A program made the translations under genes and the position numbers. A model generated the notes under the pieces. The model did not search any database. It saw only the letters and a list, made by a program, of their open reading frames with translations, and was not told the DNA's origin. This document shows positions 1 through 64,000 of a stretch of DNA of 64,000 nt, piece after piece. Numbering within the stretch: position 1 is the stretch's first letter; each line of letters starts with the position of its first letter. Source of the stretch: an uncultured Spirochaetales bacterium (GTDB lineage: Bacteria; Spirochaetota; Spirochaetia; Sphaerochaetales; Sphaerochaetaceae); assembly GCA_949297785.1 (NCBI GenBank), contig CASFTW010000008.1:1-64000 (forward strand), read 5' to 3'.

Positions 1-334
1 CCTGGTCTTTCTTCCAGTTCGTATTTCAGTATTGACAGAAGCCTCAAGCTTCTTTTACTTTCTCTCTTTTCCTTCGCTCATCAGTCTTTCAAAAATCTTC
101 TGCTCTCTTGCGAGTGCCTTGTCAACTTAGCAGATTCCCCTGCTTCCTGTCAAGCTATTTCCCTTCTTTTTTCTGAAGTTTTTTATGCTTGACATCGCGT
201 CAACGAGATAGGAATCTATCACAAGCAAAAAAGAAAAGCAAGAGCAAAATTGAAGTTTTTTCAATCTTTTTTGCTCATGCATGTCTAATTTCATAAGAGA
301 GAAAAAATTAGCTGTGTGAAAATTTTTCTGACTC
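1..334. other. Non-coding or unresolved edge region
   Basis: I see no convincing gene here. The one long frame (minus, about 86 codons) has unlikely composition. A small inverted repeat ATTGAA-loop-TTCAAT near 248-270 is followed by a T-run on the plus strand and could be a weak terminator downstream of the metallo-hydrolase. Two TGTCAA motifs at 120-125 and 148-153 read as TTGACA on the minus strand and might belong to a promoter for something beyond the left edge. No good -10 box accompanies them. Confidence 0.4.
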
Positions 335-1990
335 TTACTGCACCTCTGCATCGGCGTTCCATTTCTCCGCCAGATCCTCAAGATCACTTGTAAGACGCAT
401 CACTGCATTTGCCAGTCTGGTGCATTTCTTCTTATCCTGTCTGTCAACATTCGCACTTGCAAACTGGAAGCGCTCAAGCAGCCTGTCAATCCTGTCCTTT
501 TCGCTTTCAAGCTTGCTGAATGCTTCATTGAGTATCTTTGTATTACGGTCAATATAGACAGCCTTTTCCATTTCAGGCAATGGCAGATTCAGGTCATATG
601 TATCAAGCAGTTTAGGAGCACATACACTGTATCCCTCTCGGGCAAGCACACCGGCGAACTGAGGCGCGACATTCTCATCACCGTGAACGACGAATACTTT
701 GGAGGGTTTTTCCCTGAATTCATGAATCCAGCGCAAAAGCCCGGCTTTGTCAGCATGGCCCGAAAGACCTGGCAGACTTGCTATTTCCGCCTTGACATCG
801 ATCTGCTCACCGAAGATTGTCACGTGGGAAGCACCGTCGACAATATTCCGGCCGAGCGTACCACCCGCCTGATAACCCACAAAAAGAATCGTCGCCTCGC
901 TTCTCCACAGATTATGCTTGAGATGGTGCTTTATCCTTCCGGCATCACACATACCTGAACTGCTGATGATCACACAAGGTTCTTTTCTGTCATTGAGGGC
1001 TCTGGAATCTTTGACATTCTGACATTTGACGAGGGAAGGAAAATCCACGGGATTCAGTCCTTTATTGATAAGTTCCATGGCCTCTTCATCGAAATAATCG
1101 CCCCTGATCGAATTTCTGAATATGTTTGTCGCCCTGAGAGCAAGAGGACTGTCAAGGAACACCGGAATTTCATAGGGCAGCATCTTATGATCGGTTATTA
1201 TCCTGTAAAGATAGAGGATTTCCTGCGTGCGCCCGACGGCAAAAGACGGTATGATGAGCTTTCCGCCTCTTGCGAATGTCCTGTCTGTGATATCGGCAAG
1301 CAGTCTGGCACGCTCCTCCAGAGACAGCACATTCTTGTCATGAAGCCTGTCACCGTATGTCGATTCCATGATGACGACATCTGCATCGTTTATGTAATCA
1401 GGGTCCTTGATTATAGGCTGGTCGGTATTACCAATATCTCCTGAAAACACAAGCTTGCTGACATTCCCCTCTTCTTCTATGAACACTTCAATGCTTGCAG
1501 AGCCGAGAAGATGTCCGGCATCCACAAAACGTACATGGAGGTGTTCGTAAAGATTAAGCATCCTGTTATAGTCAACGCCCTCAAAGTGGTTCATGGTTTC
1601 ATAGGCATCATCCTGGGTATAAAGAGGCTCCACAAAAGCCTTACCTTTCCTTTTGTTCTTTCTGTTCTGCCATTCTGCCTCGCTTTCCTGAATATGAGCT
1701 GAATCAAGAAGCATTATCGAACAGAGTTCCTGTGTAGCCCTGGTGGCATATATCGTTCCTTTGAAACCTTCCTTCACAAGCTGGGGAAGACGTCCTGAAT
1801 GATCTATATGGGCATGCGTGAGAAGAACAAGATCTATGCTCGAAGGTGAAAACGGAAATGTATCTCCCGACTTTTTCTCATCTTCTCCCTGGCTCAGTCC
1901 GCAGTCAACCAGTATTCTGAATTCCTTTGTTTCCAGCAGGAACATTGATCCCGTAACCTGCCTTGCCGCTCCGCAAAATGTCAATGTCAT
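335..1990 (-). CDS. MBL-fold beta-CASP metallo-hydrolase (RNase/CPSF-like)
   Basis: A 551-residue protein of the metallo-beta-lactamase superfamily with beta-CASP and C-terminal RMMBL segments, the architecture of cytoplasmic RNA-processing nucleases related to RNase J and CPSF-73. The zinc motif HAHIDH is at residues 59-64. Later metal-site segments are visible: DAGHLLGSAS, then FSGDIG, then the C-terminal SGHAD. The SSSGMCDAGR segment is typical of beta-CASP proteins, and this length is usual for the CPSF-like bacterial branch. Translation starts at ATG 1990 with AAGGA eight bases upstream. A terminator at about 2058-2088 separates it from the ATPase operon, so it is probably a separate unit. 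The exact substrate cannot be read from the sequence. RNA is likely from family knowledge. Confidence 0.9.
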   Translation of the reverse strand: MTLTFCGAARQVTGSMFLLETKEFRILVDCGLSQGEDEKKSGDTFPFSPSSIDLVLLTHAHIDHSGRLPQLVKEGFKGTIYATRATQELCSIMLLDSAHIQESEAEWQNRKNKRKGKAFVEPLYTQDDAYETMNHFEGVDYNRMLNLYEHLHVRFVDAGHLLGSASIEVFIEEEGNVSKLVFSGDIGNTDQPIIKDPDYINDADVVIMESTYGDRLHDKNVLSLEERARLLADITDRTFARGGKLIIPSFAVGRTQEILYLYRIITDHKMLPYEIPVFLDSPLALRATNIFRNSIRGDYFDEEAMELINKGLNPVDFPSLVKCQNVKDSRALNDRKEPCVIISSSGMCDAGRIKHHLKHNLWRSEATILFVGYQAGGTLGRNIVDGASHVTIFGEQIDVKAEIASLPGLSGHADKAGLLRWIHEFREKPSKVFVVHGDENVAPQFAGVLAREGYSVCAPKLLDTYDLNLPLPEMEKAVYIDRNTKILNEAFSKLESEKDRIDRLLERFQFASANVDRQDKKKCTRLANAVMRLTSDLEDLAEKWNADAEVQ

Positions 1991-2057
1991 AAATTTATTC
2001 CTTATCTGTCCTAAAGTTTAAATCACCAGAAGAGAAAAGGAAATGTTTATTGTAAGA

Positions 2058-2088
2058 CACAAAAAAGACCCGGACATCATGCCGGGCC
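2058..2088 (-). terminator. Rho-independent terminator of the ATPase-usp-EIIA operon
   Basis: On the minus strand GCCCGG-loop-CCGGGT forms a six-pair stem (one G-U), followed by TCTTTTTT. It lies 28 bases beyond the EIIA stop codon and closes the long minus-strand operon. Confidence 0.85.
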
Positions 2089-2115
2089 GATGTAACCTGC
2101 AGACATTATGATGGA

Positions 2116-2562
2116 TCAGTCAAAAAACAGCTGATACACATCATCAGCACTCTTGCTTGATGCCAGCATTCTGACAAATACATCACTTGAACAGAGCCGG
2201 GCTATTGAAGCAAGAAGCTGGACATGCTCTGCAGGGTTTTCCTCACTTGCCAGGACAAGGAAGAAAATACTGCTTTTCTCACTGCCGCCGAAATCAACGG
2301 GAATACGGCTGATTCCGATGACCAGGGCACTTTCCTTGAGGAAAGGAATCTTTGCATGAGGTATGGCAATTCCCTTGTCCATTGCAGTTGAGCCGAGAGC
2401 CTCCCTGTCCAGTACAGCCTTCTTCACCGCATCCCTTTCACTTTCCGTGAGTTTTCTGCTGTCGGCAAAAAGATCAACCATGTCGGAAATGATTTCATTG
2501 CGGCTTGCGCTCTTGAGCGGATTTATAATCAAGTCTTTCTTTACGATATCCAAAAGTCCCAT
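2116..2562 (-). CDS. PTS fructose-type EIIA domain protein (PtsN-like)
   Basis: A 148-residue stand-alone EIIA domain of the fructose/nitrogen PTS family. The phosphoacceptor histidine is H69 in IAIPHAK, and the expected C-terminal ASIARL segment is present. Such proteins either pass phosphate from HPr to a sugar permease or act purely as regulators (PtsN). No EIIB or EIIC gene is nearby, and it is the last gene of the ATPase operon, three bases after the universal stress protein. A regulatory role linked to energy state is therefore more likely than transport. That link is inference from position only. Confidence 0.88.
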   Translation of the reverse strand: MGLLDIVKKDLIINPLKSASRNEIISDMVDLFADSRKLTESERDAVKKAVLDREALGSTAMDKGIAIPHAKIPFLKESALVIGISRIPVDFGGSEKSSIFFLVLASEENPAEHVQLLASIARLCSSDVFVRMLASSKSADDVYQLFFD

Positions 2563-2565
2563 AAG

Positions 2566-3057
2566 TCAAAGCTCCTCAAACATCTGCCATACGGCATCAT
2601 CATCGCGGCAAACCAGAACAGGACAGGTTGATGTGCGAAGCATCCTGTCGGTTTCACTTGTAAGCTCTTCTCTACGAGATCGTATCATATTAACGGAACC
2701 GAGAACAAGAAGGTCGATTTTATTCTCCTTGACATAGCGGCTGACTTCAGCATTGGGGCTGCCTTCAACAATGACGCTTGAAACACTCAGGTCTTTTGAC
2801 GCGGCAAGTTTCTCAATATGCCTTATATGCCTGTGCGCATCCTTATTGAGATCGGCAAGATACTCATTCTTCTCCTGGCTGACAAAGATTCTGGCTTTCA
2901 CCAGATCCCCAAGAGCCTTGGTGTTGACGCAGTAAAGCGCATGCAGCTGGCTGGATGAGCTTTTTGCAAGCAGAATCGCATACATGGCAGCACTCATTGA
3001 ACCTTCTGATCCATCAAGATAAACGAGTACCTTCCTGAACGGGAATTTAGCCTCCAT
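2566..3057 (-). CDS. Universal stress protein (UspA family)
   Basis: A 163-residue single Usp domain. The N-terminal strand KVLVYLDGSEGS and the C-terminal DLLVLGS...RMLRTSTCPVLVCR are the family signatures. The usual ATP-binding G-x2-G-x9-G-S/T loop is altered: GS-VNMIRSRR replaces it, and a Ser/Thr-rich stretch precedes CPVLV. ATP binding is therefore uncertain. It lies between ATPase subunit D (three bases) and EIIA (three bases), in one transcription unit. Confidence 0.9.
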   Translation of the reverse strand: MEAKFPFRKVLVYLDGSEGSMSAAMYAILLAKSSSSQLHALYCVNTKALGDLVKARIFVSQEKNEYLADLNKDAHRHIRHIEKLAASKDLSVSSVIVEGSPNAEVSRYVKENKIDLLVLGSVNMIRSRREELTSETDRMLRTSTCPVLVCRDDDAVWQMFEEL

Positions 3058-3060
3058 ACA

Positions 3061-3693
3061 TTATTCCTCCTTGTTTTCTCTTTCCATTCTGTCCTTGATG
3101 GATTTGAGCAGAATGAAATTCTCTCTCTCGGCTTCCTCTATCCTGCCGGTAAGATATTTTACCGTTTCCTCCTTATCGGGAATGACAAGTTTCTCAAGAG
3201 CATTTACCTTTCTGATTGTCTTCTTCACCTCACGGCTGAGACGCATGATGGACACCTTGAGCTCGGCCATCTGTCCCATAAGCCGGAGAGCTTCCTGATA
3301 TTTCTCCAGGGCGACCTCGGAAAGCATGCTGGTGCCTTCAGGGGAGAAGAAAGGACCTTCTCCGCAGAAACTCGTATGCACTTTCGGCAGAGACACGCCC
3401 ATCACCTTGCGCTTTCCAAGCTCGATTTCACTGGTGATGCTGACAGCACCCGCAAGGTTGCCGAGCCGGAGGCGGCCCATGTGCATGATTGCATCCTGAA
3501 GAGCCCTTTCAGCCTCCTTAAGAGATTTCTCCACCCTGTTCTGGTAATCCACAGCCTGATCGACAAGGGTGAGAAGCTCACTGACCAGAATACTTCTTTT
3601 CTGGTCCAGCAGCTCATAGCCCAGCTTTGAGAAAGCCAGCTCGTCCTTGACCTTCATCAGGTTGCTTCTTGTAGGAGCAATGCCTGCATCCAT
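3061..3693 (-). CDS. atpD: V/A-type ATPase subunit D
   Basis: A 210-residue subunit D, the central-shaft coiled coil that turns inside the A3B3 head and couples it to the membrane ring. The sequence starts with the family hallmark APTRSNLMKVK and is almost entirely long charged helices, with the conserved RRVNALE-type motif present as RKVNALE near the C-terminus. It follows subunit B by three bases. The length is typical for the family. Confidence 0.95.
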   Translation of the reverse strand: MDAGIAPTRSNLMKVKDELAFSKLGYELLDQKRSILVSELLTLVDQAVDYQNRVEKSLKEAERALQDAIMHMGRLRLGNLAGAVSITSEIELGKRKVMGVSLPKVHTSFCGEGPFFSPEGTSMLSEVALEKYQEALRLMGQMAELKVSIMRLSREVKKTIRKVNALEKLVIPDKEETVKYLTGRIEEAERENFILLKSIKDRMERENKEE

Positions 3694-3696
3694 ACT

Positions 3697-5106
3697 TTAC
3701 CCCTTGTAATGCTCACTGATCTCTTCTTCGGTGAGACGCTGGAGTTCTTCCGAGGGAAGAATCGAAAGCGCATCCCAGGCAAGATCAAGAGTCTGCTCGA
3801 TGGATCTGTCCTCATCAAAACTCTGATTGAGGAACTTATGCTCAAAGAAATCACCGAATTTGATATAAAGATGATCGACCTCCGTAAGCTCCTCCTCACC
3901 GATGACGGAAGCCAGATTCCTTACATCCTTTACATGACTGTAGGAAGCAAAAAGCTGGTTTGACAGGTGCGGATGATCTGCCCTGGTCATTCCTTCTCCG
4001 ATACCGTCCTTCATAAGACGGGAGAGTGACGGTGATACGTTTATAGGCGGATAGACATCCCTGCCGTTGAGCTCCCTGTCGAAAACGATCTGGCCTTCGG
4101 TTATGTATCCTGTAAGGTCCGGAATCGGATGCGAGATATCATCATTGGGCATGGTGAGAATCGGAAGCTGGGTTATCGAACCGCTGCGTCCTGCAATCTT
4201 TCCGGAGCGTTCGTATATCTCTGCAAGATTGGAATACAGATATCCGGGGTATCCTTTGCGGGAAGGAATCTCGCCGCGGAGCGTGCTGATTTCTCTCAGT
4301 GACTCACAGTAGTTTGTCATGTCGGTCATGATCACAAGAACCTGCTTGCCCTTGTCAAATGCAAGATACTCGGCAAGCGTCAGTGCTGTTCTCGGGGTGA
4401 TCGTCCTTTCAATCGACGGATCGTCCGCAAGAGAGAGGAAGAGTGCTACGTTATCAAGAACGCCTGTTTCCTCGAAGCTGTCGATGAAGTATTTCGCAAT
4501 ATCATATTTGACACCCATTGCTGCAAACACGATTGCAAAATCACTTTTGCCGCCGCGGACTTTTGCCTGGCGTGCGATCTGTGCCGCAAGCTGATTATGA
4601 GGAAGACCGTTGCCGGAGAAGATCGGAAGCTTCTGTCCCTGTATCAGTGTCGTCATGCCATCAATGACTGAAATACCTGTCTGGATGAAATCCCTGGGGT
4701 ACTCACGGCTTGTCGGGTTTATAGGTGCACCGTTGACATCCCTCTCCTCGCTGCCGCGGGGATCAGCTCCTCCGTCACGGCTCTTTCCCAGTCCGTTCAT
4801 GACACGGCCGAGCATCTCGTCCGTGACTGAAAGAGAAAGAGGTTCTCCGAGGAAGCGCATTTTCGTATCAGGAAGATTGAGGCCGTCTGTTCCCTCAAAC
4901 ACCTGCACGCATACGGCTTCATCGGAAGTGTCGAGCACCTGTCCCATTTTTCTTGAACCGTCGCCTGAAGTGATCTCAACAAGCTCACCGTAACCTACAG
5001 GATGCGTGTTCTTCATATATACAAGAGGTCCGTCTATACGGCTGGCCCCCCTGTATTCGCGTCCTTTGAGAAGGCTTCTGTCAATTATCATGTTATCATT
5101 CTTCAT
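3697..5106 (-). CDS. atpB: V/A-type ATPase subunit B (non-catalytic)
   Basis: About 469 residues. This is the regulatory, non-catalytic partner of subunit A in the A3B3 hexamer. It has the family segments [18 protein letters not shown] (a degenerate P-loop, as expected in B subunits), FAAMGV and [23 protein letters not shown] longer frame begins at 5127, but ATG 5106 has GGGAGG five bases upstream and gives the normal N-terminus. I prefer that start. It overlaps the end of subunit A by 11 bases, which suggests translational coupling. Confidence 0.95.
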
Positions 5107-6874
5107 ATAAGCCTCCCAGCTGGGCAAGCGAGCGGTGAAGTTTCAGCTCAAGCTTGTCTATATCCTCAATCTTGTCATTCGAGACATTGAAACGCATGCG
5201 CGATATATCCTGCACAACCGAAAGCCTTCTTATCTTCACCATCGGGACTCCCTTGCTGATGGCCTCGCTTCCCGCATCGTAGTACGAAAGGATGATGTTC
5301 ATCATCGCAATCTGCTTCTCGGGAGAACAGTAGCGGTCAATCTCGTCAAAGGCATTCTGCTGAAGGAATGCATTCTTGAAAAGAGTACAGACCTCGAGAA
5401 TGAAGTTCTGGCTGTCCGGAAGAGCATCAGAACCAACAAGTTTCACAATCTGCTGAAGCCTCGTTTCCTTCTGAAGCAGCTCCATGATCCTTGCCCTGTT
5501 CTTCGACCACTTGCCCTGACTCTTCTCGTCCCACCAGGACTTTACCTCTCCCACGTATTCGGAATAGGAATCAAGCCAGCTTATGGCAGGATAATGGCGG
5601 GCTGAGGCAAGCGCCCTGTCAAGTCCCCAGAAACAGCGGACAAAACGTCTTGTATGCTGGGTTACAGGTTCCGAGAAGTCGCCTCCCGGAGGGCTTACGG
5701 CACCGATTACGGAAACTGATCCTTCCTCTCCGCCCAGAGTCTTCACGTGTCCCGCCCTTTCATAGAACTGGGCGATACGTGTTGCAAGATAAGCGGGGAA
5801 TCCTTCTTCCGCAGGCATTTCCTCCATGCGGCCGGAAAGCTCTCTCAGAGCCTCTGCCCAGCGTGATGTGGAATCAGCCATTATTGCAACATCATAGCCC
5901 ATATCCCTGTAGTACTCAGCCATCGTGATACCGGTATAGATGCTTGCCTCACGTGCAGAAACCGGCATGTTGGAAGTATTGGCAATGAGAATCGTTCTCT
6001 CCATGAGACTCTTCCCGGTTCTCGGATCGATCAGATGCGGGAACTCCCTCAATACATCCGTCATCTCGTTTCCGCGTTCTCCGCAGCCGATATATACAAT
6101 TATGTCGGCATCACACCACTGTGCGATGGAATGCTGGGTCATTGTCTTTCCTGTTCCGAATCCTCCCGGAATGGCAACAGTTCCGCCTTTTGCCAGGGGA
6201 AAGAGAGAATCAATTACCCTCAGTCCCGTGATCAGCGGGATATCGAGGCCGAGCCTCTCCCTTATCGGACGCGGCACGCGGATCGGATGGTACTGCACCA
6301 TTGTAAGATCCTGACTGCTGCCGTTCTGCTCAACTGTGGCGATTGCGGATGTCACTGTATAATCGCCTTCATCCGCGACTGAAAGAAGCACGCCTTCTCC
6401 TTTGTAGGAGGAAGGAACCATTATCTTGTGCCTCACCCTGCTTGTCTCATCCACATAGCCGATAACGCAGCCGGCACTTACAGTGTCCCCGGTCTTTGCC
6501 TGAGGCACGAAATGCCAGAGCTTTTCCTCGCTTACAGCTGATGCGCTGATACCTTTTCCTATGAAATCGCCGCTGAGTTTTCTCAACTCTTCGAGCGGGC
6601 GCTGAATTCCATCATAAATATTGCCGATGAGCCCCGGGCCGAGCTGACAGGAAAGAGACATTCCTGAGCCATATACATTGTCACCCGGAGCTATTCCGGT
6701 TGCATCCTCATATACCTGAACTGTTGCAGTTGTACCGGACAGCTTGACAATCTCGCCTACAATCTGTCCCTCGCCGACATGAACGAGCTCCATCATTGCG
6801 GCATCCGTGATGTCCTTTACGATCAGTACAGGTCCGTTAACTCTTTTTACCTGTCCAATTATTCTGCCTTGCAT
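5096..6874 (-). CDS. atpA: V/A-type ATPase subunit A (catalytic)
   Basis: A 592-residue catalytic nucleotide-binding subunit. The Walker A loop GGFGTGKT is at residues 237-244 and the Walker B region is [18 protein letters not shown]. The large non-homologous insertion that distinguishes V/A-type A subunits from F-type beta lies between residues 110 and 200. In bacteria it may synthesise ATP or pump ions, and the direction cannot be read here. The gene overlaps the end of subunit E by 16 bases and the start of subunit B by 11. Confidence 0.97.
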
Positions 6875-7473
6875 GTATTTTCCTGTATAATCTTCTTAAT
6901 GTCTTTTGCCATACGTCTCAGTCTGACGTCAAGCTGATTGTTGAAATAGACCTTGCCGTCAAGACTTGAAAGCTGAACACCCCATCCGGAGACAGGCGCA
7001 TCATCAAGCTGGAGAGAGACTGAGAATCCTGTCTTCTCCATCAGCAGTTTCTCCGCCTGTCTGAGCATTGACTCATCAACTTTCTCTTTCGGATTATAGG
7101 CGACCTTCGCCTGTCTGTAACCGAGGCCGTATGCAGCTTCGGCAATCCAGGCGATAAGAGTGCTGCGTGATTCATCTGTCAGGAAATAGGAATCGAAATA
7201 AGCATCAACCTCTTTCTGAACGGCATTGTATGCAGCATCATTGTTCCTGAGTTCCCTGAGGCGCTCAAGGGAACGGACTGCACTTTCCTCCTTGAGGGAA
7301 AGGGCATCAAGACGCATCTTTGTGTTCTTTCTCTCTTCTTCCATTGTCTTTTCCGCCTTGTCTTCGGCTTCCTTCAGGATATCACCGGCTTCCTTCTGTG
7401 CCTTATATATCACTTTTTCAGCCTTAAGCCGGGCATCGGAAAGAATGCCTTCGAAAATAGGACTTTCACTCAT
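6859..7473 (-). CDS. atpE: V/A-type ATPase subunit E
   Basis: A 204-residue peripheral-stalk subunit. The N-terminal 90 residues are a continuous charged coiled coil rich in Lys, Glu and Ala. They are followed by a globular C-terminal half containing GWGVQLSSLDGKVYFNNQLDVRL, the typical end of subunit E. It pairs with the G/H subunit at the 5' end of the operon to form the stator stalk. It overlaps subunit F by four bases. Confidence 0.9.
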   Translation of the reverse strand: MSESPIFEGILSDARLKAEKVIYKAQKEAGDILKEAEDKAEKTMEEERKNTKMRLDALSLKEESAVRSLERLRELRNNDAAYNAVQKEVDAYFDSYFLTDESRSTLIAWIAEAAYGLGYRQAKVAYNPKEKVDESMLRQAEKLLMEKTGFSVSLQLDDAPVSGWGVQLSSLDGKVYFNNQLDVRLRRMAKDIKKIIQENTCKAE

Positions 7474-7769
7474 ATCGACACTCCTATTGCCTCGTTGACC
7501 AGAACCCTGAGATCACGGGAGAATCCTTCTCCCGGATTCGGGATCTCGACAACAAGAGGAAAACTCTCGCTGAAAAGATATCTGTCCACTGTCTCGCGGA
7601 TCATATCAGCAGCTTTCTCGGTTATGATGATGACCGCATTGGACTTGTCATCCAGTGCCCTGGCCCATGCATCACGGGCCTCTGCCTCGTCATGCACAGC
7701 CTGACCGGATAACCCCACAAGTGAGAATCCCAATACAGTATCTTCATCCCCGATTACGTAATACTTCAC
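7470..7769 (-). CDS. atpF: V/A-type ATPase subunit F
   Basis: A 99-residue central-stalk subunit. The N-terminus YYVIGDEDTVLGFSLVG is the classic subunit F signature, and FPLVVEIPNP matches the fourth strand of its Rossmann-like fold. It binds the D-subunit shaft. It lies five bases after the proteolipid gene and overlaps subunit E by four bases. Confidence 0.93.
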   Translation of the reverse strand: MKYYVIGDEDTVLGFSLVGLSGQAVHDEAEARDAWARALDDKSNAVIIITEKAADMIRETVDRYLFSESFPLVVEIPNPGEGFSRDLRVLVNEAIGVSI

Positions 7770-7774
7770 TTCTC

Positions 7775-8128
7775 TTATACCTTGGCAAGAATCATCAATG
7801 CTGTAATGAAGCCGAAAACAACCAGACCTTCAGCAAGTGCGATGAAGATAAGTGCATTCGATGCGATCTCCGGACGCTCTGAAATGGCACCCATGGCTGC
7901 GGAGCCTACCTTCGAGATTGCCATACCGGCACCCAGTGCACCAAGACCGAAAGCTATGGCGGCTGCAATACATACCCATGCGGTTGTATACTGGCCAACT
8001 GTCTGCTCGACGACAACTTCTTCAGCAGCAAACAGATTTGGTGTGAAAACGAATGCACATCCGACAATGAGCAGGAATGTGAGCAGGAATGAAAGCTGAA
8101 TCTTTCTTCTAAATGCGTAACTGGTCAT
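7775..8128 (-). CDS. atpK: V/A-type ATPase subunit K (membrane-ring proteolipid)
   Basis: About 118 residues. Two transmembrane helices form a hairpin (GLGALGAGMAISKVG and FIALAEGLVVFGFITALMI), preceded by an extra N-terminal hydrophobic segment with positive charges (RRK then LSFLLTFLLIVGCAFVF), likely a signal or leader ending near NLFAAEE. The ion-carrying carboxylate should be the Glu of ALAEGL in helix 2. The Gln and Glu-Ser/Thr pattern common in sodium-binding rings is not evident, so protons are my tentative guess. TTG 8143 and ATG 8140 are other in-frame starts. ATG 8128 has GGAGGG four bases upstream. Confidence 0.9.
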   Translation of the reverse strand: MTSYAFRRKIQLSFLLTFLLIVGCAFVFTPNLFAAEEVVVEQTVGQYTTAWVCIAAAIAFGLGALGAGMAISKVGSAAMGAISERPEIASNALIFIALAEGLVVFGFITALMILAKV

Positions 8129-8144
8129 ATGACCCTCCATCAAT

Positions 8145-10130
8145 TTAATCGATTACGATACGGCTCTTGAGCCCCACCGGCTCATAAGCCACACCGTGAC
8201 CGGTGAAATACTTTGTAAAGAACTCATAGTAATTAAGTCTGAGCGACTGAATACCGGCACTGAGTCCTTCAATTGCGATGACAATGACATTGCCGAGTAT
8301 CATGATTATGATTTCGGCGGCAATATTGCCAGTCATGTCCGCCATATCCTGGAATGCCGTCATGAGGGAAACGTGAGCGATTCCCAGACCGGCGACTCTC
8401 ATGAACGAAAGAGTATTTGACAGGAAACCTGAAAAGATTTCAAGAACTTCCACGAAGAAATCCATGATTGTGTCAACGATGATTTTTCCGACCCCTTCCT
8501 TATGCCCGGAAAGCTTTGCATTGTGGGCAGCATATACGGGTCCCTTGATGATGATCATAACAAGGGCTATGCCGATACCTGCATACAGCCACGGATAAGG
8601 AGGGAATGACTTGTACCCGCTGTCAACGAAATAGTAGCAGGCGAAAATGCCGAGGGCGTAGATAACGCCGCCGACAAGTCCGTTCTTGTCAAATACAAGT
8701 TCAAGATATCTTTTCTTTCTGAAAAGGTTTATCCAGTTCAGAACAAGTCCTGTGAAAATAACGGCTATACCGAATTTGATCGTTATTCCGAGTATGTCAT
8801 ACACTGATGAGACAAGTCCGCCTTCGACATGACCGTTGACAACTGCATGATAGTTGAACCAGATGGCCGGAAACAGCGAATAGCCGAAATAGGAACCGAA
8901 AAGCAGTCCTCCGAACATGCTCGCAGGACCGAGGAACATCAGCAGGGAACACAGATAGCGCGAGATCATGCCGTCCTTTGCCAGAGGATTCTTCTTGTAG
9001 TAGGCCTTGCCTATGATGCCTATGAGGAGGAGGATTAAACCCTGCCCCACGTCGGCAAACATCAGCATGAACATTATTATATATGCGATTGTTGTGAAAG
9101 GCGTCGGATTGATCGAACCGTATTCAGGTGTTCCGTAATTCTTCACCATCTTCTCAAATGGTGCCAGAACAGATGCGGAAGAGACGCTTGTCGGGATCTT
9201 CGAGCGGTCTACCTCGGTATCTTCCGTCCATTCAATTATGCATTTCCCTCTTGCCGCCTCATAAATTGTCGCCTCAACGCTCTCCGCCTTGCTACTTGGA
9301 ACCCAGCCGGAGAACAGCGTTGTATTGCGGGTATATGAGAAGAAAGACTCTACATGCTCGCTGAGCTCGCTGACACGCAGAGTGATCCAGATCCTCTCAA
9401 GCTCTGACTGCTTTTCCTGTATTCTTGCCTCAACCTGGCTCACGATACCGGCATTCTGCTTCTCTATCTCGGCTTTTCTGGCAAGTGCCTCCTTAAGGAC
9501 AATCTCAAGGCAGTCTTTCGGTTCTTTTGCACTTTCAGTCCAGCCGAACTTGTCAAAGGCATCATCAACACGGGAAGAATCTCTCCTGAGGGTGAGGGAA
9601 ATGAGATTTCCTTTCCCGTCGTCAGCCAGAATACCGCCGAAAGAGGACAGGCGTGTCATGAAATCCGCCTTCTTGTCAGCAGATGCGAGTGTGCCCACAC
9701 GCAGGTCAAGATAGTCCATTTTCTTTTCCCTGATATAGTTTATCAGCTCATCACAGGAAAGAAGTTTCTGGTTTATTTCCTTCTGGCCGTCCCTGAGCGA
9801 TGAAAGGGACGAAGAAAGCCTGTCAAGATATTTCCTTATCTCATCCACATTCAGCTCATTTACACGGTCAACGTCATTCTTTTCTATGGACGGGATGTTT
9901 ATTCCGCCCTGCCGCATCAGATTCTCGCATCTCACACGCAGATCCGAGATTGCGGCAAAAGGCACCTCGGGGCTGCGGTTGGAAAGTTTTCTGACCTGTT
10001 CATTCTGGAAATCCGAAAGATGAACAAAGTCCATCACCCCTTCTTCCAGCAGTGCCTTTACAACAGCATCCGTATAGCCGTCAAGCACTACGGCTGTAAG
10101 CATTTTCATTTTCTGTGTGAATAGACTCAA
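8145..10130 (-). CDS. atpI: V/A-type ATPase subunit I (a-subunit homologue)
   Basis: About 661 residues. The soluble N-terminal half has coiled-coil arms. The C-terminal half (after about residue 340) carries seven or eight membrane helices, including the conserved stretch FMRVAGLGIAHVSLM. It forms the stator half-channel that faces the proteolipid ring. I place the start at TTG 10130, which shares TTGA with the stop of subunit C and has AGGAGGGA eight bases upstream. An ATG at 10109 would lose only seven residues. Confidence 0.93.
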   Translation of the reverse strand: MSLFTQKMKMLTAVVLDGYTDAVVKALLEEGVMDFVHLSDFQNEQVRKLSNRSPEVPFAAISDLRVRCENLMRQGGINIPSIEKNDVDRVNELNVDEIRKYLDRLSSSLSSLRDGQKEINQKLLSCDELINYIREKKMDYLDLRVGTLASADKKADFMTRLSSFGGILADDGKGNLISLTLRRDSSRVDDAFDKFGWTESAKEPKDCLEIVLKEALARKAEIEKQNAGIVSQVEARIQEKQSELERIWITLRVSELSEHVESFFSYTRNTTLFSGWVPSSKAESVEATIYEAARGKCIIEWTEDTEVDRSKIPTSVSSASVLAPFEKMVKNYGTPEYGSINPTPFTTIAYIIMFMLMFADVGQGLILLLIGIIGKAYYKKNPLAKDGMISRYLCSLLMFLGPASMFGGLLFGSYFGYSLFPAIWFNYHAVVNGHVEGGLVSSVYDILGITIKFGIAVIFTGLVLNWINLFRKKRYLELVFDKNGLVGGVIYALGIFACYYFVDSGYKSFPPYPWLYAGIGIALVMIIIKGPVYAAHNAKLSGHKEGVGKIIVDTIMDFFVEVLEIFSGFLSNTLSFMRVAGLGIAHVSLMTAFQDMADMTGNIAAEIIIMILGNVIVIAIEGLSAGIQSLRLNYYEFFTKYFTGHGVAYEPVGLKSRIVID

Positions 10131-11209
10131 TTCATCTCCCTCCTGATCTGCTCCTCGCTCCATTTGTAGTACTTTGCAGAAAGTATGGCCTTGATGGTAT
10201 TGCCGGTGCTTCTGCAGAGATTGAGATAGCTCAGAATCGTACCTATGGTGAAAGGATCACCGGAAAGTATCCTGGCATATTCATTCCTTCTGCGTTCATT
10301 CAGATACTTCTCCATGGCAACCGTTCCATAGGCCAGCTGGCTGTGGGTGTTGTTCTGCCCTTCCGTCTGTCCGAGAAGATCATTAACCACAGGGTACTTT
10401 CTCTTTATGATAGCCCTGGCATCATCGAAAGTCAGTTCCTGACTCATTATTTTCTTCTCAAGGGTTTCATAAAGGGAACCGTATGCAATGAACACATGGG
10501 CGAGCTTCTCATGTGTGAAATCATGGAAAAAGCCGAAACGGATGAGGTTTATGATGTTTTTAAGATCAACGTCCACTGAATAGATCTTATGTGCAACCTC
10601 TCTGTCAGCGCTGTTCAGATGATCAATGGCTTTGAAAAGCCTGCTGAACCAGAAATGATCAAGATCGATCTCAAGATCGAAAAGGCCTTCCTTTGCTATC
10701 TTATCCTCGCTGCAGGAACTGAAAACCTCCTCATAGACAGTATGTCTGAAAGCAGAATGCACATCCTCGAAACTGAGGGCGTTTATTATTCTCAGCCAGT
10801 CGATCTCATTGACGATTCTGTCTTTGTATATATAGGCAGAGCGGTAGCTTATGCCATGATGAAGTATATTTGCAGAGTACCACAGTCTCAGGGCATTCTT
10901 TATGTTCTCAACCTCGCTTTTCTCAAGCATCGTGGTGACGAATGAGGCGGGCTCAGCATCAAGAACACTAATTATATCCTGATGCTCATTTATTTCCATC
11001 TTGAAAAGCTCAAGCTCGACAAGCTGCAGATCCGCAGTCTGGGCATACACGGTGTTAAGTGCATCATAACGGGTGCCGGCAAGAAGGGAAACCGCCTCGC
11101 TGAGGTTAACCGCCTTGATCATCGAGTCAAGCAGGGAAGATGATGTCATCGCTCCGATTCTTGCCCTGAGCTTTGCATTTATATACCCGTAGCGGGAAAC
11201 ATTATCCAT
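10127..11209 (-). CDS. atpC: V/A-type ATPase subunit C (V0D/AC39 family)
   Basis: A 360-residue helical funnel-shaped subunit that sits on the proteolipid ring and receives the central shaft. The opening YGYINAKLRARIG and the C-terminal PFTIGTILSYLNLC...NTIKAILSAKYY are recognisable family features. It lies three bases after the G/H subunit, and its TGA overlaps the proposed TTG start of subunit I. Confidence 0.9.
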   Translation of the reverse strand: MDNVSRYGYINAKLRARIGAMTSSSLLDSMIKAVNLSEAVSLLAGTRYDALNTVYAQTADLQLVELELFKMEINEHQDIISVLDAEPASFVTTMLEKSEVENIKNALRLWYSANILHHGISYRSAYIYKDRIVNEIDWLRIINALSFEDVHSAFRHTVYEEVFSSCSEDKIAKEGLFDLEIDLDHFWFSRLFKAIDHLNSADREVAHKIYSVDVDLKNIINLIRFGFFHDFTHEKLAHVFIAYGSLYETLEKKIMSQELTFDDARAIIKRKYPVVNDLLGQTEGQNNTHSQLAYGTVAMEKYLNERRRNEYARILSGDPFTIGTILSYLNLCRSTGNTIKAILSAKYYKWSEEQIRREMN

Positions 11210-11212
11210 TCA

Positions 11213-11542
11213 TCATTCTCCAGACAGAGACGCCGAACAAACCAGAGATACTATCTTATCCCTTGCACTGATCACGCTGTCACGATCAACATCGATTTCA
11301 CAGCTCTCAAGAGCCTTCATCTCTTCATCAATTTTCCTGAGTTTCTCATCCAGAAGCCTTGAGGCATCCGCAACCAGCTCATCACCGCGCTTTCTTTCCT
11401 CTGCAAGGGCTTCCTTCACTATCCTTGCACTTTCGCTTTGAGCTTCAAGAACTATGTTTCTCGCCTTCTCTTCAGCTTCATCCCTGATGGTCTGGGCATT
11501 TTCCTCTACAGAGAGGATTTTATCTATAACTTCGCTCTTCAT
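11213..11542 (-). CDS. V/A-type ATPase subunit G/H (peripheral stalk)
   Basis: A short, highly charged, almost all-helical protein of about 109 residues, with heptads such as DEAEEKARNIVLEAQSESAR. This is typical of the AhaH/NtpF stalk subunit that pairs with subunit E. ATG 11542 is preceded by GGTGG seven bases upstream. An upstream in-frame start at 11569 lies inside the promoter and is unlikely. It is the first gene of the ATPase operon, a usual position for this subunit. Confidence 0.83.
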   Translation of the reverse strand: MKSEVIDKILSVEENAQTIRDEAEEKARNIVLEAQSESARIVKEALAEERKRGDELVADASRLLDEKLRKIDEEMKALESCEIDVDRDSVISARDKIVSLVCSASLSGE

Positions 11543-11560
11543 ATCAAAACCACCGTTTCC

Positions 11561-11589
11561 GTAATACAAAGTTGTTCGTATTCTGTCAA
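11561..11589 (-). promoter_or_regulatory. Sigma-70-type promoter of the ATPase operon
   Basis: On the minus strand TTGACA (11589-11584), a 17-base spacer and TATTAC (11566-11561) precede the first ATPase gene by about 19 bases. This is one of the best promoter matches in the window. It sits between the usher stop codon and the ATPase operon. Confidence 0.8.
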
Positions 11590-11608
11590 GCGGGTCCGGA
11601 TGAAAAGC

Positions 11609-14600
11609 CTATGCGCCCTGGCTGAAGTCCTCGATTATCTCGGCATCGGAAAGCGGAGGGAAAAGCTCGTTCCAGAAGGTTGCGGAATCCAGAATCCTGA
11701 CGCTTTCAAGCATCTTAGCACCATCGTAATATTCCTTCAGATAATCAGGATAAAGTGCAGCGGAATCAGCAAATACAGCAAGGTCCTCATCGGATGCGCT
11801 TATATCTATCTGACCGAAGTCGACAACCCTGAGTTCCTCATCTTCCAGCTCATCAACAAAGAAGCATACAGCATACCATGCATCATCATAGTTCACATCA
11901 AATACATAGGAACCGGGTTCGACGCCTGAGATTATGAAGCGTCCGTCCTGATCAGCAAACAGATAAAGCTCCATATCGCTGACCAGCTCGGTGGAACCGT
12001 CTTCTGCCGCCGTGACTCTGTAAACCGGGGAAGAGAACGTCGTCTGCAGCTCACCGTCAAAGCTTATGATGCCGGTCACAGTATATTCCTGAGGCACATT
12101 TATCTTTATTGAATAGCCGCTTCTGTTTGACGGATTTATTTCATAGGAGAATGTCCGGGTCTCGGCAAACTCATCATCTCCCGTAAGATATACAACAAGG
12201 TTGTTTCTCTGATAGCTGCTGATCGATGTGTATACAGAGGTTCCGAAAAGCCGCTTTATCTGCTGAGGGCTTCCCTGATTTGAACGTGCGACCTGGACAT
12301 CGGCACCTTTCAGACTGCCCTGTGGCCTGATGAGTATGAAATTGTCCCTCACGGAACGGGAGAAGCCGAACACTCCGCCTGAGAAGAATGTTGCGGTATT
12401 CAAGCTGACAGATGCCGAATAACGTCTGTACTGATCATAGGCAGATGTCCTGACGCTGAGGGAATAAAGATCCCCGCTGTGGAACCAGCCGCCGCTGAGC
12501 GAATGGTCAAGAGGCGATGAAAAATCAAATCCGGAAAGCGAGAATGAGAAGCTGTCCCTGCTGCCGGCTGTCAGATTGCCGGACAGGCTGTGATTGCCGG
12601 TGAAGTCAGTGGAATACGATGCACTGCCATGTCCGGAGAATGAAATGCTTGCACTGAGATAGCCCGATACGGCCATAGGATCTTTCCAGTCTCCCTGGGA
12701 CAGAGTGAGGCCGGCGGAAAGCGAGAAGTTCCTGAAAGGCGACATGCCGAGCGAGGCGCTCACCCTCCACTCAGGCTGTCTGAAATCATAATCCTGGATG
12801 CTGATATTCCCGCTCATGCTGTAGCGCAGAAGTCCTATGCTGCCGGAGAAAGACAGTCTCGTCGTCAGCAGGTCTGAACGCTTCTGCCTCTCATGTGAAT
12901 AATCCGTTGAATAGGAAAGAGAAGTGCTCAGTCCCCTGAAAAGCGGATGATCAATCAGGAAACTGTGATCAAGCCGTGTATAGAAATAAGGGAAATACCC
13001 GGCATCATCAGATGTATCCATCCTGGTCTCTGCCGTAATGGTTGTGGTGCCGAAACGGCTTGCGCCCCTCAGCGCAAGGGATATTTCGGCACTGCTGATT
13101 CTCTCACCGCTGGTCTTTCTGGATGAAACGGAGAACTCGCTCAGGAGCGTGAGCTCGTCAGTCAGTCCCGCATCCTGATACCAGGACACTGCGAAATCAT
13201 CAAAATGGTAATCATAGTAATAAGCCGGGCTGACTCTCAGCAGAAGCCCTGTCGCCTCAGCTTCATTGCCGACATCGATCTGATCGCGTCTGAAACTTAG
13301 CGAACCGCCGAAAAGGGTCTCGCCTTTCGCAAGAAGCTGGGAGTCATAAGCCATGTCGAAGAAATAATGATAGGACACATCGGTAAGCTGTGCCCTGCCC
13401 TCTGCACTTGATACATCAAGGTCATCGGGAATATAGCGGGTCGGTGTTACGACTATCTCGATCTCGTTGTAGCCGTAGTCGAATGTGAAATCCTCAAGAC
13501 GGTAATTGCCCGGCTGGAGGGTTCTTGAGAATACGACATTGCCGTTTCTCACGACCTGAAGCAGGGACTCTTCCGTGACTGTGACACTTTCCCTGTGACT
13601 GTTGTACGGACTCGAACCGGTTCCGAAGCTGTAGTTCTTCTCAAACTGGATTCCAAGCGGTGTACCGCCGGGGGAAAGACCGAAACCGTACACATTGCCC
13701 CAGCTCAGGCGGATGCTCGGCTCAACAAAGTCATAGAAGAACCGGTAGCTGTTCCAGTTGAAACTGAACTCCCCGTTTCTGTAGCTGAGAGAATAGAAGA
13801 AATCGAGATTCACCGGTCCCAGGGTCAGGTAATTCGAGGTGCTCAGGCTGAGGGAATAGCCGAAATCGTCCCTGCCGCGCATCCAGTCGAAGCTGGCATA
13901 AAGATTGTAGCCCGTACGCCATGAGAAGAAATCAGGCTCAAGCTCAAGAGCACCGGAGAGCGCATAATTCCTTCTTGAATATGATGAGGATGAGAGACTT
14001 ATGATCCTTTCCGGCATGTCATCAACGGAGAAAACCATATTGATGGTGAATGCACCTTCATCATATTCCACGCTGACGCCGTTTTCCCTGAAATGTTCTA
14101 CTGATACATAATCTCCGGCAGAGCTTTCAAGCAGACGGGCATATGCGTCATCCGTAAGAAGATCACCCAGATACATCTTGAGCTCACTGACGTTCATCAG
14201 ACGCTCTGCTCCCCTGAATTCAATTTCAAGATTGCCCATCGTCTCGCCGTCAACATAAAACATGAAGTAATAAAGACCGTCATCATACTCCAGTGTATCC
14301 TGCCCCTGAACATAGAAAGATGCAAAGAAGTCATCATCATATACAGGTTCATCCGACCCCGTTATGATAACATCCGTCTCATATGCAAAAGCATAAAGTA
14401 TGGACGGCGGCTGCGGAATGGAGATGTTCTCAGATGTAGGCAGGCTGTCCTGTGAGAAATTTTCCTGTGCGACATCAGCGGATGGTGCACAATCAGGCTC
14501 ATCAGCTGCAATAATCTCTTCACTGTCTTCTTCCATGCAGGCGGAAACTGATGATTCCGTTTCCTCTGAATCAGACGGGATAACGCTTTGCGCATCTCCT

Positions 14601-14896
14601 CTGTCAGCAGATTGTGATACATCAGACCGGGATAATGATGAAGATTCATCCACAGGCAAATCCTGTGCTGTCCTGCCAGAAGACTCGGTTTCATATGAAA
14701 TTTCATCTTCATCCGATGAGGGAATGTCTTCTGCCTGTGAAGATACAACGACACTGCTCTGCTCTTCCTGTACACTATCCCTTCTGTCTGATACAGAGAA
14801 AAGGTAGATGAAAATATAAGACAGGAATGAAAGCAGGATGCAGATAAGGAATGTCAGTATCAACGTTTTCCTGAAACGGCCGGAAATATCCTTCAT
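11609..14896 (-). CDS. Outer-membrane usher-like protein with N-terminal anchor
   Basis: 1095 residues, longer than the roughly 800-870 of classical fimbrial ushers. Residues 10-34 form one strong membrane segment without a clear signal-peptidase site. Residues 36 to about 165 are a disordered, acidic, Ser/Glu/Asp-rich linker. The rest alternates aromatic and polar residues as in a large beta-barrel. Within it, ESVTVTEESLLQVVRNGNVV...LQPGNYRLEDF matches the usher plug/middle region (VNG..V....V.PG.F.L.D). The part after residue 880 resembles C-terminal usher domains (GTSVYTSISSYQRNNL, then a VTGIISFDGE beta-sandwich). The PapD-like chaperone gene lies 37 bases upstream in the same direction. 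No pilin gene is visible. The usher assignment is from motifs and neighbourhood. Confidence 0.75.
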   Translation of the reverse strand: MKDISGRFRKTLILTFLICILLSFLSYIFIYLFSVSDRRDSVQEEQSSVVVSSQAEDIPSSDEDEISYETESSGRTAQDLPVDESSSLSRSDVSQSADRGDAQSVIPSDSEETESSVSACMEEDSEEIIAADEPDCAPSADVAQENFSQDSLPTSENISIPQPPSILYAFAYETDVIITGSDEPVYDDDFFASFYVQGQDTLEYDDGLYYFMFYVDGETMGNLEIEFRGAERLMNVSELKMYLGDLLTDDAYARLLESSAGDYVSVEHFRENGVSVEYDEGAFTINMVFSVDDMPERIISLSSSSYSRRNYALSGALELEPDFFSWRTGYNLYASFDWMRGRDDFGYSLSLSTSNYLTLGPVNLDFFYSLSYRNGEFSFNWNSYRFFYDFVEPSIRLSWGNVYGFGLSPGGTPLGIQFEKNYSFGTGSSPYNSHRESVTVTEESLLQVVRNGNVVFSRTLQPGNYRLEDFTFDYGYNEIEIVVTPTRYIPDDLDVSSAEGRAQLTDVSYHYFFDMAYDSQLLAKGETLFGGSLSFRRDQIDVGNEAEATGLLLRVSPAYYYDYHFDDFAVSWYQDAGLTDELTLLSEFSVSSRKTSGERISSAEISLALRGASRFGTTTITAETRMDTSDDAGYFPYFYTRLDHSFLIDHPLFRGLSTSLSYSTDYSHERQKRSDLLTTRLSFSGSIGLLRYSMSGNISIQDYDFRQPEWRVSASLGMSPFRNFSLSAGLTLSQGDWKDPMAVSGYLSASISFSGHGSASYSTDFTGNHSLSGNLTAGSRDSFSFSLSGFDFSSPLDHSLSGGWFHSGDLYSLSVRTSAYDQYRRYSASVSLNTATFFSGGVFGFSRSVRDNFILIRPQGSLKGADVQVARSNQGSPQQIKRLFGTSVYTSISSYQRNNLVVYLTGDDEFAETRTFSYEINPSNRSGYSIKINVPQEYTVTGIISFDGELQTTFSSPVYRVTAAEDGSTELVSDMELYLFADQDGRFIISGVEPGSYVFDVNYDDAWYAVCFFVDELEDEELRVVDFGQIDISASDEDLAVFADSAALYPDYLKEYYDGAKMLESVRILDSATFWNELFPPLSDAEIIEDFSQGA

Positions 14897-14933
14897 GCTG
14901 TGTCCCCTAAAACAAATCTCAGATAAACCGGAT

Positions 14934-15677
14934 CTACTCCTCTACAGTAAAGTTGTAATCAATTGATGCTTTGTATTCAGAACCTCTTTCAAGACCTTCA
15001 GGGAAAGGGATGTTCCTTGTCCAGCTGAGACCGGCAAGAACATTCGAACCGGAAATACCGGCAAGCGCGTCACTGCCTGAAAGCACCACTGTATTTCCTT
15101 CTGCGTCCTGAAGTGTTATCTCGCAGTCATAGAGAATCTGATGCACATTCCCGATATTATCAATGGTGAGGGACATTGTTCCGTCTCCGTTGTCCTCAAC
15201 TGCGGAAATGCGCACACCTTCCTGAATCTGGGAAGGAAGAACATAGGCTGATGCCCTGAAAACATAAAGGAAATTGAACATGCTGCCTGATGAGGAGGCC
15301 CTTCCCTGTGAATACGGTATCTGCTCGGCCACGATTCTGAACGAAAGTTCGCGGGTTACGGTTCTCGGTCCCCTGTACTGAACGCGCACGATCTGTGTAC
15401 TCTGCGGCTGGATCAGTATTCTCGAAGGCTGTATGTTGAAATAGCGGGAAGCATCTGAATTCTCCTCATTGCCCTCCCCGTCCTGGCTTCTTACAAGCGC
15501 ACTTACGACAACCGCGATTATATCATCACTGTCATTGGTGATCGTGAAAGTCTTTGTTGTCCCCGGACCGGAAACATCGAAAGTCTGAACCAGAGGTTCA
15601 AACTGGAAGGCAAAAACGCCGGTACAGGTAAACAAGATCAAGAAAATGAAAGCGAGAATTCCTAACTTATGTCTCAT
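14934..15677 (-). CDS. PapD-like periplasmic pilus chaperone
   Basis: 247 residues with a signal peptide (hydrophobic residues 5-22, predicted cut after VFA at 23). Next is an immunoglobulin-like domain with the features of pilus chaperones: strand A FEPLVQTFDVSG..TTKTFTITNDSDDIIAV, then PSRILIQPQSTQIVRVQY (the PapD-type F-G region), then ELSFRIVAEQIP (the conserved FRI/R segment). A second domain follows from about residue 150. Such proteins donate a strand to fold pilin subunits and hand them to the usher, here the next gene. A promoter lies 27 bases upstream. Confidence 0.82.
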   Translation of the reverse strand: MRHKLGILAFIFLILFTCTGVFAFQFEPLVQTFDVSGPGTTKTFTITNDSDDIIAVVVSALVRSQDGEGNEENSDASRYFNIQPSRILIQPQSTQIVRVQYRGPRTVTRELSFRIVAEQIPYSQGRASSSGSMFNFLYVFRASAYVLPSQIQEGVRISAVEDNGDGTMSLTIDNIGNVHQILYDCEITLQDAEGNTVVLSGSDALAGISGSNVLAGLSWTRNIPFPEGLERGSEYKASIDYNFTVEE

Positions 15678-15703
15678 GTTAACCTCTCTTTTTACTCTCC
15701 ATA

Positions 15704-15733
15704 ATTATAATCAAAGCGTAATTGTTTTTTCAA
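15704..15733 (-). promoter_or_regulatory. Promoter of the chaperone-usher pair
   Basis: TTGAAA (15733-15728), an 18-base spacer and a perfect TATAAT (15709-15704) on the minus strand, about 27 bases upstream of the chaperone ATG. Confidence 0.72.
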
Positions 15734-15778
15734 TACAAAGAATTGTATAAACAGCACTTCATTACATGCTCAATAAAC

Positions 15779-15804
15779 TTATGACATAAGTTATGACTTC
15801 ATAA
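15779..15804. promoter_or_regulatory. Cluster of TTATGA half-sites upstream of the chaperone promoter
   Basis: TTATGAC occurs at 15779-15785 and again at 15791-15797, 12 bases apart. The inverted TCATAA follows at 15799-15804. The cluster lies about 46-71 bases upstream of the -35 box, a position where an activator could bind. No regulator is identified. Confidence 0.35.
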
Positions 15805-15891
15805 CGGAATACATTGCCTATGGTACCGCAGTAACAGATTTCCATAAAGAAAAAAAGCATGTTTTTCACTGTTTTCCGGATGCATTGATGC

Positions 15892-15921
15892 AAAAAAAGA
15901 CATCCGCACAGAAACGGATGC
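15892..15921 (-). terminator. Terminator after tRNA-Pro
   Basis: On the minus strand CATCCG-loop-CGGATG is followed by TCTTTTTTT. It lies about 20 bases downstream of tRNA-Pro. Confidence 0.8.
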
Positions 15922-15941
15922 CCTTGCATTCTGATTTAAAA

Positions 15942-16015
15942 TCGGGCTAGCCGGATTTGAACCGGCGACCCCAAGTCCCCCAGACTTGTACGCTAAACCC
16001 CTGCGCTATAGCCCG
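15942..16015 (-). tRNA. tRNA-Pro (anticodon GGG)
   Basis: 74 bases on the minus strand fold as a cloverleaf. The acceptor CGGGCTA/TAGCCCG has the C1-G72 pair typical of bacterial tRNA-Pro. The anticodon stem CAAGT/ACTTG encloses the loop CTGGGGG, and the T arm is GCCGG-TTCAAAT-CCGGC. CCA is not encoded. A promoter lies upstream and a terminator downstream. Confidence 0.95.
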
Positions 16016-16027
16016 AATAACGCTGTC

Positions 16028-16056
16028 ACTCTACATGTTTTCAGAAAAAATGTAAA
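16028..16056 (-). promoter_or_regulatory. Promoter of tRNA-Pro
   Basis: TTTACA, a 17-base spacer and TAGAGT on the minus strand, ending 13 bases before the mature tRNA-Pro 5' end. Confidence 0.6.
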
Positions 16057-16178
16057 CACCGGAAACAAAGAATATTCTCATTCAGCGGATGATGGACGTA
16101 ACATGTCCCATGCTGTTGTCACTCTTTCTGCCGTGATAAGGGAAGTTCCATCCTCAAGCATAAGCCGGCAGAAGCTGT

Positions 16179-17321
16179 TTACTTGACAAAACGGCCCTTC
16201 CAGACAAATCCCTTTCCGAAAATCTCAACAGCCAGACCATGTATGTACATAATGGCGACAGCAATAAGCATAATGGAAAAGCTCAGGGAAACCGCCCTGC
16301 TCCAGTTTGTTCTGCGTGAGGTATAATACCATGCATATGCAAGCAGAAGCCATCCGGAAAGAATTGATGCGGCATAAAGGTCGTAACCATGGGCCCATGC
16401 AAAGACGGCAGACAAAGGAGCCAGGGCCATTACGAGCAGTACCGTTGCAAGTATTACCGCAAGTAATATGTACGCAGGTCTGGGCGGGAATACTCCGGCT
16501 ATTGAACGCTCAATTCCGTGGAACGAATCTTTTGTGGAACCATACATATTGCAGCGGACAGCGTCGGTTATGGAAACAAAGGCATATTTCTTACCGTTTT
16601 TCACAAAAAGCCTGACAATACCGACATCGTCGCAGATCGTACCGCTGATTTTGGAATATCCGCCGGTCTCGATATAGGAAGATGTCTTCATCATTATAAA
16701 CTGACCAATGGCAAATGATGCTCCGGACAGTTTCAGCTTATACACCAGATAGTGAGGAATAAACACACTTGTAAGCATCATTGCAGACATAAACACGCTT
16801 CCCATATATCTGGGGCAGAATTCCGTCGGAAAACCGGATATTATATCAAGATTGTCCGCTTTCATAATTGAAATGGTCTTTCTGACACAATCCGGAGAAT
16901 GAATAGTATCTGCATCAGTTGCAATAAAGTAGTCTCCCTTCACATAAGGTATCACCTGAAGCAGTGCATTGATTTTTCCGTTTTTATTCAGCGTAAGTCC
17001 TTCTTTTGACTGAAAACCGTGAACCCTGCTGTCCCTTTCCTCAAATTTCCTGATGATATCCCATGTCCTGTCGGTGCTCTGGTCATCCAATACGAGAATT
17101 TCAATATTTCTGTACGTCTGGCAAAGCAGTGATTCAAGCATCGCTTCAAGATTATCCTCTTCATTTCTTGCGGGGACAACAATTGAGATCAGCTCATCGC
17201 CTTCATACATTTTCACATCAGACTTTTTTTTGAAAAACCGGATATTGAGAATACTGTTGACAAGGGCATAAGCTCCGAGTATCAGCAGTATAATTGAGAG
17301 AATTTCAAAAAAAAGAACCAT
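16179..17321 (-). CDS. Membrane-anchored family 2 glycosyltransferase
   Basis: 380 residues. An N-terminal membrane helix (4-28) is followed by a GT-A domain with SIVVPARNEEDNL, DDQSTD at 79-84 and the metal-binding DAD at 136-138. Two or three C-terminal membrane helices follow (about residues 285-365). This layout resembles CrtQ/CruC-like lipid or carotenoid glycosyltransferases. The real acceptor is unknown, though a lipid or cell-envelope glycan is likely. Its ATG overlaps the TGA of the upstream secreted-protein gene by one base, so the two genes are co-translated. Confidence 0.85.
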   Translation of the reverse strand: MVLFFEILSIILLILGAYALVNSILNIRFFKKKSDVKMYEGDELISIVVPARNEEDNLEAMLESLLCQTYRNIEILVLDDQSTDRTWDIIRKFEERDSRVHGFQSKEGLTLNKNGKINALLQVIPYVKGDYFIATDADTIHSPDCVRKTISIMKADNLDIISGFPTEFCPRYMGSVFMSAMMLTSVFIPHYLVYKLKLSGASFAIGQFIMMKTSSYIETGGYSKISGTICDDVGIVRLFVKNGKKYAFVSITDAVRCNMYGSTKDSFHGIERSIAGVFPPRPAYILLAVILATVLLVMALAPLSAVFAWAHGYDLYAASILSGWLLLAYAWYYTSRRTNWSRAVSLSFSIMLIAVAIMYIHGLAVEIFGKGFVWKGRFVK

Positions 17322-18049
17322 CAGCGCAACCCCTTCGCATTATCTTTTCTTATATCAGGTACAGCCACATCAAATGAGTAAATCGCCTGGGCTGCATCGA
17401 GATAGGCCTCACTGGCATAATATTCTTTGTCCTTTGTAAATGCCATTGCGCTTGCCACAAGGAATGAATAATAATCCAGCGGTGCTATTCCGTTGATGTC
17501 GCCTGCAATCTTGTCAAGTATCTCACGGGCTCTTTTCACCGATCCGCCGGCAATCCGGGGCGCATAAATAAGACGGAAAGCTTCCTGAACCGCAATATAG
17601 TATTCATCCGGATAATCCTCATACAGATCTTTCATGAGACTGTTGCTTTCCATGCCTTTCGAAAGTTTTCCGGTAAGATAATACTCTGCAGAAGCCAGAT
17701 CGGCCTCCGCTGTTCTTTTTTCAAGATCACTGGCATCCGTTATGGAATTGAAAAAATCCTTTTCCCTCTCAAGATGGATTTGGGCCATATTCTTTTCATC
17801 AATGTCCACATAGTAGCGCACCATGTGATATTCGGCACGGGATTTCTCAACGTCGCTGTGTTCTTCCGACATATACTTCTCATATGCCTCTTCCACAGCC
17901 CCGACACCCCTGTTATTCTTTATACTGTCAATAAGAACGAGAAAAAGAGGGTCTCTGCTCTGGGAAGAAAAAGAATCTGTATACGCAGCGAAAACAACAC
18001 TCATGCATGTAAGCAGAACGGCAATCAGGAAAAAAATCTTGTTTTTCAT
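17321..18049 (-). CDS. Secreted helical-repeat protein of unknown function
   Basis: 242 residues with a signal peptide (KNKIFF then a hydrophobic core, predicted cut near VFA/AYT, residues 21-22). The mature part is helical with TPR-like pairs (DVEKSRAEYHMVRYYVDI, ASAEYYLTGKLSKGM, YYASEAYLDAAQAIYSF). I do not recognise a named family. It is coupled to the glycosyltransferase gene and probably acts in the periplasm in the same envelope process. Promoter TTAACT-N17-TATAAC lies upstream. Confidence 0.75.
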   Translation of the reverse strand: MKNKIFFLIAVLLTCMSVVFAAYTDSFSSQSRDPLFLVLIDSIKNNRGVGAVEEAYEKYMSEEHSDVEKSRAEYHMVRYYVDIDEKNMAQIHLEREKDFFNSITDASDLEKRTAEADLASAEYYLTGKLSKGMESNSLMKDLYEDYPDEYYIAVQEAFRLIYAPRIAGGSVKRAREILDKIAGDINGIAPLDYYSFLVASAMAFTKDKEYYASEAYLDAAQAIYSFDVAVPDIRKDNAKGLR

Positions 18050-18075
18050 CAGTGAAACTCCGGTATCCTCTGATA

Positions 18076-18104
18076 GTTATACCATTTATTATCAATATAG
18101 TTAA
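18076..18104 (-). promoter_or_regulatory. Promoter of the secreted protein-glycosyltransferase pair
   Basis: TTAACT (18104-18099), a 17-base spacer and TATAAC (18081-18076) on the minus strand, 27 bases before the ATG at 18049. From 18105 to 18256 I see no gene or clear signal. Confidence 0.6.
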
Positions 18105-18256
18105 GGCACATTTTTCACACGGTGAAATTCCGGATAAGCATTCAGGCCCGCCCGATGAGATGCGCTCCAGGATTTCTCAATGAGGCAGTGCACGGCTTCC
18201 GCCGGTAACTTCAGCTCCATTTGACATCCGGCAGCAAAAAGTCACCACCAGGATCG

Positions 18257-18288
18257 AAAAAAAAGCTGCCGGAGAAGCCCCCGGCAGC
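18257..18288 (-). terminator. Terminator of nrdD
   Basis: Perfect eight-pair stem GCTGCCGG/CCGGCAGC with a T8 tract on the minus strand, 33 bases beyond the nrdD stop. Confidence 0.92.
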
Positions 18289-18321
18289 AAAATATATCTT
18301 GAATTATTGGAGACTGTGTTC

Positions 18322-20688
18322 TCAGCCGGCCTTCTGTATGTAGGCCTTCAGCGCTGCAATACCGCTTACCACCTGGGCTTCCTCACCGTTCACTATGACA
18401 AGTGTAGGAGCCTGCATGATACGGTACTTCCTTGCAAGATCGGCATTTTCCTCAGCATCGATCACTTCGTAGGCAAGACCTGCCTTATCAAGAGAAGCCT
18501 TGGCTATCTTGCAGTTGGGACAAGTCTTTGTCGTGAAGAGGAGGAGACGGGAGTCTTCACAGGGTGCAGTGCCGCACTTCTCTTCATGAGAGTGCACATG
18601 GGAGCCGTGGAAATGGCTTGTCTCAAGCACATATTCCTTTCTCTCCTTGAATTCCTCGCTCTTTCCCGCATTCCAGTTCTGAATCGGGCGATAGTAGCCG
18701 GTAATTCTGGAATAGACTTCGGTTGTCCTTCCGCATTCAGGACACTTGTACACCTCACCTGTTATATATCCGTGATCGGGACATACCGAGTAAGTCGGAG
18801 AAAGGGTGTAATAAGGCATCTCATAGTTCTCGGCTATCTTGCGCACAATCTCTGCTGCGGCCTTCCAGTTCGGAAGCTTCTCACCGAGGAAAACATGGAA
18901 GACTGTTCCCGAAGTATAGAGAGTCTGCAGTCTGTCCTGTATGTCAAGTGCCGTGAAGATATCATCGGTATAACCGACAGGCAGATGAGAGGAATTGGTA
19001 TAATAAGGGGCTGCGGCATTGTCGCTTGCCGTTATTATATCAGGATAATCCTCTGTATCGTGCTTTGCGAAACGGTAGCTTGTGGACTCTGCAGGAGTTG
19101 CCTCGAGGTTGTAGAGATCGCCGTACTGCTCCTGATAGTCAGACAGCCTGCTTCTCATGTGGTTGAGGACTTCAACCGCGAAATCCTGTGCTTCCTTGTG
19201 TGTCAGATCCTCCCTGAGCCAGCTTGCATTCAGACAGGCCTCGTTCATGCCGACAAGACCGATTGTCGAGAAATGGTTGTCAAATGAACCCAGATAGCGC
19301 TTTGTATAAGGATAAAGACCTTCATTGAGAAGCTTTGTGATGACAGTCCTCTTGACCTTGAGAGAACGTGCTGAAGCATCCATGAGATGATCAAGTCTCT
19401 TGTAGAAGTCCTCCTTGTCCTTTGAAAGATAGGCCATTCTGGGCAGATTGAGGGTAACGACACCGATACTGCCTGTAGACTCGCCGCTTCCGAAGAAACC
19501 GCCGGACTTTTTCCTCAGTTCCCTGAGGTCGAGGCGGAGACGGCAGCACATCGACCTGACATCGCTGGGCTCCATATCCGAGTTGATATAGTTTGAGAAA
19601 TAAGGTGTACCGTATTTCGCAGTCATCTCGAAGAGAAGCTGGTTGTTCTCTGTCTCGGACCAGTCGAAATCCTTAGTGATGGAATATGTCGGGATAGGAT
19701 ACTGGAAGCCTCTTCCATTGGCATCGCCTTCGATCATGACTTCAATGAAGGCTTTGTTGACCATATCCATCTCGGCCTTGCATTCGCCGTATGTGAAGTC
19801 CATTTCCTTACCGCCGACAAGTGCCTTCTGGTCCCTGAGATCAGCAGGACATACCCAGTCGAGGGTTATGTTCGTGAAGGGAGCCTGGGTTCCCCAGCGT
19901 GAAGGTGTGTTGACTCCATATACAAAGCTCTGGATGCACTGCTTCACTTCCTTGTATGAAAGGCTGTCGATTTTGACGAACGGAGCAAGATATGTGTCAA
20001 ATGAGCTGAAAGCCTGGGCTCCGGCCCACTCGTTCTGCATGATACCGAGGAAGTTGACCATCTGGTTGCACAGGGTGGAAAGATGCTTTGCGGGAGCTGA
20101 TGTGATCTTGCCGGTGACACCGCCAAGCCCTTCCTGGATCAGCTGTTTGATGGACCAGCCAGCACAGTAGCCTGAAAGCATGGAAAGATCATGCAGATGA
20201 ATGTCGCAGTTGCGGTGTGCATTTGCAATTTCCTGATCATAGATCTCGCTGAGCCAGTAGTTTGCCGTGATGGCGCCGCTGTTGGAAAGAATGAGACCGC
20301 CGATGGAATAGTTCACCGTGGAATTCTCCTTCACCCTCCAGTCGCCCTTGCCGAGATAGCCGTCAACGACATTCTTGTAGTCAAGAACGGTGGACTTCAT
20401 GTTGCGGATCTTCTCTCTCTGCTTTCTGTAGAGAATGTATGTCTTCGCCACATCGGTATAGCCGGCTGCGGAAAGAACGCTCTCAACACTGTCCTGGATG
20501 TCTTCAACAAGAACCTTGTCATCCCTGATCTTCTTTTCATAGTCGCTGGTGACCTTCAGGGCGATGAAGTCTATAATATCGGGATTATACTGCTTGCCGG
20601 AAGCCTCGAAAGCCTTTGTGATGGCAGCAGATATCTTCTTGATATCAAACGTGACGACCTTGCCGTCTCTCTTAACTACTTCGTACAT
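18322..20688 (-). CDS. nrdD: Anaerobic (class III) ribonucleoside-triphosphate reductase with fused redoxin
   Basis: 788 residues. It makes deoxyribonucleotides for DNA synthesis without oxygen. An ATP-cone occupies residues 1-95, followed by the ten-stranded radical barrel. Near the end lies a four-Cys/His zinc site (CPDHGY...CPEC) and the glycyl-radical loop RITGYYRPIQNWN near residue 660. After a short His-rich linker, residues from about 711 to the end form a glutaredoxin/thioredoxin-like domain with TCPNC (about 720-725) and the cis-Pro segment QAPTLVIV. This suggests that a redoxin is the electron donor instead of formate. nrdG lies upstream in the same direction, with NrdR-like boxes between. 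Confidence 0.97.
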   Translation of the reverse strand: MYEVVKRDGKVVTFDIKKISAAITKAFEASGKQYNPDIIDFIALKVTSDYEKKIRDDKVLVEDIQDSVESVLSAAGYTDVAKTYILYRKQREKIRNMKSTVLDYKNVVDGYLGKGDWRVKENSTVNYSIGGLILSNSGAITANYWLSEIYDQEIANAHRNCDIHLHDLSMLSGYCAGWSIKQLIQEGLGGVTGKITSAPAKHLSTLCNQMVNFLGIMQNEWAGAQAFSSFDTYLAPFVKIDSLSYKEVKQCIQSFVYGVNTPSRWGTQAPFTNITLDWVCPADLRDQKALVGGKEMDFTYGECKAEMDMVNKAFIEVMIEGDANGRGFQYPIPTYSITKDFDWSETENNQLLFEMTAKYGTPYFSNYINSDMEPSDVRSMCCRLRLDLRELRKKSGGFFGSGESTGSIGVVTLNLPRMAYLSKDKEDFYKRLDHLMDASARSLKVKRTVITKLLNEGLYPYTKRYLGSFDNHFSTIGLVGMNEACLNASWLREDLTHKEAQDFAVEVLNHMRSRLSDYQEQYGDLYNLEATPAESTSYRFAKHDTEDYPDIITASDNAAAPYYTNSSHLPVGYTDDIFTALDIQDRLQTLYTSGTVFHVFLGEKLPNWKAAAEIVRKIAENYEMPYYTLSPTYSVCPDHGYITGEVYKCPECGRTTEVYSRITGYYRPIQNWNAGKSEEFKERKEYVLETSHFHGSHVHSHEEKCGTAPCEDSRLLLFTTKTCPNCKIAKASLDKAGLAYEVIDAEENADLARKYRIMQAPTLVIVNGEEAQVVSGIAALKAYIQKAG

Positions 20689-20772
20689 GCATAACTCCTA
20701 TATCTGAACAGCCGGACAACCGGCTGCAAAATAGAATCTATCACAGAAAAGATGAGTATGCAAGTGCGAAAT

Positions 20773-20819
20773 ACGCGACAGAAAGTGTATCCTTTAAACA
20801 ACTACACCACATATAGCGT
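20773..20819. promoter_or_regulatory. Tandem NrdR-box-like operators upstream of nrdD
   Basis: The 16-mer at 20804-20819 matches 13 of 16 positions of the NrdR box (ACACWATATATWGTGT). A second 16-mer at 20773-20788 matches 11 of 16. They start 31 bases apart with 15 bases between, the three-helical-turn spacing typical of tandem NrdR boxes. The sites lie between nrdG and nrdD, 85-131 bases before the nrdD ATG. The consensus is from knowledge of the NrdR regulon, and the matches were counted by eye. Confidence 0.68.
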
Positions 20820-20825
20820 ATACAA

Positions 20826-21527
20826 TCAATCTCTGCTGTCCCTTATATACGCGTCAGTTATATAATTTCTAACTAATTTAAGGTAGTTTTTCATAGCATC
20901 CTTATCCGGCGCACTCAGATTTTTCACTATCGTATCTTCTGATGGAACAAAACTTTGCAGGAAGTATCTTGAACATGGTGCGATAAGGGCGCATATTTTT
21001 TCAAAATTTTCTTCGTAGTGGAGTTCCCTCACGACCGTCGTGCGGAATTCATAATCAATTCCGCTTTCCTTTATCATGCGCACGGAAGTCTCTATGACGC
21101 CCGTGTCGAAACCGCTCACTCCGATTGTCACCGGGTATGCGTCAAGCGAGTTCTTTATGTCCATCGCAATGTAATCGATGCAGCCGGAGTCAATGAGAGC
21201 GCCAAGTCTGGAAGGCAGAGCGCCGTTGGTGTCAAGCTTGACAAGATAGCCAAGCTCCTTCACCTGCTTTATGAAATCAAGGAGGTCTTCATGCACGGTC
21301 GGCTCCCCTCCCGTGATGACCACCCCGTCAAGCATATTCTTCCTCTTTCTGAGGAATGAAAGGATTTCTTCATTGTCAAGCACACCCTGGCTTTCTGGAT
21401 CAAGAACCAGGGAACTGTTATGGCAGAAAGGACAGCGGAAATTGCAGTGTCCGGTGAAAAGGATGGCGCTCATGTGCTCTGGGTAGTCCACGAGCGAGAG
21501 TTTGTTTAAACCGTGAAATTTTATCAT
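20826..21527 (-). CDS. nrdG: Anaerobic ribonucleotide reductase activating protein
   Basis: A 233-residue radical-SAM enzyme. The cluster-binding CX3CX2C is C28, C32 and C35 in GHCNFRCPFCHN, followed by the SAM-contacting VITGGEPTVH. It generates the glycyl radical on NrdD, encoded 137 bases downstream. This is the longer NrdG/pyruvate-formate-lyase-activase-like type with the one cluster visible. Confidence 0.93.
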   Translation of the reverse strand: MIKFHGLNKLSLVDYPEHMSAILFTGHCNFRCPFCHNSSLVLDPESQGVLDNEEILSFLRKRKNMLDGVVITGGEPTVHEDLLDFIKQVKELGYLVKLDTNGALPSRLGALIDSGCIDYIAMDIKNSLDAYPVTIGVSGFDTGVIETSVRMIKESGIDYEFRTTVVRELHYEENFEKICALIAPCSRYFLQSFVPSEDTIVKNLSAPDKDAMKNYLKLVRNYITDAYIRDSRD

Positions 21528-21545
21528 ATGTGTTTACAAAATAGT

Positions 21546-21575
21546 TTGTTTTAATTCCCGTTTCAAGTTTATAAT
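21546..21575 (+). promoter_or_regulatory. Promoter for the TPR-like protein gene
   Basis: TTGTTT, an 18-base spacer and a perfect TATAAT at 21570-21575, in the gap between divergent nrdG and the downstream gene. Confidence 0.55.
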
Positions 21576-21607
21576 CACCAGTGCAATCAATTTTTCAGGA
21601 GATTAAT

Positions 21608-22900
21608 TTGAGCTTGAACCTTAAAGAAAAGCTTAACCTGGACATGATCATCCAGGAAAGAAGAGATGCATACAATGCACTCTTCAATGCACTCGGACCG
21701 GACAACATCGGTACAATGGAAGCCAAATTCGGCCTTGCAAAGGCTCTTATGGATGCGGATGAATACGAAGAAGCGCTTCCCCTCCTCGTTTCCCTTGACG
21801 AGGAAGTGAGGGAAAAGGACGCACAGGGGCATGACCTGTTTGTGTTTGAAGATCTGCAGGTGACGCTGGCCAGCGCATATGTCCTTACAGGTCACAATGA
21901 TGAGGCTGTATCATATATAACGGGACTGCTGGAAGACAAATCGAGATGGCTCAGTGCCCTTGACCGTCCGAGTCTCAGCGTCAGGATCTACATGAACCTG
22001 TGGATGATGCTTGCGGACATCCATATGAGAAAGCAGAATTTCAACGAAAGTTTTGAATCTGTCATCGAACTGCTGAGGGCCAGACTTGAATATGATGATG
22101 TATATTCTTCCGGCATGAGGAAATACTATGAATTCGCATGCAGGCTGTTCACTCAGGTTGACAGACAGGATCTCAAGGATGATTTCGATCTTCTCACTGA
22201 CGACATCCTTGACACGTTTGAAGAGGATATCGGGTATTACTCAGATGCCTTCGACAAGATCACCGATGATGAGGATGGTGTTTTCGTCTCACTTGATCTC
22301 ATGAGCACAATCACCTGCCTGCACAATGCCCTCCAGTCTTATTCGGATTTCCTTGTCAGCGTCATGATCTGCGATGAGGCAAGACGCACACCTGAGTCAT
22401 ATGAGCTTCTCAACATCACTCTGCAGCAGCTCATACTGATATATGACAACTATGCAGATATGTTCACTTCAGATGATGAAGATGACAGGGACACGGAAGA
22501 CAAAACCGAAAAGGAAGTCAGACAGTCCATTGCATTCATGTCCGTCATCTGTTCCACTTCGGCAAAACGTCTTCATGATGCGGTTGACATGCTCGATGTG
22601 GAAGACCCCTCCGGTGTTGATCTTGAAGGCATCAGATCAATCATGAACACATGCAGGAACATGGGCGGACGGTATTTCAGTCATGATCTTGATGAAGAGG
22701 ATGATGAAGCCGTTATAAGTGAAACCGAGACAGAGAATGACATATCCGTGAATGATCTGGCAGGCTTCCTGCATCATATCTTCGATGACATGGAAGAAGA
22801 AAAGAAAGACAAGCCGCAGAAAAAGAGCTCAAAAAAGGAAAAGCCGGAGAAGAAAGAGAAAAGGGAAACAAAGCCGAAGAAGAAAAAAGCAGAAAAATGA
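21608..22900 (+). CDS. Cytoplasmic TPR-like acidic protein with Lys-rich tail
   Basis: About 430 residues and no signal peptide. The N-terminal 200 residues are helical-repeat-like (AKFGLAKALMDADEYEEALPLL, LQVTLASAYVLTGHNDEAVSYI). A long very acidic section follows, and then a 35-residue tail of almost only Lys, Glu and Pro. I do not recognise the family. The open frame begins at GTG 21581. TTG 21608 has AGGAG six bases upstream and is the better start. A strong bidirectional terminator follows the stop. Confidence 0.75.
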   Translation: MSLNLKEKLNLDMIIQERRDAYNALFNALGPDNIGTMEAKFGLAKALMDADEYEEALPLLVSLDEEVREKDAQGHDLFVFEDLQVTLASAYVLTGHNDEAVSYITGLLEDKSRWLSALDRPSLSVRIYMNLWMMLADIHMRKQNFNESFESVIELLRARLEYDDVYSSGMRKYYEFACRLFTQVDRQDLKDDFDLLTDDILDTFEEDIGYYSDAFDKITDDEDGVFVSLDLMSTITCLHNALQSYSDFLVSVMICDEARRTPESYELLNITLQQLILIYDNYADMFTSDDEDDRDTEDKTEKEVRQSIAFMSVICSTSAKRLHDAVDMLDVEDPSGVDLEGIRSIMNTCRNMGGRYFSHDLDEEDDEAVISETETENDISVNDLAGFLHHIFDDMEEEKKDKPQKKSSKKEKPEKKEKRETKPKKKKAEK

Positions 22901-22912
22901 TTTAAAAATATG

Positions 22913-22957
22913 GCAGGCTGCTGCATTACGGGTGGTGCAGCAGTCTGCTTTTCTGTT
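22913..22957 (+). terminator. Bidirectional terminator
   Basis: A 13-base stem (GCAGGCTGCTGCA pairing with TGCAGCAGTCTGC, one mismatch) is followed by TTTTCTGTTT. On the other strand it is followed by a weaker TATTTTTAAA, so it can serve the converging thioesterase gene as well. Confidence 0.85.
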
Positions 22958-23341
22958 TCAGCTCAGGAGTGAGAGAAGATCGTCACCAAGCCTGAGCGGA
23001 CGCTTTGTCTCAAGATCTATGCAGGCGACCTTAACCTCCATATCGGCAAGCACCTCATCCCCTCTTTTCACAGTCTGGGAAAAGACGATCGAGACCTTGC
23101 CGAAATCCTTCACACGGGTTTCGACTGTAATCATATCGTCAAGATAGCCCGGTTTTTCATAGCTTATGCTGATGCTTTTGACGACAAAGGCACTGCTGCC
23201 TGACAGGCCTGAGGTGTGAAGCTCACGTCCCAGTTCCGTGCGGGCATGCTCGGCAAAATTGAGATAGGCCGCATGATAGACAATCCCCTGGGCATCAGTA
23301 TCGGAAAAATACACTCTCTGGTTGTATATGAAAGTTTTCAT
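22958..23341 (-). CDS. YbgC/FadM-type acyl-CoA thioesterase
   Basis: A 127-residue hot-dog-fold thioesterase of the 4-hydroxybenzoyl-CoA thioesterase group. The signature FSDTDAQGIVYHAAYLNFAEHART contains the catalytic Asp of D-x-QG-V-H/Y. It would hydrolyse short or medium acyl-CoAs. It lies three bases after topB in the same direction and is probably co-transcribed. Tol-Pal genes, the usual neighbours of ybgC, are not here. Confidence 0.88.
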   Translation of the reverse strand: MKTFIYNQRVYFSDTDAQGIVYHAAYLNFAEHARTELGRELHTSGLSGSSAFVVKSISISYEKPGYLDDMITVETRVKDFGKVSIVFSQTVKRGDEVLADMEVKVACIDLETKRPLRLGDDLLSLLS

Positions 23342-23344
23342 GTT

Positions 23345-25585
23345 TTATTTCCTCTTTCTGTTGTCCCTGCTGCGTCTCTCCTCAGCCTGCTTCAGGAAGT
23401 CGGCGAATGTTCCGCCGCCCATATCTGAATCGGAAGAATGTGCGCTGTAGCGGGGAGAAGACGTGAACTTTTTCTCATTCCTGTCTTTCCTGTAGGCAAG
23501 CTTGCTGGGATGAACGACTTCAGTCTTCGTCTCATACACGGCCTTGGGAAGCTTCACTGCAGATTTCTTCACGGTTATCCTGATCTTTCCGTCTGCCGTC
23601 ATCACAGGCTTGGTTCTGGCACTCTGTCCGGTACCTTCCAGCTTTACCCTGACCTCTTTCTCCTCATATGCACAGCTGAGTTTCTGACAGATATAATGCA
23701 CACACCCGGCGGCATCAACAACTTTCATCATCGGAGTGTGACAGTAAGGACATTCCTTCGCATCGGTGAACTTGGGGCTGTAGACAAGATGGGAATTCTT
23801 CACTTCCTCAACAAGATCCGCAGCCATTTTCTTTATGTCGCGGATAAAGAGATCAGGTTCCTGACGTCCTTTGCTTATGGCATCAAGACGGGCTTCCCAT
23901 TCACCTGTGAGAACTGGAGATGCCAGAACCTGCGGGGCGAGACGCACGACTTCCCTTCCCTTTGCGGTCGGTACAAGGTATTTGCCGTCCCTGTTCACAT
24001 AATTGTTCTGTATGAGTTTCTCGATTATCTCAGCACGGGTTGCAGGAGTACCCAGTCCGTTTGAGAGATTGAACTTGATCTCTCTGTCCTCGACAAACCG
24101 TCCCGCATGTTCCATTGCCGAGAGAAGCGTCGCATCGGTATATCTTTCAGGCGGAGTCGTCGCGCTCTGACGCACCTTGATCTTCCCGACTTTCACCTTA
24201 TCCCCTTCCCTGAGACGGAGAAGCGCGACTGAGTTCTCAAGATCATCCACTGCAGGAGCCGCAGATCTTGTGTTGAGCGCAATGGAGACAGAACGGTAGC
24301 CCGGTCTCACGCTCTGAGTGAGACGGGTCTTGAATTTTCTGCCCTCCACATCAATGACAGCCGTGGTTGTCTTATAAAGATAGGAAGGCGAAAGCACTTC
24401 AAGGAAGCGCATCGCGATAAGGCGGAACAGCTTTGCCTCGTCAGATGAGAGAGCACTCATGTCCACATGCTGCTCTGTCGGGATTATCGCATGATGGTCT
24501 GAGACCAGTGCATCCTGCACGAAGCGGTCGCTCTCATACTCAAAACCGTTTCTGTAGTACTCCTCGCTGACAATTGAGAACTCGGTATCTCGGAGGGCAT
24601 GGAGACGCTCTGGGAGAGTCGGCACGATGTCAGAGGAAATGTATCTTGAATCAGTACGCGGGTATGTGACGATCTTGTGCACCTCGTAAAGACGCTGAAG
24701 GGTGTCCAGCGTCTCCTTTGCCGAGAAGCCGAGCATTATGTTGGCATCCCTCTGAAGCTCTGTAAGATCATAGGCAAGCGGAGCTTTATCCTCCTTCTCC
24801 TCTCCTGTAAGGGAGACAACCGTTCCCTCTTTTCCCGCAAAAGAGGTTTCAAACTCCTCTTTGCGCCTCTCATCACTGAAACGGACAGAATTCTCTTCAG
24901 GGTAATAGCTTGCACTGAAAAGACCGAAATCGGCACGTGCAGTATAATAGAAGGAGCCGAGGAATGCATCTATCTCATCTTCCCTCTGCGTCATGAGCGC
25001 AAGAGTCGGTGTCTGGACACGGCCGGCCGAAAGCTTCGCATCATGATGGCAGGTCAGAGCACGCGTGACATTCATGCCGACATACCAGTCAGCCGCAGAA
25101 CGGCATTCGGCAGCATGATAGAGGTTGTCATAATCCTCCGCCGGATGAAGGGAAGCAAATCCGTCACGGATCGCCTTTTCAGTCTGCGAGCTTATCCACA
25201 GACGCTCGACCTTGCCTGTGTAGCCGCACAGCTTGAGTATCCAGCGTGCTACGAGCTCGCCTTCCCTTCCCGCATCCGTTGCGATGATTACACTCCCGAT
25301 ATCATCCCGTGTCAGCAGTGCCTGAATATGGTCAAACTGCTCATGTGTATCTTCTATGACCTGCTGGTCAAGCTGGTCGGGAAGCATCGGAAGATCCTTT
25401 ATGGACCATCTTTTATAACGTTCACTGTAATGACCGGGTTCGCAAAGTTCCACAAGATGACCAAGCGCCCAGGTGACAATGTAATCACTGCCTTCAATAT
25501 AACCGTCACCTCTGACTCTCGAGCCGAGAGTCCTGGCAAGTTCCCTTGCCACAGACGGCTTTTCCGCAATAACAAGTTTCTTCAT
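23345..25585 (-). CDS. topB: DNA topoisomerase III
   Basis: A 746-residue type IA topoisomerase. The N-terminal TOPRIM domain shows VIAEKPSVA and IIATDAGREGELVAR. The active-site tyrosine is in KIVTYPRTDSRYIS (about residue 308), and LSAGRVQTPTL is also typical. The C-terminal part has one four-Cys zinc ribbon (CPYCHTPMM...CQKLSC) and then a basic tail rich in Lys and Arg. It decatenates replication intermediates. This is the common bacterial TopB length plus tail. Confidence 0.96.
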   Translation of the reverse strand: MKKLVIAEKPSVARELARTLGSRVRGDGYIEGSDYIVTWALGHLVELCEPGHYSERYKRWSIKDLPMLPDQLDQQVIEDTHEQFDHIQALLTRDDIGSVIIATDAGREGELVARWILKLCGYTGKVERLWISSQTEKAIRDGFASLHPAEDYDNLYHAAECRSAADWYVGMNVTRALTCHHDAKLSAGRVQTPTLALMTQREDEIDAFLGSFYYTARADFGLFSASYYPEENSVRFSDERRKEEFETSFAGKEGTVVSLTGEEKEDKAPLAYDLTELQRDANIMLGFSAKETLDTLQRLYEVHKIVTYPRTDSRYISSDIVPTLPERLHALRDTEFSIVSEEYYRNGFEYESDRFVQDALVSDHHAIIPTEQHVDMSALSSDEAKLFRLIAMRFLEVLSPSYLYKTTTAVIDVEGRKFKTRLTQSVRPGYRSVSIALNTRSAAPAVDDLENSVALLRLREGDKVKVGKIKVRQSATTPPERYTDATLLSAMEHAGRFVEDREIKFNLSNGLGTPATRAEIIEKLIQNNYVNRDGKYLVPTAKGREVVRLAPQVLASPVLTGEWEARLDAISKGRQEPDLFIRDIKKMAADLVEEVKNSHLVYSPKFTDAKECPYCHTPMMKVVDAAGCVHYICQKLSCAYEEKEVRVKLEGTGQSARTKPVMTADGKIRITVKKSAVKLPKAVYETKTEVVHPSKLAYRKDRNEKKFTSSPRYSAHSSDSDMGGGTFADFLKQAEERRSRDNRKRK

Positions 25586-25727
25586 GCTGGAGGATTCTAG
25601 CAGAAAGAAAAGCTTGAGAAAAGAATATTAATGAGTTAGCAGCATATAACTCGCTGAAAAGCACAGAAATGAGCTGACAGAAAACCGGATTTCGTCAAAT
25701 TTGAGCCATTATTGATGATTTCTTTCC

Positions 25728-25757
25728 TTGACCTGAAGACTGCTGAGGAATTATACT
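25728..25757 (+). promoter_or_regulatory. Promoter of the ferredoxin gene
   Basis: TTGACC (25728-25733), an 18-base spacer and TATACT (25752-25757), about 38 bases before the ferredoxin ATG. The rest of 25586-25727 shows no gene. Confidence 0.72.
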
Positions 25758-25795
25758 TTGTCTATCTTTCCAAGATTGAATAAGGAGTAAAGACT

Positions 25796-25963
25796 ATGGC
25801 TTATAAGATTCTTGATTCTTGTGTTGCATGCGGTACATGCGCAGGCGAATGCCCGGTAGGAGCTATCTCCGAGGGAGATATCTACTCAATCGATCCTGAG
25901 AAGTGCATTGACTGCGGTACATGTGCAGGCGTATGCCCGACAGGTTCAATTGAAGAGGCTTAA
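25796..25963 (+). CDS. 2[4Fe-4S] clostridial-type ferredoxin
   Basis: A 55-residue protein beginning [15 protein letters not shown]. It has two full CX2CX2CX3CP cluster motifs: C9, C12, C15, C19 and C37, C40, C43, C47. This is the classic low-potential electron carrier of fermentative anaerobes. It would serve pyruvate:ferredoxin oxidoreductase, hydrogenases or radical enzymes such as NrdG. ATG 25796 has AGGAG eight bases upstream. The gene has its own promoter and a strong terminator, so it is a monocistronic, probably highly expressed unit. It is easily missed because of its size. Confidence 0.97.
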
Positions 25964-25982
25964 GTAAAAGCTTTATAAGACG

Positions 25983-26009
25983 GCTGTCCTGCAAAGGACA
26001 GCTTTTTTA
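25983..26009 (+). terminator. Terminator of the ferredoxin gene
   Basis: Perfect stem GCTGTCCT/AGGACAGC with a GCAA loop, then TTTTTTATT. Confidence 0.93.
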
Positions 26010-26023
26010 TTGCCTTTTCTCTC

Positions 26024-26497
26024 ATGCTTACATTCATTCTCTCTGCAATTCCGCTGCTCATCTCCCTGTTCTTTGCTCCGAAGCTTGTGAAACTTGCACT
26101 CTTCGTCATGTTTTACCTGACACTGGGGTCGCTCTTCAATTTCTTCATGGATGAAGAGGCTCTTTCATATGCGGCGGCGCTGGCAGTAACAGTACTGCTT
26201 TTCATCATTAACCCCGTCAGGCGCAATGCGGACAGACTTCTCATTCCTTCTCTGGTCGCATCATCAGTATGCTTCCTTCCCTTCAGCAAAGCTCTTTTCC
26301 TTATATTCCTTGTTCTCTCAGTGACAACGGCTGTATTCAGAAAAAAGCTGATGAAATATTTCATTATGTTATTCTCATCTGCACTGCTTTCCCTCAACCT
26401 TTCAAGAATGTACTATCTTTCAATCCCCGTGACGCTCATCATTGCCGCTGTTTTCCTTGTCCTCTCCCTTGTGCTTGATCCCGTCAGGGAAAAATAA
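26024..26497 (+). CDS. Small polytopic membrane protein, unknown
   Basis: 157 residues with five or six hydrophobic segments and few charges, mainly short Arg/Lys loops (NPVRRNADR, FRKKLMK, LDPVREK). No family is recognised. It begins 15 bases after the ferredoxin terminator and ends 39 bases before xseA. The cytoplasmic loops are positively charged. Confidence 0.65.
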   Translation: MLTFILSAIPLLISLFFAPKLVKLALFVMFYLTLGSLFNFFMDEEALSYAAALAVTVLLFIINPVRRNADRLLIPSLVASSVCFLPFSKALFLIFLVLSVTTAVFRKKLMKYFIMLFSSALLSLNLSRMYYLSIPVTLIIAAVFLVLSLVLDPVREK

Positions 26498-26536
26498 AAT
26501 GCTTTCTTCTGGTCACAGGGGACTGAAAAATGTAGA

Positions 26537-28087
26537 ATGCATGATGTGAGTTACACTACCAACAGCGACAACACTCTTCTTGACAAACCGCTGACGATCA
26601 GCGAAATAAACCAGCTTCTGAAAGCCTTCATAAGGGAAAGGTTCTATAATATCTGTCTTGTCGGGGAGATATCCTCATTCCGCCCGTCGGCAAACGGACA
26701 CTGGTATTTCACGCTGAAGGATGAGAAATCCCAGATCTCGGCTGTGATGTTCAGAAGCGCCAATGCAATGTGTCCCTTCACTCCATGTGACGGGGATCTC
26801 GTGGAGGTTACGGGAAATCTTGACGTATATGAAGTGCGCGGCACCTACCAGATAATAATCCAGAGCATGAAGCATGCCGGCCTTGGTGCCATCCTCGCAC
26901 AGCTTCAGAAAAAGAAGGAATACTACCAGAGTCTCGGCTGGTTTGACCCGGAGGGCAAGCCTCCCCTTCCGCTGTACCCGAAGAACATAGGTGTGGTAAC
27001 AGCATCCACAGGAGCTGCGATAAAAGATATCCTCGATACCACGGGGCGCAGGGCACCTTCTGTCGACATAACGATTTACCCGGTGCTGGTACAGGGGGAA
27101 AGCGCTCCGGCAATGATAGCTGCAGCCATAAGACAGGCAAATGAGCTTTCAATTTCCGATGTGCTCATAGTCGGCCGCGGCGGCGGCAGCATTGAGGACC
27201 TGCTGCCTTTCAGCAGTGATGAGGTGGTGAAAGCCGTCCATGAAAGCGAAATACCTGTCATATCCGCAGTGGGACATGAAATAGACACATCCCTTTGCGA
27301 TTACGCAGCAACAAGAAGGGCAATAACGCCGACAGATGCCGCAGTGATCGCGACAGAAGGCTATTACAACCTCCGTGAGGCACTGAGAAAAGCGGAAAAG
27401 GAACTTATGGAAGGCATGAGGATGCGCCTTTACAGAGTCTCAGCCACAATACCGTCTGAAGCATATCTCAGCAGCCTTATTGCAAGAAGAACGGCGGCAG
27501 TCCATATACCCTCACCTGATACGCTGAGCCGTCTGCTGAGGGCAAAGGCGGACTCCGCACTTCTGCGTCTGGGCTATGCTGCGGACAGCCTGGTTGACAG
27601 CATTGATGCAAAAACGGTTTCAGCAGAAGCAAAAGTAGGAAATGCCGATGAGAAAATACTGCGTGCACTGAAGGAAAAGACAGCATCCCTTTCATCAAGC
27701 CTCATGGAATGCTCGCTCAGACTGCCCCTTTCACTTGAGTCCATGTACCTCAGAAAGAAGAGCCTGCTTGATGCTTTCAGCATGCCGTCCCTGCTTCAGG
27801 AAATAAGGCTCAAGCATTCAAAAGGGCAGGAAAAAGTCAGGTTCTGTACGGATACCGATGCACTTGCAATGTCGGTGAAATACAAGGAAGCCTGTTCCCG
27901 TTTCAGTGCGGCACGTGCTGAAAGCGAAGCTCTCAGCCCCGTCTCTGTTCTCTCCCGCGGCTATGCCATAGTAGAAAAAACAGACGGTACGATAGTAAGA
28001 AACAGAAAAGATGTCATGGCAGATGAAACTGTCACGATAATCCTTGAAAAGGACAGACTCAAAGCAAAGATAGAAGGAGAAACATAA
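26537..28087 (+). CDS. xseA: Exodeoxyribonuclease VII large subunit
   Basis: 516 residues. An N-terminal OB-fold (ISEINQLLKAFIRERFYNICLVGEISSFR, GHWYFTLKD) is followed by the catalytic core with GVVTASTGAAIKDIL, GRGGGSIEDLLPFSSD and SAVGHEIDTSLCDYAATRRAITPTDAA. A long coiled coil and the C-terminal LSRGYAIVE complete the family pattern. The enzyme degrades single-stranded DNA to oligonucleotides. Its TAA overlaps the ATG of xseB by one base (TAATG). Confidence 0.97.
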   Translation: MHDVSYTTNSDNTLLDKPLTISEINQLLKAFIRERFYNICLVGEISSFRPSANGHWYFTLKDEKSQISAVMFRSANAMCPFTPCDGDLVEVTGNLDVYEVRGTYQIIIQSMKHAGLGAILAQLQKKKEYYQSLGWFDPEGKPPLPLYPKNIGVVTASTGAAIKDILDTTGRRAPSVDITIYPVLVQGESAPAMIAAAIRQANELSISDVLIVGRGGGSIEDLLPFSSDEVVKAVHESEIPVISAVGHEIDTSLCDYAATRRAITPTDAAVIATEGYYNLREALRKAEKELMEGMRMRLYRVSATIPSEAYLSSLIARRTAAVHIPSPDTLSRLLRAKADSALLRLGYAADSLVDSIDAKTVSAEAKVGNADEKILRALKEKTASLSSSLMECSLRLPLSLESMYLRKKSLLDAFSMPSLLQEIRLKHSKGQEKVRFCTDTDALAMSVKYKEACSRFSAARAESEALSPVSVLSRGYAIVEKTDGTIVRNRKDVMADETVTIILEKDRLKAKIEGET

Positions 28088-28293
28088 TGAGTTTTGAAAG
28101 TGATCTCAAAAGACTTGAGGATATCAGCGAAAAGCTGAAGGATGATTCCACCGGACTTGAAGAGAGTCTCAAGCTTTACGAAGAGGCAAGCGCACTCAAC
28201 AAAAAGCTTACAAAAATGCTTGAAGATGTGAAACGCCGCATTGAGGCTGTATCAGCCGACGGCTCAGTGAGCGAAGTGAAGGAAGAAGAATGA
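28087..28293 (+). CDS. xseB: Exodeoxyribonuclease VII small subunit
   Basis: A 68-residue, all-helical XseB with the signature FESDLKRLEDISEKLKD....LEESLKLYEEASAL. It binds the coiled coil of XseA. The one-base overlap with xseA implies coupled translation. Confidence 0.95.
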   Translation: MSFESDLKRLEDISEKLKDDSTGLEESLKLYEEASALNKKLTKMLEDVKRRIEAVSADGSVSEVKEEE

Positions 28294-28301
28294 CATTATG
28301 A

Positions 28302-28329
28302 TTCAGGCCCGCCGGAAGGCGAGCCTGAA
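28302..28329. terminator. Hairpin between converging xseB and lipoprotein genes
   Basis: TTCAGGC/GCCTGAA plus an inner GCC-ggaa-GGC stem. T-tracts on either side are poor, so efficiency is uncertain. Confidence 0.5.
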
Positions 28330-28336
28330 AACTGTG

Positions 28337-29797
28337 TCAGTCATCAAACCATTTGTACTCATACGGTCCGTATGAAACTGTCGGTGTATCCCAGTAATGA
28401 CCATCGTCATCAATAAGATATCTTTCTCTTCCGACTATATCTTCCTCTATCATGTCATCGTCAATTTCGATGTTGCCATATGAATGGTTATCATCATCGA
28501 AAACATCTTCATATAAAGCGGTGGCTGTGGTCAGTTCATCGATAAGAGACTGATCTGATGTTTTATATCTGTTAAGTCCAAAACTATTTTCATACACATC
28601 ACTAGGAATGTAATAGTTGCTGCCATCAGCCTGCTTTTCAACAGAACTTGGCTTATCATTGTCAGCATATACAACAATATTATTCACACCCCTGATTTCA
28701 CCACTTTCATAGTCGGTAATGATTGAATGGATGTACGTGTCATTGGCATCATACTGTGCTACAGAATTGACAAATGTTGTGCTTTTGTCACCGGTAGCAG
28801 TTTCAACAATAAGACCGTTTACGAACCTTGCATTTGACAGAGTCCCGACACTGCAGTTCCTGAATTCAAATTCCCTGTCATCGTCACCAGACCGATAATC
28901 CCCGACCAAAACAGAATAATCGAGATTATCAAAATGAATGTTTCTGAATTCAATCTCTATTTCCTCAAATCCCTTCAAGTCCGGCAATGTAATACCTGTA
29001 ACAGGTGTTCTGTCACCCGAATAATTCCACTTGGAATTATATCCTCCGATAAGCTTCAGTTCGATTTCTCTTTCATCATCCCAGTACCTGTGTTCTGTAC
29101 CAGAATGAATCTGTGAAAAATCAAGAGCACCCACGGATGAACTTGTGAACTTGATCGTAAGCTCATCATCGTCAAATCTGTCATCTGAGTATTTTAAAAT
29201 GAATGTTGCCAAATCTTTTGTATTTGAGATCGGATTGGCTTTTGTTCCAATATCAGCATTTCCATCGGAAACAGTTGTATGTGAGGCATCAAAATATGCA
29301 CCTCTGTCGAATGTCGGACGGATGTATCTGATGTAGTCAGGATTGATCTCAATTGTCTCGGGGTCACCGGCAATTGCCATCATTATTTCTCTCATGACAT
29401 TCATCCAGTTCTGACCGTGTTCTCTGCGGATACGGCTTCTCGCATCTCTGCTGAACTCCCATTCGTCAAAGACAAAACCGGGTTTCGGTTCCACTGAATA
29501 AGAAACAGTATTGCCCAGAACAGGTACATCTGCATGGAACTCTACATCATTTGTTGAACCTGATGTGCTGTAAGATACCGGCTTCAGATCATCCGTGATG
29601 TTTCTGTCATCTACAATTATCTCAGCCGATGCGAATTCTGCCGCTGCAGATACTGAACGGGAAGCCGATTCCGCTGCCGTTCCAACCACTCTCACCTCTG
29701 CTGTCGTCTCATGTTCCGCTCCCGCACAGGAAGTCAGAATGAGGCTGAGGACAAACGCTACAAAGGCAAGCAGGAAAACATTTCTGTTTGTTTTCAT
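28337..29797 (-). CDS. Large surface lipoprotein, unknown (possible beta-helix/InlB-repeat type)
   Basis: About 486 residues. The signal sequence ends in the lipobox LTSC, so it should be lipid-anchored. Residues about 75-115 (VSYSVEPKPGFVFDEWEFS) resemble a divergent InlB B-repeat. The middle section of short beta-strands with many Asn and Gly (FRNIHFDNLDYS, FEFRNCSVGTLSNARFVNGLIVET) suggests a right-handed beta-helix. The C-terminus is very acidic. The AT content is visibly higher than in neighbouring genes, which may point to transfer. ATG 29797 has AGGAG seven bases upstream, so the longer frame from 29863 is rejected. The lipoprotein call is firm. The fold is inference. Confidence 0.72.
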   Translation of the reverse strand: MKTNRNVFLLAFVAFVLSLILTSCAGAEHETTAEVRVVGTAAESASRSVSAAAEFASAEIIVDDRNITDDLKPVSYSTSGSTNDVEFHADVPVLGNTVSYSVEPKPGFVFDEWEFSRDARSRIRREHGQNWMNVMREIMMAIAGDPETIEINPDYIRYIRPTFDRGAYFDASHTTVSDGNADIGTKANPISNTKDLATFILKYSDDRFDDDELTIKFTSSSVGALDFSQIHSGTEHRYWDDEREIELKLIGGYNSKWNYSGDRTPVTGITLPDLKGFEEIEIEFRNIHFDNLDYSVLVGDYRSGDDDREFEFRNCSVGTLSNARFVNGLIVETATGDKSTTFVNSVAQYDANDTYIHSIITDYESGEIRGVNNIVVYADNDKPSSVEKQADGSNYYIPSDVYENSFGLNRYKTSDQSLIDELTTATALYEDVFDDDNHSYGNIEIDDDMIEEDIVGRERYLIDDDGHYWDTPTVSYGPYEYKWFDD

Positions 29798-29827
29798 AGT
29801 ATTCTCCTTTTTCTGTAAGAGCATGGA

Positions 29828-29852
29828 ATGTGCGATGCATTCCTGCGCACAT
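29828..29852. other. Inverted repeat in the lipoprotein mRNA leader
   Basis: ATGTGCG and CGCACAT are perfect seven-base arms with an 11-base loop, 31 bases before the lipoprotein start. It could be an operator or an RNA hairpin. Confidence 0.35.
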
Positions 29853-29920
29853 GTTAACACCAACTCAGGAGAAACGTTACTTCAAGTTTTGTTAAGTGAT
29901 GACATTAAACATCTAATTTA

Positions 29921-30613
29921 TTACAGTGTAATAGTTAAAGATTGCCCGTCAGAGGGATTTGCAAATGTCAGGGACACGGCTTCAAGACCGAAAACATCCG
30001 ATTCATCACCACCGTACAGAGTATCGCCGGCAAGAGGATATCCCGCCCATGCCATATGAACCCTTATCTGATGACGGAATCCCCTTGTGATTGTGCAAAG
30101 CACGCTGTGGCTGCTTTCAACCTCAGTCTGTGTTGTGTAAAGGATGCCGGAGCAGTTCTTTGCCTTCGGATTTGTCACAGGACGCACCCGGGCACCCCTT
30201 GGACCGAAACTTCTGAAATATGAGGAAATATAGCCGCAGGATGAGGCGACATCATAGCCGGTATAAGGAATGAAATCATCCGGAGCTTCCTTCCGTGACG
30301 TGAAAACAGCCCTGTACTGCTTTATGATAAGATCTTTTTTCTGCTGCGCTATGAGATTGTCATACGCCATCTGGTTGAGAGCAAAGAGAACAAGTCCCGA
30401 AGTCGGAGTGTCAAGGCGGTGTATCAGACCGCCTTCCCTTACCAGAGTGCCGGATGCATTCATGATCCGGGGTTCTGTTTTCCTCACTTCATTGACCAGA
30501 CAAAATTCATCCCCGGCACATGTGAGGGGTGCGCTGGGGATGTTGCCTGGTTTGTATACGACCAGAACGTCGTCATTCCTGTAAATTGTCTCAATCTCTG
30601 TCCGCTGCTGCAT
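29921..30613 (-). CDS. RluA-family pseudouridine synthase
   Basis: A 230-residue RNA pseudouridine synthase. The catalytic Asp is D68 in IHRLDTPTSGL, and GFRHQIRVHMAW and GYPLAGDTLYGG are the other family motifs. There is no N-terminal S4 domain, so it is a short RluA/TruC-like type. Its substrate (23S rRNA or tRNA) is not determined by the sequence. It overlaps the BI-1 gene by 23 bases, and the two are probably co-transcribed. Confidence 0.93.
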   Translation of the reverse strand: MQQRTEIETIYRNDDVLVVYKPGNIPSAPLTCAGDEFCLVNEVRKTEPRIMNASGTLVREGGLIHRLDTPTSGLVLFALNQMAYDNLIAQQKKDLIIKQYRAVFTSRKEAPDDFIPYTGYDVASSCGYISSYFRSFGPRGARVRPVTNPKAKNCSGILYTTQTEVESSHSVLCTITRGFRHQIRVHMAWAGYPLAGDTLYGGDESDVFGLEAVSLTFANPSDGQSLTITL

Positions 30614-31301
30614 AGAGCCTCAGAACATAAAGGAAAATATTGAGGAAATCGAGATAGAGATCCAGTGCGCCGATGATACCCAGCTTAGTATGCTCGCTGA
30701 CCGTCATCTCTGAACCGTACTCCCTGTTCATTTCCATTATTCTCTTCGTATCCCAGACCGTAAGACCGACAAACAGGACAATGCCGACAAGGCTGATTAT
30801 GAGATCAAGTGTTGAGGAACCGAGGAACATATTCACCAGTGTGGCGATTATCACACCCCACAGTCCCATCATGAGATAGCGTGTCCATCCTGCGATGTTC
30901 TTCTTGCTTACGGCTGCATAAACCGTCATTCCGGCAAACATCAGGGCTGTCGTCAGGAACGCCTTCCAGATGGTCGTTCCGGCATAAACTATGAAAATTG
31001 CCGAAAAGCTTATTCCTGTCAGGGCTGCATAGCCGAAAAATGCGGTGACTGCAGCTCCTGTTGACATTCTCTCAACCCTGCTTGAAAGGAAGAATACGAT
31101 TGCGAACTGGGCTATGATCAGAACGATCGAACCGACCGGATTGAGCAGGAACAGATTTATCACCGCCGGGGTCACGGAGGCAAAATATGCAACTGCAGCG
31201 GTCAGTATGAGACCGATTGTCATATATCCGTATACATTGCGAAGAAGAGTGTTTTCCCTCTCGCGTACATTTCCGATTACTTTCAGATTCGTATTGCTCA
31301 T
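30591..31301 (-). CDS. Bax inhibitor-1/YccA family membrane protein
   Basis: 236 residues with seven predicted membrane helices. The family features FLRNVYGYMT-like start (LLRNVYGYMTIGL), FSAIFIVY and the C-terminal LGIIGALDLYLDFLNIFLYVLRL are visible. Bacterial members are inner-membrane proteins, some with calcium-leak activity or FtsH interaction. The function here is unknown. Confidence 0.93.
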   Translation of the reverse strand: MSNTNLKVIGNVRERENTLLRNVYGYMTIGLILTAAVAYFASVTPAVINLFLLNPVGSIVLIIAQFAIVFFLSSRVERMSTGAAVTAFFGYAALTGISFSAIFIVYAGTTIWKAFLTTALMFAGMTVYAAVSKKNIAGWTRYLMMGLWGVIIATLVNMFLGSSTLDLIISLVGIVLFVGLTVWDTKRIMEMNREYGSEMTVSEHTKLGIIGALDLYLDFLNIFLYVLRLYAAADRD

Positions 31302-31404
31302 TAATAATCCTCGCTAGAATTAAATTTAGCAAATTGACGGAAAACGTCAAGCAAATCCTGTCATGAGAAAGCACTGAGCCGCATTTTTTCTTCCTTCCCC
31401 AAGG

Positions 31405-31434
31405 TAGACATTCAGGTTTATCAGGTCGTATTAT
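31405..31434 (+). promoter_or_regulatory. Promoter placing the start site at or near the lipoprotein ATG
   Basis: TAGACA (31405-31410), an 18-base spacer and TATTAT (31429-31434). The -10 box ends seven bases before ATG 31442 and no Shine-Dalgarno sequence is present, so the transcript may be leaderless. Confidence 0.6.
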
Positions 31435-31441
31435 TCATTTT

Positions 31442-32110
31442 ATGAGACGCATTCCAATAATCATTGCCATGATTTTTCTCCTCACCTCCTGCATGACAAG
31501 CCGGAGGAATGAGGCTTTCAGCAGCGAAGACGGGATGAGGATATCCGTCATGCTGAGGCAGGCGGAGCGCAATGCGATAATCGAAACGGAGACTCTTGCG
31601 TTTCAGGACCTTTCAGACTTTCCTCTGAATTCCACATACTCGGTATACATTCAGGATCTGCCTCAGTTCCGCTCAAGTTTCACTGTGTACGAGAACCTCA
31701 TCGCATCCCTTCTGTCACAGGCGCTTGAAGGCATTACCGACAGTCTGCTGCTTGAGCTTGACAGTCTTGCGATAAACGACGTGCTTTCATATATGGAAGC
31801 CGGTTATTCATCAATAACCGATGAGCTTGAAAAGCTTTATCATGAAGATGTGGAGAACATCTTCCTCTCCTATCTCAAAGAGAACGGGGAAGCTTTGGAT
31901 GAAAGTTTCGCCCTGCTCGAAAGGGAAGCGAGGATATGGAGGGAGAATCAGGCGAATCTTGATCTTGTGAGTCAGGGAAGAGTCATAGCGCCGCTGGCTG
32001 AAATAACAGAGGAAGAGATCGCTTCCTATGCCGCCTCGTCTTATTTCAGAACATTGTCAGAGAGGGAAGTCATACAGCGCAGCAAGCTTCTCTCAGGAGG
32101 AGAATTCTGA
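31442..32110 (+). CDS. Small helical lipoprotein, unknown
   Basis: 222 residues. The signal peptide ends in LLTSC with Cys17 as the lipid-modified residue. The rest is mainly amphipathic helix with many Glu, Leu and Ser, and no named domain was recognised. Its stop overlaps the rarA ATG by one base (TGATG), so the two are co-translated although their functions look unrelated. The predicted promoter lies directly in front and no ribosome-binding site is visible. Confidence 0.72.
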   Translation: MRRIPIIIAMIFLLTSCMTSRRNEAFSSEDGMRISVMLRQAERNAIIETETLAFQDLSDFPLNSTYSVYIQDLPQFRSSFTVYENLIASLLSQALEGITDSLLLELDSLAINDVLSYMEAGYSSITDELEKLYHEDVENIFLSYLKENGEALDESFALLEREARIWRENQANLDLVSQGRVIAPLAEITEEEIASYAASSYFRTLSEREVIQRSKLLSGGEF

Positions 32111-34371
32111 TGCCTTACAGTGAAAATGACGACCTTTTCGCAGCTGCAGTGGACCAGAGTGTCGAGCCTCTTGCCGCCAGGATGAGACCCCGCACGATAG
32201 ATGAATACATCGGACAGGAGCATATAATCGGCAAAGGAAGGCTCTTAAGACGCGCGATACAGGCCGACCTGCTTACATCTGTGATCTTCTACGGTCCTCC
32301 GGGAACGGGCAAGACCACCCTTGCCAGGGTCATCGCAAACACGACCAAAAGCCATTTCTCAACGCTCAATGCCGTTCTTTCAGGCGTGAAGGAACTGCGC
32401 TTTGAAATAGACAACGCCAGAGACAGGCTGAAACTTTACGGCAAGAAGACAATCCTTTTCGTCGATGAGGTCCACCGCTGGAACAAAAGCCAGCAGGATG
32501 CACTCCTGCCGTGGGTTGAGAACGGTACGATAATCCTTATCGGAGCGACTACGGAAAACCCCTACTTCGAGGTAAATGCGGCGCTTGTCTCACGCTCCCG
32601 CATATTCCAGCTCACAAAACTCAGCGACGAAGAGATGATGATGGTCGCCCATCAGGCACTCAGCGACAGGGAAAGAGGATACGGAAAATACAAAGTCCAC
32701 TTTGACCAGGGTGCGCTTGAACACATCGTCTCCGTGGCATCAGGTGATGCAAGATCGCTCCTTAATGCCCTTCAGCTTGCCGTCGAGACGACTCCCACCC
32801 ATTTTCCTCCATCGGATGATGAAGTCATAAACATAACGATGGACGTCGCGGAGGAATCAATACAGAAGAAGGCCATTCTCTACGACAAGGAGGGGGATTA
32901 CCACTTCGATGTCATATCGGCATTCATAAAGTCCCTCAGGGGCAGCGACCCGGATGCGGCGCTGTACTGGCTTGCGAGAATGGTTGCCGCAGGAGAGGAA
33001 CCCCGCTTCATATTCCGCCGCATGCTGATTCTCGCATGCGAGGACGTGGGTCTTGCCGACCCGTCTGCGATAAGCATAGTCGAAAGCGCGGCAGCGGCAT
33101 ACGACAGGATAGGACTGCCGGAAGGACGTTTTCTTCTCACACAGGCGGCACTCTACCTTGCCACATGTCCTAAGAGCAATTCCTCAATGGGCTTTTTCGA
33201 TGCACTCTCAGACGTGGAGAAGGAAAACCGTGCGGAGGTCCCCAACCACCTGAAGGATCCATCCCGCGACGGCAATGACCTTGGACACGGCAAAGGCTAT
33301 ATGTACCCTCATGCCTACAAGGACCATTTTGTCGCACAGCAGTATCTTCCCTCCTCCCTTCAGGGCAAGATGTACTACCACCCCTCCGATCAGGGGTATG
33401 AAGCCAGAATCAGGGACGAGGTTGAAAGAAAGAGGGAAGCACAGCTTGAGAACATATCGTCATCCCCTTTCATAGAGAATCTCACATTCTCGCCTGAGAA
33501 CAAGGCCGAGACAAGGTGGCTGCAGAGGACAAGCTCCAACGGTTCCCAGCTCCTTCTGAAGATAAGGGACGAGCTGTTCGCCCCGCTTTCCATCAGAAGA
33601 AGCGACAACATCCTTGTTCTCAACGCCTCGCACGGACTGCTCCTGTGGCAGGCTGTGAAATACAATCCGGAAGGCCTTGCCGTCGCACAGGTCAGGACAA
33701 AGGAGGATGAGGATTATATCAATCACTACAAACAGTCCCTCGACATCCTCCGGCAGCCTGAGATCCATCAGGGAACGGCCCTTGAGGTGCTGCAGGAACT
33801 TGACGATGACCTCAAGTTCGAAATCATAACAGGACGCAATGTCTTCACCAGGCTCCTTGAGGAGGAAGCCCTGCTGAATGCCGTTTCAAACCGTCTCCAT
33901 CTTGGCGGCACGCTGAGACTTTGCGAGAGCATTCCATCCGGCGGTTCCACACTTTCCTCCTTCATAAAGGATCAGGGGGTTAAAACCCTGCTGATGAAAG
34001 CGGAGGAGACAATATACCACAGCAGGAGCAATCCGATGACGGCATGGGATGAAAAGGATGTGAAGCCCTTCTTCTCCAGACGATTCAAATACGTTGACAC
34101 ACAGGTGAAGGAAAGCAGGGAGGAGCGGCTGCTGGACAAGGCAACCCTCACCATGTGGATCACAAAGACATACCTGCCGACCCTTGAAAAAAGCGGAATC
34201 TCCAGCGACACGCTTCTGCCGAAGGTCCTTTCGGAACTTGAAAACAGAAATGTATCATGGTCTCACCGTTTCATTTTCATAAGCGCCGGACAGAATCCTC
34301 CTGAAAACCCGAAGGACGGCAGAGAGGATGAAAACTGGAAAGATGTCCTTGACAGGACAAAGGCCAGATAG
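32110..34371 (+). CDS. rarA: RarA/MgsA AAA+ ATPase fused to a C-terminal domain
   Basis: 753 residues, versus about 430 for plain RarA. Residues 1-430 are the replication-associated recombination ATPase: [17 protein letters not shown], Walker A GPPGTGKT at 62-69, Walker [15 protein letters not shown], sensor [12 protein letters not shown], and the C-terminal [21 protein letters not shown] with [12 protein letters not shown]. It acts at stalled forks with SSB. Residues about 440-753 are extra and match the known 'RarA/unknown domain fusion' architecture (PRK13341). In this part [14 protein letters not shown] (near 500) and [13 protein letters not shown] (near 595) look like motifs I and post-III of a class I methyltransferase without its glycine loop. 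Confidence 0.94.
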
Positions 34372-34373
34372 TT

Positions 34374-35114
34374 ATGGAAAACCAGAACATATTCGACAAC
34401 AAAATCTTCTTCGACTCATACATGAATCTCAGGGACGGTGCGAATTTCAATGATCTGCTGGAACAACCGGCAATGAGAGCGCTTCTTCCTGACATAAGCG
34501 GGATGGATATTCTCGACATCGGCTGCGGCTTCGGCGCAAACTGCCTTGAATTCTCATACAAGGCACACTCCGTGACCGGTATCGACATCTCGCAGCGCAT
34601 GCTTGAAGTGGCGGAGAAAATAAACTGCGGCGGCAACATAAAGTACATGAAGCTCTCCATGGAGGATCTCTCATGTCTTCCTTCCGGAAGTTTTGATCTT
34701 GTCTACAGCTCGCTCGCCTTCCATTACGCGATTGACTTCGACAGGCTCATCGCATCCTGTTTCCGCATCCTTAAAAAAGGCGGCACTCTGCTGTTCAGCC
34801 AGGAGAACCCGATAACAACCGCCTCAAAGAATACGGACAACCGCTATGTGAAGGATGAGGAAGGAAACGTTTTCTTCAAGATTGCCGATTACCAGAGTGA
34901 AGGAGAGCGTCATGTCAAATGGTTTGTGGATGATGTCATACACCAGCACAGAAAAGTCTCGACAATAATAACGACACTCTGCAAAAATGGATTTATAATT
35001 CAGGAATGTGCCGAACCAAAACCGGCAAAGGAGGCGGTTAAGATCCTAAAAGGACTTTCAAGGGATCTGATCAAGCCTTCCTTCATTATTTTCAAGGCGA
35101 AAAAAGGAGAATGA
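34374..35114 (+). CDS. Class I SAM-dependent methyltransferase
   Basis: 246 residues. Motif I DILDIGCGFGAN is at about residues 45-56, motif II is VTGIDIS, motif IV is FDLVYSSLAFHY, and post-III is LKKGGTLLFS. It is a UbiE/Methyltransf_11-like small-molecule methyltransferase with unknown acceptor. It begins three bases after rarA and ends four bases before the mutarotase gene, so all three share a transcript. Confidence 0.88.
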   Translation: MENQNIFDNKIFFDSYMNLRDGANFNDLLEQPAMRALLPDISGMDILDIGCGFGANCLEFSYKAHSVTGIDISQRMLEVAEKINCGGNIKYMKLSMEDLSCLPSGSFDLVYSSLAFHYAIDFDRLIASCFRILKKGGTLLFSQENPITTASKNTDNRYVKDEEGNVFFKIADYQSEGERHVKWFVDDVIHQHRKVSTIITTLCKNGFIIQECAEPKPAKEAVKILKGLSRDLIKPSFIIFKAKKGE

Positions 35115-35118
35115 GAAA

Positions 35119-35979
35119 ATGCTGATCACACTGAAAAACGCAGGAACAACCATGACAATCAGCTCCCTCGGAGCTGAACCGCAGTCCCTTGTGAGAAACG
35201 GTATCCAGTACATCTGGCAGGGCGACAAGACTTACTGGCCGCGCCGAGCTCCCCTGCTCTTCCCCATGTCAGGACCGACTAAGGACAACAAGATAAGCGC
35301 GAAGGGAAAGATATACGACATGCCGAACAACGGCTTTGCCCGTGACAATGAATTCAAGGCAGAGCAGCTTACCGACAACATAGCGCAGTTCACTCTTGAG
35401 GATAACGAATTCTTCAGGGAGAACTATTACCCTTACGGTTTCACACTTACAGTCACATACACACTCCATGAAAACGGCTATACTGCCCGTGCCGAAGTAT
35501 ATGCAAAGGAGGACCTTTACTATACTTTTGCCTGGCATCCGGCCTTCAGCCTCGATATAAACGGGGAAGACTGCGATCTTGAGACCTACAGCCTTTCATT
35601 CCTGGAGAATGAACATCTTGACAGGAAATACCAGAAGGGAGACGGGTTCATGGAGGAAGAGGACTTCCTCATCGGAGACTCCATCGACCTGAAGAGAAGC
35701 GAGACTGATAAAGGCCCCATAGTGCTGCAGGGTGTGAAGTCAAGGGAAATAACGCTGACATCCAGCGAAGGCGAACACGGCGTGACTGTCGATATGGGCA
35801 ACATGACGACATTCGTCGCATGGACGGTGCTCAACATGAAGGCACAGTTCATCTGTCTCGAGCCGATGGTGTCATTCGGCTTTGCATCCCGTCCGCTTGA
35901 AATCGAGAAGATGGAGGAAACCCGTCTTCTCAAGGAAGGAGAAAGCGAAGTATGGGAGAACACATTCACAATATTCTGA
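35119..35979 (+). CDS. Aldose 1-epimerase family protein (LacX-like)
   Basis: 286 residues, with the galactose-mutarotase-like beta-sandwich. The segments SSLGAEPQSLVRNG..YIWQGD, WPRRAPLLFPMSG, MPNNGFARDNEF and FAWHPAFSL (the catalytic His) are typical of the LacX subgroup. The substrate sugar cannot be read. A GC-rich hairpin follows. Confidence 0.88.
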   Translation: MLITLKNAGTTMTISSLGAEPQSLVRNGIQYIWQGDKTYWPRRAPLLFPMSGPTKDNKISAKGKIYDMPNNGFARDNEFKAEQLTDNIAQFTLEDNEFFRENYYPYGFTLTVTYTLHENGYTARAEVYAKEDLYYTFAWHPAFSLDINGEDCDLETYSLSFLENEHLDRKYQKGDGFMEEEDFLIGDSIDLKRSETDKGPIVLQGVKSREITLTSSEGEHGVTVDMGNMTTFVAWTVLNMKAQFICLEPMVSFGFASRPLEIEKMEETRLLKEGESEVWENTFTIF

Positions 35980-35987
35980 TTTGATAT

Positions 35988-36013
35988 TTCAGGGGGAAAA
36001 ATCTCCCCCTGAA
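35988..36013 (+). terminator. Hairpin after the mutarotase gene
   Basis: TTCAGGGGG pairs with CCCCCTGAA. There is no T-tract, so it may be an attenuator or RNA-stabilising hairpin in place of a full terminator. Confidence 0.45.
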
Positions 36014-36031
36014 GAGTGAAAAAGGATTTCA

Positions 36032-36811
36032 ATGGAAGATTTTGAAAAAATGGTTGTCCTCATCGATGCGGACAACACACAGCTCAGCAAACTCGAGGAA
36101 GTGCTGCATGAGGTTTCGACCTATGGCAGGATCATAGTCAAGAAAGCCTACGGCAACTTCACAAAAAACAACCTCCGCAAATGGGAGGGAAAGATAAAAA
36201 GCCTTGCAATCAAGGCCGAACAGCAGTTTGACTATGTCGCGGGAAAGAACACAACAGATATCGCAATGGTCATTGATGCGATGGACCTGCTTCACACCGG
36301 TATGTATGATGCAGTTGTCCTCGTCAGCAGCGACTCCGATTTCACACCGCTCGCCGTCAGGCTGAGGGAAAGCGGAATGTACGTTATAGGAGTCGGCGAG
36401 AAAAAGACCCCAGAGGCTTTCTGCAACGCATGCGATGATTTCATCTATCTTGAGTACCTTACAAGCACGAAGAACGATGAAGCAAAGAATGACAAGGAAA
36501 AACCACAGGCCGCGGCATCGGGAAAGAAAAAGAACATAACCCCTGCTGCGGATGCCAACATAAATGAAATACATGCCCTGCTGCGCATAGCATACGGAAA
36601 GTATGTGGAAGACGAGGATGATTATGTGAACATAAGCAGTGCCGGCATCTACATAAAACGTGTGAAGCCCGAATTCAGCCCGCTCGCCTACGGCTATTCA
36701 AAGCTTTCCGAGCTCATAAAGGACTATCCACAGCTGTATGAAATAAAAAGGGTTTCGGGTGACAGAAGATCATCAGGCTACGCCTATCGCTGCCGCTCGC
36801 GTTCTGTCTAG
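36032..36811 (+). CDS. NYN-domain putative ribonuclease with C-terminal LOTUS/OST-HTH
   Basis: 259 residues. The N-terminal PIN-like NYN domain shows VLIDADNTQ, DVAMVIDAMDLL (here TDIAMVIDAMD) and VVLVSSDSDFTPL, the acidic residues of the metal site. After a Lys/Ala-rich linker (about 150-175), residues 180-255 form an OST-HTH/LOTUS-like domain (INEIHALLRIAYGKY, FSPLAYGYSKLSELIKDYP), usually RNA-binding. It is probably an RNA-cleaving protein of unknown target. ATG 36032 has AAAGGA upstream. It converges with the YhhN-type gene, overlapping by four bases. Confidence 0.88.
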   Translation: MEDFEKMVVLIDADNTQLSKLEEVLHEVSTYGRIIVKKAYGNFTKNNLRKWEGKIKSLAIKAEQQFDYVAGKNTTDIAMVIDAMDLLHTGMYDAVVLVSSDSDFTPLAVRLRESGMYVIGVGEKKTPEAFCNACDDFIYLEYLTSTKNDEAKNDKEKPQAAASGKKKNITPAADANINEIHALLRIAYGKYVEDEDDYVNISSAGIYIKRVKPEFSPLAYGYSKLSELIKDYPQLYEIKRVSGDRRSSGYAYRCRSRSV

Positions 36812-37482
36812 ACGTTGATGCACCAGAGTGAGAGCACAAGGAAAACGTTTGCCAGCACATATGTAAGCATTATCGTAAAATCCGATGTGCTGCAATATCC
36901 GATCATGTTGTAGGCAATGCGGGTGTCCGAGTATGCGAAAACCGTGACACCGGCAAGTGCCAGAAGTGATGAATATACATGATCAAATGAAAAGACAGAT
37001 GCCATCCCGCATGCGAATATGAGGAGCATCAGGCCGTATGCCATATATCCTGCGGCAAGAGGCGGCTTCTTCACCATGACCCTGTGGCAGTACTGTGCAA
37101 AAAGCGCTCCGTATACAATGATTCCTGCGGCAAGCGTTATATACGAAAAGCCGAAATGACTGAAATATATGATGTAGACAACGTGCCCGGCCATGAATGA
37201 AACCACTCCAAGGTAAAAGAATATTTCATTCTTCAGGACAAGAAGCAGATCGCCCAGTGTATAGAACATGGCTATGAAAAAGATCAGACCGGCATTGGCA
37301 AGCGGACGGTCAAAGGCAAATGATGCAAGATACAGAGTCAGATAAAGAGAGGGCATAAGCACAATCTTCGACAGTGCGCCCTTAAGGTCTTCCCCTCTCT
37401 GTACAGCCTTGTGCTTCTGGATATAAAGATGAATGATGCTGTCAGCAATGAATACCGTCAGTGAAACAAAAAATACCGTCAT
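36808..37482 (-). CDS. YhhN/TMEM86-family membrane protein (lysoplasmalogenase-like)
   Basis: 224 residues with seven or eight membrane helices. KIVLMPSLYLTLYLA, FYTLGDLLLVL and YSDTRIAYNMI are family motifs, with Asp and Ser/Thr in the membrane. Animal TMEM86 hydrolyses lysoplasmalogens, and the bacterial role is less clear, though anaerobes often contain plasmalogens. Its ATG overlaps the stop of a truncated upstream frame (ATGA). Confidence 0.87.
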   Translation of the reverse strand: MTVFFVSLTVFIADSIIHLYIQKHKAVQRGEDLKGALSKIVLMPSLYLTLYLASFAFDRPLANAGLIFFIAMFYTLGDLLLVLKNEIFFYLGVVSFMAGHVVYIIYFSHFGFSYITLAAGIIVYGALFAQYCHRVMVKKPPLAAGYMAYGLMLLIFACGMASVFSFDHVYSSLLALAGVTVFAYSDTRIAYNMIGYCSTSDFTIMLTYVLANVFLVLSLWCINV

Positions 37483-37718
37483 GACTGTATTCTAGCATAC
37501 AAGCTGCATTGATTCATACCTGAAACTATGCGCTTTCCACTCCCGATGATGAGCCTGCTGATTCCACCGGAAGGACCTTTTTCCTGAAAGAAGACATAAA
37601 AAGCCCAGAAAACCACGACCTCAAGTTCATCAGCCGTCAGCTCATATGCCGGTTTGAGAGTTTCAAGAAAGCCATACTGAATTTCCTCTTTGCCGTTCGT
37701 TATTACAAAGTACGCAGG
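37479..37718 (-). pseudogene. 5'-truncated gene remnant upstream of the YhhN-type gene
   Basis: An open frame of 79 codons without any start codon reads like real protein (FLETLKPAYELTADELE, FYVFFQEKGPSGGISR, GSGKRIVSGMN). It ends in a four-base ATGA overlap with the YhhN-type gene, typical of a genuine operon partner. A stop at 37719-37721 and then AT-rich DNA replace its 5' part. I do not recognise the family. The likely history is a deletion or insertion at about 37.72 kb. Confidence 0.55.
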
Positions 37719-38088
37719 TTACCAACTGGCAGTTTTCTACATAATACGCACGTTTTATTATGTAGCAAAAATGCGCATAAATTATATTACTATTATAGTA
37801 ACATGATATGATTTTTATTCTAAAAAACAATGGGACTAATTCAGATACTGTATTAATTTTCAAAAAAAATGGTTCATGCAATATTTTGACTTTTTTAATA
37901 GGGTAAATAAAATAAAAAAAGAGACTACTTCATTTCTTGCGAGAGGCGCATAAATCGAGTCTGTTTAAGCGTGTCATCTTCTTCCTATATTGTATCATCC
38001 ATTAGGGAAAATGATATCCGTTGTTGCAAGCCAACCTGATTACATCACTCAGACGATTCTAATAGTCTTCCGGTTTTTCCCCTTTGAG
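37719..38088. other. AT-rich intergenic stretch, no gene seen
   Basis: Composition changes sharply to A and T, especially at 37740-37930. A segment around 37880-37920 (GCAATATTTTGACTTTTTTAA and following) partly resembles 39371-39420 near tRNA-Gly. Short frames here have poor composition and are not called. Confidence 0.5.
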
Positions 38089-38265
38089 CTATTCGAGATT
38101 GTCGAAATCAATCCTGACAGTAATCGATTTCTTCGCAGGCTTCCAGTTTCTGAGATGCCCTGTCTTCCACATCTCCTCAGTAATTTCAGGAATGTCCGAA
38201 AGATCAATCGAACTCGCTTTCAGCTCTTCGATTCGCTCATCCGAGATTTTTCTTTTGGTCGCCAT
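38089..38265 (-). CDS. Short BrnA/CopG-like antitoxin-type protein
   Basis: 58 residues from ATG 38265. SDERIEELKASSIDLSDIPEITEEMW and KKSITVRIDFD resemble the N-terminal part and first ribbon strand of BrnA-type antitoxins. The frame stops just where the ribbon-helix-helix should continue, so it is probably a truncated copy or a minimal protein. It lies four bases after hicB in the same direction, making a three-gene unit. The longer frame from 38301 overlaps hicB and is less likely. Confidence 0.55.
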   Translation of the reverse strand: MATKRKISDERIEELKASSIDLSDIPEITEEMWKTGHLRNWKPAKKSITVRIDFDNLE

Positions 38266-38269
38266 AATT

Positions 38270-38644
38270 TTATTTGACAGCAACTGAATGAAGAGTAGCA
38301 TTCATGCTTAGCAACATCACGCAATACTGGTTCATGCTGACACCTTCCTCCCGAGCCTTCTCCATAAGAAGCCTATGGAGGGATTTCGGCATCCTCAACT
38401 TGAATTCGCCGCTGTATTCCTTCATAATATCAGGCTCGGGAATCGCGTCTCCATCTTCCAATGCTGATGAAAGCCATACAGCCTTTGCATCCTTGAGACT
38501 CTCAAGCGCATCCTCTTCCGTGACTCCTGTGGTGATACAGCCTTTCAGTTCCGGTATGAACGCAGCGTATCCTTCCTCATCCATATCCTTGATGATCTCT
38601 ACCCTGTAAGGAAGAGACATGTAGTAAGCAAGATCCTTCTTCAT
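38270..38644 (-). CDS. hicB: HicB-family antitoxin
   Basis: 124 residues. The N-terminal HicB fold (YRVEIIKDMDEEGYAAFIPELKGCITTG...EDALESLKDAKAVWL) is followed by a ribbon-helix-helix DNA-binding end (GEFKLRMPKSLHRLLMEKAREEGVSMNQYCVMLLS). It would neutralise HicA and repress the promoter. It overlaps hicA by four bases (ATGA). Confidence 0.92.
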   Translation of the reverse strand: MKKDLAYYMSLPYRVEIIKDMDEEGYAAFIPELKGCITTGVTEEDALESLKDAKAVWLSSALEDGDAIPEPDIMKEYSGEFKLRMPKSLHRLLMEKAREEGVSMNQYCVMLLSMNATLHSVAVK

Positions 38645-38877
38645 TTTCCTTCCTCCTCTACGGCATCCCTTACGAGAGCGATATACACTTTCAGTATCGG
38701 CTTGTGCTTCGGGATCACGATCTTTGACCGGCCTTTCTTGAATATATGATGACTGCTTCCGCCTTTCGGCTGCGTCTCCATGTATCCATGACGAAGCAGG
38801 ATCTTCTCCAGTTCCTCGAATCTCAGATCAGGATCCAAAGCCTTCAGCCGAGCCAACAGCTTATCCCATTGAGACAT
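38641..38877 (-). CDS. hicA: HicA-family mRNA interferase toxin
   Basis: 78 residues with a double-stranded-RNA-binding-like fold. The catalytic His lies in GGSSHHIFKKG, followed by KIVIPKHKPILKVYIALV. The N-terminal extension (about 20 residues) is longer than in minimal HicA proteins. AGGAGA is four bases before ATG 38877. The order toxin then antitoxin is normal for hicAB. Confidence 0.9.
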   Translation of the reverse strand: MSQWDKLLARLKALDPDLRFEELEKILLRHGYMETQPKGGSSHHIFKKGRSKIVIPKHKPILKVYIALVRDAVEEEGK

Positions 38878-38895
38878 CCTATCTCTCCTGTAATA

Positions 38896-38925
38896 AGCAT
38901 ATTATGATATCACATACGATGTCAA
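38896..38925 (-). promoter_or_regulatory. Promoter of the hicAB unit
   Basis: TTGACA (38925-38920), an 18-base spacer and TATGCT (38901-38896), 18 bases upstream of hicA. The spacer includes the palindrome GATATC, a possible part of the HicB operator. Confidence 0.68.
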
Positions 38926-38947
38926 TTATGGATTTCATCAAAGATTA

Positions 38948-39336
38948 ATGCTACACGAAGCACCTGATACAGTGAGGATGATCAAAGGAGATATCATTAC
39001 CTCCTTTGAAATAGGATTCGATTTTAAAAGAAAGGACCTTCATTACACAACTTCCATAAAGAGCTTTCCTCTCCTTCCACATGCCTCTGTGTCTGATACT
39101 GATGGATTTTGTCACTCCAGCTGCGTCCAAAACTTCAGAGATTAATCTTTTTCAAATCTCAACCGGAAAAATGGGACTTTGAAGACTTTGCAAAAGCTAT
39201 CAAAAAGAATAAGGATTTCTTAGAAAAGTTGACAAACTCCTATTACGATAGGCTTTTAGAGTATCTTTCAAGTGTGATAATGAGTCCATACCCTTCATAT
39301 TCATATCACAAAAGTAAGATCGATTTAACTTTATAA
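38948..39336 (+). other. Possible gene fragments, unrecognised
   Basis: Two short overlapping frames lie here (38948-39145, 65 codons; TTG 39109-39336, 75 codons). The second ends in a plausible helical segment (EKWDFEDFAKAIKKN, YYDRLLEYLSS). Neither has a good ribosome-binding site or known motif. I treat the stretch as decayed or foreign DNA between hicA and tRNA-Gly. Confidence 0.3.
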
Positions 39337-39410
39337 AAGCCAGAAAAACCACTTGAAAATCTTGATTTTGCAATTTTTTTGCAATTTTTTTGACTTTTTA
39401 AGGGTTGACC

Positions 39411-39441
39411 AAAATAAAAAAGTCCTTACATTGTAAGGACT
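39411..39441 (-). terminator. Terminator after tRNA-Gly
   Basis: AGTCCTTAC-aat-GTAAGGACT is a perfect nine-pair stem followed on the minus strand by TTTTTTATTTT. Confidence 0.88.
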
Positions 39442-39450
39442 AACAAGAAG

Positions 39451-39522
39451 AGCGAAAGACGGGACTTGAACCCGCGACATCCACCTTGGCAAGGTGGAGC
39501 TCTACCACTGAGCTACTTTCGC
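39451..39522 (-). tRNA. tRNA-Gly (anticodon GCC), copy 1
   Basis: 72 bases. Acceptor GCGAAAG/CTTTCGC, anticodon loop TTGCCAA on stem CACC/GGTG, T arm GCGGG-TTCAAGT-CCCGT. As far as I can read, it is identical to the copy at 44371-44442. Confidence 0.96.
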
Positions 39523-39625
39523 ATGACAGAGTCTTTATGCCATATTTCCCGCATGTTTGTAAATACATATGAAAAAAATAAATCACCTGTTTTTATTCTG
39601 CATGTATCCTGCAAACCGTGAAAAT

Positions 39626-39652
39626 GCACCGCTCATACTTGAAAGCGGTGCA
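39626..39652 (-). terminator. Terminator of the PadR-HAAS operon
   Basis: GCACCGCT/AGCGGTGC is a perfect eight-pair stem. On the minus strand it is followed by ATTTTC, a modest T-tract. It lies 10 bases after the last gene. Confidence 0.65.
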
Positions 39653-39661
39653 TTAAAATTA

Positions 39662-40522
39662 TCACAGCAGGCCCATTTCCTCAAATTTCTTCTCCACATA
39701 TGCTGCCTTTACATTCATTGTAGGAGTTGTCAGATCTTCTCTGAGGATTATACCGTTACGTTCTGCATTTCTTCTCAACTGAGGAAGCAGGACTTTCAAT
39801 GTTGTCCCTGTCATGTTTGCTTCACGTATCAGACGGAGCGTCTGGCTTTTAGAGAGGATGCAAGAAGGATCCTGTGCCCAGGAAGGAAGTTCTCCGATTA
39901 CCCGGAAAACAGCCGTCTCAAGCGGAAGACCGGAATACCCGTCGTAAAGGATCCCATCTTCTATCTGGTCATATAATGCATCAAGATGAAGTATCTCATC
40001 AGATAAATAAAGCTCATATACAGAATAATCCACCCAGTTTGAGGCAAATGACAGCATATCATCCTGAGAATCAAAGTACTTCTCTTCGAGCTGTGCGAAA
40101 ACTTCATTCTGCAGTTTCGCAATTGTACCGGACCATTTGAGATGACCGAAAAGATGCCTTATCTCCTCACTTGTCAGATCATCAACATCTTTTGAAAGAA
40201 GAGAATCGAAATATTCATCTGTTGCCTCTTCTCCGGTAAGACCGTACGGCAGCCAGTACATATCATCTGAACTGTACCTCTTCAGCCAGTCAACCTTAAT
40301 ATATTCAGGCGGAAGGCTGTCATACAGGCGACGTGTCTTGTGAGGAAGAGTAAGCCTGTACAGAGACTGTAATCTGTGAAAAGTGAACTCAATAGCGGAC
40401 GGTCCGTTCTTGCTGACAAGAATCGGAGTGAACAGGTTGAGGATTCCTGCCAGTGCCCATAATACAAGTATGATCAGTGTAACCAGTATGATAATCTTTG
40501 TGCTTCTATACAGTCTATTCAT
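39662..40522 (-). CDS. Membrane-anchored protein of the PadR operon, unknown
   Basis: About 286 residues. One N-terminal membrane helix (about 9-32, STKIIILVTLIILVLWALAGIL) is followed by a soluble, helical, Leu-rich extracytoplasmic domain with no recognised family. ATG 40522 has the strong AGGAGGAGG upstream and overlaps the HAAS-type gene by eight bases. The third gene of the PadR operon, it is likely controlled with the other two. Confidence 0.68.
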   Translation of the reverse strand: MNRLYRSTKIIILVTLIILVLWALAGILNLFTPILVSKNGPSAIEFTFHRLQSLYRLTLPHKTRRLYDSLPPEYIKVDWLKRYSSDDMYWLPYGLTGEEATDEYFDSLLSKDVDDLTSEEIRHLFGHLKWSGTIAKLQNEVFAQLEEKYFDSQDDMLSFASNWVDYSVYELYLSDEILHLDALYDQIEDGILYDGYSGLPLETAVFRVIGELPSWAQDPSCILSKSQTLRLIREANMTGTTLKVLLPQLRRNAERNGIILREDLTTPTMNVKAAYVEKKFEEMGLL

Positions 40523-40994
40523 TTTTCTTCCTCCTCCTGAATACAGCATAAGGCATATGACGGACCGTAATGACAATAAGCAGAACGCAGAATGACAATG
40601 CGCTCAGATCACGGAGTACCCATAACTTCCATATATAGCGGAATGTCAGAACTGCATACAAATCCAAAATGATAACCGATGCAACCAGAAGCTCGCATAA
40701 GAGAACAAAGAGCATGATAAGGATCCATAGAACCGCCTTGAATCTGTAACCTCTCACCCTGAGCGACAGGAAAAGCGCACTCATACCGCCTCTTATCGTG
40801 TGTCCCGCACTTCCCCTGCCCTCCAGAATTCCGTCAACTGCACTCTGAGGGGAACCGAGACGGGAAATAAGCGCATCTTCATCCTCCTCATCAAAAAGCT
40901 CGCTGTAATACTGATATGCGCTTTTTACCTCAGACGGCTCAAGATTGACACACAGCAGAACTTTCAGTTCATCAAGAAAACTCTTTCTGTTCAT
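40515..40994 (-). CDS. HAAS/DUF1700-type membrane protein
   Basis: About 159 residues. The N-terminal 60 residues (FLDELKVLLC....SEVKSAYQYYSELFDEEDED..ISRLGSPQSAVDGIL) match the HAAS domain found beside PadR regulators. Two membrane helices and a basic C-terminus follow. ATG 40994 has AAGGAGGT upstream and overlaps padR by 23 bases. Confidence 0.75.
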   Translation of the reverse strand: MNRKSFLDELKVLLCVNLEPSEVKSAYQYYSELFDEEDEDALISRLGSPQSAVDGILEGRGSAGHTIRGGMSALFLSLRVRGYRFKAVLWILIMLFVLLCELLVASVIILDLYAVLTFRYIWKLWVLRDLSALSFCVLLIVITVRHMPYAVFRRRKKNE

Positions 40995-41301
40995 ACCCAC
41001 CTCCTTCCAGCAGCAGATCAACAGCCTGTTTGTATTTTTTCCACTCATCCCTCATCTGACAGAGCACGCTCCGGCCGTCTTCTGTTATCTCATAAAGTCT
41101 CCGGTTCCTTCCGTTCACTACATTGTTGCCGGAGACAAGAAGTCCCGATTTCTCAAGCCTCCTTAAAATCGGATACAGTGTTGATTCGCTGCACTCAACA
41201 GCTTTCATCATCGTTTGTGTCAGTACATACCCGTATGAGGGACCGTTTTCCAGACAGGCAAGCACGCAGGCATCAAGCATATTCATATTGGATGTCACCA
41301 T
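40972..41301 (-). CDS. PadR-family transcriptional regulator
   Basis: A 109-residue winged helix. SYGYVLTQTMMKAVECSESTLYPILRRLEKSGLLVS...RRLYEITEDGR is the PadR signature, followed by a short dimerisation helix. It heads a three-gene operon (PadR, HAAS membrane protein, anchored protein) that in Firmicutes-like systems senses envelope stress. The promoter overlaps inverted repeats, which suggests autoregulation. Confidence 0.93.
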   Translation of the reverse strand: MVTSNMNMLDACVLACLENGPSYGYVLTQTMMKAVECSESTLYPILRRLEKSGLLVSGNNVVNGRNRRLYEITEDGRSVLCQMRDEWKKYKQAVDLLLEGGGYEQKEFS

Positions 41302-41321
41302 AAGTGTTACCTCCTGTTTAA

Positions 41322-41363
41322 ATACTATATTGCATATAATATGCTGTCAACAATAATATTGTT
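41322..41363 (-). promoter_or_regulatory. padR promoter with two palindromic operators
   Basis: TTGACA (41350-41345), a 17-base spacer and TAGTAT (41327-41322). The spacer starts with the perfect palindrome GCATAT-T-ATATGC (41332-41344). A second perfect inverted repeat AACAAT-N3-ATTGTT (41349-41363) lies just upstream of and overlaps the -35 box. These are good candidate PadR sites. Confidence 0.68.
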
Positions 41364-41393
41364 ATAAATAAAACTTAATTACAGATTTTCATA

Positions 41394-41428
41394 AGAAAAG
41401 AGGCAAAGACAGATCATGCCCTTGCCTC
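41394..41428 (-). terminator. Terminator of the acyltransferase-like gene
   Basis: GAGGCAA/TTGCCTC stem then TTTTCTT on the minus strand, 39 bases after the stop. Confidence 0.72.
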
Positions 41429-41466
41429 GTGGATACTTGTTTTCATCAAGCTGGAATCAGATGATT

Positions 41467-42243
41467 TCAGATGATGAGGAATCCGGATGTGATCGGAAGT
41501 TTTCCACCTTTCATAAGGTATTCCCTGGCCTTTGCAGCCAGTGACGTTTCAGCTTCATAGTTTTCAGGATCGTCTTCAAGATGTCCGAATATTCTTTCCT
41601 CAGCCTGACGCCTGCCGTAATCGGAAGAAACCTTGGTGAATAATGAAGAGAATGCTTTTATCCTGGAAGAATCATCCAGAAGAGACGAAAGTTCATCTGA
41701 CAGCAGCCAGGAAAAGCACTTGATCTTCATTTTATCCTTTTTGAAAAACTGTCTGGCCTTTTCAAAAGAGGAGCGGACACTTGACAGTGAAATGTCACTG
41801 TCTTTGGGGATGTGTAGATTCAAAGTGAAAATACCGTCTTCTTCAGGCAGGAGCTGGTACTGAAGAGAGCCAAGCGCGAACAGCTGCAACTGCAGATGGT
41901 ATTTAAGCCATCTGATCTCACTCAGTCCCGGCTGCCCTTCATGTGTTCTCTCATACTCCTCTTCCCATCTTGCGATGTCAGACAATGTTGTAATTGCGAT
42001 GTCATCGCTTATGCCTCTTTTTCTGTATTCGGGAAGTGTGATCTCATAAGCTGCAGATGCAACAGAGGCAAGCGCCCTTTTTGCATCTGCAAAAGCTTCA
42101 TCCTTTATTATGGCATCATATGCCATGGCAGCATCATCATGAGAGAAAGAATAAGAAAGTATCACTTCTTTCGCTTTGTCATTCAGATTGAGCTGATCAA
42201 GGAATGAGGAAAATGAAAAACTACCCCGCAAAGATTTGTCCAT
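41467..42243 (-). CDS. DUF5596/GNAT-like C-terminal domain protein
   Basis: About 258 residues. The features LSEIRWLKYHLQLQLFALGSLQYQ, FTLNLHIPKDSDIS..SVRSSFEKARQFF and CFSWLLSDELSSLL correspond to the two-domain acyltransferase-like family (DUF5596). A catalytic activity is not established. The frame could also start at TTG 42249. AGGAG lies 4 bases before that TTG and 10 bases before ATG 42243. Confidence 0.72.
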   Translation of the reverse strand: MDKSLRGSFSFSSFLDQLNLNDKAKEVILSYSFSHDDAAMAYDAIIKDEAFADAKRALASVASAAYEITLPEYRKRGISDDIAITTLSDIARWEEEYERTHEGQPGLSEIRWLKYHLQLQLFALGSLQYQLLPEEDGIFTLNLHIPKDSDISLSSVRSSFEKARQFFKKDKMKIKCFSWLLSDELSSLLDDSSRIKAFSSLFTKVSSDYGRRQAEERIFGHLEDDPENYEAETSLAAKAREYLMKGGKLPITSGFLII

Positions 42244-42425
42244 CCGCAATGCTCTCCTTTTCCAGCAGAATTCCAGTAAATTGTGGATCTGCCTTATGTT
42301 TCAGAATACTTGAAGAAAAAGAATACGAAAAGCCTCAGTTCAAAACTTGACAATCCAGCACACACAGGGAAGTTTCCTGCCGTTGTTACTGAAAAAATAT
42401 TCCGCAGATTTTATCACCGGTTTTT

Positions 42426-42487
42426 GCTGTTTTTTTATAGATTTATCGCCGATTTTAGCTGTTTTTATAGGTTTATCGCCGATTTTA
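42426..42487. repeat. Two-copy 30-32-base tandem repeat
   Basis: GCTGTTTTT(TT)ATAG(A/G)TTTATCGCCGATTTTA occurs at 42426-42457 and 42458-42487, differing by a two-base indel and one substitution. On the minus strand it reads as a Lys/Ile/Asp repeat (KIGDKPIKTAKIGDK), like linkers of AlbA-type ATP-binding regulators, so it may be a gene remnant. Confidence 0.6.
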
Positions 42488-42511
42488 TCGCCGGGAATCG
42501 GCGATAAAATC
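42481..42511. repeat. 13-base perfect inverted repeat
   Basis: GATTTTATCGCCG and CGGCGATAAAATC flank a five-base loop. The left arm is the end of the tandem repeat. It could be a terminator-like hairpin or a recombination remnant. The rest of 42244-42688 holds no convincing gene. Confidence 0.6.
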
Positions 42512-42688
42512 AAAAACCAACAATACAATTATATCTTTCATAACAGTACCTCAAATTATTCCATGCTCATAATACTGTGTATACAGACACTTGCACTCAA
42601 AGATACACAGATTATATGAGCCAATAGATAAGTACTATTACCAGCTTTTTCATCTTCTGATGTTCGGGATGTATAACAAAGAAAGAAA

Positions 42689-42761
42689 TGGAGCCTACGA
42701 GACTCGAACTCGCCACCCTCAGATTGCGAACCTGATGCTCTACCAGATGAGCTAAGGCCCC
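42689..42761 (-). tRNA. tRNA-Ala (anticodon CGC)
   Basis: 73 bases. Acceptor GGGGCCT/AGGCTCC contains the G3-U70 pair that defines alanine identity. Anticodon loop TTCGCAA, T arm GCGAG-TTCGAGT-CTCGT. It reads the GCG codon. Confidence 0.95.
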
Positions 42762-42853
42762 ATTCAAGAACAATTAACCCTGAAGTCGGATTAACGGATA
42801 TAGTTATACGCGAATTTGGCAACTAATACAAGTAAGAGATTTAGGAGTTTTAT

Positions 42854-42922
42854 ATGCAACTCTCATATTGCTTTCCATCCGATCATGTGCAATCCTTTCT
42901 GCATGAAAGGTATCATTCTTGA
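42854..42922 (+). CDS. Possible 22-residue leader peptide overlapping the dehydrogenase start
   Basis: ATG 42854 has AGGAG six bases upstream, the best ribosome-binding site in this stretch, and encodes a 22-residue peptide starting MQLSYCFPSD that ends at TGA 42920-42922, 17 bases inside the next gene. That gene has no clear ribosome-binding site of its own. The frame could be a translational coupler, or chance. Confidence 0.3.
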   Translation: MQLSYCFPSDHVQSFLHERYHS

Positions 42923-43844
42923 CGGCTATGCCCTGAATCCGGGCGATTTATCATTTGACTGTCTTAAAGCCCTTGCCGACTTTGAGGTATATGATTTCAC
43001 GTCTCCCGATCTTGTAATCGAGAGGTGCTATGACAAGGAAATTGTAATCACAAACAAAGTTGTCTTCTCAAAAGATGTCATACAGCAGCTTCCTCGGCTC
43101 CGGTATATAGGAGTAAGTGCCACAGGTTACAATATCATAGATATAGACGAATGCAGGAAAAGAGGAATTGCCGTTACGAACATTCCGGCCTACAGCACCG
43201 ATGCAGTGGCACAGCATGTATTTGCCTTCATTCTCTCAATCGCAAACCGTGTCGATGAACATGACAGAAGCGTGAAAAAAGGAGACTGGGAGAAATCCCC
43301 GTGCTTCTGCTACTGGCTCCACCCACTGTTTGAGCTGAATGGAAAGACAATAGGAATAATAGGCCTTGGCAATATAGGAAAACAGGTTGCCCGGCTTGCA
43401 CTTGTATTCGGTATGAATGTACTTGCCTACTCCCCTCATTCAAAGATGGAAGGAGTGATGAATCTTCCTATTGATGAGGTCATTTCTTCATCAGACATCA
43501 TCACCCTTCACTGCCCTCAAAATGAAAATACAGCAGGCATGGTGAACAAAGACTTCCTCTCACATGTCAGAAAGGGTGCAATACTCATAAACGCATCAAG
43601 GGGCGGTCTTGTCTGTGAGGGTGATGTGATTGATGCTCTTGATGACGGTACACTTTCATGGTACTGCGCGGATGTGCTTGAAAAGGAGCCTCCCGTGAAC
43701 AATATGCTTTCCAGACATGAAAGAAGCATTGTCACACCTCATATAGCATGGGCACCGGTGGAAACAAGACAGAGACTCCTTTCAATTCTTGCTGAAAACC
43801 TTTCATCATTTATCAGGAATGAAAGGCTCAACAGAATTGTCTGA
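42903..43844 (+). CDS. D-isomer-specific 2-hydroxyacid dehydrogenase
   Basis: About 313 residues from ATG 42903. The start MKGIILDGYALNPGDLSFD matches the family's usual N-terminus. It has the NAD-binding GIIGLGNIGKQVA, the LHCP and NASRGGLV segments, and a C-terminal HIAWAP with the catalytic His. In this subgroup the substrate may be hydroxypyruvate/glycerate or lactate-like acids. A frame open from TTG 42816 adds 29 unlikely residues. Confidence 0.87.
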   Translation: MKGIILDGYALNPGDLSFDCLKALADFEVYDFTSPDLVIERCYDKEIVITNKVVFSKDVIQQLPRLRYIGVSATGYNIIDIDECRKRGIAVTNIPAYSTDAVAQHVFAFILSIANRVDEHDRSVKKGDWEKSPCFCYWLHPLFELNGKTIGIIGLGNIGKQVARLALVFGMNVLAYSPHSKMEGVMNLPIDEVISSSDIITLHCPQNENTAGMVNKDFLSHVRKGAILINASRGGLVCEGDVIDALDDGTLSWYCADVLEKEPPVNNMLSRHERSIVTPHIAWAPVETRQRLLSILAENLSSFIRNERLNRIV

Positions 43845-43916
43845 AAAACATTTTCCGGCAATATATGGAATTAAAAGAATACTCAAAGAAAAATCAAAAT
43901 TTCTGCTTCTTTAAGC

Positions 43917-43947
43917 TTGACAAAAGTTTTGCTTTTTGCAATATTAA
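43917..43947 (+). promoter_or_regulatory. Promoter of the five-tRNA array
   Basis: TTGACA (43917-43922), a 19-base spacer and TATTAA (43942-43947), 45 bases before tRNA-His. This is the only good promoter before the array. Confidence 0.62.
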
Positions 43948-43991
43948 GCACCGTTGATTGCGTTGGTTTACACCGACTGCTTCGCATAAAT

Positions 43992-44064
43992 GGTGGAAGT
44001 AGTTCAGTGGTAGAGCGCCAGATTGTGGATCTGGTTGTCGAGGGTTCGAACCCCTTCTTCCACC
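43992..44064 (+). tRNA. tRNA-His (anticodon GTG)
   Basis: Includes the extra G at -1 opposite C73, the histidine hallmark. Acceptor GTGGAAG/CTTCCAC, anticodon loop TTGTGGA, T arm GAGGG-TTCGAAC-CCCTT. Confidence 0.96.
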
Positions 44065-44086
44065 CACTTCTTTCTTCGGAAAGATT

Positions 44087-44160
44087 GCGCTCGTAGCTCA
44101 ATTGGATAGAGCGTCGGACTTCGAATCCGCAGGTCGCAGGTTCGAATCCTGCCGGGCGCA
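44087..44160 (+). tRNA. tRNA-Arg (anticodon TCG)
   Basis: 74 bases. Acceptor GCGCTCG/CGGGCGC with one G-U pair, anticodon loop CTTCGAA, T arm GCAGG-TTCGAAT-CCTGC, discriminator A. Confidence 0.95.
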
Positions 44161-44169
44161 CAACAAAAC

Positions 44170-44242
44170 GGGCCGCTAGCTCAGCTGGTAGAGCAGCAGA
44201 CTCTTAATCTGCGGGTCAAAGGTTCGATCCCTTTGCGGCTCA
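44170..44242 (+). tRNA. tRNA-Lys (anticodon CTT)
   Basis: 73 bases. Acceptor GGGCCGC/GCGGCTC, anticodon stem GCAGA/TCTGC with loop CTCTTAA, T arm AAAGG-TTCGATC-CCTTT. Confidence 0.95.
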
Positions 44243-44252
44243 AAATTCCATT

Positions 44253-44333
44253 GCGAGAGTGGTGGAATTGGCAGACACGCTAGATTTAGGTTCTAGTATC
44301 GTTGATGTGCGGGTTCAAGTCCCGCCTCTCGCA
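44253..44333 (+). tRNA. tRNA-Leu (anticodon TAG)
   Basis: 81 bases with a long variable arm as in class II tRNAs, though on the short side. Acceptor GCGAGAG/CTCTCGC, anticodon stem CTAGA/TCTAG with loop TTTAGGT, T arm GCGGG-TTCAAGT-CCCGC. Confidence 0.95.
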
Positions 44334-44370
44334 ACAGGACTTAAGTTTAACGACCGGAAGCCGGTTTAAT

Positions 44371-44442
44371 GCGAAAGTAGCTCAGTGGTAGAGCTCCACC
44401 TTGCCAAGGTGGATGTCGCGGGTTCAAGTCCCGTCTTTCGCT
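44371..44442 (+). tRNA. tRNA-Gly (anticodon GCC), copy 2
   Basis: The same 72-base sequence as the minus-strand copy 4.9 kb away. Last gene of the array, followed by a terminator. Confidence 0.96.
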
Positions 44443-44443
44443 T

Positions 44444-44489
44444 AAAGCCTGATTGATTCTTCAAAAGAATTGGTCAGGCTTTTTCTTTC
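44444..44489 (+). terminator. Terminator of the tRNA array
   Basis: AAAGCCTGA/TCAGGCTTT outer stem with an inner ATTCTT/AAGAAT stem, then TTCTTTC. Confidence 0.85.
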
Positions 44490-44593
44490 ATTTGCCCCTC
44501 TGTTTGGAATTTCCGCTGGCAGAAGAAAACGGAAATCAGATCTCCTGTACGATGCTTTTAATACCTATATGATGCCCTTCTCACGCTAAGCAT

Positions 44594-44633
44594 TCCCCTT
44601 TAGCTCAGCCGGTAGAGCAGCGGACTGTTAATC
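44594..44633 (+). pseudogene. 5' half of a tRNA-Asn (anticodon GTT)
   Basis: TCCCCTTTAGCTCAGC...GGACTGTTAATC matches the 5' half of a bacterial tRNA-Asn through the anticodon loop and then stops. The expected 3' anticodon arm and T arm are missing. Eight bases, CGGACTGT, occur at 44621-44628 and again at 44633-44640, right at the break. Confidence 0.72.
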
Positions 44634-44669
44634 GGACTGTCACAAATTTTCACATCTGCTCATTGCCCC

Positions 44670-44722
44670 AAAAAAAAGCGGAAAGAAGGATGAAATATAG
44701 AGGATGGCTACCTTCTTTCCGC
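44670..44722 (-). terminator. Terminator of the DUF3793-flavodoxin unit
   Basis: A 12-pair perfect stem (GCGGAAAGAAGG/CCTTCTTTCCGC) with a 21-base loop, then T8 on the minus strand. It lies 18 bases after the flavodoxin stop. Confidence 0.88.
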
Positions 44723-44739
44723 AGATAATAAACGAAAAA

Positions 44740-45156
44740 TTACTTCAGCATTGCCGAGGCAAGCTCTTTAAGCCGGCTGACCGCTTCATCATCAGGGGCA
44801 CCCATTGCAATGACTGATCCCACGACAATTGCGCCGTCTGCCGCACACCGGTCCTCCCAGTCTCTCATCCACTGCCCGTCTCCCCATCCGTAGGAACCGA
44901 AAAGAGCAACTCTCTTGCCCTTCAGGGAAGATTCTATTGCTGAGAACATGGGCTCAAAACTGTCCTCTTCCAGAACCTCCTCTCCCATTGCAGGAGAGCC
45001 GAATGCAATTGCATCATAGGCATCAGGATTGTCGAAAGACTGAGCTGACACATCAAAGACATCAGCTTCAGCCTTGCCATTAAGCTCGCCGGCAAGCACT
45101 TCGGCCATGGCTTCCGTGTTTCCCGTGAGGGAAGCAAATACGATTGCTGTTTTCAT
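44740..45156 (-). CDS. Flavodoxin
   Basis: 138 residues. The FMN phosphate loop is SLTGNTEAMA near residue 10, and other family segments are AFGSPAMGEEVLEE and LFGSYGWGDGQWM. It is a one- or two-electron carrier that commonly replaces ferredoxin when iron is short. The longer frame to 45315 overlaps DUF3793 and is rejected. ATG 45156 has AAGGAG upstream. It lies 17 bases after DUF3793. Confidence 0.94.
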   Translation of the reverse strand: MKTAIVFASLTGNTEAMAEVLAGELNGKAEADVFDVSAQSFDNPDAYDAIAFGSPAMGEEVLEEDSFEPMFSAIESSLKGKRVALFGSYGWGDGQWMRDWEDRCAADGAIVVGSVIAMGAPDDEAVSRLKELASAMLK

Positions 45157-45172
45157 TTGGTTTCTCCTTACC

Positions 45173-45712
45173 TCATGCGCTGACGCACAAGGATTCAATT
45201 TGTATTCCTTTTTCAAGAGATGAAAGCAGACAGGCTGTACATCTGGAGAACTTTCTGGACAAAGCCAGAGATGACTCCGCGTTGTGGTAAATCTTCCACA
45301 TGCCTTTTGCGACATAGGCTCTTCCCTCTTTGTCTATGAAAGAGAAAACATCTTCGGATGGATAACCGAGGAAAAAGCCTATCTCGTGAGGGAAACTTTC
45401 CTTGCTGAGCCGCTTTTCAAGCAGCCTGAGGCATGAGACAAGATCCCCCGTGTCATAACCGATCGAGGCAAGAAATTTTCTGGTATCCTCATTATGGTTG
45501 AGACATTTCTTCAGTGCTTTCGGCCTGTAGGCGAAAAGCAGGGTGCAGCCGTATGTGTTTTTGAAAAAACGGAAGCCGATGCCCTTAAGCCTGAGTCTGG
45601 AGAGAATGTCATCAAGGCACGGGCAGTCTGACGGCAGACAGATCAATGATGAACTCTTGATATTTGCCAGTGTCGGTGCACACCCCCTGACGATCATGGC
45701 CTCGCTTCTCAT
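45173..45712 (-). CDS. DUF3793 family protein
   Basis: 179 residues. The family features CAPTLANIKSSSLI, CLRLLEKRL, FPHEIGFFLGYPSEDV and CTACLLSSLEKG are clear. The function is unknown. In gut anaerobes the gene is often beside flavodoxin or metal-uptake genes, as here. GGAGG lies nine bases before ATG 45712. It is the first gene of the two-gene unit under the operator described next. Confidence 0.88.
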   Translation of the reverse strand: MRSEAMIVRGCAPTLANIKSSSLICLPSDCPCLDDILSRLRLKGIGFRFFKNTYGCTLLFAYRPKALKKCLNHNEDTRKFLASIGYDTGDLVSCLRLLEKRLSKESFPHEIGFFLGYPSEDVFSFIDKEGRAYVAKGMWKIYHNAESSLALSRKFSRCTACLLSSLEKGIQIESLCVSA

Positions 45713-45790
45713 CGGCTTTTACCTCCGTTTCCTGTGTCTCTGCATCTTCATGAACGGGTGAATGGTGAATGAGGAGTAGATTCCGTTCAA

Positions 45791-45836
45791 AAGTTAGCAT
45801 TAACTAACTTATACAGCATAAAGAATGCTTTTGCAA
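45791..45836 (-). promoter_or_regulatory. Promoter overlapped by a perfect inverted repeat, upstream of DUF3793-flavodoxin
   Basis: On the minus strand TTGCAA (45836-45831), a 17-base spacer and TATAAG (45813-45808). The inverted repeat AAGTTAG-N6-CTAACTT (45791-45810) starts inside the -10 box and covers the start site, an ideal place for a repressor. The TTAG/CTAA arms resemble operators of DtxR/IdeR-type metal regulators. The metal link is inference. Confidence 0.65.
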
Positions 45837-46086
45837 GCCCCTGACGGGAAATTTATCGGAAATCGTGTCCAAGCAGCTTGTAAAACCTGAAATGAAAAAG
45901 AAATATTTCAAATATTCAAATTATTTGCTTTTTTTCTTTTTTTCACTGGCATCATTTGTCTTTGCCTGTTATCATTCAGGCGCAATAACAAAAAACTCAC
46001 TGCCATCTGCCGTCGGCTGAAGGCATGGGGATATTGCCAAACTTTAAAATTTCAAAGGTATTTTATGGAATAAGGACCGGAAAGGA
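45837..46086 (+). other. Upstream region of the diaminobutyrate operon
   Basis: 250 bases without a gene. The part at 45889-45950 is AT-rich and could hold a promoter. Near 46002-46025 TGCC and GGCA arms (CTGCCGTCGGCTGAAGGCA) can form a small hairpin in the mRNA leader. I do not recognise a known riboswitch class. Confidence 0.35.
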
Positions 46087-47448
46087 ATGAAAGAAAACGA
46101 AAAGATGTCAAATCAGTACTACATTGACCGTCAGAATGACTTCGAGTCATCTGCCAGAAGCTACCCGAGAAAGTTCCCGTTCGCCCTGAAGAAGGCAAAG
46201 GGATCCTGGGTTGAAGATGTGGAAGGAAACAGATACCTTGATTTCCTGTGCGGCGCCGGTACTCTTGCGCTGGGGCACAACGACGATGAAGTGAACAGGG
46301 CCATGATAGACCTCATAAGCAGCGATGCTCCGCTTCATACTCTTGATTTGACAACGCCTGTAAAGGACCGTTTCGTTCAGACCATTCTGGACAATCTCCC
46401 GGGAGAACTCAGGAACAATGCGAAGATCCAGTTCTGTTCTCCCTCCGGCACGGATGCGACGGATGCCGCCATCAAACTCTGCAAGACCGTAACAGGCAGA
46501 GGCAGTGTTATCGCATTCTCAGGCGGCTATCACGGAATGGGCCATGGAGCAATGGCTCTCACCGGCAACCTGCATGCGAAGACGCCTGTTGCAAACCTGA
46601 TGCCGGGTGTGCAGTTCATGCCCTACCCGTATTCCTATCGCTGCCCGTTCGGCCTGGGAGGTGATGCGGGTACAGATGCCTGCTGTGCATATTTCGAGCG
46701 CATGCTGAAAGATCCCGAGAGCGGAGTCCCAAAACCGGCTGCAGTCATTCTGGAAGCCATTCAGGGTGAAGGCGGTGTCATCCCGGCTCCCGTGAAATTC
46801 CTCCAGACAGTCAGAAGTGTCACAAAAGAACTCGATATCCCGATGATATGCGACGAGATCCAGTGCGGCATGGGACGCAGCGGAAAGCTGTTCGCATTCG
46901 AATATGCTGATATAGTACCTGATATCATACTCGCATCAAAGGCTATCGGCGGCACACAGCCCATGGCCGTTGTCATCTACAATAAGAAACTGGACAAATG
47001 GGAAGCCGGTGCACATGCGGGAACCTTCCGCGGCAACCAGCTTGCAATGGCTGCGGGAACTGTTGTTCTGAACAGGGTGACGAAACCGGAATTCCTCGCT
47101 GAAGTCACAGAAAAAGGAAATTACATGAAGGCACGCCTTGAAAAGCTCAAGGCAGAGTGCCCTATCATCGCGGACATCAGGGGAAAGGGACTCATGCTCG
47201 GCATAGAGTTCGTCAACCCGGAGGGAGAGAAAGACCTCATGGGTCATCCGCTTCCCTCCGGCGAAATTGCTGCAAAAGTCCAGCGCCTGTGCTTTGAGAA
47301 CAGGCTTGTTATGGAAAAAGGCGGAAGAAACGGTTCTGTCATGAGATGTCTTTGTGCTCTCAATGTTACAAAGGAAGAAATCGATACAATGCTTTCAATC
47401 TTTGAAAAGGTTGTAAGACAGGTCAACAGCGATGTCACTGGAAAATAA
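46087..47448 (+). CDS. dat: Diaminobutyrate-2-oxoglutarate aminotransferase
   Basis: A 453-residue class III PLP aminotransferase. The start NQYYIDRQNDFESSARSYPRKFPFALKKAKG is typical of the Dat type that makes L-2,4-diaminobutyrate from aspartate semialdehyde and glutamate. The cofactor lysine is about K285 in LASKAIGG, and CDEIQCGMGRSG precedes it. The partner decarboxylase overlaps its end by 17 bases. Ectoine-type EctB is a less likely alternative because no ectA or ectC is present. Confidence 0.87.
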   Translation: MKENEKMSNQYYIDRQNDFESSARSYPRKFPFALKKAKGSWVEDVEGNRYLDFLCGAGTLALGHNDDEVNRAMIDLISSDAPLHTLDLTTPVKDRFVQTILDNLPGELRNNAKIQFCSPSGTDATDAAIKLCKTVTGRGSVIAFSGGYHGMGHGAMALTGNLHAKTPVANLMPGVQFMPYPYSYRCPFGLGGDAGTDACCAYFERMLKDPESGVPKPAAVILEAIQGEGGVIPAPVKFLQTVRSVTKELDIPMICDEIQCGMGRSGKLFAFEYADIVPDIILASKAIGGTQPMAVVIYNKKLDKWEAGAHAGTFRGNQLAMAAGTVVLNRVTKPEFLAEVTEKGNYMKARLEKLKAECPIIADIRGKGLMLGIEFVNPEGEKDLMGHPLPSGEIAAKVQRLCFENRLVMEKGGRNGSVMRCLCALNVTKEEIDTMLSIFEKVVRQVNSDVTGK

Positions 47449-48871
47449 GACTGTACTCTCCGAAAAACCCGAGGACAGAAATGAGCTGAAAAGGGAAATT
47501 GGAAAAACTCTCGATGCCATTTTCTCTTCCTGCAGCGGTGAGACGGCTTTCTCGGGCATCAATCCGTATGAACTGAGAAAGCGCATCGGCTCGCTCACTG
47601 TCCTACCTGAAAAGGGAATGGGCTTCGACAGTGTGCTTGACGTGACGGCAAGGGAGGTCATGCCGCACATGCTTCGCACATGGTCATGCGACTACATGCC
47701 GCACCTCCACTCCCCGTCCCTGCTGGAATCACTGAGTGCCGAGCTGATAATAAACACGTTCAACGATTCGATGGACAGCTGGGATCAGAGCCCGGCGGCA
47801 ACTGAAGTCGAACTCACAGTGATCGGCACATTGAAAAAACTGTTCGGCTATGATGATGAAGCCGACGGCTGCTTCACCTCAGGCGGCAGCCAGTCAAACC
47901 TGTCTGCCATCACAGCGGCACGCGACTGGTACTGCATGACGCATCTGGATCATGACGTGAAGAAATACGGAAATCCTGAGTGCTTCGGAAAGCTGAGGCT
48001 GTATACTTCGGAGATATCTCATTTCTCGATGGATAAAAGCTGCCATATGCTCGGTCTCGGCTATGATGCCGTCGTGAAGCTTCCGGTTGACAGCAGGTGT
48101 TCTGTAGATATTGAAAAGGCAGAAAAGCTGATAGAAGCTGACGTGAGAAATGGCCTGCTGCCATTCTGTATCGTCGCGACGATCGGAACGACTGACTTCG
48201 GCTCTGTTGACGACATTGGAGCAATGAGACGGATTGCCGACAGGTACGGCATGCATCTTCATGCGGATGCCGCATACGGCTCGGGTGCCGTGATGAGCAG
48301 CAGATACCGCTCAAGGATCGGGGATCTGTCACTTGCAGATTCAATCACCGTGGACTTTCACAAGATGTTCCTGCTTCCGATCAGCTGTTCTGCCGTCCTT
48401 GTCAAAAAGGCATCACTCCTTGACTGCTTCCAGCTTCATGCCGATTATCTCAACAGGGAAGAGGACGAGGAGGACGGCTATGTGAACCTTGTTGGAAAGT
48501 CGGTGCAGACCACAAGAAGGGCGGATGCAATAAAGGTCCTCTTCTCATTCATGGCAAGGGGAAAGGAAGGATATGAACGCATAATCGACACCGTGATCGG
48601 GAATGCAGACTACTTCTACTCCAGGATCAGCAGTGACGAGGATTTCATCTGCCCGGTAAAACCGGTGCTCAGCTCAGTTGTATTTGCACTTAAAGCCGGC
48701 GACTCTGTCAATAAAGCTGTAAGAAGGCGGCTGCTGAATGAAGGGATTGTCATAGGACAGACCGTGATGAGTGGTGCAGTAATGCTCAAGTTCACCCTTC
48801 TCAATCCCCGCCTGACGCATGAACACATCGACAGTCTCATCGGAAAAATAAGGGAATACGGGGGCAGATGA
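47432..48871 (+). CDS. ddc: L-2,4-diaminobutyrate decarboxylase
   Basis: A 479-residue group II PLP decarboxylase. GCFTSGGSQSNLSAI, HADAAYGSG and VDFHKMF (cofactor lysine about K311) are the core motifs. With Dat it converts aspartate semialdehyde to 1,3-diaminopropane, a precursor of norspermidine-type polyamines or of some siderophores. No downstream carboxynorspermidine or siderophore gene is in the window, so the end product is unknown. Its stop codon lies in a 16-base palindrome. Confidence 0.87.
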   Translation: MSLENKTVLSEKPEDRNELKREIGKTLDAIFSSCSGETAFSGINPYELRKRIGSLTVLPEKGMGFDSVLDVTAREVMPHMLRTWSCDYMPHLHSPSLLESLSAELIINTFNDSMDSWDQSPAATEVELTVIGTLKKLFGYDDEADGCFTSGGSQSNLSAITAARDWYCMTHLDHDVKKYGNPECFGKLRLYTSEISHFSMDKSCHMLGLGYDAVVKLPVDSRCSVDIEKAEKLIEADVRNGLLPFCIVATIGTTDFGSVDDIGAMRRIADRYGMHLHADAAYGSGAVMSSRYRSRIGDLSLADSITVDFHKMFLLPISCSAVLVKKASLLDCFQLHADYLNREEDEEDGYVNLVGKSVQTTRRADAIKVLFSFMARGKEGYERIIDTVIGNADYFYSRISSDEDFICPVKPVLSSVVFALKAGDSVNKAVRRRLLNEGIVIGQTVMSGAVMLKFTLLNPRLTHEHIDSLIGKIREYGGR

Positions 48872-48912
48872 CAAAGCTTTGTCAATCTGCTATATTTACA
48901 AAGTTGTGTAAA
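48869..48912. promoter_or_regulatory. Two palindromes upstream of trigger factor
   Basis: TGACAAAGCTTTGTCA (48869-48884) is a perfect 16-base palindrome starting at the ddc stop codon. TTTACA-N6-TGTAAA (48895-48912) is a second perfect inverted repeat 10 bases on. They lie 43-86 bases before the tig start and may be operators or end-of-operon RNA structure. Confidence 0.5.
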
Positions 48913-48954
48913 AACAAAGACTTATTATCGAAAATAAATTTAAGGACGGATATT

Positions 48955-50376
48955 ATGGCTGACGTGAAATTGGAAGCTAGAGCAAAAAGCCAGAAGGCTC
49001 TCACATTTACAATTCCTGCCGCTGAGATTGAAAGCGAATACGGAAACAAGATCGCTAAATATGCGAAGGAACTCACACTCAAAGGTTTCAGAAAGGGCAA
49101 GGCTCCTCTTTCTGTTGTTGAGCGCCAGCTCGGAGAGTATGTAAGGGAAGAAGTCAGCTTCGATCTCATCGAGAAGAAGTTCGACGAAAACTCAAAGACA
49201 CTTGCAGAAGGCGACCAGCCGCTTCCCTATTCCACTGTCAAGATCGAGAATGAGGACTCACTTCGCCCGTTCAAGAAGGACAGCGACATCACTGTGACAG
49301 TCCTTTACGATGCATTCCCGGCTGTGAAGCTCGGACAGTACAAGAATCTTTCATTCGATGTTCTCAACGGAGAGATCAGCGAGAAGGATATCGATGCGGA
49401 AGTCGAGAAGCTCAGGGAGCAGAACTCCGATGTCATCACAAAGGAAGGAAAGGCTGAAAAAGGCGATATCGCAACTGTCGACTATGTGCAGCTTGATGAG
49501 AACGGAGCCGAAGTCGAGAACACAAAGAGAAACGACTTCACCTTCACCATCGGTTCTTCATACAACCAGTACAAGATCGATGACGATATCATCGGCATGG
49601 CTGCAGGAGATGAGAAGAAGATCACAAAGACATACGATGAGAGTGAAAGCGATGAGTCCCTGCGCGGTAAGACCATCACTCTTTCCGTGAAGCTCACAAA
49701 GCTCAAAGAGAGAAAGCTTCCAGTTGTCGACGATGAATTCGCACAGGACATCAAGGAAGAATACAAGACCGTTGCCGATCTCAGAGATGGTATCAGAAAG
49801 GATCTTACAGAGCAGCTTGACCGCTATGCAGAGGATGAAAAGTACATGAAGGTCTTCTCATCCATCATCAAGAGCAGCGAGTTCGAGATTCCACAGTCGA
49901 TGATCGACTTTGAGATCAGAATGGAAACACGCGATTATCTGCGTCAGATCGGTCGCTCCGCAGAGGAAATTGACAAGCTCATCAGCGCACAGGATCCGAT
50001 GGCTCTCTACATCCAGAATATGGTTACCGGAAGAGCAATGACAAGCCTCAACCAGCAGATCATCATGGATGCCATCAGGAAGGAAGGCGTCATTGAAGTC
50101 TCCGACAGTGAGATCGATGAAGCTGTCAAGGACAGGATCACTGACCAGACAAGCGATGAAGACAAGGCGAAAATCCGCCAGGAAGCAAAGGAATCACTTG
50201 AATTCAGCAAGGTTCCTCAGTATCTTATCGACAACAACACCTTCAACAAGACAGGTGACAAGCTCGATTTCTCTTCCTATTTCGATGCTTACTACAAGGA
50301 GCAGGAGAAATACAGCACTCAGAATGATGAGAAAGAGGAAGCTGAGGCTGCAGAAGAGGAAAAGAAAGACAACTAA
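48955..50376 (+). CDS. tig: Trigger factor
   Basis: About 473 residues, a ribosome-bound chaperone. The ribosome-docking motif GFRKGKAP is in the N-terminal domain (about residues 43-50). A FKBP-like domain (about 155-240) and a helical C-terminal domain with a Glu/Lys tail follow. ATG 48955 has AAGGA eight bases upstream, and the longer frame from 48868 crosses the promoter and is rejected. It is the first gene of a tig-clpP-clpX operon. Confidence 0.95.
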   Translation: MADVKLEARAKSQKALTFTIPAAEIESEYGNKIAKYAKELTLKGFRKGKAPLSVVERQLGEYVREEVSFDLIEKKFDENSKTLAEGDQPLPYSTVKIENEDSLRPFKKDSDITVTVLYDAFPAVKLGQYKNLSFDVLNGEISEKDIDAEVEKLREQNSDVITKEGKAEKGDIATVDYVQLDENGAEVENTKRNDFTFTIGSSYNQYKIDDDIIGMAAGDEKKITKTYDESESDESLRGKTITLSVKLTKLKERKLPVVDDEFAQDIKEEYKTVADLRDGIRKDLTEQLDRYAEDEKYMKVFSSIIKSSEFEIPQSMIDFEIRMETRDYLRQIGRSAEEIDKLISAQDPMALYIQNMVTGRAMTSLNQQIIMDAIRKEGVIEVSDSEIDEAVKDRITDQTSDEDKAKIRQEAKESLEFSKVPQYLIDNNTFNKTGDKLDFSSYFDAYYKEQEKYSTQNDEKEEAEAAEEEKKDN

Positions 50377-50385
50377 GGAGAAATA

Positions 50386-50991
50386 ATGTCACTTAAGGAC
50401 ATAAAACTTAACACACTGGTGCCGTACGTCGTCGAACGTTCCGGTGCCGGTGAAAGACAGTATGATATCTTCTCCCGCCTTCTAAAGGACAGAATCATAT
50501 TCCTTGACGGGGAGATCAGAGATGATATGGCGGATCTTGTTGTTGCCCAGCTGATCTTTCTGGAAAGCGAGAACCCGAAAAAGGATATCAACCTGTATAT
50601 CAACTCTCCCGGCGGCTCAGTAACTGCCGGGCTTGCTATCTATGACACCATGCAGTACATCAGACCTGATGTAAACACGATCTGCATCGGTCAGGCCTGT
50701 TCTATGGCAAGTCTGATCCTTGCATCGGGAGCTGAAGGCAAGCGTTCCGTACTGCCGAATGCAAGAGTCATGATTCACCAGCCATACGGCGGAGCTGAAG
50801 GACAGGCAAGCGACATCATCGTTGCAAACAGGGAACTTCAGAGAATAAAGAAACTCACAACCGAAATACTCAGCCGCCATACGGGAAAGTCTTTTGATGA
50901 AATCAGCGCCCTGATTGAAAGGGATTATTATATGAACGCCTCCGAGGCCGTAGAGCTCGGAATCGCGGACAGAGTCATGAGGAAGGCATAA
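50386..50991 (+). CDS. clpP: ATP-dependent Clp protease proteolytic subunit
   Basis: A 201-residue serine protease. The catalytic triad is S106 (GQACSMAS), H131 (MIHQP) and D180, with the standard spacings of 25 and 49 residues. It forms the double-heptamer chamber fed by ClpX, encoded one base downstream. Confidence 0.97.
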
Positions 50992-50992
50992 G

Positions 50993-52270
50993 ATGGCAAG
51001 AAACAAAACATGCTCATTCTGCGGAAGAGACGCCTCTGAAGTCGGAACTCTGATCCATGGTCCCGGAAACGTCGCAATCTGCAATGAATGCGTCAAGACA
51101 TGTCAGGACATTCTCAAGGCAAACCGTCCGGCACAGGGACAGAATGATGATTACAGCGATCTCGAAGTGCCGACACCAAGGGAAATAAAGGAATATCTCG
51201 ACCAGTATGTCATCGGTCAGGAAAGTGCGAAGAGAGTCCTTTCCGTGGCTGTATACAACCATTACAAGAGAGTGAAATTCTCACAGGAAATCGCTGATCA
51301 GGATATTGAGATGGACAAGTCAAACATCCTTCTCATCGGTCCTACGGGAACCGGAAAGACTCTGCTTGCCCGTACTCTTGCAAAGAAGCTCAATGTCCCG
51401 TTCGCGATAGCGGACGCAACCACCCTCACCCAGGCAGGCTATGTCGGAGAGGATGTCGAGAATATTCTCCTCAAGCTGATCCAGGCTGCCGATAACGATA
51501 TTTCCAGAGCTGAGAAAGGCATCATCTTCATTGATGAGATCGACAAGATCGCAAAGAAAGGTGAAAATGTCTCAATCACCCGTGATGTTTCGGGCGAAGG
51601 TGTCCAGCAGGCTCTTCTGAAGATCATAGAGGGAACCGTCGCTTCCGTTCCTCCTCAGGGAGGACGCAAGCATCCGAACCAGGAGATGCTCAGAATCGAC
51701 ACAACCAACATCCTTTTCATCTGCGGCGGAGCATTCGTCGGCCTTGACAAGATAATCGAGAACCGCGTCGCAAACCAGACAATGGGTTTCGGTGCCAATG
51801 TGGAAAGCGCTGATGAAAAGAGCTTTGATGAGCTGTTGAAGGAACTCCATCCCGATGATCTCATCAAGTTCGGCCTCATCCCCGAGTTCATAGGACGTCT
51901 TCCCATCCACGTAAGCCTGGAGAATCTCACGAAAGAGGATCTCAAGAGAATCATCGTGGAACCGAAGAACTCCGTAATCAGACAGTATATAGTCAACATG
52001 AGTCTGGACGGCGTGAAGCTTGTCTTCACCGACGATGCCATTGATGCAATCGCGCAGACCGCCATAGACCAGAACACAGGTGCAAGAGGCATCCGCTCGA
52101 TCGTCGAGCAGATGATGCTTGACATCAGTTTTGACATCCCGTCCGAACACAACATAAAACAGGTGACAATGACCGCTGACTGTGTGAACGGAAAGGGAAA
52201 GCCGGTTATTGAATACACTACTGACCAGCTGCCCTCTTCCCGGGACCTCCTTGACAGGGATAATGCATGA
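50993..52270 (+). CDS. clpX: ATP-dependent Clp protease ATP-binding subunit ClpX
   Basis: 425 residues. The N-terminal four-Cys zinc-binding domain (CSFCGRD...CNECVKTC) is followed by the AAA+ core with Walker A GPTGTGKT, Walker [11 protein letters not shown] and the pore loop region. It unfolds substrates for ClpP. It has the typical length. Confidence 0.97.
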
Positions 52271-52278
52271 AAGACACC

Positions 52279-52309
52279 GAGCTGCAGTTTCATTCCTGCA
52301 GCTCAGTAT
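52279..52309 (+). terminator. Hairpin after clpX
   Basis: Perfect nine-pair stem GAGCTGCAG/CTGCAGCTC, followed by AGTATTTTA. The T-tract is weak, so partial read-through into the next gene is likely. Confidence 0.6.
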
Positions 52310-52326
52310 TTTAAGAAAACATAATC

Positions 52327-53322
52327 ATGGAAAAAAACACGATTTACACACCATTTTCAGCTCAGCTCATCGATGCATTGAAGGCGGCCGAAGACATAGC
52401 CGTATTCGGGCACTCCAGTCCGGACGGCGACTGTATATTCTCACAGCTTGCATGCCGCGAGATCTTCCGTGCCATGGGCAAGAACGTAACGCTTTTCAAC
52501 CAGGGGCCGTTCACCAGAAACGAGATCAGGCAGTTTGAAAGTGAATTTCTCACAGAGGTGCCGTCATCTCTCATACGGAAAAAGCCTCTTGTGGTTGTGG
52601 TTGACTGCTCCACCGCAGACCGGCCGGGAGAGATTATCGCTCCGCTGCTGAATGAAAAGATAATAGTGCTGGACCACCACAGCTCAGGCGAAAGCTTCAC
52701 TGATGAAAGCCTTATGAAAATCATACCGGCATCAGTGTCTACAAGCCTTATCGTGGATGCGCTGAGACAGGAGCTCGGACTGCCGCTCACACCCCGCCTC
52801 GCCTCCTATATATACAAGGGTTTCGCGACCGACACCGGCTTCTATCATTTCATAAACGAGAAAGTCGGAGGAGAAACGCTGAGAAGGGTTTCCCATCTTG
52901 TGGATCAGGGCATCTCGCCGTACATAGTATATGATGAGATGCATGACGGAAGGAGCCTTTCGTATTTCAAAACGGTTTCATCCCTTATCGGCAGGGTGAA
53001 GAGTGCATATGATGGCAAGCTTCTGTACACATACCAGACGGCCTCGGATGAGGTTGAGGGAAAACCTGCCGATGACATTTACGCCCAGCTGCTACAGGTG
53101 ACAGGCGTCAGGGTCGTGCTTTTCTTCAAGGAAAAGGACGGATATGTGGAAATCGGAATGAGGAGCAAAAACCTCAGCGGTATCGACATCGGTTCATTTG
53201 CAGCCTCTCTTGGCGGCGGCGGACATAAGTATGCGGCAGGAGCGAAAACGGAAGGAAAACTTGAGGATGTCATTGAGATGACAATCACAAAACTTGAGGG
53301 AATAATCACCGCCAAAGATTGA
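52327..53322 (+). CDS. DHH/DHHA1 phosphoesterase, NrnA-like
   Basis: 331 residues. The metal-site motifs are GHSSPDGDCI, VVVDCST and LDHHSSG, and the C-terminal DHHA1 substrate-binding motif is GGGGHKYAAGA. Family members degrade short RNA (nanoRNA), pAp or cyclic dinucleotide products. The closest match by pattern is NrnA. Confidence 0.92.
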   Translation: MEKNTIYTPFSAQLIDALKAAEDIAVFGHSSPDGDCIFSQLACREIFRAMGKNVTLFNQGPFTRNEIRQFESEFLTEVPSSLIRKKPLVVVVDCSTADRPGEIIAPLLNEKIIVLDHHSSGESFTDESLMKIIPASVSTSLIVDALRQELGLPLTPRLASYIYKGFATDTGFYHFINEKVGGETLRRVSHLVDQGISPYIVYDEMHDGRSLSYFKTVSSLIGRVKSAYDGKLLYTYQTASDEVEGKPADDIYAQLLQVTGVRVVLFFKEKDGYVEIGMRSKNLSGIDIGSFAASLGGGGHKYAAGAKTEGKLEDVIEMTITKLEGIITAKD

Positions 53323-53365
53323 AAGGGAAATCATCAGAGATTTTGCTTGTTTCCTAATTTCTTTC

Positions 53366-53412
53366 AATGCCGGATGTTGGATCAGAAGATCAAGCATCTG
53401 GCATTCTTTTTG
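53366..53412 (+). terminator. Terminator of the nrnA-like gene
   Basis: An 18-base stem (one mismatch, two G-U pairs) with an AGAA loop, ending in CTTTTTGC. Confidence 0.85.
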
Positions 53413-53450
53413 CATTTTCTGATCCGGTTCACACCGGAGGAATTCAGAAA

Positions 53451-54500
53451 ATGGAAATAAAAAGAATCATCACAACGAATGAGGAAAAACTGCTTGAAGA
53501 GAAGCTCTCATCACTTTTCACCCTCAGGGAAAAGGCTGAGGATTACAAAGATGAATACAAGTACATACGCACCAGGACCGAAGAGCTGATCTATCTCATC
53601 CCGTCCGCCCTGCTGCTTATAAGCGAGGACCTGTGCTCGACAATTTTTCTCTCGCTGTACCCGAGTATCGACAAGATAATCTTTTCCTACCGCATAAGCC
53701 AGGGTACAGGTTATATAAACTACCTCAAGGCAATACTGAGATTCAGGGTGAAAACGATTCTCAAAAGGAATGAAGAATGCAGCAGTCTCGAAAACACGGG
53801 ATACAGCGCTGACGGCTCATCGTACAGCTTTGCCCATGAGCAGGACCCGGACTACTACATCCAGCGCTTTGAAAATGCCCCGGTTGAGAAAGCAGTCTTC
53901 TATGATGTTTCGCTCAAGGACATGAACGGCAGGAAACAGCTTTTCAGTGACATAAACGAATGCTATCAGATGGTCATAAACCATATGCCGGGGAAAAGGA
54001 AGCTCGACAATCCGGTCCTTGAACAGATCAGGGTGCACCTGAAAGATTACAAGAACCGGCGCGACATGCTCCTTCTGCTGCTTTACTGCGGTGATGACTA
54101 CGATACCTTCACCATAGAAAACCTTGCACTTGTGTTTGATGTCCCCGCATCCGCAATTGCTGCAATGGCAAGCTTCAATCATGAACTGAGGAGTGATATC
54201 CATGCAAAAGTCTCACGCGAGCAGGAAGTGAGGAACAGACACTTTCTCCGCTTCATTGCGCTGAGCAGGTCAATAGAGGAAGAGACGGATGAAGACAAGA
54301 GACAGGAACTCATTTTCCTGCGCAGCAAATGTGAAGACCGTCTCAACAGCAAACACGAAATGCTGAGGAATATCGACAGCCGGCTGTCGGTGAGAAAGCT
54401 TTCATCTGCACTGAACATTCCGCCTTCAACAGTGAGCAGATGCATAAGAAACGCCAGAGCCTATCTTGACAATATCACTGCAGTATACGGAAAGCCGTGA
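53451..54500 (+). CDS. HTH protein with sigma-factor-like layout, unrecognised family
   Basis: About 349 residues and no signal peptide. Residues 50-105 (LSLYPSIDKIIFSYRISQGTGYINYLKAILRFRVKTIL) resemble a sigma-70 region-2 helix set (one subunit followed by FxxYL...I.R). The end (RKLSSALNIPPSTVSRCIRNARAYL, about 315-340) is a region-4-like helix-turn-helix. The middle is charged and helical with no match. ATG 53451 has GGAGG 10 bases upstream. It could be a divergent sigma factor or another DNA-binding regulator. It follows a terminator, so it has its own transcript. Confidence 0.6.
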   Translation: MEIKRIITTNEEKLLEEKLSSLFTLREKAEDYKDEYKYIRTRTEELIYLIPSALLLISEDLCSTIFLSLYPSIDKIIFSYRISQGTGYINYLKAILRFRVKTILKRNEECSSLENTGYSADGSSYSFAHEQDPDYYIQRFENAPVEKAVFYDVSLKDMNGRKQLFSDINECYQMVINHMPGKRKLDNPVLEQIRVHLKDYKNRRDMLLLLLYCGDDYDTFTIENLALVFDVPASAIAAMASFNHELRSDIHAKVSREQEVRNRHFLRFIALSRSIEEETDEDKRQELIFLRSKCEDRLNSKHEMLRNIDSRLSVRKLSSALNIPPSTVSRCIRNARAYLDNITAVYGKP

Positions 54501-54555
54501 AACAATCCCTTTCTCATTTTTCATCATCCTCATGGAAATAAAGCGAAAAGCAATG

Positions 54556-54584
54556 TTAACTTTAGCCTCTCTTTCAGCTATTAT
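54556..54584 (+). promoter_or_regulatory. Promoter immediately before rdgB
   Basis: TTAACT (54556-54561), a 17-base spacer and TATTAT (54579-54584). ATG 54591 follows after six bases with no Shine-Dalgarno sequence, so the transcript may start at or near the ATG. Confidence 0.62.
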
Positions 54585-54590
54585 TATCTC

Positions 54591-55184
54591 ATGGAAAAAC
54601 TGGATAAGCTGTATTTCGCATCATCGTCGGATCATAAGAAGCGGGAGATGCAGAGATTGATAAAAAACGGAATTGAGATAATCCTGCCAAAGCAATTAGG
54701 ACTTGAATTCTCTCCGGATGAGAACGGATCCTCTTTCATCGAGAATGCTCTCATAAAGGCCGGGGCACTGTACGACATAGTGAAGGCTCCGGTTCTTGCG
54801 GATGATTCCGGCCTCGTCGTGGATGCCCTTGACGGACGGCCCGGGATATATACGGCACGTTACGGCTGCAGCGACAGCGTGAAGCTCACAAGCCGGCAGC
54901 AGTATACCCTTCTGCTGGAGGAAATGGAGGGAAAGGAAAACAGAAGCGCGCGCTTTGTCTCGGCATGTGTCCTCATGCTTGACAGAGAGCGTGTGTACAT
55001 AGTGCAGGAAACGGTTGAAGGCAGCATAGCAACTGCGGCTGAAGGTGAGAACGGCTTCGGCTATGATCCCGTATTCCTGGTCAAAGACACCGGCAGAAGC
55101 GCGGCACAGCTGAGCGACAGCGAGAAAGACCGGTATTCGCACCGCGGCAGGGCAATGAGAAAAATCAATCTGCTGCTGTCCTGA
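54591..55184 (+). CDS. rdgB: RdgB/HAM1 non-canonical purine NTP pyrophosphatase
   Basis: 197 residues. The motifs FASSSDHKKREM (a variant of the usual T-x-N-x-x-K loop), NALIKA, ADDSGLVVDALDGRPGIYTARY and GFGYDPVF are present. It hydrolyses ITP, dITP and XTP to keep them out of nucleic acids. The usual TNNxHKxxE opening is altered at Asn, although the Lys that binds phosphate is kept. Confidence 0.93.
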   Translation: MEKLDKLYFASSSDHKKREMQRLIKNGIEIILPKQLGLEFSPDENGSSFIENALIKAGALYDIVKAPVLADDSGLVVDALDGRPGIYTARYGCSDSVKLTSRQQYTLLLEEMEGKENRSARFVSACVLMLDRERVYIVQETVEGSIATAAEGENGFGYDPVFLVKDTGRSAAQLSDSEKDRYSHRGRAMRKINLLLS

Positions 55185-55199
55185 GGAGGTTTTCGTTTT

Positions 55200-56972
55200 A
55201 TGAAAAGAAGTGAACAGAAAAAAGAAAACACATGGAATCTCGAGGCGATGTACGACTCACAGGAGAAATGGCAGGAAGAATACGCCGAGGCCCTCTCCTC
55301 CCTGACAAGACTTGAGCTTTACAAAGGACGTCTGGCTGAATCTTCAAATGTGCTTTTCAATGCGCTTGAGGAAATCAGAAAAATAACAATGAACGTGGAA
55401 AGCCTGTGCGTATGGGCGTCATTGCAGTATGAAAGCGATGCGGGAGATGCCTTAAAACAGAAAAATGCAGGACTTGCCTCATCTCTTAGCGCAGCCTGCA
55501 GCGAAGCTGTCAGCTGGTTCGATCCTGAGGTCATGTCACTTGAAAAGGCAGAACTTGAAAAATGGCTCCGTGAAGAAAGATTTGCAGATTACAGGATCTT
55601 CATATCCAAACTTCTGCGGATGAAGGAGCATACGCTCTCTGCGGCGGAAGAGAGACTGCTGTCCCTCAATACAGAAGCTTCATCAGCCTGCCAGGATGCC
55701 TTTCATGACCTCAACGACGTGGATCTTGATTTCGGCTTCATCAACGGTGAAAAGCTCACCCAGTCGAGTTTCAGGGTATTCATTCAGGACAAGGATGAGA
55801 ATATAAGAAAGGAAGCCTACGAAAAGCTTTACAGGGAGTACGAGAAACACCAGCATGTGATTGCAAAGCTCTATGCAGGTTCTGTCAATCAGGATATCTT
55901 CCAGGCTCGTGCAAGGGGATACAGCTCTTCGCTTGAGGCAGCCCTCTTCCCCGATGATGTTCCCCGGTCGGTATATGACAACCTGATAGAGGCAATACAT
56001 GAATCATTCCCTGTCCTGTACCGCTATTACGGACTCAGGGCAAAGCTGCTGAGAAAAGAGAAGCTTAAGCATTATGACGTGTATCTTCCGATGGTTGCAG
56101 ATGTCAGCTCAGTTTACACATATGATGAGGCTGTCGGGCTTATAGGAAAGGCAGTCAGCCCTCTGGGAAAGGAATATACAGACATACTGGTAAGAGGACT
56201 GACAGAAGACCGCTGGGTTGACCGGTATGAAAATGAAGGAAAGCGCTCCGGCGCATTCTCCTCAGGTGCCTACACTTCCATGCCTTATATCCTGACAAAC
56301 TACAAGGATGACATTCTTGACAGTGTGTTCACGCTGATCCACGAAGGCGGACATTCGATGCACAGCTATTATTCCGCAAGGAACAATCCGTTCATGCACT
56401 ACGAGTACTCGATATTCGAAGCTGAAGTCGCATCAACCTTCAATGAGGAACTCCTCTCCCGCTATCTGATCGCCAGCAGCAGCGATGACAGGATGAAGGC
56501 ATATCTTATCGCATCACGCCTTGATGATATCGTGGCGACCCTATTCCGTCAGACGATGTTCGCCGAGTTCGAGAAGAAGGTACATGAGGAAGTGGAAAAC
56601 GGAGGAGTCGCGACTTTCGACTATCTGAGAAAGACCTACCGGAGCCTGCTTGAGTCCTATTTCGGCCCTGATGTCGAGTTCGAGGAATACAGCGATCTTG
56701 AATGTTTCAGGATTCCGCATTTCTACAACGCATTCTACGTTTACAAGTATTCCACCGGAATCTGCGCCGCAATAGCGCTCGCCAACAGGGTTCTGGAAGG
56801 AGGTGAAAAGGAAAGGGATGAATACCTTTCTTTCCTCAAGAGAGGCGGCAGCATGTATCCCATCGAGAATCTGAAAGCCGCAGGTGTCGACATGTCCGGC
56901 AAGGAAAGCGTGAAGAGCGCTGTCGGCTACTTCAGCCGTCTTCTCTCTCAGCTTGAGGAGCTGACTGACTGA
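55200..56972 (+). CDS. pepF: Oligoendopeptidase F (M3B family)
   Basis: A 590-residue cytosolic zinc metallopeptidase. The HEGGH zinc motif is at residues 381-385, with the third ligand Glu about 25 residues on in FEAEVAST. The N-terminal helical domain and the C-terminal YSTGICAAIALANRVLEGG are typical. It cuts peptides of about 7-17 residues. It has GAGGAG 10 bases before the ATG and is likely co-transcribed with rdgB. Confidence 0.95.
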   Translation: MKRSEQKKENTWNLEAMYDSQEKWQEEYAEALSSLTRLELYKGRLAESSNVLFNALEEIRKITMNVESLCVWASLQYESDAGDALKQKNAGLASSLSAACSEAVSWFDPEVMSLEKAELEKWLREERFADYRIFISKLLRMKEHTLSAAEERLLSLNTEASSACQDAFHDLNDVDLDFGFINGEKLTQSSFRVFIQDKDENIRKEAYEKLYREYEKHQHVIAKLYAGSVNQDIFQARARGYSSSLEAALFPDDVPRSVYDNLIEAIHESFPVLYRYYGLRAKLLRKEKLKHYDVYLPMVADVSSVYTYDEAVGLIGKAVSPLGKEYTDILVRGLTEDRWVDRYENEGKRSGAFSSGAYTSMPYILTNYKDDILDSVFTLIHEGGHSMHSYYSARNNPFMHYEYSIFEAEVASTFNEELLSRYLIASSSDDRMKAYLIASRLDDIVATLFRQTMFAEFEKKVHEEVENGGVATFDYLRKTYRSLLESYFGPDVEFEEYSDLECFRIPHFYNAFYVYKYSTGICAAIALANRVLEGGEKERDEYLSFLKRGGSMYPIENLKAAGVDMSGKESVKSAVGYFSRLLSQLEELTD

Positions 56973-57315
56973 CTGAAAGGCTTTCAATCTGCCCTTCTCC
57001 GTTAAGGAAAACAGTCATGATTATCCCCTTTGACCTGTCCTTTATGCTGACAGTTCCGTCTTCCCCGCTCATGAGGACATCCTCAAGCGGGAGGACGGAA
57101 GGCAGGATGCCTCCGTACATTGCGGAGAAATCCTGAATGAAGGACGGGCTCACATATTCCTCGACCCATTCAAGGGAGAATTCCTCCTTCAATGCCGCAA
57201 TCAGTCCGGCATCCCCTTTTGTGAGAAGGCCGATGTCGGGATCATACGCATACGTCACGGCAGAGAGCGGAAACAGCAGGGAAGCAAGAATGATGACAGT
57301 CAGAATTTTTCTCAT
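56932..57315 (-). CDS. Small secreted protein, unknown
   Basis: 127 residues with a signal peptide (RKILTVIILASLLFPLSAV, cut near residue 20-22). The rest is short helices and strands with no known motif. It converges with pepF and overlaps its 3' end by 41 bases, which makes the call less certain. Confidence 0.55.
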   Translation of the reverse strand: MRKILTVIILASLLFPLSAVTYAYDPDIGLLTKGDAGLIAALKEEFSLEWVEEYVSPSFIQDFSAMYGGILPSVLPLEDVLMSGEDGTVSIKDRSKGIIMTVFLNGEGQIESLSVSQSAPQAEREDG

Positions 57316-57351
57316 TACAAATACCCCTCACTTATGATAGACTAAATTGCC

Positions 57352-58617
57352 ATGGATAGAAAGACAGCAGAAGCAGCACTTGATACAGGTTTTATACACA
57401 CTCTCAGGGATCCGCTGTGGAAAGACATCGGACTTGACGATGCATTCAGGCATCTGTATCTGGAAAAGAACGTCCAGAAACTTGCAAACATAAAGCAGAA
57501 CGGTCCTGCCTGCAACATATACCCCGGTGCGGTTCATACGAGACTGATTCACAGTCTCGGGGTGTATCATGTGGGACGGCTGATCATGAAGAAACTGTGC
57601 ATGACAGGAGGAGAGGATTTCACATACACGGGAATACGCTCGTTTCTTGCCGCCTGTCTCCTCCATGATATCGGGCATTTCCCATATGCCCACTCTCTCA
57701 AGGAACTCAGCATCAGGGAGCATGAGGATCTTGCATGCGACCTCATAGACGGGGATGCAAGTCTGAACAAAGCAGTCAGACAGTGCGGTGCGGATCCGGA
57801 AACTGTCAAGCAGATAATCTCAAAGAGGAATATTGAAAACCGCGAGACTGAAATCTATTCGTCGCTGCTTTCGGGCGCTCTGGATCCGGACAAGCTGGAT
57901 TACCTGAACCGTGACGCTTTTTTCGCAGGCGTGCCTTACGGCCTTCAGGATACGGGATACATAATCTCGTCAATGAGACTGGAAAACGGCAAGCCCGCAC
58001 TGGTCCGTGAAGCCATTTCATCCCTTGAGCATCTGCTTTTCTCGAAATATCTGATGTACAGGAATGTCTACTGGCACAAAGGAGTGAGAAGCGCAACCGC
58101 AATGATCAAGAAAGCCCTGCTTGAAGGAATGCGTGACGGCATAATCAGCTGCAGCGATCTGTATTTCATAGACGACAATCAGTTCAGTCTCTTTCCTCGA
58201 ATACATGAAGGATATGAGCCGTTCCGCCTGATCACGAAGGTTTTCAGAAACCAGCTGTTCTCCCGTGTCTACGAAAAGCCATATGAGGAAGGAGGCAGGA
58301 TTGAAACGCAGGCTGCAGACCTGTTCAGACGGCTTGAAATCGAAAACTCGCTGTATGAAGAGCTGAAAAAGCATTATCCTGACCTGAAAGAATACGAAGT
58401 CGTGATCGACATTCAGGAACCTGTTTCGTTTGAAAGCAGCACAATGATCCTAAGTGATGAGGGCGCACTTCCATTCAGCGAAGTGACCCAGCTTTTCACA
58501 AAGGATGTTAACAGACAGTTCACATCATCACTGAGGAACGTATCGCTTTATGCGCCTCAGTATGTATCGGATAAACTTGCATCGGGAATAATAAATGAAT
58601 ACACAGGACAGGCTTGA
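57352..58617 (+). CDS. HD-domain phosphohydrolase (dGTPase-like)
   Basis: 421 residues. The HD metal motifs are HTRLIHSLGVYHVG and LLHDIGHFPYAHS (H105-D106), followed by LDPDKLDYLNRD, as in the HD superfamily related to SAMHD1 and dGTPases. It is probably a nucleotide phosphohydrolase, with substrate undefined. TATGAT at 57333-57338 is a candidate -10 box. It overlaps the TtcA-like gene by 23 bases. Confidence 0.9.
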   Translation: MDRKTAEAALDTGFIHTLRDPLWKDIGLDDAFRHLYLEKNVQKLANIKQNGPACNIYPGAVHTRLIHSLGVYHVGRLIMKKLCMTGGEDFTYTGIRSFLAACLLHDIGHFPYAHSLKELSIREHEDLACDLIDGDASLNKAVRQCGADPETVKQIISKRNIENRETEIYSSLLSGALDPDKLDYLNRDAFFAGVPYGLQDTGYIISSMRLENGKPALVREAISSLEHLLFSKYLMYRNVYWHKGVRSATAMIKKALLEGMRDGIISCSDLYFIDDNQFSLFPRIHEGYEPFRLITKVFRNQLFSRVYEKPYEEGGRIETQAADLFRRLEIENSLYEELKKHYPDLKEYEVVIDIQEPVSFESSTMILSDEGALPFSEVTQLFTKDVNRQFTSSLRNVSLYAPQYVSDKLASGIINEYTGQA

Positions 58618-59383
58618 CTACCGCACACTGATCAGCGGAGACATTCCGCCATGGGTCATGCGGTATATAAAAAGCGTCGGTAAGACAATAAACACATATT
58701 CAATGATCGGGGAAGGAGATGAAGTCCTTCTTGCTGTTTCAGGGGGAAAGGATTCGCTTGCCCTTGCGCTCGCACTTTCCCTCAGGCTCAAATGGCTGCC
58801 GGTTTCCTACCGCCTCAGGGCGCTTATGATAAACTGGATCGAACATCCCATTGAGGAAAGCTTCAGGGGAAAGCTATATGAATACTTCAACAGCCTCGGC
58901 ATTGATTTCACGATGCTTGACGAACACCAGTTCCCCTCTTCATTCAAAGGAGACTTCAACTGCTATCTCTGTTCGAGAAACCGCAGGAGGATACTCTTCG
59001 AATACGCTGCAAGGAACAACATCAGGCTGATAGCCATGGGACACCATCTTGACGACCTTGTCGAGACAAGTCTCATGAATCTGTGTTTCCGGGCATCCTT
59101 CACAACGATGCTTCCGGTCCAGGATTTCTTTGACGGCAGGCTTTTCATCATTAGACCGCTGATAGAAACGCACGAGAGTGTCACGAGGAGGCTGAGCGAA
59201 TGCTACAGCCTGCCTGTGATAAAACCGGTATGTCCATATGACCAGACAAATATAAGGGCACAGCTCAAGCCGATCGTTAAATCGTTATGTCATATAGATT
59301 CCCTTACAAGGGAACATATATACAAGGCTCACAATCTCAGAACTGATCTCCTTAAAAATCACTTAAATGGCGAAAATATGTGA
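58595..59383 (+). CDS. TtcA-like PP-loop tRNA thiolase
   Basis: 262 residues. The PP-loop SGGKDS starts near residue 49. CYLCSRNRRRILFEYA and GHHLDDLVETSLMNL are the segments that hold the Fe-S cluster cysteines and ATP site in TtcA (2-thiocytidine 32 synthesis). The paired cysteines in NCYLCSRNRR are seen, and the third is in KPVCPYDQ. It is likely tRNA sulfuration, with substrate assigned by family only. Confidence 0.88.
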   Translation: MNTQDRLDYRTLISGDIPPWVMRYIKSVGKTINTYSMIGEGDEVLLAVSGGKDSLALALALSLRLKWLPVSYRLRALMINWIEHPIEESFRGKLYEYFNSLGIDFTMLDEHQFPSSFKGDFNCYLCSRNRRRILFEYAARNNIRLIAMGHHLDDLVETSLMNLCFRASFTTMLPVQDFFDGRLFIIRPLIETHESVTRRLSECYSLPVIKPVCPYDQTNIRAQLKPIVKSLCHIDSLTREHIYKAHNLRTDLLKNHLNGENM

Positions 59384-59456
59384 CACAAGCCGAATTTTCG
59401 TTTATCATAAGGAAATGAAAGTAAATATTCTTTCAAAACATTGAGGAACAGATTGT

Positions 59457-61205
59457 ATGAGAAAACTTGTTACGCTTCTTGCCATATTCCTGACTGTCTT
59501 CACTTTGTCCGCCGGCGACGCACTTGTCATGAGCCGTGGAGACATTGACTCGGTGAGACTTTACTCCCCCACAGGATCTGCCGAGGATCCGATAAGCGAA
59601 ATACTGGAGGACGGCTATATCATCATAAGCGGGAGCAGTGACAGCTCATTCTCCTCGGTCTTCGGAGAGATAGACCTGAAACCGTATACGACCCTTGCGG
59701 TCACGGGCTACAATCTCACGGCCCCAAGTCTCTACCTGCTTGACGGACAGATGACACTTTCCCTGGCAGGAATCGGCAACATGGTGGTTTATACATCAAG
59801 TGCCAGCTATTCAGTTTCCGGCAGCGGGGAATATGAATTCATATACACTGCCGAAGCAGACATGGCTTACAACTACTCTGCCGGTGATATCACAGTTTAT
59901 GACGGAATCAGGAAGACCTCTTCCGTCATTGAGCCGCAGCACTTCTCAAATCTCCTGACAAATGAACTCAATGTACCGATGGTGATGCCTCAGGCTGAAG
60001 AAGAGGAAGCGGAAATCATCCAGCCGGCTGAAGAGCCTGTCGTGGTAAGCGGCAGCTATTACCTGAGAGACAACAGTGTTGACTACGACTTCTCCACTGC
60101 AGGATACGGCACGCTGCGCTACAGCATTCCGGAGCTTCCTTCCTTCGATGCGGATGCATTCATAAAGGGCTATGCCGGATACACCTCGATTCCGCAGGTC
60201 ATGAGCGTCATTTACGATGCTTCTGAGGAGGGAATCATAAATCTCGTCTACCCCGCCTGCAGCGAAGATGATCTGAATTATGTAATCGCCGACATCTATG
60301 ACTATGCAGTACAGTGCATCAGTGCTCTTTACGTACCTGCCGCTCCTCAGTTCATCAAGGTGCAGACCACTGTTGACAGACAGGCCAGGGATTATATTGT
60401 CAGCACATCATACAGTGCATACTCACAGACCCTGGAGTTTGAGTTCTCCACTGCAGGAAGCGGAAAGATCACCTACCCTGCGGCACTGATCAGCAGAGAT
60501 GACATTGACCGCTTCATGATGAGCTATGCCTCTGCATCTGATTACGCAGAAGTGAAGGATGTGATCTATGACACGGATGGGGAAGGCACCGTGACCTTCA
60601 CATATTCCCCGGACTTCACCGAAGAGGAGATCAGGATGGTGCTTGATGATGTCAAGGCCTATCTTGACCTCTACATTCCGCGCCTCTTCTCCCTCAGGGC
60701 TCCTCAGTTCACAGATGTTGACACAACAGCCGATACAAGCATCATAAAAGGCACACATATCATAGCCGGAGTACCGGTTGACTTCATCCTCTCCACAGGT
60801 GGAAACGGCTACGTCCTTTACCCATCCGGCATTGTAAATGAGGAAGATATCGACAGTTTCATGAAAAGCTATGTGCTTGATACGGATTTCGATGAGGTGA
60901 AGAATGTTGTCTATGATGCCTCCCGGGACGGAAAGCTCCGCCTGAGATACAGTGATGCATACAGCACGGAGGAGATTGAAGCCGTTCTTGAAGATGTTGC
61001 ATCATACATCGATCTCTATATCGCAGGATATTTCTCACTCAAAGCTCCTGAGACGGAAACTTTCATCGAGATCCTTCCCCCTGCCCCTTCCAGCAATATT
61101 GTGGTAAGGACCACAGCCGATGGCGGTATTCATTCCGTACCTGTAATGAATTCTGATGTACCGCCGGCACCGGCATTCACATCCGTTGAGCTAAAAAAAA
61201 ACTAG
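59457..61205 (+). CDS. Secreted FecR-like protein with three tandem repeats (5' part of a split gene)
   Basis: 582 residues up to TAG 61203. A signal peptide (LVTLLAIFLTVFTLSAG, cut near residue 20) is followed by a FecR-like segment (EILEDGYIIISGSSDSSFSSVF...YLLDGQMTLSLAG..MVVYTSSASYSVSGSGEYEF, about 45-150). An acidic linker leads to three repeats of about 117 residues (starting near 198, 315 and 432). Each repeat runs from F-S-T-A/G-G-x-G through D-D-I-D-x-F-M/I-x-x-Y to VxxVIYD and EEIxxVLxDVxxYxDLYI. The frame stops after a nine-A run, and the downstream frame continues as a beta-barrel. AGGAA lies 10 bases before the ATG. Confidence 0.78.
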   Translation: MRKLVTLLAIFLTVFTLSAGDALVMSRGDIDSVRLYSPTGSAEDPISEILEDGYIIISGSSDSSFSSVFGEIDLKPYTTLAVTGYNLTAPSLYLLDGQMTLSLAGIGNMVVYTSSASYSVSGSGEYEFIYTAEADMAYNYSAGDITVYDGIRKTSSVIEPQHFSNLLTNELNVPMVMPQAEEEEAEIIQPAEEPVVVSGSYYLRDNSVDYDFSTAGYGTLRYSIPELPSFDADAFIKGYAGYTSIPQVMSVIYDASEEGIINLVYPACSEDDLNYVIADIYDYAVQCISALYVPAAPQFIKVQTTVDRQARDYIVSTSYSAYSQTLEFEFSTAGSGKITYPAALISRDDIDRFMMSYASASDYAEVKDVIYDTDGEGTVTFTYSPDFTEEEIRMVLDDVKAYLDLYIPRLFSLRAPQFTDVDTTADTSIIKGTHIIAGVPVDFILSTGGNGYVLYPSGIVNEEDIDSFMKSYVLDTDFDEVKNVVYDASRDGKLRLRYSDAYSTEEIEAVLEDVASYIDLYIAGYFSLKAPETETFIEILPPAPSSNIVVRTTADGGIHSVPVMNSDVPPAPAFTSVELKKN

Positions 61206-63655
61206 GGTATAACATACCTGTCTACACCAGAATAACAGATGAGACAGATGACAGGGAGGATAGCGTTGACTATGCTCCCGACAGTCCTTTCGACATCCTC
61301 ATTTCTGCAGTCGCAAGACACAGCGGAGACGGGGATGTCAGTTTTTCTCTCTTTTTTCAGCCGCAGTACATTACCGGTGACCTTGCCGTCCGCATCAATA
61401 TTGATCCTTACCGCATAAGTACATTCAGGGACGGAAGCACACTGCGCTTCTACTGGAATTTTTTCTCTTCATTCATAGATGAATTCAGCTATTTTCATGA
61501 AGACGTGTTTTCAATCCGTCTCTCAGATGACCTGATAATCCCCTCTGATCCTTTCGGTATCGCAAGCGCTATCACGGGATCATTCCACAGCAATGAAGAG
61601 CGTCTGCCATTCATCGCATCGCTTGATACACAAAATTACTCCCACATGATCAGCTACAGCGATGTCTCACTCTCATCGGAGACAGGATTTTTCATGTATC
61701 GGGGCAATACAGCATCACATTCATCAGACCTGAATGCAGGACTGGCCCTGCTCGCCACAGTCAATCACGGAGATTTGTCACAGACAGCATTCTATCCCCA
61801 GTTTTTCGTCTACAGGGATTTCACGGACTTCACCGGCGGAAGCCTCTCACTCCAGCTGAACTCGGCACTCAGAATAAGTCCGGAAGGCTTTGACGGCTGG
61901 GGTATGGCACTGTCTCTTCCCCTTACAACGAAAAACCTCAGCTTCACAAGCGGACTTGCCCTTACCGGCGGAGCGCTGCAGTACGGAGAATACCTGAACG
62001 GCTATTACACAAGAAGGGAAAATGAGGACACACTCATGCTTTTTTCCCGACTGCTGTATGAAATAGAGGACTTCTCCGTCGTCATTGACATGCAGCTTCC
62101 CATCGATCTTGATCCATTCAGGATCATAAAGGGGGAGGATTATTTCTCAGTTGAAGCTTCCACAGATTTCTTCGGCATCTCCCTCGATGGAGGTTTCAGG
62201 GCAAGAGGTCTTTTCACCGACTTCTCAAGAGCAGTCAGAGAATACAGGGAAGCTTTCGTGTCACTTGGCTACAGCAACAGGGCAATAAGCACGGATATAT
62301 CATTCTCAATTGACCAGAACAGACAGTCTTCACTCACGCTCAGTGCAACACTGAGTTCATATCATGCCCTCTTCTCACGTGACGGGAATCTGTCCACAAG
62401 CCCCGGCTGGCTTGATATCGCACTGTACACAGGATACATGCAGGAACCTTCCCCCTCCGTATTCCTCCGCCCGGTAATAAGATTCAACTGGAGCCGGGAA
62501 AGCAACATCGCACTGCGCATTCCCCTGAGCTTCTCAATAGAGGATGGAGCAATCACGCTTTCATCCGGCAGCAGGAATGATGACTGGTTCGATTTCGGTT
62601 TCGGACGCGATTCGACCTTCAATGTGGTATATGACTTCATCACTGACGTCTTCTCGCTTGTCGAATCGATACACATAGGAGGGAAGGATATCGGAATATA
62701 TCTCAATGCGGAAAGAAAGGGTATTGCCGACATTTCCCTCTTCAGCGATACATACAGGAATTACGGAAAGGAAAACAGTCTGTCTCTCACCTTCGGTTTC
62801 AGCGTAAAGGAGAAAGCTGATGTGAAGGCTTTCGTGAACAATATGGAGAGACCTGATATTTTCGCATTGTCAATAGCCGTCATGCCGATGGGAGATGACG
62901 GGCCCCGGCTCATACTCGACAGTGCACTGAATATTCTCTTCAGCGAAGATGACTACAAGGCGGAAACAGCGCTGGAGATGTCACTTGAAAAAGATTTCAG
63001 CGAAGGAATAAGCACTGCATTATATGTGAACACCTATCTTGACTTCTCACCTCACGATTTCAATCTTCACATCACAAGTGCGGATGACCTCTCGCTTTCA
63101 GCAGGCCTCAGGTTTGAAACACAGGCCGGCCGCTTCACTTTCCCCCTCTCGCTGGGATTCAACAGCGGCAAGGCAAGGGAGTATTACTTTGACACATTCA
63201 CATACAGGAATCATGATTCAATCGGCAGCACGCCTTTCCTTGAGGGTTTCCACTTCTTCCTGAAAAGCGGTATCCGATGGGAAAGCGGAAGGTTTGCACT
63301 TTCGCTTGACTGGCAGATCAATTCAATGCCTTCCCTCTTTGAGGACTGCGAAAGCGACGACATCCTCGCTCTCGGCTTTTCATACAGCACCGGAGACTTC
63401 CTCATCAGCCTCGATTTCATCAGAAGGAACCTCGTCTCATCACTGAAGGATCCGGGAAATCCTGAGGCATTCTTCCTGAATGATGATTCCGTTTTCTCAA
63501 TATCAGTGGAAAAGACACTCGGACATCTGAGCTTCCAGGCATCGCTCTATTCCGCTCAGCGCTATGAGGCTGATGATGAATACCTGAACGGGATAAAAAT
63601 GGAAAAGAACTCGACTTATCCTGCATTTTCGCTTATAACAAGCTTGAGGTTCTGA
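61190..63655 (+). pseudogene. Outer-membrane beta-barrel domain (3' part of the split gene)
   Basis: The frame opens at 61190, just after a stop in that frame, and runs without a stop to 63655, about 820 codons. The first 100 codons before the best start (GTG 61505) read as good protein (GYNIPVYTRITDETDD, then FDILISAVARHSGDG), so the domain is part of the upstream gene. The rest alternates hydrophobic and polar residues with many aromatic ends and a terminal SLITSLRF, typical of an outer-membrane barrel C-terminus. No ribosome-binding site precedes 61505. In-frame joining would give 1399 residues. It is labelled a pseudogene only because the sequence as given is out of frame. Confidence 0.72.
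61193..61218 (+). promoter_or_regulatory. Possible -1 frameshift site or phase-variable A9 tract
   Basis: Zero-frame codons CTA-AAA-AAA-AAC-TAG contain the canonical slippery heptamer A-AAA-AAC directly before the stop. A five-pair hairpin GGTAT-AAC-ATACC starts three bases after the stop. A -1 slip, or a tenth A, joins the two frames exactly. Confidence 0.5.
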
Positions 63656-63658
63656 ATA

Positions 63659-64000
63659 ATGGAAATAAAACCACTGGAGAGTACACTGAGGGCGAGGATC
63701 GCCGCAGGAGAAGTCATAGAGCGGCCGCAGAGTGTCGCAAGGGAGCTTATCGACAATGCGATCGACGCAGGTGCCGATGAGATAACACTTTCAATCAGGG
63801 GAGGCGGAATCGATGAGCTCACGCTTACTGACAACGGAAAGGGAATAAGCAAAGAAGACCTGCCTCTTGCCGTAACGCAGTATGCAACCAGCAAGATAGC
63901 AAAACTGGATGATCTTTATCACCTGAGTAGCATGGGTTTCCGCGGAGAAGCCCTGCACTCCGTCGCCGCTGTCTCAAAACTCACGATCGCATCTTCATGG
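63659..64000 (+). CDS. mutL: DNA mismatch repair protein MutL, N-terminal part (window edge)
   Basis: 114 codons, cut by the window end. The GHKL ATPase motifs are complete: RIAAGEVIERPQSVARELIDNAIDAGA (Walker-like helix with the catalytic Glu), DNGKGIS, and the lid GFRGEAL. ATG 63659 lies three bases after the previous stop, so it may share its transcript. The C-terminal dimer or endonuclease half is not visible. Confidence 0.97.
   Translation, partial: MEIKPLESTLRARIAAGEVIERPQSVARELIDNAIDAGADEITLSIRGGGIDELTLTDNGKGISKEDLPLAVTQYATSKIAKLDDLYHLSSMGFRGEALHSVAAVSKLTIASSW

Follow-up and report, generated by a model that had tools for sequence, protein, structure and literature searches.

To our knowledge, only a few ordinary chromosomal genes of bacteria have a well-supported programmed change of frame. 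In tssM of Citrobacter rodentium and Yersinia pseudotuberculosis, a run of eleven adenines (A11) stands before a stop codon, and the gene yields two length variants, both of which are needed (PMC4256274). In dnaX, transcriptional slippage on a run of nine adenines (A9) is used by Thermus thermophilus and ribosomal frameshifting on A_AAA_AAG by E. coli (PMC5009743, PMC1088944), and this gene is the precedent for orthologues that have different slippage agents (PMC3711429). A run of nine is long enough for efficient slippage in bacteria (PMC5009743), and where homologues keep a run at exactly nine, a purposeful use of it is stated to be very likely (PMC1088944). The frameshift-prone heptamers that have been examined in E. 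coli include A_AAA_AAA, A_AAA_AAC and C_CCU_UUC (PMC4066793). Our search of the literature for programmed frameshifting in spirochaetes or in outer-membrane barrels found no relevant case.

The locus described here lies in a window of 64,000 nucleotides (the whole stretch of DNA that was analysed) from contig 8 of a draft genome that has 2.22 Mb in 50 contigs. In this window, a surface-protein gene between a tilS-like gene and mutL is split by an A9 run, and an outer-membrane beta-barrel follows in the -1 frame. We consider that the locus is very probably one gene that is expressed through programmed recoding as a short and a long form.

The split gene and its two parts

The features of the locus are listed below, together with a palindrome that an earlier reading of the DNA, made from the letters and here called the sequence-only reading, had proposed as a stimulator of frameshifting.

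58595..59383, + strand, tilS-like gene (ORF call; the same neighbour in relatives)
59457..61205, + strand, 0-frame ORF of 582 amino acids, the short product (ORF call, homologues)
60048..61100, + strand, three repeats of about 117 residues, at amino acids 198-314, 315-431 and 432-548 (sequence comparison)
61193..61201, + strand, A9 run at the frame switch (sequence, homologue comparison)
61193..61199, + strand, in-register heptamer A_AAA_AAA (sequence)
61196..61202, + strand, in-register heptamer A_AAA_AAC (sequence)
61203..61205, + strand, 0-frame stop TAG, end of the short product (sequence)
61206..61218, + strand, palindrome GGTAT-AAC-ATACC, the proposed stimulator (not conserved)
61202..63655, + strand, -1 frame of 817 amino acids, outer-membrane beta-barrel (ORF, homologues, model)
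63659..64000, + strand, mutL, the downstream neighbour, which runs off the window (sequence, relatives)

The 0-frame ORF starts with ATG at 59457, and its final codons are GAG CTA AAA AAA AAC TAG, so that the TAG at 61203 stands directly after the A9 run (61193-61201) and a C. The -1 frame has no stop between 61190 and the TGA at 63653-63655, and 817 residues are counted from the switch. The coordinates and frames of the sequence-only reading were confirmed, and its frame arithmetic is correct, as 582 and 817 residues and a stop make 1400 codons. It had also described about 100 codons of the downstream frame as having no start, and the first possible start in the -1 frame is indeed GTG at 61505.

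The ORF at 59457-61205 encodes an apparent signal peptide, an all-beta N-terminal domain and the three repeats. Judged by this signal peptide, which was read by eye, the short form would be secreted. The all-beta prediction comes from residues 23-175 of the homologue in G010 (pLDDT of about 90). A fold search with the N-terminal model returned nothing, and searches of both halves against Pfam, NCBIfam and PDB sequences found nothing at the family cut-off; the label FecR-like, previously attached to this part, thus has no match in Pfam or NCBIfam and none by fold. The repeats are real, with pairwise identities of 29-39%; three copies are present in the window's species and its two nearest relatives, and one copy is present in the other members of the genus. 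Further ORFs (L034 and L037, at G013:C1 ~351000) match the repeat of about 117 residues several times and, by these matches, the repeat occurs in further proteins of the genus.

The AlphaFold model of the downstream part consists mostly of long beta strands (pLDDT 76). The best Foldseek matches of this model are LptD, FecA, BtuB and SlpA (E 1e-7 to 1e-5), with global TM scores of 0.1-0.2, by which a class is assigned and not a family. Many long strands, a C-terminal strand ending in F and a barrel-like fold are all present, as in an outer-membrane beta-barrel, and the class of large barrel that had been suggested for this part is backed by the long-strand model and by the fold matches to large barrels. 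No start codon stands at the junction and the barrel lacks its own signal peptide; by the sequence, it is reached only by a frame change. Therefore, the barrel depends on the upstream part.

Conservation of the frame switch

We searched 16 genomes of the window's genus, the named relatives being uncultured Spirochaetales assemblies and Candidatus Aphodenecus pullistercoris. All 16 members have homologues of the N-terminal protein and 10 have the barrel; when the search was widened to the order, no genome outside the family was gained. The ten barrels all lie at -1 to the upstream ORF and between the same neighbours, with intact frames of 811-832 codons and identities of 33-89% to the barrel of the window. 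The overlap of the two frames contains an in-register X_XXY_YYZ sequence in 10 of 10 and an ATG, GTG or TTG start in none of them. This sequence is A9 followed by C in five members (G000, G013, G014, G012 and G002) and C_CCT_TTC in five (G009, G008, G015, G010 and G011), whose five genes contain no A-run longer than six.

At the C-type loci, there is hardly any variation from CCCCTTTC to.TGGTG...CCCTGG, a block that lies amid poorly conserved sequence. The approximately 30 nt after C_CCT_TTC are nearly invariant in nucleotides (L044, L047, L048, L049 and L050), and the 0-frame stop is located exactly 30 nt past the heptamer in four of the five loci. This near-invariant stretch is possibly an RNA signal that folding missed.

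Six members of the genus have the N-terminal protein only (L051-L056, in G001, G005, G007, G003, G006 and G004). At these loci, the N-terminal gene is followed by mutL wherever the contig reaches far enough. The retention of the N-terminal protein without the barrel in six members speaks for a role of the short form on its own.

In a second genus of the same family (g10), homologues were found in 40 genomes. The N-terminal domain and the barrel sequence are carried in one uninterrupted frame in 23 of them, the homologue is cut by the contig end in 6, and the gene is split in 11. All 11 splits are at -1, and all 11 have exactly A9 and then C at the switch. However, the codon register differs between the two genera, being GAA AAA AAA ACN in g10 and CTA AAA AAA AAC in the window's genus. 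Six related g10 loci have the nine adenines and the TAG identical, while most of the flanking codons vary. In the tree, the ten genes of the window's genus form one clade, and the eleven split genes of g10 form another, together with a fused gene of G065. This single-frame homologue (L124, oriented ORF 3393-7064) contains A9C in frame about 1180 nt into the ORF, and the other two frames have stops at distances of 4 and 7 codons. The layout is like that of Thermus dnaX, and slippage would make the short form there.

The other genera of the family carry long fused forms, and at the five loci with a detected tilS this gene is immediately upstream, the tilS-like gene being the upstream neighbour of the split gene as well. 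The middle part of the fused protein differs between genera. A distant fused homologue on the - strand (L156 in G088, ORF 1-3885) has the stretch IAHTNDGMGSL...LLLDAGNTVGGS ahead of the barrel, and this stretch resembles, by eye, a 5'-nucleotidase/metallophosphatase domain. Single-frame homologues are thus found in other relatives, which shows the fused protein to be genuine. The sequence-only reading had named such homologues, lacking the A-run, as evidence against its proposal; they do exist in other relatives, but programming in the split lineages is not refuted by them. Because other genera carry long fused forms, the fused form is likely the ancestral state. The split would have arisen once or twice, and the different registers favour two origins, depending on the root.

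All 21 split homologues (10 in the window's genus and 11 in g10) are split at -1 and none at +1, and the frame switch is at the same place, between the N-terminal part and the barrel, in every one. A slip-prone sequence in register is present at the switch in 21 of 21, although these loci are related by descent and represent fewer than 21 independent observations. The slip-prone sequence is A9 and C in 16 loci, in two codon registers, and C_CCT_TTC in 5. With every split at -1 and a slip-prone sequence at each, the programmed -1 change giving a short and a long form, which was one of three earlier readings of the locus, is strongly supported.

The tract is exactly nine adenines long in every A-type split homologue (16 of 16) and also in the fused gene of G065, as read from assemblies, nearly all of which are draft or metagenome assemblies. 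Among the 16 A9-type genes, A-runs of length 5 occur 32 times and those of length 6 occur three times, lengths 7 and 8 never occur, and length 9 occurs once per gene, always at the switch. AAA accounts for 37-39% of the lysine codons outside the site in these genes, and the 0-frame stop is located 0-6 codons past the run in all split homologues of the A9 type. Runs of A9 are rare in the source genome, which contains 19 exact ones in 2.22 Mb, mostly outside ORFs or at ORF ends, and among the A9 sites examined in it only the run at 61193-61201 splits a long gene. Another A9 of the same genome (L140, G000:C3:113964) is inside an ORF of about 545 codons that is unsplit; slippage at this run would truncate the product. 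The dN/dS values are approximately 0.06-0.23, in the barrel and the N-terminal part alike, with saturated dS in some pairs, and these values indicate that both parts are under purifying selection.

The agent of the frame change and competing explanations

We propose that standard decoding would end at the TAG at 61203 and give a secreted protein of 582 residues, and that a fraction of expression would shift to the -1 frame at A9 and give a protein of 1399 residues, in which the same N-terminal part is fused to the large outer-membrane beta-barrel. We infer both the production of the two forms and their ratio from the sequences, and the function may be to set the dose of the barrel-anchored form against that of the free N-terminal form. 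At A9, the agent may be RNA polymerase, which would add an extra A to the transcript. Slippage by this enzyme takes about nine adenines. Because the run is strictly nine in two registers, we tilt towards this agent, at slightly better than even chances. Conservation of the run in length among homologues, on which a purposeful use is recognised (PMC1088944), is observed at the A-type loci and not at the five C_CCT_TTC loci. The C_CCT_TTC sequence of the five congeners is not a homopolymer and is for this reason most simply taken as a ribosomal site; we regard ribosomal slippage there as probable. The proximity of stops in the third frame was considered as a mark of RNA-polymerase slippage and rejected, as near stops of the kind known from Thermus dnaX occur in the A9 loci but in the C_CCT_TTC loci as well.

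A tandem -1 slip of tRNA-Lys/tRNA-Lys or tRNA-Lys/tRNA-Asn might allow the ribosome alone to act at A9, which would alter the agent only. Two in-register heptamers overlap in the run, namely A_AAA_AAA (61193-61199) and A_AAA_AAC (61196-61202); the sequence-only reading had named the latter. Both cause shifting in E. coli (PMC4066793). In the window both are in register, as A_AAA_AAA is at all 16 A9-type loci, and the heptamer of the five congeners is no homopolymer. However, six or seven adenines would suffice for the ribosome, yet nine are found in two registers, and folding revealed no conserved downstream structure. When the 60 nt after the site were folded for the 21 loci, no consistent structure was found; the folding z-scores were near 0 in most loci and strong only in L046, and the consensus fold of the five C-type loci was a weak helix of 7 pairs with no compensatory changes. 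The hairpin GGTAT-AAC-ATACC (61206-61218), which had been placed three bases after the stop, begins immediately after it. This hairpin does not form in the predicted fold of minimum energy, and the loci have no hairpin in common. Thus, for a ribosome acting on a textbook heptamer with a hairpin, as originally envisaged, the heptamers are there, but the hairpin is not conserved, and slippage of RNA polymerase fits at least equally. A purine-rich stretch resembling a Shine-Dalgarno sequence was seen by eye upstream of A9 in several loci, at a short spacing, and a conserved acidic residue can explain this stretch. We consider action of the ribosome alone at A9 to be quite possible, with the chances lying somewhat against it; -1 slippage on the overlapping A_AAA_AAA and A_AAA_AAC could be an alternative to RNA polymerase or its helper.

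With RNA polymerase as the preferred agent at A9 and the ribosome at C_CCT_TTC, the same two-product output would be reached by different agents within one genus, and the second genus would have reached it independently in another register. We offer this as a tentative proposal whose chances fall just short of even. If it is true, the selected trait would be the ratio of the free to the barrel-anchored N-terminal part and not the mechanism.

A further reading offered from the sequence alone is phase variation, in which 10 or 7 adenines would give an ON state and 9 an OFF state. The tract would change in length at replication, and cells would differ in whether the barrel is made. A homopolymer in a surface-protein gene is the classical layout of a contingency locus, and surface proteins dominate the contingency (phase-variable) genes (PMC3711429). 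However, none of the 16 A-type split homologues departs from nine adenines, nor does the fused gene of G065, and no A8 or A10 allele occurs among the homologues. Moreover, the -1 split is kept without a tract in five congeners, and the barrel is under purifying selection. Given a tract of constant length and a split that persists where the tract is absent, we consider phase variation to be very unlikely.

Still more improbable is an arrangement of two translationally coupled genes in which translation of the barrel would begin afresh close to the upstream stop. Overlapping stop/start pairs would likewise give a -1 relation, and a TTG is present 7 codons past the switch in two g10 loci. However, the remaining 19 of the 21 loci offer no ATG, GTG or TTG in the -1 frame until 20-178 codons past the switch, at no common position, and the barrel half would be without a signal peptide. 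Separate initiation is hardly credible because no start is conserved.

Homopolymers are error-prone in sequencing, the window belongs to a draft assembly in 50 contigs, and the reading frame is interrupted, as in a decaying pseudogene; however, the same A9 and -1 split occur in separate genomes from different projects (16 separate assemblies for the A9), a site that is not a homopolymer takes the place of A9 in five, dN/dS is approximately 0.06-0.23 in both halves and the barrel frames of 811-832 codons are intact in ten and, therefore, both a one-base sequencing or assembly error in a gene truly in one frame and a pseudogene are excluded.

Comparison with known systems

Homologues of this one gene that are fused, split at A9 and split at C_CCT_TTC, together with species that have the N-terminal protein only, constitute a natural experiment, and the family allows a direct test of whether the ratio of the two length variants is what selection maintains. 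Furthermore, to a gene caller the barrel will look like a fragment without a start and the N-terminal part like a full protein, and such surface proteins can thus be overlooked.

The split gene resembles the orfA/orfB genes of insertion-sequence transposases, in which overlapping ORFs are joined at an A-run or at X_XXY_YYZ (PMC1088944, PMC4066793). However, those genes belong to mobile elements, whereas the split surface gene sits in the chromosome, with tilS and mutL on either side. With phase-variable surface genes it shares the homopolymer, but here the tract length is invariant across species and the split is kept without the tract. The likeness to dnaX extends to the A9 run, the nearby stops in the other frames and, as proposed here, the two product lengths and an agent that differs by lineage. 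The proteins are unrelated, and slippage in dnaX leads to the shorter protein, whereas here it would lead to the longer one, except in G065 with its Thermus-like layout.

We consider tssM to be the nearest functional parallel. In both cases, a poly-A run before a stop splits the gene of a cell-envelope protein; slippage gives a short and a full-length form in tssM and would do so here. The tssM run is A11, its product is an inner-membrane protein of the type VI secretion system and its slippage is transcriptional by experiment, whereas the present run is A9, the product is an outer-membrane barrel and the evidence is comparative only. The second type of slip site in congeners is a feature of the split surface gene that contrasts with tssM. 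Therefore, the kind of mechanism is already known from tssM and dnaX, and the split surface-gene family is a new case of it.
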